A stretch of 44,456 bases of DNA. It comes from an uncultured Oscillospiraceae bacterium (GTDB taxonomy: Bacteria > Bacillota > Clostridia > Oscillospirales > Oscillospiraceae). The position numbers and the translations under genes were made by a program. The stretch is taken from assembly GCA_949948775.1 (NCBI GenBank), contig CATLHC010000014.1:1-44456 (forward strand). The letters are read 5' to 3'. Positions 1-44,456 of the stretch are shown one piece after another (position 1 is the first letter of the stretch; every line of letters starts with the position of its first letter). Under the pieces are notes generated by a model. It saw only the letters and a list, made by a program, of their open reading frames with translations, was not told the origin of the DNA and did no database searches.

Positions 1-76
1 CCCCTGGAGAGTTCCCTGCACTCACCCTGTCCGTCCAGACCGCCAGAGTACGGCGGACAACCCGGGATCGCCCGCA

Positions 77-117
77 GACCCCCCCGCCGGGAGTCGTCCA
101 CTCCCGGCGGGGCGGTC
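77..117 (+). terminator. Intrinsic terminator of a gene left of the window
   Basis: An 18-bp inverted repeat with one mismatch (arms 77-94 and 100-117, loop 95-99) is followed on the plus strand by a short T-rich stretch (ttattt). The T side points right, so it probably ends a plus-strand gene lying left of the window. Bases 1-76 hold no start or domain that I can recognise. Confidence 0.6.
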
Positions 118-155
118 TTATTTGCTGTAGAGGGGGCCCGGTCTTCATGCCGTTT

Positions 156-1724
156 CTAATCGTTCAGCTTTACCACCACCGCGTCATCGATCACCAGGAC
201 GCTCCCCTGTTCCGGATACAGCGGCATCTGCCGTACGCTGTCCCGCTGGGCCAGGGCCAGCGCGTTCTCGCTGTCGCCCAGATACACCTCTCCGGTAAAA
301 CCCAGATAATACCGCAGGAAATGTCCGTAGGTGTAGGAGGCCCGGAACCCTCCCAAATCGAACACGCCGGTCATGTCGATGCTGTTCAGCTCCGGCGTGG
401 GCGTCATCGCGTCCTCTCTCGTGTCGCTGCCCACCAGTACCACCGGCATCCCCTGCCGGTAGCCCTCGCAGGACTCGATCTTATCCAGCAGCCGGGTGGA
501 ATAGGCGGTACACTGGCGCAGGCTCAGGTCTATTTTCAGATAGGCGGCGTTGGCCGTCACCGCGTAGGAGTAAGCGGTCAGCGCCATGGTCAGTAGGATA
601 ATCCACCCCGCCGCCGCCCGAAACGGCTGCAGCGGGAGCTTTTTCCCGTCATCCTCCATGTAGTCCGCCAGGGCGACGGGCGCGATCAGAAGGTACGAAA
701 GCCCATAGATCATCAGCATGTGGACGTCGCTGGGCACCATGATATAGATCAAATTGCCGGCCAGCGGATACACGGCCGCCAGCGCAACAGCCAGAGCCGT
801 CCGCGCCGGGCCCAGCTTGCGCTCCCGCAGCAACAGCACGCCCAGCGCAACGGTGCACAGCCCCGCCGCCGCGAAGGCGTACCGCAAAAAGCCGAAGTGG
901 CAGTCAGAATCGTTCATCAGGAAAAACTTGACGTACTTGCCGTAGCTCTTGGCGATCAGCCAGGGCAGCTCGGTCAAGGAGATCCTGCCCATCTCGGAGA
1001 TGCCCATATAGTCCACCAGTGGGACGCTCCGGGACGTGATGCGAACAATCACCATGTAGGCTATCACCGCCGCCCCCAGGGAGGCTACCAGCCAGACGCC
1101 CCTCAAAAACAGCTCCTTGAAAGAGCGCTTTCCATCCAGCGTCTCAAACAGCAGCGCTCCCACCATCAGCACCGCCGCCACACCCAAATAGCTCTGGTAG
1201 ATGCCCATGGACAGGGTGATGGAAACGGCGCCAATCAGGACGCCCCAGCGCAGCCGCACCGCCGCATAGGCCCCAAAGGCGGCCAGCAGCAGGCTGAGAA
1301 AATAGGCGTCCGCCGTGAACATATAGGAGAAGGTGGCGGTCACCGTGGGGAAGGACACCAGGATGGCCGCCGTCACGATACACCCCAGGGGATGGCGGAT
1401 GCGCAGCAGTGACACGGTGAGGCAGGCCGTCCCCGCCAGGCACAAAATGGAGAGCAGCCCGATGAGCCAGGGCATGCTGAACGCGCCGTCCAAGCTCAAA
1501 ACCGTCGGCAGCAGCCAGCGGCCGGAGGCCGTGCCGTAATCGGCGGAGAACAGGTGCCCGATGTCGTCGTGGTTGGGCAGCTTGTTGACGAACACATAGA
1601 TGTGGACCATCAGCCCCAGTACCACGCTGGACAGGAAGGTCAGCCGGATATACGCCGGGACCCGCTTCCACAGATCGGGAAAACACGCCTCCGGTGTTTT
1701 CCAGGCCGGAAGAGCCGTCCTCAT
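156..1724 (-). CDS. GtrII-type membrane glucosyltransferase
   Basis: A 522-residue polytopic membrane protein with about ten hydrophobic segments, the first near residues 28-50 and the last near 370-390. It ends in a soluble, probably extracytoplasmic domain of about 130 residues. The N-terminal pattern (NKLPNHDD, then TASGRWLLP, later MFTADAYF) matches the GtrII glucosyltransferase family, which moves a sugar from undecaprenyl-phosphate onto a cell-surface glycan. The start overlaps the stop of the upstream GT2 gene in an ATGA arrangement, so the two are translationally coupled. With gtrB and gtrA it forms the classic three-gene set: GtrB loads the lipid, GtrA flips it and GtrII transfers the sugar. 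The acceptor (teichoic acid, polysaccharide or protein) cannot be read from the sequence. Family call is firm; substrate is unknown. Confidence 0.85.
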   Translation of the reverse strand: MRTALPAWKTPEACFPDLWKRVPAYIRLTFLSSVVLGLMVHIYVFVNKLPNHDDIGHLFSADYGTASGRWLLPTVLSLDGAFSMPWLIGLLSILCLAGTACLTVSLLRIRHPLGCIVTAAILVSFPTVTATFSYMFTADAYFLSLLLAAFGAYAAVRLRWGVLIGAVSITLSMGIYQSYLGVAAVLMVGALLFETLDGKRSFKELFLRGVWLVASLGAAVIAYMVIVRITSRSVPLVDYMGISEMGRISLTELPWLIAKSYGKYVKFFLMNDSDCHFGFLRYAFAAAGLCTVALGVLLLRERKLGPARTALAVALAAVYPLAGNLIYIMVPSDVHMLMIYGLSYLLIAPVALADYMEDDGKKLPLQPFRAAAGWIILLTMALTAYSYAVTANAAYLKIDLSLRQCTAYSTRLLDKIESCEGYRQGMPVVLVGSDTREDAMTPTPELNSIDMTGVFDLGGFRASYTYGHFLRYYLGFTGEVYLGDSENALALAQRDSVRQMPLYPEQGSVLVIDDAVVVKLND

Positions 1725-2653
1725 GCCTGACCGCCCCTTTCCTTCCCGCAGACCTTGGCCACCAGATAGCGCGGCCGGCCCTTCACCTCAATGAAAATCT
1801 GCGAAATGTAATAACCGATGATCCCCAGGCTAATCATAAGGACGCTGCCGATGAGAAGCATCAGGATAATGACCGTGGTAAACCCGTCCGCCGCTCCGCC
1901 GCTGGCCCAGTTCACCAGCGTCTGCACCCCCAGCACCAGGGACAGCAGCAGCGTCACCACCCCCAAAACGGTGACGATCTGCATGGGCGCGGAGGAATAG
2001 GACGCGATGTTGGAGACGGCATAGCGGATCAGCGACATGGTGGACCAGTGGGTCTCGCCCGCGGTCCGCTCCGCCACGCTGAACTCCACCTCCGCGGTTT
2101 TAAAGCCCACCCAGGCCGTCAGGGCCCGGAAAAAGGTCTTCCGCTCGGACAGACCCAGCAGCGTGTCCACCACCCGCCGGTCCATCAGCTTAAAGTCGGA
2201 GGCACGGGACATGTCGATCCGCACCGCCTTGCCCATGATCTTGTAGAAGGTCCTGGCCGCGAAGCCGTGGAGGCTGCTCTCCCGGCCCCGGTCGCTCTTG
2301 ACCCCGTTGACCACCTCCCAGCCCTGCCGCCACAGCGCGTACATCTCCGGCAGCTTCTCGGGGGGATGCTGGAGATCGCAGTCCATCACGGCGCAGCACG
2401 CGCCGCCCGCCGCCTCCATACCGGCGAAAATGGCGGCCTCTTTGCCGAAGTTGCGGGAGAACCCCACGCCCCGGACGGCGGAGTCCTGCTCCGCGGTCTG
2501 TGTAATCTCATCCCACGAGCCGTCGCTGGACCCGTCGTCCACAAAGATCAGCTCGTACGGGATCTCCGCGTCCCGGAGGACCCTGCCGATGCACTCAGCC
2601 GCCCGGCCGATGGAACCCGCCTCATTGTAGGCGGGGATGACGACAGAAAGCAT
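1721..2653 (-). CDS. GtrB-like family 2 glycosyltransferase (polyprenyl-phosphate sugar synthase)
   Basis: 310 residues. The N-terminal GT-A domain (about 1-220) starts MLSVVIPAYNEAGSIGRA and carries the FVDDGSSDGSWDE motif, then MDCDLQHPPE, which supplies the metal-binding Asp residues. Two transmembrane helices follow at about 230-255 and 265-290, as in GtrB/DPM-like enzymes that transfer a hexose from a nucleotide sugar to undecaprenyl phosphate on the cytoplasmic face. The start has AAAGGAGG nine bases upstream. The gene lies four bases after gtrA and overlaps gtrII by four bases, so all three are one transcript. The sugar is probably glucose by analogy with GtrB, but this is inference. 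Confidence 0.9.
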   Translation of the reverse strand: MLSVVIPAYNEAGSIGRAAECIGRVLRDAEIPYELIFVDDGSSDGSWDEITQTAEQDSAVRGVGFSRNFGKEAAIFAGMEAAGGACCAVMDCDLQHPPEKLPEMYALWRQGWEVVNGVKSDRGRESSLHGFAARTFYKIMGKAVRIDMSRASDFKLMDRRVVDTLLGLSERKTFFRALTAWVGFKTAEVEFSVAERTAGETHWSTMSLIRYAVSNIASYSSAPMQIVTVLGVVTLLLSLVLGVQTLVNWASGGAADGFTTVIILMLLIGSVLMISLGIIGYYISQIFIEVKGRPRYLVAKVCGKERGGQA

Positions 2654-2657
2654 TTGC

Positions 2658-3071
2658 TTACGCCTCCTTTTTCCGTTTAAAGACCAGCAGGCCGGTCAGG
2701 TAATTGACCACCACCACCAGCACTGCCACCAGCAGCTTTGCCGCCATCTTATCCATGTGGAGCAGGTCCACCAGCAGGAACAGGCACACCGTCTCCAGCC
2801 CCAGCGAGAACAGGCGGGAGGTCACAAAAAAGAACGCCTCCTTCAAGCTCCGGCGGGAATCGGAGCGGTACACCCAGTTCCCGTTGGCAAAATAGGAAAA
2901 GATCACAGCGGCGACCCAGGCGATCACATTGCTGGCGATATAGTGGATCTTGGCGAGATCGGTCAAGAGGAAGAATATGACGTAGTTGACCAGCGTGGTC
3001 ATGCAGCCCACCACGAGATAGGCCAGCTGCTCTCTGTGCGCGGACGCAAGGATCCGGATTTTTTCAAACAT
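2658..3071 (-). CDS. GtrA-like flippase
   Basis: 137 residues with four predicted transmembrane helices (about 17-37, 44-63, 84-104 and 111-130), typical of the GtrA/DPMS3 family proposed to flip undecaprenyl-phosphate sugar across the membrane. The family hallmark is a first helix rich in small residues ending in NYVIFFLL. It is the first gene of the gtr operon. The ATG is preceded by GGAGG at a good distance. The family is short (120-150 residues), so this is full length. Flippase activity is the accepted but only partly proven role. Confidence 0.85.
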   Translation of the reverse strand: MFEKIRILASAHREQLAYLVVGCMTTLVNYVIFFLLTDLAKIHYIASNVIAWVAAVIFSYFANGNWVYRSDSRRSLKEAFFFVTSRLFSLGLETVCLFLLVDLLHMDKMAAKLLVAVLVVVVNYLTGLLVFKRKKEA

Positions 3072-3165
3072 GAGTGACCTCCAGCGGGGAAATGTACAGA
3101 AACCCCAAGTAAGACCGGGGCTAATGCTTTAAAAATGTACATTTTTTCGCGAATTCATACAGATT

Positions 3166-3179
3166 TACGTACTTACGTA
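3166..3179. promoter_or_regulatory. TACGTA-N2-TACGTA double palindrome upstream of gtrA
   Basis: Two copies of the self-complementary hexamer TACGTA are separated by two bases, about 95 bp upstream of the gtrA start and in an AT-rich stretch where the gtr promoter should lie. The arrangement suggests an operator. No protein is assigned. No convincing -35/-10 pair was found. Confidence 0.35.
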
Positions 3180-3259
3180 GGATACCACAAAAAGCCTGCG
3201 GTTTCAACAGCCGCGGCGAGATTTTTTTGGACGCCGCCCCCGGAACACCGCGCCTCACA

Positions 3260-3302
3260 AAAAACAGGCGGCGTCCGCGAAAACCGGACGCCGCCTGTTT
3301 TT
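3260..3302 (-). terminator. Terminator of the glp operon
   Basis: A perfect 18-bp inverted repeat (AAAAACAGGCGGCGTCCG at 3260-3277, complementary arm 3285-3302, loop of 7). It ends 26 bases after the DUF1667 stop and has a T run on both strands, so it can act in both directions. Confidence 0.9.
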
Positions 3303-3328
3303 CAAATCGCTGTCCCGCGCCGGAGCGC

Positions 3329-3697
3329 TCAGCCCCTGGCGGGCACGTTCTTAGTGGCCACAATGTCCACCCCGGTGCCGCACACGTCGGCCAGCACCAC
3401 CTGGCCGATGGCCACGGGGGCCTCCAGCTCGATGTCCTGGATGGCCTTCACGCAGTCGAAAATCTTGCCCTTGGGGATGTCGGTGGCGGTCTTGACGGAG
3501 GCCATGGCCAGCTTGCCGCCCTTCACCTTCACGGTGCTGGTGACGATGCGGGTGGGGTTGGTCAGCTCCTTCTTGGCGTAGGCCTCGCCCCGGGGGCAGG
3601 TGTTGCCGGTGACGGTCTTGACCTCGCCGCCCTCCAGGGTGACGGTCAGCGGGCAGCCCAGCGGGCAGTTGATGCAAATCAGATTCTTCTCTTCCAT
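3329..3697 (-). CDS. DUF1667 cysteine-rich iron-sulfur protein of the glycerol operon
   Basis: 122 residues. The N-terminus carries CINCPLGC and, 20 residues later, GNTCPRG, giving a CxxCxxxC...C pattern like the [4Fe-4S] site at the start of molybdopterin oxidoreductases. The rest is a small domain typical of DUF1667. In clostridial glycerol clusters this family sits after a GlpA-like dehydrogenase and an FAD/NAD oxidoreductase, as here, and probably serves as an electron-transfer subunit. The start is three bases after the preceding stop, and its GAGGAGG lies inside the end of the upstream gene. It is the last gene before the terminator. Electron-transfer role is inferred. Confidence 0.85.
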   Translation of the reverse strand: MEEKNLICINCPLGCPLTVTLEGGEVKTVTGNTCPRGEAYAKKELTNPTRIVTSTVKVKGGKLAMASVKTATDIPKGKIFDCVKAIQDIELEAPVAIGQVVLADVCGTGVDIVATKNVPARG

Positions 3698-3700
3698 GTC

Positions 3701-4966
3701 TTACGCCTCCTCCAGAGTCACGGTGATGCCTTCCGCCTCGGGGTGGTCGGTCAGCAGGCTGGTCTTGAGGATGACCGTCTCCATCTCGCCGGGGGCCAGC
3801 ACGGGGCGCTTGCGGCTGAAGATGCAGGCGTCCCCCGCATAGACCGCCACCTTTTTGTTCTTATATACGTTGCCCACCCGGAACCGCAGGGTGATGTTCT
3901 CCCCGGCGGCGTCGGGCCGGATGGCCACGGGCACGGTGTAGCGCACGCCGTTTTCGCACTTGACAGGCAGGGCCTTGTGGTCCTCGGCCTTGCACCCGGC
4001 GGCGATGTAGTCGGCGGCGTGGCGTCCGGCGGCCCCCGCCTCCTCGGACACGTAGTCCACCAGGTCGTGGACGTGGAGCACGTTGCCCGCGGCGAACACG
4101 CCGGGGATGCTGGTCTCCAGGCTCTCGTTGACGGTGGGGCCGTTGGTGATGGGGTTGATGTCCACGCCCGCGGAGCGGCTCAGCTCGTTTTCCGGGATGA
4201 GGCCGCAGGACAGCAGGAGGGTGTCGCACTCATAGCGCTCCTCGGTGCCGGGGATGGGCCGGTTCTTCTCGTCCACCTGGGCGATGGTGATGGCCTCCAC
4301 CCGCTTTTTGCCCTCGATGTCCACCACCGTGTGGCTCAGCTTCAGGGGGATGCCGTAGTCGTCCAGGCACTGGACGATGTTCCGCTTCAGGCCGCCGGAG
4401 TAGGGCATGAGCTCCGCCACCACCTGGACCTTGGCCCCCTCCAGGGTCATGCGGCGGGCCATGATGAGCCCGATGTCGCCGGAGCCCAGGATGACCACAC
4501 GGCGCCCGGGCATATAGCCCTCCATGTTCACCAGGCGCTGGGCGGTGCCCGCAGTGAAGATGCCGGCGGGGCGGTAGCCGGGGATGTTCAGCGCGCCCCG
4601 AGGGCGCTCCCGGCAGCCCATGGCCAGGATGACCGCCTTGGGATGGAGCTGGAACAGGCCGTCCTCCCGGTTCATGGCGGTGACGGTCTTGTCCGCCGCC
4701 AGGTCCAGCACCATGGTGTTCAGCTTATAGGGGATGTCCAGCTTTTTGACCTGCTCGATGAACCGCCCGGCGTACTCGGGGCCGGTGAGCTCCTCCTTAA
4801 AGGTGTGCAGGCCGAAGCCGTTGTGGATGCACTGGTTCAGGATGCCGCCCAGCTCGTTGTCACGCTCCAGGATCAGGATGTCCTTCAGCCCCGCCTCGTG
4901 GGCGGCCACCGCCGCGGCTAACCCGGCAGGGCCGCCGCCGATGATAACAAGATCATATTCTCTCAT
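3701..4966 (-). CDS. FAD/NAD(P)-binding oxidoreductase of the glycerol-3-phosphate dehydrogenase complex
   Basis: 421 residues. An FAD-binding Rossmann fold starts at residue 5 (VIIGGGPAGLAAAVAAHEAG). A second dinucleotide fold lies near 157 (VVILGSGDIGLIMARRM), and a motif GVFAAGNVLHVHDLVD near 290 contacts FAD. There is no redox CxxC of the thioredoxin reductase type. Relatives occur as the partner of GlpA-like dehydrogenases in Clostridia and resemble part of sarcosine oxidase alpha and NADH oxidase-like subunits. It probably passes electrons from glycerol-3-phosphate to NAD or another carrier. It lies 13 bases after the GlpA-like gene and 3 bases before the DUF1667 gene. The physiological acceptor is not evident. 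Confidence 0.85.
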   Translation of the reverse strand: MREYDLVIIGGGPAGLAAAVAAHEAGLKDILILERDNELGGILNQCIHNGFGLHTFKEELTGPEYAGRFIEQVKKLDIPYKLNTMVLDLAADKTVTAMNREDGLFQLHPKAVILAMGCRERPRGALNIPGYRPAGIFTAGTAQRLVNMEGYMPGRRVVILGSGDIGLIMARRMTLEGAKVQVVAELMPYSGGLKRNIVQCLDDYGIPLKLSHTVVDIEGKKRVEAITIAQVDEKNRPIPGTEERYECDTLLLSCGLIPENELSRSAGVDINPITNGPTVNESLETSIPGVFAAGNVLHVHDLVDYVSEEAGAAGRHAADYIAAGCKAEDHKALPVKCENGVRYTVPVAIRPDAAGENITLRFRVGNVYKNKKVAVYAGDACIFSRKRPVLAPGEMETVILKTSLLTDHPEAEGITVTLEEA

Positions 4967-4979
4967 GGTTCAGCCCTCC

Positions 4980-6410
4980 TCAAATGGCGTCCTTGTTGAC
5001 GCCCACGATCAGCTCGGACCCAGCGCCGGACTTGGTGATCTCGCTCTGGTCCACGCCCAGCTCCCGGGCCAGAATCTCCATAACCCTGGGGGAGCAGAAG
5101 CCGCCCTGGCACCGGCCCATGCCGGCCCGGACCCGGCGCTTCACCCCGTCCACGCTCCGGGCGCCCGGCACGCGGTGGATGGCGTCGATGATCTCGCCCT
5201 CGGTGACCGTCTCGCAGCGGCAGATGACGGTGCCGTAAGCGGGATTTTCCTTGATGAGGGCGGCGTGGGTCTCGTCGTCCAGCGTCTTGGGGTCCAGGAT
5301 GCCCTTCCGGCGGGGATCGAAGGACAGGTCCACCTCCAGGCCCAGGATGTCCTTCACGATGCCCGCCACCATGCGGCCGATGGCGGGGGAGGAGGACAGG
5401 CCGGGGGACTCGATGGCGGCGCAGTCCACAAAGCCGGGCTTGATCTCGCCGATAAAGAACTCGTGGCGGGCCTCATGGGCGCGCAGGCCCGCGAAGCTGG
5501 TGATGGTCTGGCGCAGAGGCACGTTCTTCACCGCCATGCCGCACTTGGCCCGCACGTCGTCCAGACCGGCCTGGGTGGTGTTGGTGCCCTCCTTGTCCTC
5601 GATGTCGATGGCGGTGGGACCCACGATGGTGTTGCCGTGGACGGTGGGGGCCACCAGCACGCCCTTGCCGTACTTGCCGGGGAGCTGGAAGATGGTGTTG
5701 CTCACAAAGCCCTGGGTGGTGTGGTCCAGCAGGAAGTAGTCGCCCCGGCGGGGGATGATGGTCATGTTGTCGTCCGCCACCATGTTGTGCAGCTTGTCGG
5801 AGTACAGGCCTGCGGCGTTGACCACTACCTTGGCCTCCACGTCGCCCTTGACGGTGGACACCTTCCAGCCTCCGTCAATTTTCTCGATATTGGTGACCTC
5901 GCTGTCGAACTGGAACTTCACCCCATTGTGGGCGGCGTTCTCCGCCAGGGCAAAGGTCAGCCCAAAGGGGCACACGATGCCGCCGGTGGGGGCGTACAGG
6001 GCCGCCACGGCCTCGTCGCTGATGTTGGGCTCCATCTGGACCAGCTCGTCGCGCTCCACGATGCGCAGGCCCTCCACCCCGTTGGCCACGCCGTTGGCGT
6101 ACAGCTTATTCAGGGCGGGGCGGTCCTCCTCGCTCATCATCACCACCAGGGAGCCGTTCTGCTCATAGGCGAAATCCAGCTCCCGGGCCAGCTCGGGCAT
6201 GAGCAGGCTGCCCGCCACATTCAGCTTGGCCATCAGGGAGCCGTTGGTGGCATCATAGCCCGCGTGGACGATGGCGCTGTTGGCCTTGGTGGTGCCGCAG
6301 CACACATCCTCTTCCCGCTCCAGCACCAGCACGTCCGCCTTGTACCGGGACAGCTCCCGGGCGATGGCGCAGCCGGACACGCCCGCGCCGATAATGACGA
6401 TATCAACCAT
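4980..6410 (-). CDS. GlpA-like FAD-dependent glycerol-3-phosphate dehydrogenase with BFD [2Fe-2S] domain
   Basis: 476 residues. A DAO-type FAD domain begins MVDIVIIGAGVSGCAIAREL and continues with KANSAIVHAGYD, typical of GlpA/GlpD-like dehydrogenases and L-2-hydroxyglutarate oxidases. Residues about 395-450 form a BFD-like [2Fe-2S] domain with CRC and, 33 residues on, CQGGFC. The expected reaction is oxidation of sn-glycerol-3-phosphate to dihydroxyacetone phosphate, with electrons passed to the two downstream gene products. It lacks the membrane anchor subunit GlpC, as in other clostridial clusters. The start is fixed by AAAGGAG nine bases upstream. A strong hairpin lies between this gene and glpF and may be a regulatory terminator. 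Confidence 0.88.
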   Translation of the reverse strand: MVDIVIIGAGVSGCAIARELSRYKADVLVLEREEDVCCGTTKANSAIVHAGYDATNGSLMAKLNVAGSLLMPELARELDFAYEQNGSLVVMMSEEDRPALNKLYANGVANGVEGLRIVERDELVQMEPNISDEAVAALYAPTGGIVCPFGLTFALAENAAHNGVKFQFDSEVTNIEKIDGGWKVSTVKGDVEAKVVVNAAGLYSDKLHNMVADDNMTIIPRRGDYFLLDHTTQGFVSNTIFQLPGKYGKGVLVAPTVHGNTIVGPTAIDIEDKEGTNTTQAGLDDVRAKCGMAVKNVPLRQTITSFAGLRAHEARHEFFIGEIKPGFVDCAAIESPGLSSSPAIGRMVAGIVKDILGLEVDLSFDPRRKGILDPKTLDDETHAALIKENPAYGTVICRCETVTEGEIIDAIHRVPGARSVDGVKRRVRAGMGRCQGGFCSPRVMEILARELGVDQSEITKSGAGSELIVGVNKDAI

Positions 6411-6457
6411 GCAGGTTCACTCCTTTTGCGTCTAATTTTTCCAGATTTTGATAACAA

Positions 6458-6514
6458 GAGCCGGGCAGCCCGGTCCGACCGCCCCTTGCGGGAACAGTCT
6501 AGGCTGCCCGGCTC
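6458..6514 (-). promoter_or_regulatory. Long hairpin between glpF and the GlpA-like gene, possible GlpP target
   Basis: A perfect 13-bp inverted repeat (6458-6470 with 6502-6514; core AGCCGGGCAGCC) encloses 31 bases. On the minus-strand RNA it is followed by CUUGUUAU, about 50 bases before the GlpA-like start. This position and shape match a leader terminator that an antiterminator such as GlpP could control, as known for Bacillus glpD. The U tract is weak, so it may instead just end most glpKF transcripts. Confidence 0.5.
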
Positions 6515-6590
6515 ACAGCTTCTCATTCACTCAGCGTGAGAGACCAGGAATCATTTGGCCACAGGGCCCTTGTTATGATATGATTCTAGA

Positions 6591-7319
6591 TTAGAACACA
6601 CCAGCAGAGGCCAGGCCCATGTGCAGCAGCACGGCGATGAGGGCGCCCACGATGGGGCCAAACAAAGTGATGGCAGCATAACCCCAGTTGGAGCCGCCCT
6701 TGCCCTTGATGGGGAGCACGGCGTGGGCAATACGGGGGCCGATGTCACGGGCGGGGTTCATGGCGTAGCCGGTCAGGCCGCCCAGAGACATGCCGCAGGA
6801 CACGATAATACCGAACACGAACAGGTTGCTGACGCCATCAGCCACAGCGGGGATGCCCTTGATGGCGAAGACCAGCACGAAGGTGGCGACCACTTCAGCC
6901 AGGAAGTTCAAGGGTGCATTGGGGATGGAGGGGCCGCAGGAGAAGACGCCCAGCTTGGCGCCGGGGTCCTCGGTGGCGTCGAACTGATCCTTGAACAGAA
7001 TGTACACCAAGCACGCGCCCACAAAAGCGCCGGCGAATTGCGCGATGATATAAACGGGAACCGCAGCCCAGCCGCCGAAAGCCTCCATGGTGCCATCAAC
7101 AGCCAGGGCGATGGTCAGGGCGGGGTTGAAGCTGGCACCGGAAGCCGCGCCGAAGATGAACGCGGGGATCATAACGGCAAGGCCCCAGGCCAGGGTGATC
7201 TGAATGGAGCCTGCGCCCTTCATGCCGGACTTGTTCAGCGTGACGTTGGCGACCACGCCGTCACCCAGCAGGATGAGCAGCATCGTACCAAAAAACTCAG
7301 CTAAGAATCTCACTAACAT
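6591..7319 (-). CDS. glpF: Glycerol uptake facilitator (aquaglyceroporin)
   Basis: 242 residues from the ATG at 7319, chosen over a TTG six bases upstream because AGGAGG then has normal spacing. It is a major intrinsic protein family channel with six transmembrane helices. The two half-helix signatures are FNPALTIAL near residue 65 (NPA) and MNPARDIGPR near 190 (NPAR). The Asp after the second NPA motif marks the glycerol-conducting subgroup rather than water-only aquaporins. It passively admits glycerol across the cytoplasmic membrane, and the kinase encoded just upstream traps it. It is cotranscribed with glpK, separated by 110 bases that contain a GC-rich hairpin. Confidence 0.93.
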   Translation of the reverse strand: MLVRFLAEFFGTMLLILLGDGVVANVTLNKSGMKGAGSIQITLAWGLAVMIPAFIFGAASGASFNPALTIALAVDGTMEAFGGWAAVPVYIIAQFAGAFVGACLVYILFKDQFDATEDPGAKLGVFSCGPSIPNAPLNFLAEVVATFVLVFAIKGIPAVADGVSNLFVFGIIVSCGMSLGGLTGYAMNPARDIGPRIAHAVLPIKGKGGSNWGYAAITLFGPIVGALIAVLLHMGLASAGVF

Positions 7320-7349
7320 TGACAAAACCCTCCTCTTTTATTCTCTATA

Positions 7350-7374
7350 CCCGGGGCGGAAGGCCCGCCCCGGG
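7350..7374 (-). other. Intercistronic hairpin between glpK and glpF
   Basis: A perfect 10-bp inverted repeat (CCCGGGGCGG at 7350-7359, partner 7365-7374, 5-base loop). It has no T run on the minus strand, so it is more likely an mRNA-stabilising or processing element, or a partial attenuator, than a full terminator. Confidence 0.5.
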
Positions 7375-7429
7375 GACAGAACCATATGGATGATCGGACC
7401 GCGGCGCTCACGCCGCAGGGGAACGGGGC

Positions 7430-8941
<1,512 letters not shown>

Positions 8942-8967
8942 TTATAAATTGACGTCCTTATGTTGAA

Positions 8968-8988
8968 AGCAGGCCGTTCGCTCCTGCT
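8968..8988 (-). promoter_or_regulatory. Small hairpin in the glpK leader
   Basis: AGCAGG (8968-8973) pairs with CCTGCT (8983-8988) across nine bases in the glpK leader RNA. It lies about 40 bases before the start codon and is followed by UUC. It is a weak terminator-like element and a possible site of GlpP control, stated as inference only. Confidence 0.3.
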
Positions 8989-9056
8989 CTGTCCCCGTCC
9001 CGGGCCGCCGATGGGAAAAGCCGTGCCCAGTCCCAGGAACGCTTATGCTGACAATG

Positions 9057-9085
9057 ATTATAGCAAACCTTTGGAAAAAAGTCAT
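9057..9085 (-). promoter_or_regulatory. glpK promoter
   Basis: On the minus strand a perfect -10 TATAAT (9057-9062) lies 17 bases from a -35-like ATGACT (9080-9085). Transcription would start near 9050, leaving a leader of about 125 bases before glpK. Confidence 0.65.
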
Positions 9086-9159
9086 TCGACAACCGGGGGT
9101 GATTGTATGAATTTTATAATTTTTATTTGACTGCCGCCCCGGTTTTGTACAAATCGTCA

Positions 9160-9177
9160 AGGCCCGTCGGGCTTTCC
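9160..9177 (-). terminator. Weak terminator after the TetR regulator gene
   Basis: AAGCCCG and CGGGCCTT form a short hairpin directly after the stop of the TetR-family gene on the minus strand. The T tract behind it is short, so termination may be partial. Confidence 0.4.
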
Positions 9178-9182
9178 GCCGC

Positions 9183-9740
9183 TCAGCCGGCCTGTACCTG
9201 AAGACACAGCTCCTCCGAGGGCCGCAGCACCCCCAGCAGACCGTGGAGGCAGCAGCGCACCTCCGCCCAGTCCAGCTCCTTGCGGGAGGAACACAGCTCG
9301 ATGAAGTAATTGGTCAGGGCCTTTGTGCAAAAGTCCACTACGAAGCTCTGCTGCTGGGGCAGCGTCCGCGCATCCTCCGTCAAAAACAGCTGCCGGGCCA
9401 TTCTGGGCCGCACCAGTCCCTCGCAGAACTCCCGCACCAGCTCCGGGTTGCCCGCCAGGAACACACGGCGGTAAAAGGCCCGGTCCTCCTCCATCAGACC
9501 GATAAGCCGCAGGCACCACTCCTCAAACCCCATCTCCGGGTCCTCCCGCAGCGGCGCGCCCAGCTGCTGTTCGCAGATCCAGCCCAGCACATCGTAGATA
9601 TCCTGAAAGTGATAATAGAAGCTCTGCCGCTTCATCTGCGCCCGCTCCATCAGGTCCTGCACGGTGATCTTGCTCAGCGGGCGCTCACACATCAGCTGCC
9701 TCAGCGCCTTGGCGATCTTCTGCTTCGTGTTACAGCACAT
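9183..9740 (-). CDS. TetR/AcrR-family regulator, DhaS-like
   Basis: 185 residues. The N-terminal helix-turn-helix (about 5-52) contains LSKITVQDLMERAQMKRQSF and then YYHFQDIYDVLGWI. This wording is typical of DhaS-like TetR proteins, which control dihydroxyacetone kinase genes in lactic acid bacteria. The C-terminal half is helical and should form the ligand and dimer domain. The gene lies immediately upstream of glpK on the same strand and about 3 kb from dhaKLM, so a role in glycerol or dihydroxyacetone control is plausible. No DhaQ-type co-activator is present. AGGAGG lies eleven bases before the ATG. Its 5' leader contains a strong attenuator-like hairpin. The effector is unknown. Confidence 0.8.
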   Translation of the reverse strand: MCCNTKQKIAKALRQLMCERPLSKITVQDLMERAQMKRQSFYYHFQDIYDVLGWICEQQLGAPLREDPEMGFEEWCLRLIGLMEEDRAFYRRVFLAGNPELVREFCEGLVRPRMARQLFLTEDARTLPQQQSFVVDFCTKALTNYFIELCSSRKELDWAEVRCCLHGLLGVLRPSEELCLQVQAG

Positions 9741-9834
9741 TCCGGTAAACTCCTCCTAAATCTGCGGCATGGCCCGTTCTGTTGTCCAGGCGGCCTGCGC
9801 GCCGGACCGGGCGTCCATCCCTCGGAAAAGAGCT

Positions 9835-9892
9835 AAAAAAAAGGCGCAGGACTATCCTCAGCGGTTTCCCACTGTTTAGACCCTGCAGCGCT
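9835..9892 (-). ncRNA. Structured leader with terminator upstream of the TetR gene (attenuator or small RNA)
   Basis: On the minus strand an imperfect long hairpin has an outer stem (GCAGG with CCTGC, plus two more pairs past a bulged T). It has a CUA/UAG middle stem and an inner 6-bp stem CAGTGG/CCGCTG closed by a GAAA tetraloop, followed by eight T. A -10-like TACAAT at 9907-9912 places the RNA start only a few bases before the hairpin. It therefore looks like a short attenuated leader or a 60-base RNA, with the regulator gene about 95 bases beyond. It matches no riboswitch class that I can name. Confidence 0.5.
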
Positions 9893-10061
9893 CGTCTCAA
9901 AGGTTCATTGTATTCAATTCATCCCACGGGAGCTGTGCTCATGTAATATTGTACTTGTTTAATTTAGCATATATGTAAAAGAAAATCAACATTTTTTGGG
10001 AATCATATGCAAATTTCGACAGTTCATACAAATTTTGCACGGCTTTTTTGCAAGAATAACC

Positions 10062-10108
10062 AAAAAACTCCGTCGTCAAGACCCGAAATCTTGTCGGCGG
10101 AGTTTTTT
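10062..10108 (-). terminator. Terminator of the ahpC operon
   Basis: AAAAAACTCCG at the left arm pairs with CGGAGTTTTTT at the right, with two inner mismatches and a CAAG/CTTG inner part. It lies downstream of the thioredoxin-like gene on the minus strand and has T runs on both strands, so it works in either direction. Confidence 0.85.
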
Positions 10109-10137
10109 GTCTATAGGACCGCCAGGAGCTTGGCCGG

Positions 10138-10160
10138 CGGCGGCGGTCCATCCGCCGCCG
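10138..10160. other. Perfect GC hairpin after the thioredoxin-like gene
   Basis: CGGCGGCGG (10138-10146) and CCGCCGCCG (10152-10160) pair perfectly across five bases. A T6 run follows on the plus strand at about 10168-10173. It may add to termination or protect the 3' end of the ahpC mRNA. Confidence 0.4.
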
Positions 10161-10193
10161 TTCCGCCTTTTTTGCGTCTTGTGCTTCGGCGCG

Positions 10194-10859
10194 TTACAGT
10201 TTTGCCAGCAATGTGGTCAGCTCGGCCATCGTTTTCCCGCCGGGAACCGTCTTCTCCCCGTTGAGCACCGTCAGCGGAACCCGCTGGATCTGATATTTTT
10301 CCACCAGCTCGGGATACAGGTTGGCGTCGATCATGTGGGCGGTGACCAGAGGATTCTCCCAGGCCACCCGCTGGGCGCTCATCACCAGCTGGGCGCAGTG
10401 GTGGCAGGCCAGGGACACGCACACCTGGATGCTCACCGGCTTTTTGATCTTGCCGATGTCCTTCAGGGTGGGCTTGTCCAGGGGCTTGGCGGCGTTCCCG
10501 GCGTTGAGCAGGGCCCCGGCGAAGCCGGTGATCTCCTTGCCGCCGGGGATGCCGTGGAACACCATCCGGCCAAACCCTGCCTCCGTATAGACGCCGGTGG
10601 CGGGCAGGAGGGAGGCGTCCACCGCCTCGTCCACGGCCGGGTCCTCACTGGGGGAGAGGAACTTGCAGGACAGCTGGGGGGACAGCCCCGCGATGTGGTT
10701 GACAAAGGCGGCCATCTCGCCGCTCTTCTCCCCCTCGTCCAGCACGCACACCAGGGTGACGGGGGCGGACAGCTTGGACAAAAGCTGGCTCAGCTGGCCC
10801 TCCAGCTCCTCGGCAATCAGAGGGCTTTTCGCGGGATAATTCTCGGGTTGGAGCGGCAT
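10194..10859 (-). CDS. AhpF N-terminal-domain-like thioredoxin-fold protein
   Basis: 221 residues that look like two tandem thioredoxin folds, as in the N-terminal domain of AhpF and in archaeal protein disulfide oxidoreductases. The first fold lacks a CxxC. The second has CHHC at residues 152-155, followed by the cis-Pro region RVPLTVLNG. In AhpF this domain carries electrons from the flavin domain to AhpC. Here it stands alone, with no flavin domain, so it probably receives electrons from a separate thioredoxin reductase. It follows ahpC by 13 bases, its AAGGAGG overlapping the ahpC stop, and so is cotranscribed. The role as AhpC reductant is inferred from fold and position. Confidence 0.82.
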   Translation of the reverse strand: MPLQPENYPAKSPLIAEELEGQLSQLLSKLSAPVTLVCVLDEGEKSGEMAAFVNHIAGLSPQLSCKFLSPSEDPAVDEAVDASLLPATGVYTEAGFGRMVFHGIPGGKEITGFAGALLNAGNAAKPLDKPTLKDIGKIKKPVSIQVCVSLACHHCAQLVMSAQRVAWENPLVTAHMIDANLYPELVEKYQIQRVPLTVLNGEKTVPGGKTMAELTTLLAKL

Positions 10860-10872
10860 AAGAGACTCCTCC

Positions 10873-11439
10873 TTATAACAAGCCCACCAGGTCCAGGCTG
10901 GGGGTCAAAGTGTCCTCTCCGGGGTGCCAGTGGGCGGGACAGACCTGGTCGCCGTGCTCATGGACGAACTTGGCGGCCTGAAGCTTGCGCAGCAGTTCCT
11001 CGGCGTTGCGGCCGATGCCCATGTCGTGAATCTCGTACAGCACGATCTTGCCGTCCGGGTTCAGCAGGAAGGTGCCCCGGAGGGCCTGTCCCTCCTCCTC
11101 CACCAGCACGCCGAACTGGCGGGCCAGCACTCCCGCCGGATCGCCCAGCATGGGATAGTTGATGGTCTTGATGGTGTCCGAGGCGTCCGCCCAGGCCTTG
11201 TGGACAAAGTGGGTGTCCTCGCTGATGGAGTAGATCTCGCAGCCCTCCGCCCGGAAGCCCTCGTACCGCTCCGCCAAATCCTTCAGCTCGGTGGGGCAGA
11301 CGAAGGTAAAGTCGGCGGGGTAGAAAAACAGCACCGACCAGTGGCCCAGCAGGTCCTTGTCGGTATAGGGCTTGAACTCGCCCTCGTGATAGCCCATGAC
11401 GGAGAAGGGCTCCAGCTTTTGGCCGATCATATGCGCCAT
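10873..11439 (-). CDS. ahpC: Peroxiredoxin (alkyl hydroperoxide reductase subunit C)
   Basis: 188 residues, the normal size for AhpC. The peroxidatic Cys is C48 in FYPADFTFVCPTELKDL. The resolving Cys is C167 in the C-terminal DQVCPAHWHPGE. The tail ends in the family-typical SLDLVG. This is a typical two-cysteine peroxiredoxin that reduces hydrogen peroxide and organic peroxides in the cytoplasm. AGGAGG lies eight bases before the ATG. It heads a two-gene operon with its probable thioredoxin-fold reductant. An upstream TTGCAA-N17-TATCGT on the minus strand is a possible promoter. No clear PerR box was seen. Confidence 0.95.
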   Translation of the reverse strand: MAHMIGQKLEPFSVMGYHEGEFKPYTDKDLLGHWSVLFFYPADFTFVCPTELKDLAERYEGFRAEGCEIYSISEDTHFVHKAWADASDTIKTINYPMLGDPAGVLARQFGVLVEEEGQALRGTFLLNPDGKIVLYEIHDMGIGRNAEELLRKLQAAKFVHEHGDQVCPAHWHPGEDTLTPSLDLVGLL

Positions 11440-11774
11440 ATCGTATTCCTCCTTATCGGCATGTCAAATTCTTCCGGGCAGCCCCTGCTGTCCGGCGCAT
11501 ATTTTCCAGTCAACGATATCAGACTCCCTTTTATTTTGCAAGTGATTTTCACGAAAACTTTGCCAAATTCCTCCGCCCCGTCCAACAAAGTGGAAGATTT
11601 GTCAAAAATATCAGCGGTGCCTCTTGTATTTTTGGGCAGGTTGGGCTATACTTTTAAAATGAAAGCAATCCGTTCGCATTGCTGACGTTTCATTCAAAGG
11701 GGAGGGTCCGCCCTCCTGCCGGCATATTTGCCGCGCCCGTCTTAAGGAAACCATGTGAAGGAGGAGGCAAAATC
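11440..11774. other. 335-bp divergent intergenic region between ahpC and the repeat-peptide gene
   Basis: It carries leftward expression signals for ahpC and a rightward promoter at 11624-11652. The 5' leader of the small gene has a hairpin GCAAT-N8-ATTGC near 11665-11682 and a strong GGAGGG-tccg-CCCTCC hairpin near 11701-11716. No other gene was found. Confidence 0.6.
11624..11652 (+). promoter_or_regulatory. Promoter of the repeat-peptide gene
   Basis: TTGTAT (11624-11629), a 17-base spacer and TATACT (11647-11652). Transcription would start near 11659, giving a leader of about 115 bases before the ATG at 11775. Confidence 0.6.
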
Positions 11775-11990
11775 ATGGCTGAGAAGAAGGAAAGCAAGAT
11801 CAAGAGCGGCCTGGGCATCACCAACATGAACGGCATTTCCAGTGATGACGACCGCAGCTGCGCCCTGAACGATATGAACTGCCTGGAGGGCCAGGAGGAG
11901 CAGAGCTTCTCCATTACCGACATGAACGCCGTGACCAAGGACGAGGACACCAGCTGCAGCCTGGACGACATGAACTGCGAGGGCAAGTGA
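11775..11990 (+). CDS. Small acidic peptide built of 16-residue MN repeats
   Basis: A 71-residue protein from an ATG preceded by AAGGAGGAGG, an excellent ribosome site. After a lysine-rich leader (residues 1-14) the sequence falls into repeats with a strict period of 16. Met-Asn pairs occur at 18-19, 34-35, 50-51 and 66-67, always in the context (I/L)-(T/N/D)-(N/D)-M-N. An acidic cluster (DDD, EE, DED) and S-(C/F)-(A/S) follow before the next unit. Cysteines are at 29, 36, 61 and 68. I recognise no family. It could be a modified-peptide precursor with several cores, a metal-binding protein or a small scaffold. No maturation enzyme lies beside it: the neighbours are ahpC (divergent) and glpP (convergent). 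It has its own promoter and terminator. Coding status is well supported; function is unknown. Confidence 0.75.
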   Translation: MAEKKESKIKSGLGITNMNGISSDDDRSCALNDMNCLEGQEEQSFSITDMNAVTKDEDTSCSLDDMNCEGK

Positions 11991-12008
11991 CGCCCAAACA
12001 CCCGTCCC

Positions 12009-12091
12009 GGAAAAGCCGTACAGGCATGGAAAGGCCCCGCCTGTCCTGAACGCAGGGCGGGGGTCCGTCCCGCGCCTGCGCGGCTTTTTCC
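12009..12091. terminator. Composite bidirectional terminator between the repeat-peptide gene and glpP
   Basis: Two nested stems. The outer arms (GG-AAAA-GCCG-N2-CAGGC at 12009-12025, partner 12074-12091) have T5 on the plus strand and T4 on the minus. The inner stem CCCCGCCTG (12035-12043) pairs with 12053-12062 with one bulge. It separates two converging genes. Confidence 0.75.
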
Positions 12092-12104
12092 ATTCTTTGG
12101 GCGC

Positions 12105-12674
12105 TCACATCCGCCAGACCTCCCGGCTGGTGGCGGACACCGCCATGGCTCCGGCGTTCAGCGCCGCCATCACATCCTCTTTGTCCGCGATGAGCCCCCC
12201 GGCCAGCAGGGGGATGCGGGTGGTCTGGGCGATCTTCCGGATGGTCTTGGGCATGACGCCGGGCAGAACCTCAATGAAGTCGGGCTTGACGCTCTCCAGC
12301 TTGCTGATGCCCGCCAGCGCCATGGAGTCGATGACGAACAGGCGCATGACGGTGAACAGCTTCAGCTCCCTGGCCCGGCGGATGAAGTTGGGCTTGGTGG
12401 TGATGACGCCGTCCGCCCGTGTGTTCTGCCGCAGGAAATCCACAGCGATCTCCTGGCTGGAGGACAGCCCCGCGATGAGATCCACATGCACCAGCACGAT
12501 CTTCCCCGCGTCCTTGGCCCGGGCCACCACATCCCCCACGGTGCACACGTCGCCGAACAGCAGGAACACCACCTGGATGTTGTCCAGCGTCAGGCAGTCC
12601 TCCAGCTGCGCCACATCCTTTACCGCCGCGATCACCGGCGAGGCCAGCACCGCGTCATAAAAGCGTTGGTCCAA
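12105..12674 (-). CDS. glpP: Glycerol-3-phosphate responsive antiterminator
   Basis: 189 residues, full length for the GlpP family (TIM-barrel-like RNA-binding antiterminators). Typical stretches are VFLLFGDVCTVGD, IVLVHVDLIAGLS, DGVITTKPNFIRRAREL, LFVIDSMAL and IPLLAGGLI. In Bacillus, GlpP bound to glycerol-3-phosphate prevents termination in the glpD leader. Here the likely targets are hairpins in the glpK leader and between glpF and the GlpA-like gene. The start is a TTG at 12674 with GGAGGGG six to seven bases upstream. No in-frame ATG fits. It has its own promoter (12734-12762), which overlaps the region used by dhaK in the other direction. Confidence 0.92.
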   Translation of the reverse strand: MDQRFYDAVLASPVIAAVKDVAQLEDCLTLDNIQVVFLLFGDVCTVGDVVARAKDAGKIVLVHVDLIAGLSSSQEIAVDFLRQNTRADGVITTKPNFIRRARELKLFTVMRLFVIDSMALAGISKLESVKPDFIEVLPGVMPKTIRKIAQTTRIPLLAGGLIADKEDVMAALNAGAMAVSATSREVWRM

Positions 12675-12733
12675 AGCAGTCCCCTCCCCCGTTTTTCTCT
12701 GCCCCCGGCCCGCCGGAGGCGTTCCAACATGGT

Positions 12734-12762
12734 ATTATAATGCTCTCATCCCCGCCCCACAA
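12734..12762 (-). promoter_or_regulatory. glpP promoter
   Basis: On the minus strand TTGTGG (12757-12762), a 17-base spacer and a perfect TATAAT (12734-12739). The -10 lies in ATTATAAT, which also reads TATAAT on the plus strand (12736-12741) and may serve dhaK divergently. Confidence 0.65.
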
Positions 12763-12829
12763 CGTTTTTTCCCGCCCTAGGCACCGAATATCTTGACATT
12801 TTATCATATTTTTTAAGGAGTGTGTCAGC

Positions 12830-13819
12830 ATGAAGAAGTTCATCAACGCGGTCGACAAGGTAGAGGATCAGATGATCCAGGGCATGGTCAAGGCCTATCC
12901 CCAGTACGTGAAGAAGCTGGACTGCGGCAATGTGGTGGTCCGCGCCAACAAGAAGCAGGGCAAGGTGGCCCTCATCAGCGGCGGCGGCAGCGGCCACGAG
13001 CCCGCCCACGGCGGATACGTCGGCGAGGGCATGCTGGACGCGGCGGTGGCCGGGGCCGTGTTCACCTCCCCCACCCCCGACCAGGTCTATGAGGGCATCA
13101 AGGCCATCGCCACCGACGCGGGCGTGCTGATGGTCATCAAGAACTACACCGGCGACGTGATGAACTTCGAGATGGCCGCCGACATGGCCCGGGACGAGGG
13201 CATCAAGGTGGCTCAGGTCGTTGTGAATGACGACGTGGCCGTGAAGGACAGCCTGTACACCGTGGGCCGCCGGGGCGTGGCGGGCACCGTGTTCGTGCAC
13301 AAGATCGCCGGCGCCATGGCGGAGACCGGGGCGGACCTGGACGCCGTCCAGGCCGTGGCCCAGAAGGTCATCGACAACGTGCGCACCATGGGCGCGGCCA
13401 TCGAGCCGTGCACCGTCCCCGCCGCGGGCAAGCCCGGCTTCGAGCTAGCCGAGGATGAGATGGAAGTGGGCATCGGCATCCACGGCGAGCCGGGCACCCA
13501 CCGGGAGAAGATCCTCACCGCCGACGAGATCACCGACAAGCTGCTGGCCCAGATTCTGGCCGACATCGACTACACCGGCAGCGAGGTGGCCGTGATGATC
13601 AACTCCTCCGGCGCCACCCCGCTGATGGAGCTGTTCATCATCAACAACCGCGTCGCCGACGTGCTGGCCGAGAAGGGCGTCAAGGTCTACAAGACCTTCG
13701 TGGGCGAGTATATGACCTCCATTGAGATGGCGGGCTTCTCCATCTCCCTGCTGAAGCTGGACGACCAGCTCAAGGGCCTGCTGGACGCCAAGGCGGACAC
13801 CCCGGGCTTCAAGGCTTGA
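12830..13819 (+). CDS. dhaK: Dihydroxyacetone kinase, substrate-binding subunit
   Basis: 329 residues, the normal length for DhaK. The N-terminal half has LISGGGSGHEPAHGGYVGEGM, which lines the substrate site. GIGIHGEPG near residue 218 supplies the His that binds dihydroxyacetone as a covalent hemiaminal. It works with DhaL (ADP carrier) and DhaM (PTS phosphate donor) to make dihydroxyacetone phosphate in the cytoplasm. AAGGAG lies before the ATG at 12830. It is the first gene of dhaKLM. The only clear promoter element is the TATAAT at 12736-12741; the TTGACA close to the start is too near to act as a -35. Confidence 0.96.
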   Translation: MKKFINAVDKVEDQMIQGMVKAYPQYVKKLDCGNVVVRANKKQGKVALISGGGSGHEPAHGGYVGEGMLDAAVAGAVFTSPTPDQVYEGIKAIATDAGVLMVIKNYTGDVMNFEMAADMARDEGIKVAQVVVNDDVAVKDSLYTVGRRGVAGTVFVHKIAGAMAETGADLDAVQAVAQKVIDNVRTMGAAIEPCTVPAAGKPGFELAEDEMEVGIGIHGEPGTHREKILTADEITDKLLAQILADIDYTGSEVAVMINSSGATPLMELFIINNRVADVLAEKGVKVYKTFVGEYMTSIEMAGFSISLLKLDDQLKGLLDAKADTPGFKA

Positions 13820-13867
13820 GGGCCGGTTTCCGACGTATCTATTTCTGAAAGAAGGCAGGCTGACCAA

Positions 13868-14488
13868 ATGAACACTGAAAAACTCATCGGCACCATCCAC
13901 AAGATCGCGGCCAAGATCGAGGAGGAGAAGGCCTTCCTCACCGAGCTGGACAACGTCATCGGCGACGGCGACCACGGCATCAACCTGGCCCGGGGCTTCG
14001 GCGAGGTGGAGAAGAAGCTGGACGCCCTGGCGGACAAGGAGCCGGGCGACGTGCTCAAGACCGTGGGCATGACCCTGGTGTCCACCGTGGGCGGGGCCTC
14101 CGGCCCCCTGTACGGCACCGGCTTCATGAAGCTGGGCGCCGCTTTGAAGGGCAAGGCGGACATCGACGTCCCCAGCTTCCTGGCGGGATTGCAGCTGGCC
14201 ATCGAGGGCATCATGCAGCGGGGCCGCTCCACCAAGGGAGAAAAGACCATGCTGGACGCCATGATCCCCGCCAAGGAGGCCATGGAGGCCAAATGGAACG
14301 AGACCCAGGACGCCAAGGCGGCCTTTGCCGCCGGCGTGGCCGCCGCCTGGGAGGGCGTGGAGTTCACCAAGACCATCGCCGCCACCAAGGGCCGGGCCAG
14401 CTATGTGGGCGAGCGGTCCATCGGCCACCAGGACCCCGGCGCCACCTCCTTCTCCATGGTGCTGGAGATCGCGGCAAACGAGGTGTGA
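13868..14488 (+). CDS. dhaL: Dihydroxyacetone kinase, ADP-binding subunit
   Basis: 206 residues, matching DhaL. The magnesium-ADP site is visible in LDNVIGDGDHGINLARGF near residues 29-45, with the three Asp ligands of the family. TVGGASGPLYGTGF near 77 forms the nucleotide lid. DhaL keeps ADP bound, takes phosphate from DhaM and passes it to dihydroxyacetone on DhaK. It starts 48 bases after dhaK, with an AGAAGGCAGG-type ribosome site. It is followed directly by dhaM with one base between stop and start. Confidence 0.95.
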   Translation: MNTEKLIGTIHKIAAKIEEEKAFLTELDNVIGDGDHGINLARGFGEVEKKLDALADKEPGDVLKTVGMTLVSTVGGASGPLYGTGFMKLGAALKGKADIDVPSFLAGLQLAIEGIMQRGRSTKGEKTMLDAMIPAKEAMEAKWNETQDAKAAFAAGVAAAWEGVEFTKTIAATKGRASYVGERSIGHQDPGATSFSMVLEIAANEV

Positions 14489-14489
14489 T

Positions 14490-14870
14490 ATGGTCGGCTT
14501 CGTCATTGTATCCCACAGCGCAAAGCTGGCCGAGGGCGTGGCCGACCTGGCCCGGATGATGGCCAAGACCGTCCCCATCGCTCCCGCCGGGGGGCTGGAG
14601 GACGGCTCCTTCGGCACCAGCTTCGAGAAGATCTCCAACGCCATCGACCAGGTGTACTCCGACGACGGCGTCATTATCCTCATGGACATGGGCAGCGCCG
14701 TCATGACCGCTGAAATGGTCATCGAGTCCATGGAGGGGCGCAAGCTGGCCATGGCCGACTGCCCCATCGCCGAGGGCGCCGTCACCGGCACGGTGAGCGC
14801 CGAGGCGGGCGCCGGCCTGGAGGAAATTTTGGAGGATCTGGAGCAGGTGGGCACGCAGAAAAAGCTGTAA
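14490..14870 (+). CDS. dhaM: Dihydroxyacetone kinase phosphotransfer subunit (EIIA-mannose-like)
   Basis: 126 residues from the ATG at 14490, one base after the dhaL stop, so translation is coupled. The protein is a single EIIA-Man-type domain. It starts VGFVIVSHSAKLAEG, with the phosphorylated His at position 9, and contains ILMDMGSAVMTAEM. It takes phosphate from HPr and gives it to DhaL-ADP. It lacks the HPr and EI-like domains fused to DhaM in E. coli, so it must use general HPr. A longer reading of this frame starting inside dhaL has no ribosome site and was not used. Confidence 0.93.
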   Translation: MVGFVIVSHSAKLAEGVADLARMMAKTVPIAPAGGLEDGSFGTSFEKISNAIDQVYSDDGVIILMDMGSAVMTAEMVIESMEGRKLAMADCPIAEGAVTGTVSAEAGAGLEEILEDLEQVGTQKKL

Positions 14871-14887
14871 CCCACCAAACACGCAAC

Positions 14888-14927
14888 AAAAATACCGCCG
14901 GTCCCTGTTGGGACCGGCGGTATTTTT
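14888..14927. terminator. Bidirectional terminator between dhaM and the lysozyme gene
   Basis: A perfect 18-bp inverted repeat (AAAAATACCGCCGGTCCC at 14888-14905, partner 14910-14927, 4-base loop) with five A and five T at the ends. The right arm overlaps the stop codon of the converging GH25 gene by two bases. Confidence 0.93.
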
Positions 14928-16356
14928 ATCCGTTCAGGAGTGGACCGGAGCCGGACTCAGCGGGGGCGGGCTCCGGTCCCGGCAACTCCACATTGGGCGG
15001 ACACCGGGTGGCCCCCTCGTAGGGCACGAAGCACAGGTTCATATCCACGTCGGAGCTGATGCCCGCCACCTTCCCCTTGGAGGAAAACTGCCACATCTGG
15101 AAATTATAGATGTAGCTGGGCTTGCTGGCGTACTGCGCGAACCAGAAATCGTACTGGGTCAGCTTGCTCAAGTCAAACTTTATATAGCCGCAGTACTCGT
15201 TAAAGTAGAACATGGGGTGATACCCCGCCTCCTGCACCCGCTGGCAGAAGGCAGCCACACACTGCGTGAGCACCTTCGCGTCCACGCCGTAGGCCCGGGA
15301 GTTGTTTCCCCCCAGGTACTCCCAGTCGCAGACCACGGGGTAGGTGATGTACTGGCGGTAGGGCTCCAGCTTGGCCAGCAGGAAATCGGCCTCCTCAATG
15401 GCCTCCTCCACGGTGATGGCGTTGGAGAAGAAGTAGGCGCCCACATCCATCCCGGCGGCAATGGCCCCCTGCATGTTCCGGTCAAACCAGGAGTCCTCGC
15501 AGACCGCGCCGCTGCTGTCCTTGCCATAGAGCCGGTTGCCCGCCCGGATGATGGCAAAGTCGATGCCGTCGGCGGCCACCGCCTGCCAATTGATCTCCTG
15601 CTTGTGACCGGACACATCGATGCCACGGGTATAATACCCGCCGGAGTAGGTCACACGGTCCAGGTCATCCCGGCCGAACTGCTCGTCGGAGAAGGTGGTG
15701 GGGGGCACGCTGTCCAGCACGTCCACCCAGTAGTTGCTGTGCCGGAACATTCCCTGGCTCACGTCCACATTCATCATGCGCCACACGATGGTGGACATCT
15801 CCTCCCGGGTGATGGGCTGGTCGGGGTAGAACCACCGCAGGCCGTCCTCCTCCACGGTGCCCTCCATGATGCCCTTCTCATACAGCTCCACCACATAGCC
15901 GTCGTCGCAGTCGGCGTAGGGGCTTTCTCCCGAGATGTCGGTCAGGTCCAGGCCACGGGCGGCCATCCGGGCCACCTCCAGCCGGGAGGGGACCTCGTCC
16001 AAGTACTCCTCGTTGAAGGAGTAGACCAGCCGGTTGTCCAGGGCGGGCTGGATGTAGCACCAGGCCCAGTGCTTCTCCTCATCCCGCTCCGGCTCCTCCT
16101 CCCCGATGGCCAGCAGGATGAGCTTGAAGGTCTCCCCCCAGGTCACCGGGTCGCCGCCCCGGAAGGTGCCCTCCGGGTCCCCCGCCACCACGCCCTGCCG
16201 GTACAGGTCATAGACGTACTGAAAGGACCAGTGGTCCGCCGCCAGGTCCACGAAGGGAGACAGGACCGGGGTGGGAGCAGGGGCGGCCAGGGCGGTGGTG
16301 CTGGAGGAGACCGCCATCAGGACGGCCAGGAACAGGACTGCGACGCGTTTTTTCAT
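14926..16356 (-). CDS. Exported SLH-domain GH25 lysozyme-like protein
   Basis: 476 residues. A signal peptide (MKKRVAVLFLAVLMAVSSST, cleaved near ALAA at 24-26) is followed by three S-layer homology repeats (about 33-230), recognisable from FVDLAADHWSFQYV, ESPYADCDDGYV and WFYPDQPITREEMSTIVWRM. These anchor the protein to cell-wall glycan. Residues about 240-455 form a GH25 (Chalaropsis-type) muramidase. The nucleophile-region motif is RGIDVSGHK, the acidic pair lies in VVCDWEY, and the C-terminal WQFSSKGKVAGISSDVDMN is typical of the fold. It probably remodels peptidoglycan at the cell surface. A proline-rich tail of about 20 residues ends the protein. It is transcribed alone towards the dha operon. 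Confidence 0.9.
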   Translation of the reverse strand: MKKRVAVLFLAVLMAVSSSTTALAAPAPTPVLSPFVDLAADHWSFQYVYDLYRQGVVAGDPEGTFRGGDPVTWGETFKLILLAIGEEEPERDEEKHWAWCYIQPALDNRLVYSFNEEYLDEVPSRLEVARMAARGLDLTDISGESPYADCDDGYVVELYEKGIMEGTVEEDGLRWFYPDQPITREEMSTIVWRMMNVDVSQGMFRHSNYWVDVLDSVPPTTFSDEQFGRDDLDRVTYSGGYYTRGIDVSGHKQEINWQAVAADGIDFAIIRAGNRLYGKDSSGAVCEDSWFDRNMQGAIAAGMDVGAYFFSNAITVEEAIEEADFLLAKLEPYRQYITYPVVCDWEYLGGNNSRAYGVDAKVLTQCVAAFCQRVQEAGYHPMFYFNEYCGYIKFDLSKLTQYDFWFAQYASKPSYIYNFQMWQFSSKGKVAGISSDVDMNLCFVPYEGATRCPPNVELPGPEPAPAESGSGPLLNG

Positions 16357-16476
16357 GGGCTTCTCCTTTTCTCTGGGAAGGCGGGTAGTGTCGTGTCCTT
16401 CATTTTACATAATTCGACGCCATCTGACAAGCCCCGAGAAAAATTTAACAACTTTGAAAAATTTCCGCAATACCCC

Positions 16477-16505
16477 TTGACAGTTCTCCAACCCTGTGCT
16501 ATCCT
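16477..16505 (+). promoter_or_regulatory. Promoter of the small-protein/XRE/DUF3169 operon
   Basis: A perfect -35 TTGACA (16477-16482), a 17-base spacer and -10 TATCCT (16500-16505). The start point falls at about 16512, at the left edge of the phased operator array. Confidence 0.8.
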
Positions 16506-16511
16506 CTTAAT

Positions 16512-16569
16512 GACAAATAAAGTTGTCAAATAGACAAAGATACTTGTCATAGCGACAAGAGAATATGTC
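16512..16569 (+). promoter_or_regulatory. Three phased GACAA-N6-TTGTC operators
   Basis: Half-sites alternate GACAA (16512), TTGTC (16523), GACAA (16533), TTGTC (16544), GACAA (16554) and ATGTC (16565). They form three dyads GACAA-N6-(T/A)TGTC with an exact 21-bp period, two turns of the helix. The array lies directly behind the -10 box. The XRE regulator encoded in the same operon (16788-17006) is the obvious candidate to bind it and repress its own transcription. Confidence 0.7.
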
Positions 16570-16583
16570 AGGAGGAACAGGTT

Positions 16584-16772
16584 ATGATTTGGAGTGAACT
16601 GGGTGTCAGCGGCGGGACCGCGCTGATCGTACTGTGTGCGCTGTACTTTGTGGTGAAATGGGCGGTGCGAAACGGCATCATGGAAGCCCATGAGCGGATA
16701 GCAGCGGAAAAGAAGGGCTGGTTTCAGCAGGCCTGCGGCCAGCTTTTCTCAGAGGAAAATCCCCCTGAATAG
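16584..16772 (+). CDS. Small single-span membrane protein
   Basis: 62 residues. A glycine-containing N-terminus is followed by one hydrophobic helix at about 10-28 (ALIVLCALYFVVKWAV), then a charged, probably cytoplasmic tail with EAHERIAAEKKGW. No family is recognised. The ATG has CAGGAGG ten bases upstream and is the first gene behind the phased operators. The XRE regulator starts 15 bases after its stop. Its position suggests that it acts with the DUF3169 membrane protein encoded two genes on, but no function can be assigned. Confidence 0.7.
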   Translation: MIWSELGVSGGTALIVLCALYFVVKWAVRNGIMEAHERIAAEKKGWFQQACGQLFSEENPPE

Positions 16773-16787
16773 AAAGGAGGCGCGGCT

Positions 16788-17006
16788 GTGCTGAAAAACC
16801 GATTGAAGGAGCGCCGGGCGGCGCTGGAGGTCAACCAGCAGGAGCTGGGGCGGATGGCCGGGGTGTCCCGGCAGACCATCAGCCTCATCGAGCGGGGGGA
16901 CTACTCGCCGTCGGTGACGCTGGCCCTCACCCTGGCAAAAATCTGCGGGGTGACGGTGGAGGATATCTTCATCCTGGAGGAGGAGAACGATGAAAAACAA
17001 CAATGA
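16788..17006 (+). CDS. XRE-family transcriptional regulator
   Basis: 72 residues, starting at a GTG with AAAGGAGG eight bases upstream. Nearly the whole protein is one helix-turn-helix domain, with recognition-helix region MAGVSRQTISLIERGDYSPS and the dimer-helix part LAKICGVTVEDIFIL. Short regulators of this type are commonly paired with DUF3169 membrane proteins. Its 3' end overlaps the start of the DUF3169 gene by 17 bases, showing translational coupling. It probably represses its own operon through the GACAA/TTGTC array, which is inference. Confidence 0.92.
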   Translation: MLKNRLKERRAALEVNQQELGRMAGVSRQTISLIERGDYSPSVTLALTLAKICGVTVEDIFILEEENDEKQQ

Positions 17007-17790
17007 GACGATCAAGCGGGAAAATAAAAAGGCTTTTCCAAAATTCATCCTCATTTTTGCGCTGAGCCTGGTGGTGGGCCTGGTCCTGGGCTTCACCATG
17101 TCCTTCCTGGAGTTTGAGAATTTCGAGGCGCTGCTGGCCGCCTTCTGGCGCTTTTTCACCACCCGGCTGGCGGGCTGGCTGCTGTGCGCTTGCCCGGTGG
17201 CGGAGCTGGCGGTGGGCCTGCCCCTGTATTTCAACGCGAAAAATCAGATGGCCGGCTGGGACGGCGAGGACGAGTCCGTCAGCGACGCCGTCGAGCAGAA
17301 GCTGTCAGTGTGCATCTGGATCACCAGCATGGCCACCGTCCTGAGCTTTTTCCTGGCGGCGGGCCATTTCGCCGGGATGGCGGGGGATATCTTCCTGCGG
17401 GCCTCCATGGGTCCTGTCCACGTGTTCCTGGGGCTGGGGGCGTTCCTGGTCAATCTTTTTATCACCATGGTTTTCCAGCAGAAGCTGGTGGACGCCACAA
17501 AGCAGCTTTACCCGGAGAAGCGAGGCTCGGTGTACGACACCAAGTTTCAAAAAAAGTGGATGGACAGCTGCGACGAGGCGGAGCGGGCCATCATCGGTCA
17601 GTGCGCGATGAAAGCCTACCGGGCCATGTCCACCGCCTGCCTGGTGCTGTGGACGGTGTTCGTCATGGGCGGGATGTTCTTCAACGGGGGCTTCCTGCCC
17701 GCCATGGCCATCTGCGTGGTGTGGGGGGTGGGACAGTCGGTGTACAGCTATTGGGCCATCAAGCTGTCCACGCCCGGCAGAACGGTTTAG
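16990..17790 (+). CDS. DUF3169-family membrane protein
   Basis: 266 residues with six or so hydrophobic segments (about 16-36, 57-77, 103-125, 132-155, 210-232 and 235-255). The length, the leading lysine- and asparagine-rich stretch and the association with a 70-residue XRE gene fit DUF3169. The role of this family is not known. Cotranscription with a regulator suggests a stress- or signal-responsive membrane function. It starts inside the end of the XRE gene. Confidence 0.78.
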   Translation: MKNNNETIKRENKKAFPKFILIFALSLVVGLVLGFTMSFLEFENFEALLAAFWRFFTTRLAGWLLCACPVAELAVGLPLYFNAKNQMAGWDGEDESVSDAVEQKLSVCIWITSMATVLSFFLAAGHFAGMAGDIFLRASMGPVHVFLGLGAFLVNLFITMVFQQKLVDATKQLYPEKRGSVYDTKFQKKWMDSCDEAERAIIGQCAMKAYRAMSTACLVLWTVFVMGGMFFNGGFLPAMAICVVWGVGQSVYSYWAIKLSTPGRTV

Positions 17791-17836
17791 TGCGAAACGG
17801 GAGTTTGGGAGAATCATTTACAAGGAGGTTCCTATC

Positions 17837-18037
17837 ATGCGAAACTGTCTCAGGTGCGGCACGCAGATGCAGGAGGACTGCACGGTGAAGGTGGAAGGCG
17901 CGGGCTACGGCGTGGTCCTGTCCACTGAGGAGAGCAAAATTTTCAGCGGACGCATCGGCAAGCCCAAGGTGGCAATCTGCCCGGAGTGCGGCGAGGTGTC
18001 CATCTACCTGGAGGACGTGTCCAAGCTGAAAAACTGA
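17837..18037 (+). CDS. Small zinc-ribbon protein
   Basis: 66 residues with two CxxC knuckles, CLRCG at residues 4-8 and CPECG near 48-52, enough to hold one zinc ion. The middle part is beta-rich. It resembles short nucleic-acid-binding zinc-ribbon proteins common in Clostridia. AAGGAGG lies nine bases before the ATG. It sits 46 bases after the DUF3169 gene and just before a terminator, so it is the last gene of that transcript. Ligand and role are unknown. Confidence 0.8.
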   Translation: MRNCLRCGTQMQEDCTVKVEGAGYGVVLSTEESKIFSGRIGKPKVAICPECGEVSIYLEDVSKLKN

Positions 18038-18049
18038 GCGCAAAACCGA

Positions 18050-18085
18050 CCGCTCCGCCAAATCCGGCGGGGCGGTTGATTTTTT
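18050..18085 (+). terminator. Terminator after the zinc-ribbon gene
   Basis: CCGCTCCGCC (18050-18059) pairs with GGCGGGGCGG (18066-18075) including one G-T wobble, followed by TTGATTTTTT. Confidence 0.85.
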
Positions 18086-18104
18086 GGCCAGAATCAGGTA
18101 GAAT
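18076..18104 (+). promoter_or_regulatory. Probable dnaD promoter
   Basis: TTGATT (18076-18081), a 17-base spacer and TAGAAT (18099-18104). The -35 box overlaps the tail of the preceding terminator. Confidence 0.55.
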
Positions 18105-18166
18105 AGAAGTCCGACAAAAAAGAATCGGTTTCGCCTCAATGGAGCGTTGACTAAAAGTTTCTTTTT

Positions 18167-18200
18167 GTCCCGCTTTTTCTTTACAAAGAAAAAGCGGGAC
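18167..18200 (+). repeat. Perfect 16-bp palindrome in the dnaD leader
   Basis: GTCCCGCTTTTTCTTT (18167-18182) and its exact complement (18185-18200) are separated by only two bases. The element lies between the presumed dnaD promoter and its ribosome site (18209-18216). There is no T tract on the plus strand after it. It resembles dispersed palindromic elements more than a terminator, but one copy in this window cannot show dispersal. Confidence 0.6.
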
Positions 18201-18223
18201 GCCGGAGGCAAGGGGGGAGAATC

Positions 18224-19222
18224 ATGTCCGCGCTGCTGCTGCCCAACGACATATTGTCCATGTCCGCCCAGGCGGCCCGGCTGCTGGTGGAATCCGGCGA
18301 CGGGGATGAGGCCCTCCTGTACCTGGCCCTGCTGGAGTCCGGCGGCGACGGGGTCAAGGCCGCCTCCCGCCTGCGCTGGGCGGACGGCCGCCTGTACCCC
18401 GCCTGGGACCGCCTGGCGGCCAAGGGGTTAGCCCAGCCTCGGCCCGAGGCTCCGCCCATCGCCATTGAACTCATGGGCGCCGACGACATCCTCCTGCCCC
18501 CCCAGAAGAAAGGTCTCCCCCCCGAGTACAGCCGGGAGGAGCTCACCGCCGCCCAGGAGCGGGAGCCGGGGTTCCGGGGCCTGTGCCGGGAGCTGGAGGG
18601 AATGCTGGGCCGCATCCTCTCCGACAACGATCTAAAATATCTGTACACCATCTACGACTATCTGAGCTTCTCCCCCGAGGTCATCGTGCACCTCACCGGC
18701 TGGGTCATCCGCCGGGAACGGCGTCAGCGAAACAACCCCGCCTTCTCTCCCCGGATGTACACCATTCAGCAGGAGGCCTTCCGCTGGAAGCGCCTGGGCC
18801 TGGACACCCTGGAGCGGGCGGAGGACTACCTCCGCCGCCAGGAGGGGGTGGACCAGCGGGAGTGGGACATCCTTCAGGCGGTGGGCGTGACAGAACGCCG
18901 CCCCGCTGTGGAAAAGGAGCGGGAGTTCATCGCCGCCTGGGTGGAGATGGGGCTCAGCGACGAGCTCATCCGGCTGGCCTACGAGCGCACGGTATACCAG
19001 AAAAAGGCCATGAACTGGCCCTACATGAACAAAATTCTGCAGTCCTGGCACAAGGCGGGCTACCACACCCCCGCCCAGGTGGAGGCGGGGGACAAGCCCG
19101 CCAAACGGTCCCGCCCCATCCCCCAGCCCCAGGACTTCCAGCCCAGCCAGGAGCGCATCCAGAAGAACAACGACTGGCTGGACCAGTTCCTGGCCGAACA
19201 GCAAAAGAAGGGAGGCGGCTGA
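18224..19222 (+). CDS. DnaD-domain primosome protein
   Basis: 332 residues. The N-terminal part (about 1-100) is a DnaD-like winged-helix region. Two DnaB_2/DnaD-type helical domains follow at about 110-180 and 215-290. The second ends in the family signature WPYMNKILQSWHKAGYHTPA. A lysine- and proline-rich tail follows. DnaD proteins help load the replicative helicase in Firmicutes. The start ATG follows GGGGGGAG. The gene is two bases from the downstream helicase loader gene, so they form one unit. The length and double C-terminal domain resemble phage and chromosomal DnaD-like proteins of Oscillospiraceae. Confidence 0.87.
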   Translation: MSALLLPNDILSMSAQAARLLVESGDGDEALLYLALLESGGDGVKAASRLRWADGRLYPAWDRLAAKGLAQPRPEAPPIAIELMGADDILLPPQKKGLPPEYSREELTAAQEREPGFRGLCRELEGMLGRILSDNDLKYLYTIYDYLSFSPEVIVHLTGWVIRRERRQRNNPAFSPRMYTIQQEAFRWKRLGLDTLERAEDYLRRQEGVDQREWDILQAVGVTERRPAVEKEREFIAAWVEMGLSDELIRLAYERTVYQKKAMNWPYMNKILQSWHKAGYHTPAQVEAGDKPAKRSRPIPQPQDFQPSQERIQKNNDWLDQFLAEQQKKGGG

Positions 19223-19223
19223 C

Positions 19224-20222
19224 GTGTCCTACGAACCCGCCGTCATGCGCAAGGCCCTGGCCCGCCTGGAGCGCCGCCGGGACGACCGGGACCGCCGCCG
19301 GTATCTTTTGGAGCGGGAACTCTATGCCAAACAGCCCCGTCTGCGGGAGGTGGACGCCGCCCTCCGGGGCACCATGGCCGATTTGGCCCTGCTGGCCACG
19401 GGCGAGCGGAAGGTGTCGGCGGACGGCCCGGAAATCGCCGCCATCCGCCAGCGCAATCAGGCGCTCCAACAGGAGCGCGCAATCCTTTTGGGCCGTCTGG
19501 GCTATAGCCTCGATGCCTTGGATGATACCCCCGCCTGCCCCCACTGCGGCGACCGGGGCTGGGTGGACGGGAAAATGTGCGTCTGCCTCCAGGAGCTGTG
19601 CGCCCAGGAGCAGCTGAAAGCGCTCACCGCCCTCATGAGCCTCACCGACGAGCAGGACTTCGACCGTCTGCGGCTGGACGTCTACAGCGACCGGCCCTGG
19701 GAGGGGCGGCGCTCCCCCCGGGAGAATATGAGCAAAATCGTCATGGTGTGCGAGGGCTACGCCCGGCAGTTCCCCGGCTACCCGCTGAAAAACCTGCTGC
19801 TGTCCGGGGGCACCGGGCTGGGTAAGACCTTTTTGTCCGGGTGCGTCGCCAGGGAGGTGTCCCGCCGGGGGTTCTCCGTGGTGTACGATACCGCCGGCAA
19901 TATTTTTGATTCCTTCGGCGCGAGCCGCTTCTCCCGAGACCCGGAGGAGGAACGCCAAGCCCGGGACACCACCCGGCGCTATCTGGGCTGTGATCTGCTG
20001 ATTTTGGACGACCTGGGCAGTGAGCAGAACCTGCCCTCCGCCAGAGCCAGCTTGTATGAGGTGGTCAACAGCAGGCTCCAGACCGGGCGGCACACCATCA
20101 TCTCCTCCAACCTGTCCACCCAGCAGATCGGAACCGCCTACGGCGCTCAGTTGGCCTCCCGCGTGGCGGGTCTGTATCGGGAGCTGACCTTCTATGGCGA
20201 GGATTTGAGGCTCACACGATAA
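19224..20222 (+). CDS. DnaC/DnaI-like helicase loader ATPase
   Basis: 332 residues. The N-terminal third is charged and probably coiled, followed by a zinc-binding cluster (CPHCGDRGWVDGKMCVC at about 98-114). The C-terminal AAA+ domain has Walker A GGTGLGKTF near 195-203, Walker B LLILDDLGSE near 255-264 and an arginine-rich sensor region (ASRVAGLYRE). This architecture matches DnaC/DnaI loaders that place the replicative helicase on DNA with DnaD. The start is a GTG at 19224 with GGGAGG upstream, two bases after dnaD. Confidence 0.9.
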   Translation: MSYEPAVMRKALARLERRRDDRDRRRYLLERELYAKQPRLREVDAALRGTMADLALLATGERKVSADGPEIAAIRQRNQALQQERAILLGRLGYSLDALDDTPACPHCGDRGWVDGKMCVCLQELCAQEQLKALTALMSLTDEQDFDRLRLDVYSDRPWEGRRSPRENMSKIVMVCEGYARQFPGYPLKNLLLSGGTGLGKTFLSGCVAREVSRRGFSVVYDTAGNIFDSFGASRFSRDPEEERQARDTTRRYLGCDLLILDDLGSEQNLPSARASLYEVVNSRLQTGRHTIISSNLSTQQIGTAYGAQLASRVAGLYRELTFYGEDLRLTR

Positions 20223-20272
20223 AAGCTCCCATCCTGCTGCGGCCTTTTTCTGAATTTGACGTAAAATCTGGC

Positions 20273-20313
20273 CCTCCCGCTCAGCTTTTGCCTAAGTTGG
20301 GAGGGTCGTTTTC
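20273..20313 (+). terminator. Terminator after the helicase loader gene
   Basis: CCCTCCC (20273-20279) pairs with GGGAGGG (20300-20306) across a 20-base loop that may add pairs, followed by TCGTTTT. Between here and the next gene at 20480 the sequence is less GC-rich and shows no gene. Confidence 0.65.
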
Positions 20314-20479
20314 TGGAATCGGATCAAAAACTGGATATGCCCATGCGTTCCGCCCGGCCATCCGGTCTCCATGGCAAGTTCATCAAGCGCTCCCCTTCTT
20401 TCCAACATGCTGTATTTAACATCTAAAAGTCAATAGGCGTATTTCCCTTAACGCATACTTCTTACATGAGGTGAATGAC

Positions 20480-20707
20480 ATGTGGGAACATTTAAGGGGA
20501 TTGCGAGAAGACAACGACTTATCCCAAGATGATATGGCAAAGCTGCTGAACGTACACCAGACAACCTATTCTGGGTATGAATTGGGTAATCTCAATATTC
20601 CTCTCGACAGGCTGATCGACCTGTCAAATTACTTCAAAACAAGCGTCGATTACTTGCTTGACCTCACCGACGGTCCACCGCCCTATCCACGGAAAAAGCG
20701 GGGCTGA
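20480..20707 (+). CDS. Lone XRE-family regulator
   Basis: 75 residues from the ATG at 20480. An in-frame GTG at 20471 is less likely because GAGGTG is then too close. The helix-turn-helix runs LRGLREDNDLSQDDMAKLLN and then VHQTTYSGYELGN, with a dimerisation part (LIDLSNYFKTSVDYLLDLTD). Base composition is visibly lower in GC than in the neighbours, and the flanking 150 bases share this, suggesting recent acquisition. It is flanked by a helicase loader gene upstream and mutL converging downstream. No partner gene is adjacent, and its target is unknown. Confidence 0.85.
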   Translation: MWEHLRGLREDNDLSQDDMAKLLNVHQTTYSGYELGNLNIPLDRLIDLSNYFKTSVDYLLDLTDGPPPYPRKKRG

Positions 20708-20721
20708 CCTCAGCCCCGCTT
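20696..20721. terminator. Symmetric terminator holding both stop codons (XRE and mutL)
   Basis: AAGCGGGGCTGA (20696-20707) and TCAGCCCCGCTT (20710-20721) are perfect complements two bases apart. The TGA of the XRE gene ends the left arm and the TGA of mutL, read on the minus strand, ends the right arm. T-rich tracts follow on both strands. Confidence 0.85.
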
Positions 20722-22668
20722 AAACTGTTTTTCCAGCTGCTTTTTCGTCAGCTCAATGGCCACCGGCCGCCCGTGAGGGCAGTATTTCACCGCTCCCGAC
20801 ATGACCATCCGGGCCACCTCCTCCAGCTCCTCGGCTCTGTTGCGCCAGCCGCCCTTGATGGCCGCCTTGCAGGCCATGGTGTGCATCAGTTCATCCCGGG
20901 CGGAAGCCGGATCGGCGGTTCCGGCCAATTTCAGCCGTCTTGCCAGCTCACCCAGGGCGGACTCGATGTCCCCGGCGTCTAAATAATCCGGCGCGGAGCG
21001 CACCGCCAGAGCGTTGGAGCCAAACTCCTCCACCTCAAACCCGAACTGGGCCAGCAGCCCGGTCTGGTCCAGCAGGATCTCCAGCTCCTCCGGGGGCGGG
21101 GAGAAGGTCACCGGGGTCAGCAGCTCCTGCACCATGGGGCGGTAATCCGCCGCCTTGAGCCGGTCGAAGTTGGCCCGCTCGTGGGCGGCGTGCTTGTCGA
21201 TGAGCAGCACCTTGTCCCCCTGCTCCACCATCACATAGGTGCGGAACAGCTCGCCCCGCACCACCCAGGGCTCCTCCTCGGGCGCGGGGGGCTGAGGCGC
21301 GGGCTTTTCCTCCGGTTCGGGCCGGGGCGCTTCCTTTTGAACGGAAACGGAATGCTCCGTCTGAACAGGCGTCCGCTTCGCCGGGGCCGCCGTCTCCTCC
21401 TCCCGCGCCGGGGCGGGAGCGGGGGCCTCCGTTTTCTTTTCCGGCAGCGGCTCCACCCATTGGAAGGGGGAGTCCTTCTTTCTTTGCGGAGCGGGCGGCG
21501 GGGCCGGGGACTCGGGCTGCTTTCCCGGTCCGAAACCCGGCATAGGCTTGAACCGGGACGAGGGCATGAACTGCGTCCCATTCAGCTCCCGCGCCCGATC
21601 ATTGAGGGGCAGGCTGGTCTGATTGGCCGTCACCTTGTCCTCGGCCTTCACGCCGGGCATCACCGCCTGGGGGCGGGTGTGGTCTTTGTTCAGCGCGGAC
21701 AGCACCGCGTGATACACGGTGGAAAACACCGCCTGTTCACGCTGGAACTTCACCTCGGTCTTGGTGGGGTGGACGTTCACGTCCACCTCGCTGGGCTTCA
21801 CCGTCAAGTGGATGACACAGCCGGGGAATTTGCCCACCATCTTCTGGTTTTTGTAGGCCTCTTCCACCGCCGCCATCATGATCCGGCTTTTCACATACCG
21901 CCCGTTGACGAAAAAATGCTGATAGCTCCGGCTTCCCCGGCAGCAGGCGGGCAGGGAGGCGAAGCCCTCCGCGCTCATGCCCTCGCCGGACCCCTTCACG
22001 CTCAGGAAGCCCAGGGCGATGTCCCGGCCCATGACGGCGTACACCGCACTTTTCAGCTGGCCGTCGCCGGGGGTCAGCAGCTCCTGTTTGCCGTCCCGGA
22101 TAAACTTCACGGACAGCTCCGGATGGGACAGCGCCACCCGCTGGACCACGGCGAATACCGCGGCCCCCTCGGCGGCGTCCTTCTTCATGAATTTGAGCCG
22201 GGCGGGAGTGTTGAAAAACAGCTCCCGCACCGCCATGGTGGTGCCCTTGGGGCAGCCCGCCTCCTCCTGGCTGACCACCTCACCCGCCACCACGGATAGG
22301 GAGGTGCCCAGCGACCCGTCGTCCGTACAGGTCAGCAGCTCCACCCGGGACACGGCAGAAATGGCCGCCAGCGCCTCGCCCCGGAAGCCCAGGGTGCCGA
22401 TGGCCTCCAAATCGTGCTCGTCGGAGATTTTCGACGTGGCGTGGCGCAGGAAGGCCGTGGCCGCCTGGTCCGCCGGGATGCCGCAGCCGTCGTCCGTCAC
22501 CCGGATGAGGGCCATACCGCCCCGGCTGATTTCCACCGTGACGGCGGAGGCTCCGGCGTCGATGGCGTTCTCCATCAGCTCCTTCACCACGCTGGAGGGA
22601 CGCTCCACCACCTCGCCGGCGGCGATGAGGTCCGCCACATGGGGGTCTAATTGTTTTATGATCGCCAT
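20710..22668 (-). CDS. mutL: DNA mismatch repair protein MutL
   Basis: 652 residues. The N-terminal GHKL ATPase (1 to about 330) has ENAIDAGA, TDDGCGIP, GFRGEAL and the family motif FFNTPARLKF. A proline- and glutamate-rich linker (about 360-455) leads to the C-terminal dimerisation and nuclease domain. This retains the endonuclease-type motifs DKHAAHERANFD (canonical DQHA...E, with K and D changes), ACKAAIKGG and CPHGRP, so it is probably the nicking type found where MutH is absent. It starts after the dtd gene with one base between. mutS is not in the window. Confidence 0.95.
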   Translation of the reverse strand: MAIIKQLDPHVADLIAAGEVVERPSSVVKELMENAIDAGASAVTVEISRGGMALIRVTDDGCGIPADQAATAFLRHATSKISDEHDLEAIGTLGFRGEALAAISAVSRVELLTCTDDGSLGTSLSVVAGEVVSQEEAGCPKGTTMAVRELFFNTPARLKFMKKDAAEGAAVFAVVQRVALSHPELSVKFIRDGKQELLTPGDGQLKSAVYAVMGRDIALGFLSVKGSGEGMSAEGFASLPACCRGSRSYQHFFVNGRYVKSRIMMAAVEEAYKNQKMVGKFPGCVIHLTVKPSEVDVNVHPTKTEVKFQREQAVFSTVYHAVLSALNKDHTRPQAVMPGVKAEDKVTANQTSLPLNDRARELNGTQFMPSSRFKPMPGFGPGKQPESPAPPPAPQRKKDSPFQWVEPLPEKKTEAPAPAPAREEETAAPAKRTPVQTEHSVSVQKEAPRPEPEEKPAPQPPAPEEEPWVVRGELFRTYVMVEQGDKVLLIDKHAAHERANFDRLKAADYRPMVQELLTPVTFSPPPEELEILLDQTGLLAQFGFEVEEFGSNALAVRSAPDYLDAGDIESALGELARRLKLAGTADPASARDELMHTMACKAAIKGGWRNRAEELEEVARMVMSGAVKYCPHGRPVAIELTKKQLEKQFKRG

Positions 22669-22669
22669 A

Positions 22670-23104
22670 TTATACCTCTAGTAATATGGTCACCGGGCCG
22701 TCGTTCTGGGAGAACACCTGCATATCTGCCCCGAACTCCCCGTGCTCCACGGTGAAGCCCCGCTCCCGGCACTGCTCCATGAACCGCTGGTACAGCGGGA
22801 TGGCCGTGTCCGGCTTGGCCGCGTGGGAGAAGCCGGGGCGGCGGGAGGAGGTGTCGGCGTACAGGGTGAACTGGCTCACCACCAGCAGTGCGCCTCCAAC
22901 AGCGGCCAGGTTCAAATTCATTTTCTCGTTTTCGTCCTCAAAAATCCGCAGGCCGCAGATTTTGTCCGCCATCTTGTCCGCCTGGACCCCGGTATCGTCG
23001 GGGCCCACTCCCAGCAGCACCAAAAGGCCCGTCTCAATGGCTCCGTTGATTTTACCGTCTATCTCCACCCGGGCGTTCTTTACCCGGGTCACAACCGCTC
23101 TCAT
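22670..23104 (-). CDS. dtd: D-aminoacyl-tRNA deacylase
   Basis: 144 residues, the standard size. It starts MRAVVTRVKNARVEI and contains the active-site SQFTLYAD (about 78-85) and the C-terminal NDGPVTI with the Gly-cisPro element that gives stereospecificity. It removes D-amino acids and glycine wrongly attached to tRNA. AAGGAGG precedes the ATG. It lies one base before mutL and 12 bases after the SdpI-like gene in a minus-strand run. Confidence 0.95.
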   Translation of the reverse strand: MRAVVTRVKNARVEIDGKINGAIETGLLVLLGVGPDDTGVQADKMADKICGLRIFEDENEKMNLNLAAVGGALLVVSQFTLYADTSSRRPGFSHAAKPDTAIPLYQRFMEQCRERGFTVEHGEFGADMQVFSQNDGPVTILLEV

Positions 23105-23116
23105 GGGATGTCCTCC

Positions 23117-23506
23117 TTACCGTCTATTTCCGTTCTTGTCAAAGGTTTTCTTCAGCGCCCGCTCCACCGGAATAATCGTGAGGATGAGCGCCGCTGTTTC
23201 CGCAGTCATCGCCAAAATGCCCAGCAGCCAGTTGGTCCGCTCTCCTCCGGGACGGGTCTGCATCCACACCAGGAAAGCCGCCGAAAGCGCCAGCAGAATC
23301 CAGCCCGTCCGCCACCAAACCCGCCCGCACACCTGATGGGCATAATCCCAGGTATCCTGGTTCTTCATGGACATGGAAGTACGGTAGCCATATGAGCCGT
23401 TGATGTCTTGGGGTGGCTTTTTCATGAACCGCCATCCAAAACCCAGCAGAATGGCGGGCGCAACAAAAACGTCAACCAGCAAAATCGCCGCATCAAACCA
23501 TTCCAT
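23117..23506 (-). CDS. SdpI/YhfL-family membrane protein
   Basis: 129 residues with three or four hydrophobic segments (about 5-25, 67-85 and 93-113). Between the first two is the family signature NGSYGYRTSMSMKNQDTWDY followed by AHQVCGRVWW. SdpI-like proteins include the Bacillus immunity protein against the SdpC toxin, but most members have no known role. The gene is short compared with SdpI itself and matches the single-domain subgroup. It lies between mnmE and dtd on the same strand. No toxin gene is visible nearby. Confidence 0.75.
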   Translation of the reverse strand: MEWFDAAILLVDVFVAPAILLGFGWRFMKKPPQDINGSYGYRTSMSMKNQDTWDYAHQVCGRVWWRTGWILLALSAAFLVWMQTRPGGERTNWLLGILAMTAETAALILTIIPVERALKKTFDKNGNRR

Positions 23507-23561
23507 TGTATCCGCCTCCTTTTTCTCCCATTATACACCTGAAACGGGCCCCTGTCATGCT

Positions 23562-24950
23562 TTATTTTCCCACGCAGAACCGCTCAAAAATGCGGGCGGT
23601 CACGTCCTCGCTGACCGTCCGGCCCGTCAGCTCCCCCAGAGCGGACATGGCCTCCTCCACGTCGGCCACCACCGCGTCGGGGGACAGCCCCGCCCGCAGG
23701 GCCTGCGCGCCGCGCTCCACCGCCGACCGGGCCCGGCCCGCCGCCTCCGCCTGCCGGGCGTTGGTGAGCAGGGCGCCGGCTTGTGAATTCGTATTCTCCG
23801 GAAACAGCGCCGCCACGGCCCGCTCCAGCCGGTCCATGCCCTCCCCCGTTTTGGCGGACAGCTCCACTGTTGGGATGGACGATTTCCCACCTGTTCCAAT
23901 CACCCCCATGCTGCTGCTGTTCCTGGTCAGATCCTGTTTGCTCACCACCCAAACCCAGGGCTTTCCGGCCTGCTCTACCATCCGCCAAATGTCCACTGTC
24001 TCTTTTGCGAGCGGAAGCTCGGTGCCATCCACCACTAAAAAAATCAGCTCCGCCCGCTCCAACGCGGCCCGGGAGCGCTCCACGCCCAGCCGCTCCACCG
24101 CGTCCTCCGACTCCCGCAGACCCGCCGTGTCGATGAGCCGCAAAAGCACCCCGCCGAAGCTGACCCGCTCCTCCACCGTGTCCCGCGTGGTGCCGGGGAT
24201 GGGGGTGACGATGGCCCGCTCGTAGCCCAAAAGGGCGTTGAACAGGGTAGACTTGCCCGCGTTGGGCCGCCCCACGATAGCGCAGGGCACCCCCTCGTTC
24301 AGCAGCCGTCCCCGCTGATAGGTGGCGGCTAAAGCGTCCAGCTCTGCCGCCGCGCCGCTCAGCGCCGCGGACAGCTCCTCCGCCTCAAACGGCTCGATGT
24401 CCTCGTCCGGATAGTCCAGCACCGCGTGAAAATGGGCGCACAGGTCGCGGAGCCGGTCATAGATGCCGTCCACCACCTTCGCCAGCGCCCCGCCCAGCTG
24501 TCCCGCCGCCTGGTACACCGCCGCGGGGGTCTCCGCGTGGATTAGGTCCGCCACCGCCTCGGTGCGGGTCAGGTCCAGCTTCCCGTTCAAAAACGCCCGC
24601 CGGGTGAACTCCCCGGCCTTCGCCTGCCGCGCTCCGGCGGCGAACAGCGCCTCCAGCCCCAGCGCCAGCGCGGCGGGGGAGCCGTGGCACTGCAGCTCGG
24701 CGGTGTCCTCCCCGGTGTAGCTGCGGGGGGCGCGGGACACGGTACACAGGCAGTGGTCGATGACCGCCCCGTCCCGGTCATGGAGCGCGCCGTACACCAG
24801 CGTCCGGTCGGGACGCTCCGCCATTGGCCTTCCATGGAACGGCGTGAATACCCTATTCACGGCCTCAACGGCCCCCGGCCCGGACAGGCGCAGAATCCCG
24901 ATGGCGCAGGGCGTCGGCGGCGTGGCAATGGCGGCAATGGTATCATTCAT
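23562..24950 (-). CDS. mnmE: tRNA modification GTPase MnmE (TrmE)
   Basis: 462 residues. The N-terminal tetrahydrofolate-binding domain (about 1-120) starts MNDTIAAIATPP and has GAVEAVNRVF and YTGEDTAELQCHG. A helical domain surrounds a GTPase domain (about 215-375) with G1 GRPNAGKSTLFNALLG, G3 DTAGLRES and G4 SKQD. The C-terminus ends in the catalytic CVGK (CxGK). With MnmG it modifies the wobble uridine of certain tRNAs. A promoter TTGAAA-N17-TAAGAT lies directly upstream on the minus strand. mnmG is not in the window. Confidence 0.96.
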   Translation of the reverse strand: MNDTIAAIATPPTPCAIGILRLSGPGAVEAVNRVFTPFHGRPMAERPDRTLVYGALHDRDGAVIDHCLCTVSRAPRSYTGEDTAELQCHGSPAALALGLEALFAAGARQAKAGEFTRRAFLNGKLDLTRTEAVADLIHAETPAAVYQAAGQLGGALAKVVDGIYDRLRDLCAHFHAVLDYPDEDIEPFEAEELSAALSGAAAELDALAATYQRGRLLNEGVPCAIVGRPNAGKSTLFNALLGYERAIVTPIPGTTRDTVEERVSFGGVLLRLIDTAGLRESEDAVERLGVERSRAALERAELIFLVVDGTELPLAKETVDIWRMVEQAGKPWVWVVSKQDLTRNSSSMGVIGTGGKSSIPTVELSAKTGEGMDRLERAVAALFPENTNSQAGALLTNARQAEAAGRARSAVERGAQALRAGLSPDAVVADVEEAMSALGELTGRTVSEDVTARIFERFCVGK

Positions 24951-24980
24951 GGCGGCTTCTCCTCAAACTGGTTTTCCCCT

Positions 24981-25009
24981 ATCTTAGCACAGCCCGCCTC
25001 CCTTTTCAA
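24981..25009 (-). promoter_or_regulatory. mnmE promoter
   Basis: On the minus strand TTGAAA (25004-25009), a 17-base spacer and TAAGAT (24981-24986), about 30 bases ahead of the mnmE start. Confidence 0.6.
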
Positions 25010-25016
25010 CGAGCGG

Positions 25017-25046
25017 TTGCTTCTCACAGCCGTTTTGTGGTATACT
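25017..25046 (+). promoter_or_regulatory. Promoter of the SecB-like gene
   Basis: TTGCTT (25017-25022), an 18-base spacer and TATACT (25041-25046) with an extended TGG just before it. It lies 30 bases before the ATG at 25077 and is divergent from the mnmE promoter. Confidence 0.65.
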
Positions 25047-25076
25047 ATACCAAATCATTTACTTGGAGGTGCCCCC

Positions 25077-25487
25077 ATGGCGGAACTCAACATGCTCTCC
25101 TACAAGCTCCAGGACCTGCAGTTCTTCAATAAGCTGGAGACCGCCGGTCAGATCCAGCTGGAGAATAATTTTTCATTCTCCGTAAACTACAACCAGGACA
25201 ACACCCGCTGCGTGGCCAAGCTGTACCAGTGCGTCAAGGACAAGACCGACAGCCCCGACCACCGCTTTTTCGTGTCGGTGGAGATTTTGGGAATCTTCGA
25301 GGTGTCCGGCGACCTCACCGACGAGGACAAGCGGGACTTCCACGTCATGTGCTACCAGCAGCTGTTTCCCTACGCGGAGATGCTGGTCAAGCAGGTGTGC
25401 GCCGCGGGCGGCATGCCCAGCTTCCTGCTGCTGCGCCAGAAGATGACCCGGGACAACGTGGTGGTCAACCGCCCCTCCGGCGAATAG
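25077..25487 (+). CDS. SecB-like chaperone-fold protein
   Basis: 136 residues from the ATG at 25077, with TGGAGG at the expected distance. The order of beta strands followed by a C-terminal helix pair, with NNFSFSVNYNQDNTRCVAKL, FVSVEILGIFEV and FPYAEMLVKQVCAAGGMPSF, matches the SecB fold (compare the SecB ending YLRELV and G-x-P). Clostridia lack classical SecB-dependent export, and such stand-alone SecB-like proteins can also serve toxin-antitoxin systems. No toxin or antitoxin is adjacent here, so its client is unknown. It is monocistronic, between divergent mnmE and the amt operon. Confidence 0.75.
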   Translation: MAELNMLSYKLQDLQFFNKLETAGQIQLENNFSFSVNYNQDNTRCVAKLYQCVKDKTDSPDHRFFVSVEILGIFEVSGDLTDEDKRDFHVMCYQQLFPYAEMLVKQVCAAGGMPSFLLLRQKMTRDNVVVNRPSGE

Positions 25488-25562
25488 GGCTGGGACGCCC
25501 CTTTTGTGCACAAGCTGGGCGAAGAAATTGCATAAAATCCGTCAAAGCAGGGCGCAATAGTT

Positions 25563-25599
25563 TGTCAAGCCCCCCGAAAATGAATTTGGAGGCTTGACA
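25563..25599 (+). promoter_or_regulatory. Dyad spanning the -35 box of the amt promoter
   Basis: TGTCAAGCC (25563-25571) and GGCTTGACA (25591-25599) are perfect 9-bp complements 19 bases apart. The right half contains the -35 TTGACA. A regulator bound here would control polymerase access, so this is a candidate operator. Confidence 0.45.
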
Positions 25600-25622
25600 T
25601 CCTGCAAAACCAGGTCTATACT
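25594..25622 (+). promoter_or_regulatory. Promoter of the ammonium transporter gene
   Basis: A near-perfect sigma-A promoter: TTGACA (25594-25599), a 17-base spacer and TATACT (25617-25622). The start point should be near 25629, giving a leader of about 120 bases. Confidence 0.85.
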
Positions 25623-25632
25623 GCCCCCATCA

Positions 25633-25694
25633 GGCAAAGGCGCCGGAGAGCTCACCGCTCCCGGCGCCTTTCCTGTTAAGACGCAATGGAGCGT
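25633..25694 (+). promoter_or_regulatory. amt leader: terminator-like stem with two ANTAR-type hexaloop hairpins
   Basis: An 11-bp perfect stem AAAGGCGCCGG (25636-25646) with 25661-25671 lies at the very start of the transcript, followed by a weak T-rich tail. Two small hairpins have six-base loops with A first and G fourth, as ANTAR antiterminators require: GGC-AAAGGC-GCC (25633-25644), which excludes the long stem, and ACGC-AATGGA-GCGT (25681-25694). ANTAR control of ammonium-uptake leaders is known in Firmicutes. The 36-base linker is longer than usual, so this remains a candidate. Confidence 0.45.
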
Positions 25695-25747
25695 GTCCGC
25701 GGAGAAAGCGGGTGCGCTTCAACTGTTTTCTGAGGGAGGAAAAACGT

Positions 25748-27424
25748 ATGGATATGTCAGTATGGTATCTGGTGGGCGCCATTTTGGTGTTCTTCATGCA
25801 GTGCGGCTTCGCTGCCGTGGAGGCCGGCTTCACCCGGGCCAAGAACGCGGGCAACATCATCATGAAGAACCTGATGGACTTCTGCATCGGCACCGTGGTG
25901 TTCGTGGCCCTGGGCTACGGCATCATGAACAGCGAGAACTACTTCTTCGGCCTGATCGGCATGCCGGAGTACCAGATGTTCACCGACTTCTACGCCTTCG
26001 ACTGGTCGAACTTCTTCTTCCAGCTGGTGTTCTGCGCCACCGCCGCCACCATCGTGTCCGGCGCCATGGCCGAGCGCACCAAGTTCTCCAGCTACTGCAT
26101 CTATTCCGCCGTCATCTCCGCCGTGGTGTACCCCATTGAGGCGGGCTGGGTGTGGAACGCTCAGGGCTGGCTGGCGCGTATGGGCTTCATCGACTTTGCG
26201 GGGTCCGCCGTCATCCACATGGTGGGCGGCATCTCCGGCCTCATCGGGGCCATCCTGCTGGGGGCCCGCATCGGCAAGTATGACGAGAAGGGCAGCTCCC
26301 GGGCCATTCTGGGGCACAATATCCCCTTGGCCGCTATGGGCACCTTCATTCTGTGGTTCTGCTGGTACGGCTTCAACGGCGCGGCGGCCTCCGACACCGC
26401 TCAGATGGCCCAGATCTTGGGCAACACCACCATCGCCCCGGCGGTGGCCACCGTGGTCTGCATGCTGTTCACCTGGATCAAGAACGGCAAGCCTGACGTG
26501 GGCATGTGCCTCAACGCCCCTCTGGCGGGGCTGGTGGGCATCACCGCCGGGTGCGCCAACCTGGATGTGGTGGGCTCCGCCGTCGTGGGCGTGGTCACCG
26601 GCATCCTGGTGGTGGTCGTCGTCGAGACCGTTGACACCAAGCTCCACATCGACGACCCGGTGGGCGCTGTGGCCGTCCACGGAAGCTGCGGACTCACCGG
26701 CACCGTCCTCACCGGCCTGCTGGCCACCGACGGCGGCCTGCTCTACGGCGGCGGCTTCCGCCAGCTGGGGGTCCAGTGCCTGGGTGTGTTGGCTATCGCC
26801 GCTTACACCGCCGTGGTCATGACCGTGGTGTTCCAGATCATCAAGGCCACCAACGGCCTGCGGGTGTCCGCCGAGGAGGAGATTTCCGGTCTGGACTCCA
26901 CCGAGCACGGCCTGCCCTCCGCCTATGCCGACTTCATGCCCACCACCACCCTCACCGCCATGCCGGGCGCCAACGCCTTCCCCGAGCCCGTGGCGGTCAA
27001 GAGCGGCAGGAGCGTGGACGAGGCGGTCCCCGTCCAGGTGGTCACGGGGAGTATGCCCGCCGACCACGTGAAGCTGTCCAAGGTCACCATCGTCTGCAAC
27101 CAGGCCAAGTTCGAGCAGCTCAAGTCCGCCATGAACGACATCGGCGTCACCGGCATGACCGTCACCCAGGTGCTGGGCTGCGGTGTGCAGAAGGGCCGCA
27201 CCGAGTATTACCGCGGCGTGCCCCTGTCCATGAACCTGCTGCCCAAGCTCCAGGTGGACATGGTGGTGTCCAAGGTGCCCGTGGCCCAGGTGGTGGACAC
27301 CGCCCGCAAGGCCCTGTACACCGGCCACATCGGCGATGGCAAGATTTTCGTGTGCGGCGTGGAGAACGCCGTCAAGGTCCGCACCGGCGAGAGCGGCTAC
27401 GACGCCCTCCAGGGTGAGGAATAA
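25748..27424 (+). CDS. Ammonium transporter fused to a P-II regulatory domain
   Basis: 558 residues from the ATG at 25748 with GGGAGG upstream. Residues 1 to about 390 form an Amt/MEP/Rh channel of about eleven helices, starting with an N-terminal hydrophobic segment (MSVWYLVGAILVFFMQ). The conserved pore His residues are in VIHMVGGISGLIGA and AVHGSCGLTGT. A linker of about 50 residues leads to a complete P-II (GlnB/GlnK) domain at about 442-558. Its T-loop region is GCGVQKGRTEYYRG and it ends with a GDGKIFV box. Separate GlnK normally plugs AmtB according to 2-oxoglutarate and ATP/ADP; here the regulator is tethered. The usual uridylylated T-loop Tyr is replaced (RGVPL), so control should be allosteric. 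purF follows at 75 bases. Confidence 0.95.
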   Translation: MDMSVWYLVGAILVFFMQCGFAAVEAGFTRAKNAGNIIMKNLMDFCIGTVVFVALGYGIMNSENYFFGLIGMPEYQMFTDFYAFDWSNFFFQLVFCATAATIVSGAMAERTKFSSYCIYSAVISAVVYPIEAGWVWNAQGWLARMGFIDFAGSAVIHMVGGISGLIGAILLGARIGKYDEKGSSRAILGHNIPLAAMGTFILWFCWYGFNGAAASDTAQMAQILGNTTIAPAVATVVCMLFTWIKNGKPDVGMCLNAPLAGLVGITAGCANLDVVGSAVVGVVTGILVVVVVETVDTKLHIDDPVGAVAVHGSCGLTGTVLTGLLATDGGLLYGGGFRQLGVQCLGVLAIAAYTAVVMTVVFQIIKATNGLRVSAEEEISGLDSTEHGLPSAYADFMPTTTLTAMPGANAFPEPVAVKSGRSVDEAVPVQVVTGSMPADHVKLSKVTIVCNQAKFEQLKSAMNDIGVTGMTVTQVLGCGVQKGRTEYYRGVPLSMNLLPKLQVDMVVSKVPVAQVVDTARKALYTGHIGDGKIFVCGVENAVKVRTGESGYDALQGEE

Positions 27425-27436
27425 CCCAACAAATTT

Positions 27437-27474
27437 TTGTACCACCCCGCCCATCTTCGGGCGGGGTGGTACAA
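27437..27474 (+). other. Perfect 16-bp hairpin between amt and purF
   Basis: TTGTACCACCCCGCCC (27437-27452) and its exact complement (27459-27474) enclose a 6-base loop. No T run follows on either strand. It ends about 12 bases before the purF ribosome site, so it may be a protein- or ribosome-controlled element or an mRNA stabiliser rather than a terminator. Confidence 0.6.
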
Positions 27475-27498
27475 GTCATTGACTAGGAGGAATTCACC

Positions 27499-28563
27499 AT
27501 GGCCATCCACGAGGAATGTGGCGTGTTCGGGATATACGACCGGTTTGGGGACTGCGCCCGCACCGCCTATTACGGTCTGTACGCCCTCCAGCACCGGGGG
27601 CAGGAGGCCTGCGGCATCGCCCAGGCCCGCCTGCGCTGCCCCTCGGTGGAGGAGGCGGTGTGCCGGGCGCTGGAGGGGCTGCGGGGGGCCTGGTCGCTGA
27701 TCGTCATGTCCCCCCGGAAGCTGGTGGCGGCCCGGGACCCCTGGGGGTTTCGTCCCCTGTGCATGGGCAGAAGGGGGGAGGCGATCGTGTTCGCCTCGGA
27801 GTCCTGCGCCCTGGACGCGGTGGGGGCCAAATTCGAGCGGGACCTGGACCCTGGCGAGATCATGGTAGTGGAGGACGGCGCGGTGCGCACCGTCCAAAAG
27901 CCGGAGCAGGCCAAGGGACACCTGTGCATCTTCGAGTACATCTACTTCGCCCGGCCCGACTCCACCATCTGCGGGCAGAGCGTCCACCAGGCCCGCCGCC
28001 TGGCAGGGCGCTTTCTGGCGGCGGAGCACCCGGCGCAGGCGGACGTGGTCATCGGCGTGCCCGACTCGGGGCTGGACGCCGCCATGGGCTACGCCGAGGC
28101 GTCAGGCATCCCCTACGGGGTGGGCCTGGTGAAGAACCGTTACATTGGCCGCACCTTCATCACCCCCGGCCAGCGCAGCCGGGAACAGGCGGTGCGCATC
28201 AAGCTGGGCCCCCTGCGCAGTTGCGTGGAGGGGAAACAGGTGGTGATGATCGACGACTCCATCGTCCGGGGCACCACTTCCCGGCAGATCGTCTCCCTGC
28301 TGCGGGAGGCGGGGGCGAAGGAGGTCCACCTGCGCTCCTCCGCGCCCCCTTTCATCTCCCCCTGCTGGTTCGGCACCGACATCCCCAGCAGGGAGGAGCT
28401 CATCGCCTGCCGGTATTCCATTGAGGAGATTCGAGCGCAGACCGGCGCGGACAGCCTGGGCTTTTTGAGCCTGGACGCCCTGCGCAAAATCGCCCCCGAC
28501 GCCCGCTGCGGCTTCTGCGACGGGTGCTTTACGGGGCATTACCCCATTCAGCTCCAGCCCTAG
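27499..28563 (+). CDS. purF: Amidophosphoribosyltransferase lacking most of the glutaminase core
   Basis: 354 residues against about 470 for the family. The start (MAIHEECGVFGIYDRF) keeps the processing site and Cys7, the N-terminal nucleophile after propeptide loss. After HRGQEACGIA (residues 32-41) the sequence jumps to RLRCPSVEEAV and GAWSLIVMSPRKL, which normally follow about 100 residues later. The missing part holds the glutamine-binding Arg, the Asn-Gly oxyanion hole and the Asp of the SDTE motif. The phosphoribosyltransferase half is intact: the PRPP loop VVMIDDSIVRGTTS (248-261), EYIYFARPDS with the preceding Cys143, and the C-terminal CGFCDGC of the iron-sulfur type. The reading frame is open throughout. 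It may use ammonia directly. A natural deletion and an assembly error are both possible. Confidence 0.88.
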   Translation: MAIHEECGVFGIYDRFGDCARTAYYGLYALQHRGQEACGIAQARLRCPSVEEAVCRALEGLRGAWSLIVMSPRKLVAARDPWGFRPLCMGRRGEAIVFASESCALDAVGAKFERDLDPGEIMVVEDGAVRTVQKPEQAKGHLCIFEYIYFARPDSTICGQSVHQARRLAGRFLAAEHPAQADVVIGVPDSGLDAAMGYAEASGIPYGVGLVKNRYIGRTFITPGQRSREQAVRIKLGPLRSCVEGKQVVMIDDSIVRGTTSRQIVSLLREAGAKEVHLRSSAPPFISPCWFGTDIPSREELIACRYSIEEIRAQTGADSLGFLSLDALRKIAPDARCGFCDGCFTGHYPIQLQP

Positions 28564-28608
28564 CCGCCGCGGGAGCGGCAAAAGTCCCAAAACGCGGCTC
28601 AAGCTGTT

Positions 28609-28645
28609 CAGGCCCGCGCCGATGGCGCGGGCCTGAGCGTTTTTT
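28609..28645. terminator. Terminator between purF and the histidine kinase gene
   Basis: CAGGCCCGCGCC (28609-28620) pairs perfectly with 28624-28635 across three bases, followed by AGCG and six T on the plus strand. It ends purF. For the converging kinase gene it lacks a T run. Confidence 0.85.
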
Positions 28646-28660
28646 ACAAAGTCTCCCGGC

Positions 28661-31600
28661 TCAACCCTTGTCTCCCCGGATCACCGCGTTCAGCGTCCGA
28701 AACAGTTTATCCACCTCCACCGGCTTGGACAGGTGGCCGTTCATGCCGCACTCCACCGACTTTTTCAAGTCATCGTCGAAGGCGTTGGCCGACATGGCGA
28801 TGATGGGAATGGTGCGGCAGTCCTCCCGGTCCATGCCCCGGATGGCGCGGGCAGCCTCCAGGCCGTCCATCACCGGCATCATGATGTCCATCAAAATCAC
28901 ATCGTAGGTGCCCGGCTGGGTGGTGCGCATCCGCTCCACCGCCTGGACGCCGTTGTACACGCAGTCCACCTGGAACTCCCGCTCCTCCAGCAGACACTGG
29001 GCGATCTCGGCGTTGAGCTCGTTGTCCTCCACCACCAACACCCGCAGGCCGCTAAAGGAAAACACCTCTTCCGCCGCCGCGTCCCGGCCGCCCTCCCCGA
29101 TCTCCAGGGAGATGGTAAAGCTGAACGTGCTGCCCCGCCCCGGCTCACTGTCCAGCAGGATGCCGCTTTCCATCATCTGCACCAGGCGGCTGCTGATGGA
29201 AAGTCCCAGCCCGGTCCCCTGAAGCTTGGCGGGATTCTTGCCCCCCGCCTGCTCAAAGGAGCGGAACACCCGGTCCTGGTCCTCCTTGGCGATGCCGATG
29301 CCCGTGTCCCGCACGGTGAAGGACAGGCCGGCCCTTCCATCGCTCCCATCCAACTCCCGCACCGTCAGGGTGACCTTCCCGTCCTCCGGCGTAAACTTCA
29401 CCGCGTTGCCCAGCAGGTTGATGAGCACCTGACTGATGCGCATCCGGTCCCCTCGGAACCAGTGGTGGGTCAGCTGGATTTCCCGGACAAACGCCACACC
29501 CTTGGCCTGCGCCTGGGGGGCAATCAGCTCTCCGACGGTGTTCAGCATCTCATCCATTTGGAAGTTCACCGGCTCCAGCTTCATCTTGCCGCTCTCGATT
29601 TTGGACATGTCCAAAATATCGTTGATGAGCCCCAGCAGATAGTCGGAGGAGGACTGGATCTTCTGCAGGCAATCCGTCATTCGCTCCCGGCTCTGCCCGG
29701 GCTGGAGGGCGATGGCCGTCATGCCGATAATGCCGTTCATGGGGGTGCGGATCTCATGGCTCATCCGGGAGAGGAACTCGGATTTGGCGCGGCTGGCAAT
29801 GTCGTGCCGCCGCTGGTTCAGCTGGCCCTGAATCACCCGCGCCAGTTCCTCCAGGTCCTGGCGGGTCTCCGGAACCTCCAGCAGCTCCCGCTCCACACCC
29901 AGAATGCAGATGCAGCCCATATAGCTTCCGCTGTCATACATGGGCATCACCACGCCCTGCTGTCCCGGCGAAACGCTCAGGAAACACTGGACCTCGGCCT
30001 GTGCGCTGTCCTTTTGGTCAAACCAGCGCACCTCCTGCGCTCCCAGCCAGCGGAAGAACGCCTCCTTCTGCTCCTCCCGGTATTTCCGGATGCATTCGGT
30101 CTCCTCCTCCGCATCCCGCCGCCATTGGTACTCCAGACAGTTGGCGCTGAAGTCCGCCCGCAGCAGGGACACCAGCACGCCCTCCGCCCGGCAGGTCCGG
30201 CCCAGCTTGCGGATCATCAGCTGCATCTGGGCGGGAAAATCCTCCCCCTTTCCAAACAGGTTCAGGGCCATGGACACCAGGCTCACATCCTCCCCATAGC
30301 CCATGGAGCGGACGTCGACCCCCAGCACCGGGGGAAGCGCCTGGCCCGGAATCTCCTCGTAAAACCGGCACCGGTCCCCGGCGCCGGACGCGGCCTGCCG
30401 GGCCATGCGGATCAGCTGCTCCGCATCGCAGGCCTTGCCCCCCACAGCCGCGCCCGCCCGGAGCCGGAGCTGAAAGGCGTCCTCCCGCAGGTCCTCGTTA
30501 ACCGCGTCCATCAAACCCTGGACCAGCGCCGCCGCCCGCGCCTCGGGTACGTCCTCCAGCCACAGCGCCAGCTCGTCCCGGTTCAGCCGCAGCGCCTCCG
30601 CCCAGCCGCCCGTCTCCCGGGCCAGCGCCGCGCACTGCCCCCGGACCAGCCCGCCCAGCTCCTCCAGCACCATATCGCAGAACATGATGCCGTTTTTCTT
30701 GCTGCTCTCCCGCAGCCCGTCCACGGATAGGACGGCCATCACACCGTCGGGCCGGGTCTTCCGGCGCTCCTGCAGCCGCTTCAGTCCGGCGCTGAAGCAG
30801 TACAGCCCGGTGACGCCGTCCATCATATCCCTCCGGAGCCGCTCCATTTCCCGTTCTTTCTCTTCCTGGATGTCTCGGATGCTGCCCACCAGCTTCCAGC
30901 GCCTGCCGTCGGTGTCGTACAGCACCCTGCCCGACAGAACCACCCAGTGAAACTCCGTCTCCCCGGGCCAGCGCGCCCGGAATTCCGTATGTACCGCGTC
31001 CGCGTCCTGCTGCATGGCGGCCTGGGCCTGGGCCCGGTCCGCCTCATGGATGAACTGCGGCTCAATAAAGCCGCACTCCGTATTGCTGCACGGCCAGCTG
31101 CCGCTCATGGTGGGGTGGTTGACGATATCCAGCGTCTCGGCCCGCAGGTCGTAGGAGAAAAAGGTGTCGCGGGAGGATTCCAGCGCCAGCCGGTAGCGCT
31201 CCTTCTCCTCCAAAAGAATGTTTTCCGCCTCCCACTGCAGGTCGGTCAGGTCCCGGATCAGGTCGTACAGCGCGTCGATCTCCAGGATGTTGGAGGGCTT
31301 AAAGTCCCGCAGGCCCGCCCGGCCCCCGCTGATGCAGGCCATCAACTGCTGGACCGGCCGGGTCAGATGGCGCACCGCGAAATAAATGGCGAACACGCCG
31401 AAGGTCAGCCCGACGAACACAGCGGCCACCATCCACACATAGAGCTGCCGGCTCATGCCGAACAGGTCCCCCTCCACGTCCAGGCCGATCAGCGCCCACT
31501 GCGTGTCCTCATAGGGCACGTTGTTGCTGTACAGCTTCAGCGGGCACGCCACCGCGTACACCCCCTGCCTGTCCAGCCGGACGCCGTCCACCAGCCACAG

Positions 31601-32566
31601 GTCCTCATAGGGCGTATCCCGCAGCGCAAACCCATCCGGCTGGGAGAGGATCAGATCCGCCAGCGTTCCCCGGCCCGCCAGGGGCAGATAGCTGCCGTCG
31701 CCGCGCCTGACGGCCAGCACATACCCGGACTGCTGGGCCGTGTTCAGCTCATCCGCAGGGAGGTAGTCGTTCAGCATGCGCAGGGACACCTCCACCCCCA
31801 ACACGCCGTACACCGTTCCCCGGAAGCGCAGGGGGATGGAATAGGTGATCATTTTATATCCGCCCGCGGCCCCCCGCTCCAGGCTGAAGGGCTGGGACCA
31901 ATAGCCCAGGTCGGCGGTGTCCGCGTCCGGGTGCTCCTCTCCCGCCCGCCAGGGCTCATAGAAGAAGCGCTGGGCGCTCTCCTGTCCCGCTCCGTCCATG
32001 CGGAACCGGCTGGTCCAGCCGGTGTCCAGCGGTACGCCCCACGTCTGGGACAGCTGCTTGCTCCCCCGCTCCAGCATCAGGTCCATATGGTTCACCGGAT
32101 TGGTATTGGGGTCGGAATCCCGGATAAAAAAGCCGCCGAACTCCCCCGCCGCCCCCGGATCCGGCCCAGTGAGCACCAGAAAAGCGCCGGTGGTGTAATT
32201 GTTCTGCAGCAGATCCAGGCACTGGGGAAACAGCTCCTCCAGCACGCCGTCCTTCAGCTCGTCGGAGCTCAGCAGCTGCGTTAAGCTCACACCCTCCCGG
32301 GTCAAAAAGCGCTCCAGGCCCTGGTCCATCAGCGCCTCCTGCTCCCGCACGGAGGCCCAGCGCTGATTCATGTCGTTCTCCAGGACCACCTTTCGGTTTT
32401 CCACCAGCCGGCTCATCATTCCGCTGGAATACCCCTCCAGCGTGGAGGCGGTCCGCCGGACCACCAATGTGCCGATGGAGATGGCCCCCTGCACCAGCAT
32501 GATGGCAATCAGCTGAATGAGAAAAATCCGAAAGATGGTGGATTTTTTGCGGTTTTTCCCCTTCAT
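28661..32566 (-). CDS. Hybrid sensor histidine kinase with degenerate GGDEF domain
   Basis: 1301 residues. The order is: transmembrane helix (about 12-32), a long extracellular dCache-like sensor (35-375), a second helix (378-400), a HAMP-like linker, a PAS domain (about 455-570), a GGDEF-like domain (575-740) and a GAF-like domain (about 760-905). Then come HisKA with SHEIRTPMNG (phospho-accepting His937), an HATPase_c domain ending in DTGIGI and GTGLGLSIS motifs, and a receiver domain with LMDIMMPVMDG (Asp1227). In the GGDEF domain the motif reads RLNRDELALWL, so it cannot make cyclic di-GMP and probably only senses or signals. No output domain follows the receiver, so an HPt protein and another regulator elsewhere are needed. 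It lies 7 bases after the solute-binding lipoprotein gene. Confidence 0.9.
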   Translation of the reverse strand: MKGKNRKKSTIFRIFLIQLIAIMLVQGAISIGTLVVRRTASTLEGYSSGMMSRLVENRKVVLENDMNQRWASVREQEALMDQGLERFLTREGVSLTQLLSSDELKDGVLEELFPQCLDLLQNNYTTGAFLVLTGPDPGAAGEFGGFFIRDSDPNTNPVNHMDLMLERGSKQLSQTWGVPLDTGWTSRFRMDGAGQESAQRFFYEPWRAGEEHPDADTADLGYWSQPFSLERGAAGGYKMITYSIPLRFRGTVYGVLGVEVSLRMLNDYLPADELNTAQQSGYVLAVRRGDGSYLPLAGRGTLADLILSQPDGFALRDTPYEDLWLVDGVRLDRQGVYAVACPLKLYSNNVPYEDTQWALIGLDVEGDLFGMSRQLYVWMVAAVFVGLTFGVFAIYFAVRHLTRPVQQLMACISGGRAGLRDFKPSNILEIDALYDLIRDLTDLQWEAENILLEEKERYRLALESSRDTFFSYDLRAETLDIVNHPTMSGSWPCSNTECGFIEPQFIHEADRAQAQAAMQQDADAVHTEFRARWPGETEFHWVVLSGRVLYDTDGRRWKLVGSIRDIQEEKEREMERLRRDMMDGVTGLYCFSAGLKRLQERRKTRPDGVMAVLSVDGLRESSKKNGIMFCDMVLEELGGLVRGQCAALARETGGWAEALRLNRDELALWLEDVPEARAAALVQGLMDAVNEDLREDAFQLRLRAGAAVGGKACDAEQLIRMARQAASGAGDRCRFYEEIPGQALPPVLGVDVRSMGYGEDVSLVSMALNLFGKGEDFPAQMQLMIRKLGRTCRAEGVLVSLLRADFSANCLEYQWRRDAEEETECIRKYREEQKEAFFRWLGAQEVRWFDQKDSAQAEVQCFLSVSPGQQGVVMPMYDSGSYMGCICILGVERELLEVPETRQDLEELARVIQGQLNQRRHDIASRAKSEFLSRMSHEIRTPMNGIIGMTAIALQPGQSRERMTDCLQKIQSSSDYLLGLINDILDMSKIESGKMKLEPVNFQMDEMLNTVGELIAPQAQAKGVAFVREIQLTHHWFRGDRMRISQVLINLLGNAVKFTPEDGKVTLTVRELDGSDGRAGLSFTVRDTGIGIAKEDQDRVFRSFEQAGGKNPAKLQGTGLGLSISSRLVQMMESGILLDSEPGRGSTFSFTISLEIGEGGRDAAAEEVFSFSGLRVLVVEDNELNAEIAQCLLEEREFQVDCVYNGVQAVERMRTTQPGTYDVILMDIMMPVMDGLEAARAIRGMDREDCRTIPIIAMSANAFDDDLKKSVECGMNGHLSKPVEVDKLFRTLNAVIRGDKG

Positions 32567-32573
32567 TTCTCTT

Positions 32574-34037
32574 TTATTTGCCCACCGCGTCGTTCATCGC
32601 GGCGCAGAACGAGTCGTACCATCCCCGGAAAGCCTCCTCCGTCACATAAGGGGCCGACGCCTCCTCCAAGCCCACGCCCTGGGTGATCGCCGCGGCCACC
32701 GCGGCCCGGTCCTGCGCGGCCTGGTCCGCCATGTGGTACTCCAGCACCTTTCGGGCGGCATAGGCGTTTTGGAAGCTGCGGTTGGTGTACAGCGTCATAT
32801 CATCCATCTCACTGAACACGGCGGCCAGGCAATCGTAGGTTTTGGGCGCCACCACCAGATCCAGCCGCTGGATAACCTGGTCCAGCTGCTGGACGCTGCT
32901 GGCGTCCTTGCGCACCGGCAGATAGCCGGACACACAGCCAAACTGGAGGTTGTTTTCCGCCTGGGTAAACCACTTCAAAAACTCCACGGCGGCGTACTCA
33001 TGCCGCTCGTCGGATTTGCTCACCACCATGCCCGCGCCCTGCTGCACGGCGCATCTGCGCCCGCCCTCAAAAATGGGGGCCGGCATCACGATGTACTCAA
33101 TGGGATAAGCGCCGCCGTCCATCTCCACCCGGTCGGGGAAATACATGGCGGACGCGGTGGAGCCGGTGTAGGCCAGCAGCTCCCCCGTCTTCACATCGTC
33201 GGAGCGGAAGGCGCCGTAGGCGCCAAAGTACCCCTTGACCATGGGCACGTAATAGTTCTCCCACAGACGGCGCAGCGCGTTCTCCGGCACATTCAGGGTC
33301 ATCTCCCCGTTCTCCACCTGAAACAGCTCCACGCCCAGCTGCTGCATCCCGATGATGAAATAGTTGGCCACGGCGTCCCGGCCATAGAAGGCGCGGCCGT
33401 CCCCCGGCACGTCGGGGGTGAGCGAGTCCGTCCACTCATAGTACACCCGGGCGGTGGACGCCACGCCCTCTATCGTGGACAGGTCCTCCAGGTCGGCGCC
33501 GGTGGCCGCGGCAAAGGACTCCCAGTCGGTTTTGTTGATCATCATGATCTCGGTGGACTTGGCCACGGGGAAAATACGCAGGCCCCCGTCGGCGGCAATG
33601 CGCCCCTCCTCAATATAGGAGTCCACATAGGCCGCCAGTTCCTCCTGGGTCAGATAATCCGTCAGGTCGGCCAGCACCCCCGCCTGCTCCGCCTCATAGG
33701 CGGTGTCCGCGTAGGAGGAGAACAGATCGGGCATCTCATCCGCTCCCACCTTCCCAGCCGCGGCGTCCCGCACCGCAGACTCCAGATCGGACACCGAGCC
33801 CTGGGAAAAGCTCTGGATATTGATCCCCCTCTCCCGGCCCACCGTCTCGTTGAACTCCTCCACCAGCGCGTCGAAGGCCTCCTGCTGAGCGCCGTTGTAA
33901 TAGTGCCACACCGTCAGCGAAACCGGGTCCTTCGGGTTCAGCAGGCTTTTCTCCCCACAGCCCGCCAGGCCCAGCGCCAGCGCCGCCGCCAGCGCGCACA
34001 GAGGCAGCCTTCTCAATGATATATTAATTTTTCCCAT
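32574..34037 (-). CDS. Family 1 solute-binding lipoprotein, probable co-sensor
   Basis: 487 residues. A lipoprotein signal (RRLPLCALAAALALGLAGCG) puts the lipidated Cys at about residue 27. The mature part begins SLTVWHYYNGAQQEAF and matches the extracellular solute-binding protein family 1 used for sugars and related compounds. It has the usual two lobes. No ABC permease or ATPase gene is nearby. The gene instead directly precedes a histidine kinase with an extracellular sensor, so it more likely presents a ligand to the kinase than feeds a transporter. A promoter TTGAAG-N17-TAAAAT lies upstream. The ligand is unknown. Confidence 0.9.
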   Translation of the reverse strand: MGKINISLRRLPLCALAAALALGLAGCGEKSLLNPKDPVSLTVWHYYNGAQQEAFDALVEEFNETVGRERGINIQSFSQGSVSDLESAVRDAAAGKVGADEMPDLFSSYADTAYEAEQAGVLADLTDYLTQEELAAYVDSYIEEGRIAADGGLRIFPVAKSTEIMMINKTDWESFAAATGADLEDLSTIEGVASTARVYYEWTDSLTPDVPGDGRAFYGRDAVANYFIIGMQQLGVELFQVENGEMTLNVPENALRRLWENYYVPMVKGYFGAYGAFRSDDVKTGELLAYTGSTASAMYFPDRVEMDGGAYPIEYIVMPAPIFEGGRRCAVQQGAGMVVSKSDERHEYAAVEFLKWFTQAENNLQFGCVSGYLPVRKDASSVQQLDQVIQRLDLVVAPKTYDCLAAVFSEMDDMTLYTNRSFQNAYAARKVLEYHMADQAAQDRAAVAAAITQGVGLEEASAPYVTEEAFRGWYDSFCAAMNDAVGK

Positions 34038-34081
34038 TCCAAGTTACTCCCTTCCCCACATTTAAATTTGCTAATTTATTT

Positions 34082-34110
34082 ATTTTATCATATTTTCCCC
34101 TGTGCTTCAA
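34082..34110 (-). promoter_or_regulatory. Promoter of the lipoprotein-kinase operon
   Basis: On the minus strand TTGAAG (34105-34110), a 17-base spacer and TAAAAT (34082-34087), about 45 bases before the lipoprotein start. Confidence 0.65.
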
Positions 34111-34198
34111 GGGCGTCTTTTGTTCCTCTCCGCCGCGTCTGTTTGGCCGAACGGGAAAGACTTCATCATTTGATTTCCGGCCGGCTGCTTCTCGGGGA

Positions 34199-34227
34199 TT
34201 GTTTTTCTCCGTGTTTCGATTTATAAT
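34199..34227 (+). promoter_or_regulatory. Promoter of the giant ATPase gene
   Basis: A weak -35 TTGTTT (34199-34204), a 17-base spacer and a perfect TATAAT (34222-34227). The start would be near 34234, about 50 bases before the ATG. It is divergent from the lipoprotein-kinase promoter. Confidence 0.6.
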
Positions 34228-34284
34228 AGAATTAAAAGCCACCGGGTCAAAGCAGAAAATACAGGAATAAGGGGATGGGCTTAT

Positions 34285-37200
34285 ATGACAACAGCTGAAC
34301 GGGAGCGCGTCGCAGCGGTATTCTCTGAACGGATCAGAACCCAAGGCTTCCTCCGCCTCCAGCATGTTCCTCGCGTATTTGAAGACGAAAAGCTGGACAA
34401 AACCCTCTATGCCGGAATCGGACCTAAGCGCTGGATCATGGAAAACTTCCCGGAATTTTGGGTGGACCCCAGCAAGGAAATCGTCACTTTCTCCACGTCT
34501 TCGGCCTCCGCGTCCCCGGCCGCCGCCGGGCCTTCCTCCGCCGCGTCGGCGCTGAGCGCCGCGCAGCGTAAAGCGCTGGTGGATCATTTCCAGGATGAAA
34601 TCGACCGCTCGGGCCTGTGCTGGTGCGCCAACGTGGCCGGTTTCATGCGCGTCAACGGCCTGCCCGAGTGGCGGCAGCTGGTCCGTCCTGGCGAGTCCCT
34701 GCCCGCGTGGCTGGCCCGGGAGTTCCCCGAATTCCGCCACGACATGAAAAACGGGGCCAGCGCCATCTTCCCCCTGAACAGCACCGGCGGCGACGCCCAG
34801 CGCCCCCGCTCTGCCGACGCTCAGCTGCGGAGCATCAGCTTCAAATTCGCCTATCTCCCCATGACCGTAGAGATTCTGACTCAGCTCCAGCAGGTGACCG
34901 GCGACCTCTCCCTGCGCCACGAGGCGTGGCACGGCACCTGCGTGCAGAAAACCGCCGCCTATCTCCTCGGCATGGGAGAGGATATCCTGGACGACAGCCG
35001 CGCCCAGGAGCCCCGCCTGGCCTTTCCCCTGAAGCTGAAGACCAAAAAGGGTCAGCACGTCTACGCGGTCCTGGTGCCCAACACCAACGCCAACGCCGCT
35101 CAGCCCTGGATGATGGGCGGCTTCTGCTTCCCCGGCCAGAAGGACCCCGCCGGCTACGGCAAATGGCTGTGCCAGACCTTCGGCCTGCCCTCCGAGGACC
35201 AGGACCTGGTCCGCATCGCCTATGAACAGATTCGCCTGCGCACCCAGGAGCTGGAGCAGCTGCGCGTCAGCCTGCTGGCCAGCCTGGGGGACCTCTCCGC
35301 CGCGCTGGAGCAGGGAGAGTCCATTCCCGAAGCCCTCGCCCGTCAGCTGACCGCCTATCAGAGCGGGTGGAACACACTGCGTGAGGCCATGGAGAACGCA
35401 GTGATCCCCGTGCCCGGCGGTAAGGAAAACCTGGCCTGCATCAGCGACATCCTGGATAGCCGGGGGGCCGTTTCCGCCCAGCTGGATAAGGCCGCCGACG
35501 CCTTCCAGGCGCTGGCGCAGGGTTCCTGGAGCTATCTTCTGGAGGGCTGGCTGTGCGGCGAGGACCGTTCCGGCGACGATCTGGCCGCCTGGGCGGCCCT
35601 GCGGGAGAGCGGCGAGAGCGAGAGCGGCATGGTGGCCGGCTGCCGCCGGCTGCTTCAGCCCTTCCAGGCCCTGCGGGAGCTGACCCGGCCCAGGGACAAG
35701 TTCGACAGCGCCGTCTCCGAGGCCGCGGACGCCGCAAACAGCCACTTCGGCATGGAGCTGACTCCCCCGGTGGTGCGCTCCTCCTTTGTCAAGATTATGC
35801 AGGACTCCCCCGACACCCTGGCGTGTTTGAACAATGTCGGTGTGATCGAAAGCCTGCTGGACCACGCCGAGGCCCTGGCCATGGATAAGCACGACACATG
35901 CTCCGTGTCCGCCCAGACGGCAGACTGCCTTCAGGCAAGCTGCCCCGAGCTGCTGCGGAGCCTGTCCGGCGCGGACCCCAGGATCAGCGCCATCCTGTCC
36001 AGCTTCGCCCGCCCCGACCTGCTGGAGCAGGCCATCATGCTGGGGCAGACTGAAACGGTGCGGGCGCTGCTGGAGGACCCCGCCTCCCGGGAGGAGCTGG
36101 AGCTGGACGAGGCGGGTGCGCAGGCTATTCTGGATAAACTGGAACGGATTGACCCGCTCAGCGGCGAGTTCTCCCTCTATGGCGCGGGCATGCGCCTGGT
36201 GCTCACCGTCAATATCCGCCACGGCCAAGCCGAGCGCTGCTTTATGACCGGCCTGGCCCTGAAGGACCTGCGGTGCGTGGACTGCCTGTTCAAGCTCTAC
36301 CAGGCCGCCGGCCGGGACGAGGAGATCGGCGTGCTCTACCACGCCTACGGCGCTCAGGTCTCCGAGGAGCTGCGCGGCAAGTTTGTGACCAGCCTTCTGC
36401 TCAGCGGCGGCATCGATCCCCGCCAGGCGCTGCAGGAGGACGTGCTCAATTTCCTGACCCCCGAGCTGATGCAGCGGGCCGCCGCCCAGGACGGCTTTCT
36501 GCCCGAGGAGACGGTCCGGCTGCTGCAGGACATTTACGCCAAATTGGACGTTCCCTTCGTCCGTTATGTGGTGTTCCTGAGCGGCGAGCTGCAAAATTAT
36601 ATCCTTCACCCCGAAAACATCGAGGCCCTCCAGGCCGCCGGCATTGAGCAGACCATGGAGCAGCTGGTGTCCCTGACCAAGAGCAGCCACTACGCCAAGG
36701 GGCGCGCCCCCCTCCAGGTGGCCCAGCGAACGTATCACTTTATGGGCACCTGGGGCGGGCTGGCTGAGACCTTCGCCGCCCTGGCCCCGGAGGACACCGC
36801 CGTCAGGACCTTCCTGCTGCGGGTCGCCCGAGACCGGAAGGACGAGGAGCAGATGCTCCGTCTGCTCCAAGGCGACCCCGAGCTCCGGGCCCGATACCGG
36901 AAGGACTACGGCACGCTGCTGTTTTCCAAAGGGGATTACACCGCCTTTTTGGAGCATGTCGCCTCTCAGGAGGACACCGCTCCGGAGTTCCGCCTTCAGG
37001 TCGTCATCGCCGCCGTGCGCACCGGAAACTGGGACGGCGTTCTGCCCCCCCTGCCCGAAGGAGAGGAGTTGGCTGACTGTACCCAGCTGGTGCAGGAGCT
37101 GGCCCGGGCTCTGCTGGAGACGGGCCATATGGAGCAGCTCTACGCGCTACAGATCGGACTGTTCGACCAACTGCTCAACCTCCACAACAGCGAGGCCCTC

Positions 37201-40200
37201 AAGCGCTTCATCACCGTGGATGACGCCATGGGTCCGGAGGCCCTGGCCGCTTTGCAGCGGCAGGCCTTGGACACCGGCCATATGGGCCTTGCCGTCTACT
37301 GCGGCAGCGTTTTGGGGGTGGAGCCCACGTGTATCGCCGGACAGGCGGAGCAGTACTTCGCCTCTCTCATGCAGGAGGTGCTGGGCCAGAATGCCTCCGA
37401 GCAGCTCTCGGCCATTCAGCGGATTCAGATCATCTTCGGCGAGCAGTACGCGGCCCATCAGGTCCAGCTGTTCACCATCCGCTTCCACGCCATGCTGGTG
37501 AACCTGGATGGAGATGGGGCGGAGGACGAGTCCGCGCTGGCGGACATGCTCCAGCCCAGTCTCCCGGAGGACGCCCTGCGCGCCCTGCTGGACACCCTGG
37601 ACGGCAGCCCCATGGCGGACAAGCTGCTGGCCCGGCCCGCCCTCTACGAAAAGCTGGAGCTGGTCTGCCGGGAGACGGGGATGGCATCCGAATGCCTGCG
37701 CTTTTTCCACCGGCACCGCACCGGACAGAGCGCGGCCTTCGGCCGGTTCCTATGCCAGCGCTATCTGTCCGCGCTGAACGCGGGGAGCTTCCCCAACGAG
37801 TTTTTGATTGAGGCGGAGTCCTTTGCCCTGGAGCAGCTGCAGCTCTCCCAAGACCCTGCGGCCGCCATGTGCGTCTATCTGATCGAGACCATCCGGCGCC
37901 GGCCTCCCTTCCGGGCCTTCACCCTGTGCTGCCTGCTGCAGCAGCCCGCCGGGGAGGAGGACCCCGATATGGAAAACTGGCTGCGCAGCGAGGCCGCCCA
38001 GTTCCCGCCCGACGCCCCGCTCACCGAACTGGCCATCTTTGCCTCCGTCCTGGCGGATACGCACAGCGACGTATACGAGTATCTGGATTTCTGCCGGTCC
38101 TTCCAGCTGCTCACCGAAGAGGAGAAATGCAGCGTCCTGCAGATGACCCGGGCCTACGCCACCGAGGCGGAGAGCATTCTCCTGCTCCACATGCTCTACC
38201 AGGACTTTGAAAACGCCGCCACCTGGGCCATGTGCTGCGGCCTTCCCTTCCGGGACCGGCCTCAGATCTACGCCCGCCTGCTCTACTGCGGGGCCTTGGC
38301 CGCGGCCAGGGCGCCTCAGTCCGCCGACGACCGGAGCGAGGCCTGCGTCTCCTGGGCGCAGTGCATTGATTACTGCCGCAAAAACAACCAGAGCGCTCTG
38401 GTCCTCCAGGCTCTGCGCGGCTGGGCGCAGGAGATCTTGGACAAAAACGGGCCGGTGTTCCCCTGGTACGTGGCGAAGAACTTCATCACCGTGATTGAGG
38501 ACCTGTGCCAAAAGGGAGACTGCATTCCGGAGTGGCCCTCCGATCAGGCGGAGTGCCTGGTCAGAGACATGTGCGCCATCTTCGGACGCATCAATACGGT
38601 TGCCGCCGGCGACTCCAACCATAAGACCCTGCGGACCATCAACGAGCTGGCGGTGCTCACCGGCCAGGAGGATGTGGTTCTGGGCTGTCCCAATACCCAG
38701 GAAAGCCTGCTGGGCCAGAACCGCAAGCTGGGCTTTGTGCTGGCCCTGCTTCTGCTGCAGGCGGGCAGGGTCGAAAAGGCCTGGACGCTTCTCCAAACCC
38801 TGGTGAAGCTCCGGGACGGCATGGCCTTCTCCGTGCTGGGGAGCGATCTGGCAGCTAAGAGCGTGCAGGAGCTGGACCTTTGGCAGCAGACCCCGGTGGC
38901 CAAGTCTCTGATCAAGGCCATCCTCCCCAACGGCAACGCGCTGAACGGCCTGAGTATGCGCACGCTGATCATGGAGCACATCCTGCATGACAGCTGCGAC
39001 GCGGGCATCGCCGCTGTGGAGGAGCTGCTGCGCAACAATGAGCATGACGGCCTGCTCTATGTGGCGCTGTTCATTCTGTGCAAGCAGGACTACCGGCGCC
39101 ACATCCCTCAGATCTATCGCGCCCTGGCCGGGGTCTACCGCAATTACTCCCTGGACGAGCGGGGCATTGAGCGCAGCTGGTACTACACCCGCACCCGCAA
39201 GGACATCTTCCGGCTGCTGATCATCACCCGGGCCGTCATGGAGCGCCTGGGCCTTCCCATCCCCGAGCAGGACCGGGACGTGAATGAGTTTCTGGGCAGC
39301 GCCAGCTTGATCAGCCAGGTGGGCCGCCAGGACAAGAGCGCCTTTGTCCAGGACCACGCCGGCCTGCTCAGCGAGGTGACCGGAAGGTTCGCCGGCTATG
39401 ACCAGCAGGGCGCCGAGCTGTGGGTGGAGGCCCTGATGGGCTCCGTGACCGGGAACTGGTCGCCCTTCCTGCGCCACGCCTATGAGCAGAGGCTTGTCTC
39501 CCGCAGCTATTTTGAATGCACGAACTATTCGTCCTGGGGTCTGCTGCGCTGTGTGCTCCAGGTGCTCAAGACTCTTTCCGCCGAAGAGCGCCCCGCCTTC
39601 CTGTCCTGGCTGCGGGACAACATCAACAAGGGGGAGGGATCCCTCAAGCGGCTGTACGCCGTCCACCGCACCGCCTCCATCCTCTGCACCTCCTGCAGCC
39701 TGGACGCGGTCAGCGGCCAGATGCTCGCCCTTCCCTGGGAAGAGCACTTTATCTGCCTGGGCGATATGAAGGATATGGACTGCGAGGAAACGGCCAGCTG
39801 CTACCACTGGCTGCGCGGGAATACCCAGCCCTCCGCCCTGCAGGACACGCTGCGCATCTTTGTCCAGATCAACCAGGATATTCTGAAGTCCCAGGTGCTC
39901 TATGGGGACGCCCGCAAGCTGTTTGAGCAGGGGCAGGACGGGGCGGCCGAGGCCTATTACAATGTGCTGTACAACTTTTACGGGACCGTACCCGACACCG
40001 GCTTCATCCCCTTCAGCGGCTCCCTGTACCCGGAGCGCCCCGCAGAGCTGACCAATGAAAAGAAGAGCTGGTACCGAGAGATTTATCAGTGCCGCAGCCG
40101 CATCTGCGCCGCCTTTTCCGGCAGCCAGCCCACCATTGAAATGCTGGGGCGGGACGATTTAAAGCCCCGCAGCTGCTTCAATATGCTCATCACCATGCTC

Positions 40201-43056
40201 TCCTCCAAGCGGGCCGGGGAGATCCACCGCCTGGCCCGGTATCTCAGCGGCAACAGCCGCCGGCTGGCGGTGAACATTCTCAAGCTGGTCTCCCCCGATG
40301 TGGAGGACAGCGAGAAACTGCAGATCTATGACTCCTTCCGCCGGGTGGACGACGCGGCGGAGGGCCTGGCCCTGCTGCTGAGCCAAAAGGGCCAGGACGG
40401 CCGATATCTCTTCCTTCAGAACGGGAGCACCGGCAACAGCATGAGTCAGAAATACCGCAAGCTGATCAGCGGCCGCTACCTCCATACCCCTCCCTGCTAT
40501 CTGACGCTGTCCGCCCCGCCCGATCCCTCCGCCTTTGCCCAGACGGAGGACGCCCCCGCGCTGTCTGCCCGGGGGCGGTCCGGCCCGGCGGACGCCGACC
40601 TGGGCGCGGGTCCGCTTCAGGCGGAGCCTGTGGATCTTGTGCCCGGCTTTGCCCTGGAAATCCAGGGCCGGCTCAGCGGCCAGGAGCTGCCCTCTCTGGA
40701 GGAACTCCAGTTCTCCTATGATCGGTGCTCTCCCTTTGACTATGAAGGCAAAGCGGCCGTCTCCGGCCAGATCTACTGCCGGATCGCCATGGAAGAGCAG
40801 CCCAGCGCCTTCGCGGTGAGCGAGGCTTTGATCGGCTACGGGCTGGATTACTTTTCCTACCACACCTCGGACAGCCCGCACAGCGACCCTCTGCTGGCGT
40901 TCCAGGCCGAGCGGGAGCTGGCGCTGTACTGCAAGGCCCATCCCACCGACGGGTCCCACTACCACACCTTTATTGCCAAAATCCCCATCGCCCTGCAGCG
41001 TATGCTCAAGAGCAGCCCCTCGGTGGACGCTCTCGTTCAGGACTACCAGCGCAATACCCGGGGTTACGACGCCCTGGCCGGCTTTGTGGAGAACCGGCTG
41101 CCCTTCCTGTCCAGCATTTTCACCGTGATCCAGACCCTGGACCGGTCCTACAGCAATATCAACGGGCCCAAGCTGCAGAACGCCGAAAACTACAAGGGCG
41201 CGTATTCCAGCGCCCTCAAGCAGCTGGAGGGCCTGACCATCTCCCGGGAATTCGGAGAAGAGTGGCTGAACGTGCGCAACAGCCTGGTGACCAAGCTTTA
41301 CGACGCCCTCAACAGCCTGGACCAGCGCCCCGACCTGTCGGTGACGGTGTTGAACCACAAGATGTCCGGCATGCGCATCGACGCCATTTTCGGCGAACTG
41401 CAGAATACCGGTCGGGAGCGGGCCACCGACATCGAGCTTCAGGCCACGTTCTTTGATGGGGAAAACAGCTGGCTGGGCCGGAAATACGGCTACGCCAACC
41501 TGCTGCCCGGCGAAAAGGTGGCCTTCGCCCTGGAATACGAGGTGCAGGAGGAGGAAACCAAGACTCTGCGCTATACCCTGAACGTTACCTATTACCACAA
41601 CCAGCGTCAGATGAGCCGCGACCCGGAAAAGGGGGAGCTGACCATTGTACCCGCCGGACCGCTGGCCTTCTCCGCCGACCGGTACGCCACCGACTATCCG
41701 GTCCAATTCGACATCGACGAGAACGGCACCGTGGTGGGTAAGGACTTCTTCGGCCGGGAGCAGCAGATGGAAGCCATGCGGGAGACCGTGGCGGGCAAAG
41801 CTTTCCCCGACTTCAAAAACTTCGTGATCCGGGGCATCCGCCGTTCCGGCAAGACGTCTCTGCTCAACTATCTGGAGACCTATGTCAGCGCCGCCTGCAA
41901 GGATGCCATCGTGGTCCGGGTGGACTGCCAGGGCGTCGTCACCCAGCCCGTTCAGACCACCTTCATCACCAAAGTGCTCAACGCCTTGGAGCGCAAGCTC
42001 CCTGCGGCCACCAGGACCGAGGCGTGGCGGCGGCTGGTGGAAAAATGGACCCTGGCCCAGGGAGACCAGGACCGTTCGCCCGACCAGCTCCAGGACTTTT
42101 ATCTGGAGCTGGAGCTGGCCATGAACGCCCCAGCCGCCGGCCAGGAGGCGGAGCTCAACCACGCCCAGACCCGAAAGGGCCTGCTGCTGATGATCGACGA
42201 ATTTGACGTGATGCTCCACCGGATGCAGTCCAGCCAGCAGGATACCGTTCTGCTCCAGGGCCTGCGCGCCATCACCCAGAGTTCCGATTGCCGCCGGGCC
42301 GTCCACTTCGTTCTGTGCGGCTCCAACAACCTGATCAGCTATACCCGGAAGGGAGAGCGATATTACCAGACCTTCCAGGACTTCAAGCCTCAGATTGAGG
42401 TAGACGAGCTGCCCCAGAAGGATCTGGAGGAGATGCTTCTGGCCCCTTATCGGGACGATCCGGAGGTCGTTCTGCCCAAGGAGACCTTGGAATGGGTGCG
42501 CCGCTACACCGGCGGGCTGGTGTGGTACACCAAGCTGCTGGGCAACCAGATGCTCAAAGTGGCCAAGGAAAACCGCCGGGGCGTGGTCTATCCCTCCGAC
42601 GTCTGCAAGGCCTTTTCCAGCGTGTGCGAGGGGAGCTACTGCATCCAGTTCTACGAGGGCTGCGAGGACATGGAGCACGATGTGCTGGAGGCCCTGGCCA
42701 GTCTGTCCCCCCGCTATCAAAGCTACGTCTCGCTGGACAAGCTGAAGGAACAGCTGGCCGGCCTGCGCAAAGCGTCCCCCGAGCAGCCCGTTTCGGCGGA
42801 AGCCGCGGACAGCCGGCTGGGCAGCCTGCTGCGCAAGCCCCATATGGACGGGCAGATCGCGGACTCCATCGAAAAGCTCATCGACCTGAAGCTGATTCAG
42901 CGGGACAGTACCGGCCGAGACCGCTACTGCTTTAAGCGGGAGATCTACCGCCGCTTCTTCCGCACTCAGGTCACCCGGGTGGACAAAGGGGAGAGCCTGC
43001 CCGATCAAATGGACGCTTTGAACGTCTCTAAGAAAAAGATCAGCGACGATTTTTGA
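34285..43056 (+). CDS. Giant multi-domain STAND-like ATPase protein
   Basis: 2923 residues in one frame. Residues 1-72 and about 93-168 are two similar winged-helix-like, LOTUS-resembling units (GPKRWIMENFPEFW and LPAWLAREFPEF), joined by a Ser/Ala linker. A compact domain (about 180-330) and a very long helical-repeat region (about 335-2065) follow. A Pro/Ala-rich hinge lies at about 2070-2130, a mixed domain at 2130-2345 and an immunoglobulin-like beta sandwich at about 2350-2445. The C-terminal P-loop ATPase has FFGREQQM (2488-2495), Walker A GIRRSGKTS with Lys2523, Walker B LLLMIDEFD with Asp2638-Glu2639 and sensor CGSNN near 2678. It ends in a winged helix. The layout recalls STAND sensors, with repeats as the sensing part. 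AAGGGG precedes the ATG. No enzymatic effector is recognised. A second ATPase gene follows. A defence role is possible but unproven. Confidence 0.85.
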   Translation: MTTAERERVAAVFSERIRTQGFLRLQHVPRVFEDEKLDKTLYAGIGPKRWIMENFPEFWVDPSKEIVTFSTSSASASPAAAGPSSAASALSAAQRKALVDHFQDEIDRSGLCWCANVAGFMRVNGLPEWRQLVRPGESLPAWLAREFPEFRHDMKNGASAIFPLNSTGGDAQRPRSADAQLRSISFKFAYLPMTVEILTQLQQVTGDLSLRHEAWHGTCVQKTAAYLLGMGEDILDDSRAQEPRLAFPLKLKTKKGQHVYAVLVPNTNANAAQPWMMGGFCFPGQKDPAGYGKWLCQTFGLPSEDQDLVRIAYEQIRLRTQELEQLRVSLLASLGDLSAALEQGESIPEALARQLTAYQSGWNTLREAMENAVIPVPGGKENLACISDILDSRGAVSAQLDKAADAFQALAQGSWSYLLEGWLCGEDRSGDDLAAWAALRESGESESGMVAGCRRLLQPFQALRELTRPRDKFDSAVSEAADAANSHFGMELTPPVVRSSFVKIMQDSPDTLACLNNVGVIESLLDHAEALAMDKHDTCSVSAQTADCLQASCPELLRSLSGADPRISAILSSFARPDLLEQAIMLGQTETVRALLEDPASREELELDEAGAQAILDKLERIDPLSGEFSLYGAGMRLVLTVNIRHGQAERCFMTGLALKDLRCVDCLFKLYQAAGRDEEIGVLYHAYGAQVSEELRGKFVTSLLLSGGIDPRQALQEDVLNFLTPELMQRAAAQDGFLPEETVRLLQDIYAKLDVPFVRYVVFLSGELQNYILHPENIEALQAAGIEQTMEQLVSLTKSSHYAKGRAPLQVAQRTYHFMGTWGGLAETFAALAPEDTAVRTFLLRVARDRKDEEQMLRLLQGDPELRARYRKDYGTLLFSKGDYTAFLEHVASQEDTAPEFRLQVVIAAVRTGNWDGVLPPLPEGEELADCTQLVQELARALLETGHMEQLYALQIGLFDQLLNLHNSEALKRFITVDDAMGPEALAALQRQALDTGHMGLAVYCGSVLGVEPTCIAGQAEQYFASLMQEVLGQNASEQLSAIQRIQIIFGEQYAAHQVQLFTIRFHAMLVNLDGDGAEDESALADMLQPSLPEDALRALLDTLDGSPMADKLLARPALYEKLELVCRETGMASECLRFFHRHRTGQSAAFGRFLCQRYLSALNAGSFPNEFLIEAESFALEQLQLSQDPAAAMCVYLIETIRRRPPFRAFTLCCLLQQPAGEEDPDMENWLRSEAAQFPPDAPLTELAIFASVLADTHSDVYEYLDFCRSFQLLTEEEKCSVLQMTRAYATEAESILLLHMLYQDFENAATWAMCCGLPFRDRPQIYARLLYCGALAAARAPQSADDRSEACVSWAQCIDYCRKNNQSALVLQALRGWAQEILDKNGPVFPWYVAKNFITVIEDLCQKGDCIPEWPSDQAECLVRDMCAIFGRINTVAAGDSNHKTLRTINELAVLTGQEDVVLGCPNTQESLLGQNRKLGFVLALLLLQAGRVEKAWTLLQTLVKLRDGMAFSVLGSDLAAKSVQELDLWQQTPVAKSLIKAILPNGNALNGLSMRTLIMEHILHDSCDAGIAAVEELLRNNEHDGLLYVALFILCKQDYRRHIPQIYRALAGVYRNYSLDERGIERSWYYTRTRKDIFRLLIITRAVMERLGLPIPEQDRDVNEFLGSASLISQVGRQDKSAFVQDHAGLLSEVTGRFAGYDQQGAELWVEALMGSVTGNWSPFLRHAYEQRLVSRSYFECTNYSSWGLLRCVLQVLKTLSAEERPAFLSWLRDNINKGEGSLKRLYAVHRTASILCTSCSLDAVSGQMLALPWEEHFICLGDMKDMDCEETASCYHWLRGNTQPSALQDTLRIFVQINQDILKSQVLYGDARKLFEQGQDGAAEAYYNVLYNFYGTVPDTGFIPFSGSLYPERPAELTNEKKSWYREIYQCRSRICAAFSGSQPTIEMLGRDDLKPRSCFNMLITMLSSKRAGEIHRLARYLSGNSRRLAVNILKLVSPDVEDSEKLQIYDSFRRVDDAAEGLALLLSQKGQDGRYLFLQNGSTGNSMSQKYRKLISGRYLHTPPCYLTLSAPPDPSAFAQTEDAPALSARGRSGPADADLGAGPLQAEPVDLVPGFALEIQGRLSGQELPSLEELQFSYDRCSPFDYEGKAAVSGQIYCRIAMEEQPSAFAVSEALIGYGLDYFSYHTSDSPHSDPLLAFQAERELALYCKAHPTDGSHYHTFIAKIPIALQRMLKSSPSVDALVQDYQRNTRGYDALAGFVENRLPFLSSIFTVIQTLDRSYSNINGPKLQNAENYKGAYSSALKQLEGLTISREFGEEWLNVRNSLVTKLYDALNSLDQRPDLSVTVLNHKMSGMRIDAIFGELQNTGRERATDIELQATFFDGENSWLGRKYGYANLLPGEKVAFALEYEVQEEETKTLRYTLNVTYYHNQRQMSRDPEKGELTIVPAGPLAFSADRYATDYPVQFDIDENGTVVGKDFFGREQQMEAMRETVAGKAFPDFKNFVIRGIRRSGKTSLLNYLETYVSAACKDAIVVRVDCQGVVTQPVQTTFITKVLNALERKLPAATRTEAWRRLVEKWTLAQGDQDRSPDQLQDFYLELELAMNAPAAGQEAELNHAQTRKGLLLMIDEFDVMLHRMQSSQQDTVLLQGLRAITQSSDCRRAVHFVLCGSNNLISYTRKGERYYQTFQDFKPQIEVDELPQKDLEEMLLAPYRDDPEVVLPKETLEWVRRYTGGLVWYTKLLGNQMLKVAKENRRGVVYPSDVCKAFSSVCEGSYCIQFYEGCEDMEHDVLEALASLSPRYQSYVSLDKLKEQLAGLRKASPEQPVSAEAADSRLGSLLRKPHMDGQIADSIEKLIDLKLIQRDSTGRDRYCFKREIYRRFFRTQVTRVDKGESLPDQMDALNVSKKKISDDF

Positions 43057-43131
43057 TGGGGCTTTCCCGCCGTGCCCGGTGCGCGCTGTGCGTCAGGTAT
43101 GAGAAGAGAATGAGAAAGAAGGTCGAATCGG

Positions 43132-44456
43132 TTGGAGAGAAACAGAAGCAATCCCTATCGAGAGATCCCCCGGTTTTTAAAGCGTTATGTGGGCCGCGAC
43201 GCCGTCCGGCAGGAGCTGGACGAAAAGCTGCGCAGCGGAGTCAACACAGTGGTCATGGGTGTGGAGGGCGTTGGCAAAAGCGCCTTCCTCAGCAGCGTAT
43301 TCACCCCCGAGTACTGCAGCCGGATGGCCCTTGAGGAGCATATCCTGATCAATCAGATCAGCTATCCCACCGACCTGGCCACGGAGGATATCTATAACTT
43401 TTTTGCCGAGGCCGTTCGGGACGCCGCGGAGGTCCTGGACTACTGCGGCCAGGAGCGGCTCTACGCCGACATCGTAGCCAGAGCCAGGCGGTACCAGGAG
43501 GAAAACAGGGAACCCCAGAGCTATTTCCAAAGAATCTGCAAATACATACGCATGAAGGGCTACTGCGTGGTCCTGGTCATCGACCAGTTTGAACGCTTCA
43601 CGTCCTCCAGGCATGTGCTGGCCGAGCACCACGGCGTCGTGCGCAATGTATTGGTGGACAAAAACCTCTGCTTTGTGGTGGCCACGGATTATGACTTCGA
43701 CAAGGAGTCACTGCCCCAGAACGCCTCCGGCTCCCTCCTCCCCCAGCTGTTCGCGGGGCACGAGATCCCCCTGAAGGGGCTGGACCCGGCGGAGTGCGGA
43801 CTTTTCCTGCGCGGCGTCAGCGGCCGGGACGACTTCACGCCGGAGGAGCTGGGCAAGCTCTCCCGCCTGACCGGCGGCGTTCCGGCCCTGCTGTGCCGGG
43901 CGGCGTATTACGCCCTGGAGCAAAAGCAAGACGGAGCGGACATCTATTGGCGGGCGGTGAAGGAGGCCGTGCTGCGGGACTGCGGCGGCCTGATGGACCG
44001 CTGGCTGGGCATCCTGACGCCCCAGGAGGCGGACCTGCTCAGCGAGCTGGCCGATCAGGTTGAGAGCGCCGTTCCGATCACCCCCAGCCTGCGGGACGGA
44101 GCCGCTCCCCTGCTGCTGAACCGGGGACTGATCGTGGACCTGGGAGACCACTGCTATGACTTCAACTCCCGCCTGTTCCAGGACCACTGCGCCCAAAATC
44201 CTCCCCAGCCCAGGCGCCCGCAGGATCTGCTCACGCTGAAGCCCACGCCGGCCCCGGCGGCGCCCCGACCGGAGCCTCTGATCAGCCAAGGCAGGCAGCC
44301 CTGGCCGCCGCAGGGCGGGGTCATCTACGCCTACTCCACCCATATTCACGGGGGGACCATTGAGGCGGGCGGCGTACAGGTCCACAACACCGTGGTCCAA
44401 AGCCTGTCGGTCTCCGAGCTGCTGGGCATGCTGAGCGAGGGCGGGAGCTCTCCCGG
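43132..44456 (+). CDS. P-loop STAND-like ATPase, partial at the window end
   Basis: An open frame runs from an in-frame stop at 43111 to the end of the window without a stop (441 codons visible). The best start is TTG at 43132 with AGAAGG nine bases upstream; no ATG fits. Early residues PRFLKRYVGRDAVRQEL resemble the segment before STAND ATPases. Walker A is GVEGVGKSAF with Lys49. Walker B is VVLVIDQFERF with Asp151. A helical lid (about 225-275) and a winged-helix-like part follow. After a proline-rich linker (about 363-395) comes a Gly/Val-rich stretch, YAYSTHIHGGTIEAGG then VQVHNTVVQSLSVSELLGML, where a new domain seems to begin. It starts 75 bases after the giant ATPase gene, so the two are probably cotranscribed. 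The C-terminal part is outside the window. Confidence 0.8.
   Translation, partial: MERNRSNPYREIPRFLKRYVGRDAVRQELDEKLRSGVNTVVMGVEGVGKSAFLSSVFTPEYCSRMALEEHILINQISYPTDLATEDIYNFFAEAVRDAAEVLDYCGQERLYADIVARARRYQEENREPQSYFQRICKYIRMKGYCVVLVIDQFERFTSSRHVLAEHHGVVRNVLVDKNLCFVVATDYDFDKESLPQNASGSLLPQLFAGHEIPLKGLDPAECGLFLRGVSGRDDFTPEELGKLSRLTGGVPALLCRAAYYALEQKQDGADIYWRAVKEAVLRDCGGLMDRWLGILTPQEADLLSELADQVESAVPITPSLRDGAAPLLLNRGLIVDLGDHCYDFNSRLFQDHCAQNPPQPRRPQDLLTLKPTPAPAAPRPEPLISQGRQPWPPQGGVIYAYSTHIHGGTIEAGGVQVHNTVVQSLSVSELLGMLSEGGSSP

Follow-up and report, generated by a model that had tools for sequence, protein, structure and literature searches.

The window, the whole 44,456-nucleotide stretch that we analysed, is an entire contig (G000:C14) of the draft genome of an uncultured Oscillospiraceae bacterium, and its 3' part carries two adjacent genes on the forward strand. 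The first is an ORF for a giant protein, with an ATG start and zero internal stops. The second, gene 2, starts with TTG at position 43132 and stays open through the window end. The initial annotation had proposed a 2923-residue giant followed, 75 bases downstream, by a second ATPase gene; the ORFs and the relatives of the giant indicated that both are real.

34285..43056, + strand: gene 1, the giant, 2923 residues, helical with a C-terminal ATPase, the proposed sensor (ORF, translation and alignment)
43132..44456, + strand: 5' part of gene 2, a STAND-type ATPase, 441 codons visible (cut by the contig end, continuing on contig C55)

Because the window is an entire contig, gene 2 is cut at the contig end. 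Its remainder was found on contig C55 of the same genome (G000:C55, L010): the start of C55 overlaps the window end by 154 bases with one mismatch, and the reading frame runs on to L010:1013. We kept the window part and the C55 part as separate pieces. In a Lawsonibacter relative (L019), the same gene 2 region is a single 827-residue ORF, which backs the continuation onto C55. Gene 2 of the window genome ends about 90 residues before that of Lawsonibacter (L019:19260-19527), and the extra C-terminal end is also present in L018 and L020. The GC content of both genes is 0.64, compared with 0.63 for the contig, and the giant's strand yielded no sigma-70-like promoter for this gene.

We searched for relatives with the giant alone. 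Matches, the window's own genome included, were obtained in two of 149 relatives and in three of 394 genomes of the order; among 398 genomes of the phylum, only the own genome matched. Within the families of two carriers, the carriers themselves were the only matches (1/63 and 1/9). A contig scan queried with the giant by itself was negative, and one with a three-sequence alignment gave five loci: L019, L018 (Ruthenibacterium, giant partial at a contig edge), L020 (an Oscillospiraceae MAG) and two that we take for G092 and G432. Together with the window, these are the six close loci. The contig scans, like the IMG/VR scan, used short peptide patterns and do not amount to a census. Six of 196 genomes of the class were matched by a profile of the giant's C-terminal module, five of them non-own; four of these five were fetched, and the fifth (G977), with three stops in its frame, was left out. 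Ten Clostridia loci, including the window, were thus examined. Identity to the giant ranges from 74% (L019) down to about 25% along its length, indicating that the giant is more than a chance ORF. An alignment of the window's giant with P0009, P0012, P0004, P0007 and the partial P0013 showed that the close giants align along their length, with conservation peaking around the ATPase. The four distant giants (1621-2422 residues) resemble the window's giant mainly in the C-terminal ATPase part, as judged by BLAST. The giant had no match in phage, plasmid or IMG/VR sequences; a tblastn search of plasmids with gene 2 of L019 returned four cyanobacterial records, covering the ATPase part only. The occurrence of the pair is very patchy.

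The giant could be divided into the following parts.

34291..34491, + strand: predicted winged-helix unit 1, residues 3-69, perhaps LOTUS-like (AlphaFold model)
34558..34770, + strand: predicted winged-helix unit 2, residues 92-162 (AlphaFold model)
35962..40584, + strand: long helical region, residues 560-2100, no repeat length above shuffles (helical periodicity)
41302..41664, + strand: possible beta-sandwich, residues ~2340-2460, weak (profiles below cut-off)
41746..42264, + strand: AAA_16 ATPase domain, residues 2488-2660 (Pfam)
41833-41856, + strand: Walker A, GIRRSGKT (alignment and regular expression)
42184-42204, + strand: Walker B, LLMIDEF (alignment and regular expression)

The C-terminal ATPase that the initial annotation had recognised was confirmed by a Pfam AAA_16 match over the cut-off (E 8.8e-8, 33.3 bits against a cut-off of 32.6), and the alignment showed Walker A and Walker B in all six close giants. 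A regular expression recovered Walker A from 10/10 giants and Walker B from nine, with none recognised in L041. Upstream, the first 2300 residues gave zero profile matches over the cut-off. A medium-confidence AlphaFold model supports the duplicated N-terminal winged-helix units proposed earlier, at about residues 3-69 and 92-162 (pLDDT blocks 73-82 and 61-82), where Pfam had zero matches over its cut-off. By a weak fold comparison, these two units may be LOTUS-like winged helices. Foldseek gave no significant match for either of the two structure models, and PDB sequence searches with the giant and an N-terminal profile yielded nothing convincing. The central region had been described as a long helical repeat. 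Its helical character stood, with helical periodicity over residues 560-1800 of 1.51 and 1.63 against 1.05 +/- 0.13 in shuffles, but no repeat length exceeded the shuffles. The suggested beta sandwich fared similarly: FxLYD on residues 2368-2422 (E 0.0034) and CARDB in a relative (E 0.016) matched below the cut-off, and strand periodicity was not above shuffles.

Gene 2 encodes a second, different P-loop ATPase, as the initial annotation had it.

43180..43710, + strand: nSTAND1-type NTPase domain of gene 2 (Pfam)
43258-43281, + strand: Walker A, GVEGVGKS (motif search)
43570-43593, + strand: Walker B, VLVIDQFE (motif search)

The nSTAND1 match was over the Pfam cut-off (E 5.1e-9, 36.7 bits against 27.1), and both Walker motifs of gene 2 were intact at all ten loci. 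Some relatives missed the curated ATPase cut-off, namely the G092 giant, the G092 gene 2 and the L041 giant. In the distant loci, the ATPases of the giant and of gene 2 are distantly alike (for example, BLAST E 9e-10 in L039).

At every one of the ten loci, a second ATPase gene lies directly behind the giant on the same strand. The spacing is 75 bases in the window, 35 in L019, 18 in G092 and 60 in G432; in L018 and L020, gene 2 begins at or just behind the end of the giant, its start codon being uncertain; and in the four distant loci the listed ORFs overlap by 4 to 22 bases. Chance adjacency was rejected on this 10/10 pairing. The two genes are thus far from rarely adjacent, and the inference that the giant and the second ATPase form one two-ATPase system holds.

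No nuclease or other effector had been noticed in the window, and this claim was overturned by the part of gene 2 beyond it: the putative effector had been missed because the contig end cuts the gene. The C-terminal part of gene 2 is, at eight of the ten loci, a helical domain bearing HEPN-type motifs; in the window genome it lies on C55. The motif reads R-N-x3-H in the window genome, L018, L019, L015 and L038, R-R-x3-H in L039 and R-K-x3-H in L040; in L020 it is R-N-x2-H, with the spacing one residue short. R-x4-H, which falls within the Rx4-6H pattern with a polar residue (mostly N, D or H) after R, was therefore found in 7/8 HEPN-like loci. The second acidic residue, E, which in HEPN domains typically belongs to Ex3[KR], is invariant in the five aligned sequences, in the form E-x3-R in the window genome, L018, L019 and L020 and E-x3-N in L015; a remote subfamily carries F-E-A-I-I-N-R-K at this site. 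None of six members matched a Pfam HEPN family, and PDB sequence searches with gene 2 and with a profile of the HEPN-like domain returned nothing convincing. Despite this weak fold evidence, the motifs suggest that the domain is quite probably HEPN. Some HEPN domains that lack the motif probably bind RNA only, according to the available part of PMC3710099, and the gene 2 domain, whether or not it has the HEPN fold, could likewise be an adaptor for RNA binding or dimerisation that has no RNase activity, leaving the ATPases or an unseen partner to act. The weak fold evidence and the short R-H spacing in L020 would suit such an adaptor. We consider it unlikely, since the five aligned sequences all keep R, N and H and R-x4-H reappears in the remote subfamily, which is otherwise of low similarity.

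The HEPN-like profile matched three of 299 genomes, the own genome included; two weak matches in other genomes, L030 and L031, were set aside. In G385, a 1503-residue open frame (L025:1-2115, 704 residues seen) ends in this same HEPN-like domain, with RNRCCH, indicating that the domain also exists outside the giant/gene 2 pair; this frame may be helicase-like, from a reading of its motifs.

Gene 2 is shorter and lacks the HEPN-like domain at the other two loci (473 residues in G092, 470 in L041), and a small ORF directly follows it in both. After overlapping windows were merged, each small protein showed three hydrophobic segments, the third set apart from the first two by a charged stretch. 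The two three-TM proteins share 27% identity and an FISGII stretch in an alignment, and BLAST between them gave no hit at E 1e-3. One switch thus bears either a HEPN-like domain (8/10 loci) or a three-TM protein (2/10). Such an exchange, taken together with the patchy occurrence and the STAND type of the ATPases, is in keeping with a system for conflict or immunity. Replacement of an RNase-like domain by a membrane protein behind one switch would mark the switch, rather than the weapon, as the conserved core.

From the observed genes and their conserved adjacency, together with the intact P-loops, the exchange of effectors and the patchy occurrence, we consider it fairly likely that the pair is a two-gene STAND-type conflict system, probably anti-phage, with a HEPN-like effector or a three-TM substitute. 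The likelihood of this reading, and that of a HEPN domain, is slightly reduced by the fifth VIA row, a tie with rhodopsins, by the lack of a BLAST match between the three-TM proteins and by the ATPases of G092 and L041 that score under the cut-off. The giant would act as sensor and switch: its tandem winged-helix heads and very long helical body would pick up a trigger, whereupon its C-terminal ATPase would change state or assemble, driven by ATP. The second ATPase would be the partner bearing the effector. We infer that the two proteins pair physically; once assembled, the HEPN-like domain would cut RNA, stopping growth of the infected cell, and in the two relatives without this domain the three-TM protein would act on the membrane instead. 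The trigger might be structured RNA, a guess prompted by the LOTUS-like heads.

Database comparisons gave the pair no name. No model of PADLOC-DB 2.0.0 or PHROGs matched the giant, and its identity as a characterised defence or housekeeping protein was rejected, as Pfam, NCBIfam, PADLOC and PHROGs name none. Copies of gene 2 had weak, partial PADLOC matches only (best PtuA, E 1.1e-4, in the P-loop part), and Septu or another PADLOC system was rejected as its identity for this reason. No prior description of the pair was found in the accessible portions of open PMC papers, and the available part of PMC7159879 describes no such pair. The initial claim that the locus matches no described system requires qualification: the relevant section of PMC8195603 predicts a mobile two-gene counter-invader operon encoding two STAND NTPases (nSTAND2). 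There, the effector-bearing protein has eroded NTP-binding motifs and an effector that varies, GT4 or HEPN being the commonest. Like this operon, the present loci have two adjacent STAND-type genes (10/10) and a HEPN-like effector on one of them (8/10). Unlike it, gene 2 keeps Walker A and B intact at all ten loci, and the partner is a helical protein of 1600-3100 residues, which the section on the nSTAND2 operon does not mention. Compared by its described architecture, the nSTAND2 operon is the closest published kind.

Like the DUF499/BrxC-like ATPases, as described in the available text of PMC12839542, the pair joins a STAND/ORC-type AAA+ ATPase to a HEPN RNase-like domain and has predicted winged helices; Ava_2192 is cited among such ATPases with HEPN (PMC3710099, in part). 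Unlike them, the pair includes no gene for a methyltransferase, PglZ or a helicase, its HEPN-like domain is C-terminal, and the giant ATPase is a constant partner. The predicted heads of the giant may resemble the Egalitarian ED1-ED2 tandem, LOTUS-like winged helices that stand N-terminally in the RNA-binding region (PMC13186709, from the part available), in the same order in the model. Egalitarian, however, is a eukaryotic mRNA transport adaptor, and the likeness comes from a weak fold comparison.

The pair shares several features with immune receptors. Its STAND ATPase, large helical region and exchangeable effectors recall Avs/AVAST and other STAND immune receptors, which combine a STAND ATPase and a large helical sensor with exchangeable effectors. 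In Avs, sensor and effector lie in a single protein, whereas here they are split over two genes; no Avs model in PADLOC matched the window's two proteins or gene 2 of the five other close loci. A more specific analogy, tentative and somewhat doubtful, is that of a paired receptor like the sensor-helper NLRs of animals and plants: a giant of 1600-3100 residues, with LOTUS-like heads in its larger forms, would sense structured phage RNA and activate a STAND helper with a HEPN/three-TM slot. Sensor and effector STAND ATPases on two genes would then parallel sensor-helper NLR pairs in bacteria, and the sensing of structured RNA by bacteria would become directly testable if an immune-type ATPase bears LOTUS-like heads.

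The surroundings of the loci bear on a defence role in both directions. The window locus adjoins ordinary genes, and L019 otherwise lies amid core genes, hydrogenase, RecA and RecX among them; both count against defence. They would suit a machine of RNA metabolism or stress response, in which the giant is a scaffold that recruits an RNase partner with no anti-phage role; RNA would be indicated by LOTUS-like heads as well as by a HEPN-like domain. Such a machine is quite unlikely, because a very patchy occurrence ill suits conserved RNA processing and a membrane protein replaces the RNase-like part in two lineages. A mobile-element module for regulation or maintenance, with TniB-like ATPases for instance, would accommodate the patchy distribution and a TniB match of L041 gene 2 at the cut-off (E 8.6e-5, 22.5 bits against 22.4). 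It is highly improbable: no transposase or integrase was found among the scanned neighbours (17 proteins around L019 and eight around the five other close loci), the GC content of the genes equals that of the contig, and the giant has no plasmid or phage match. For the favoured conflict system, the WYL/nuclease neighbours in G432 and the BglII/methyltransferase neighbours in L019 provide supporting context.

In G432, a 955-residue WYL-domain protein (L017:185-3052; WYL at 1.4e-16 in PADLOC, just below the Pfam cut-off) starts about 40 bases behind gene 2, and next comes a CARF/PD-(D/E)XK-like nuclease (L016:3037-3960; PADLOC Csx1, E 1.5e-10), perhaps in the same operon as the pair. In L019, genes for an MT-A70 methyltransferase and a BglII-family endonuclease (L019:22407-23731) lie downstream of the pair, at a distance of about 2.9 kb. 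In the window, genes for a hybrid histidine kinase and an extracellular solute-binding protein (28661-34037) diverge from the giant. The gene 2 homologue of G930 (L040:1034-7882) is split, with phage genes on the opposite strand between its two pieces. PHROGs identified these as late activator, major head, head protease and neck genes, which we read as Mu-like.
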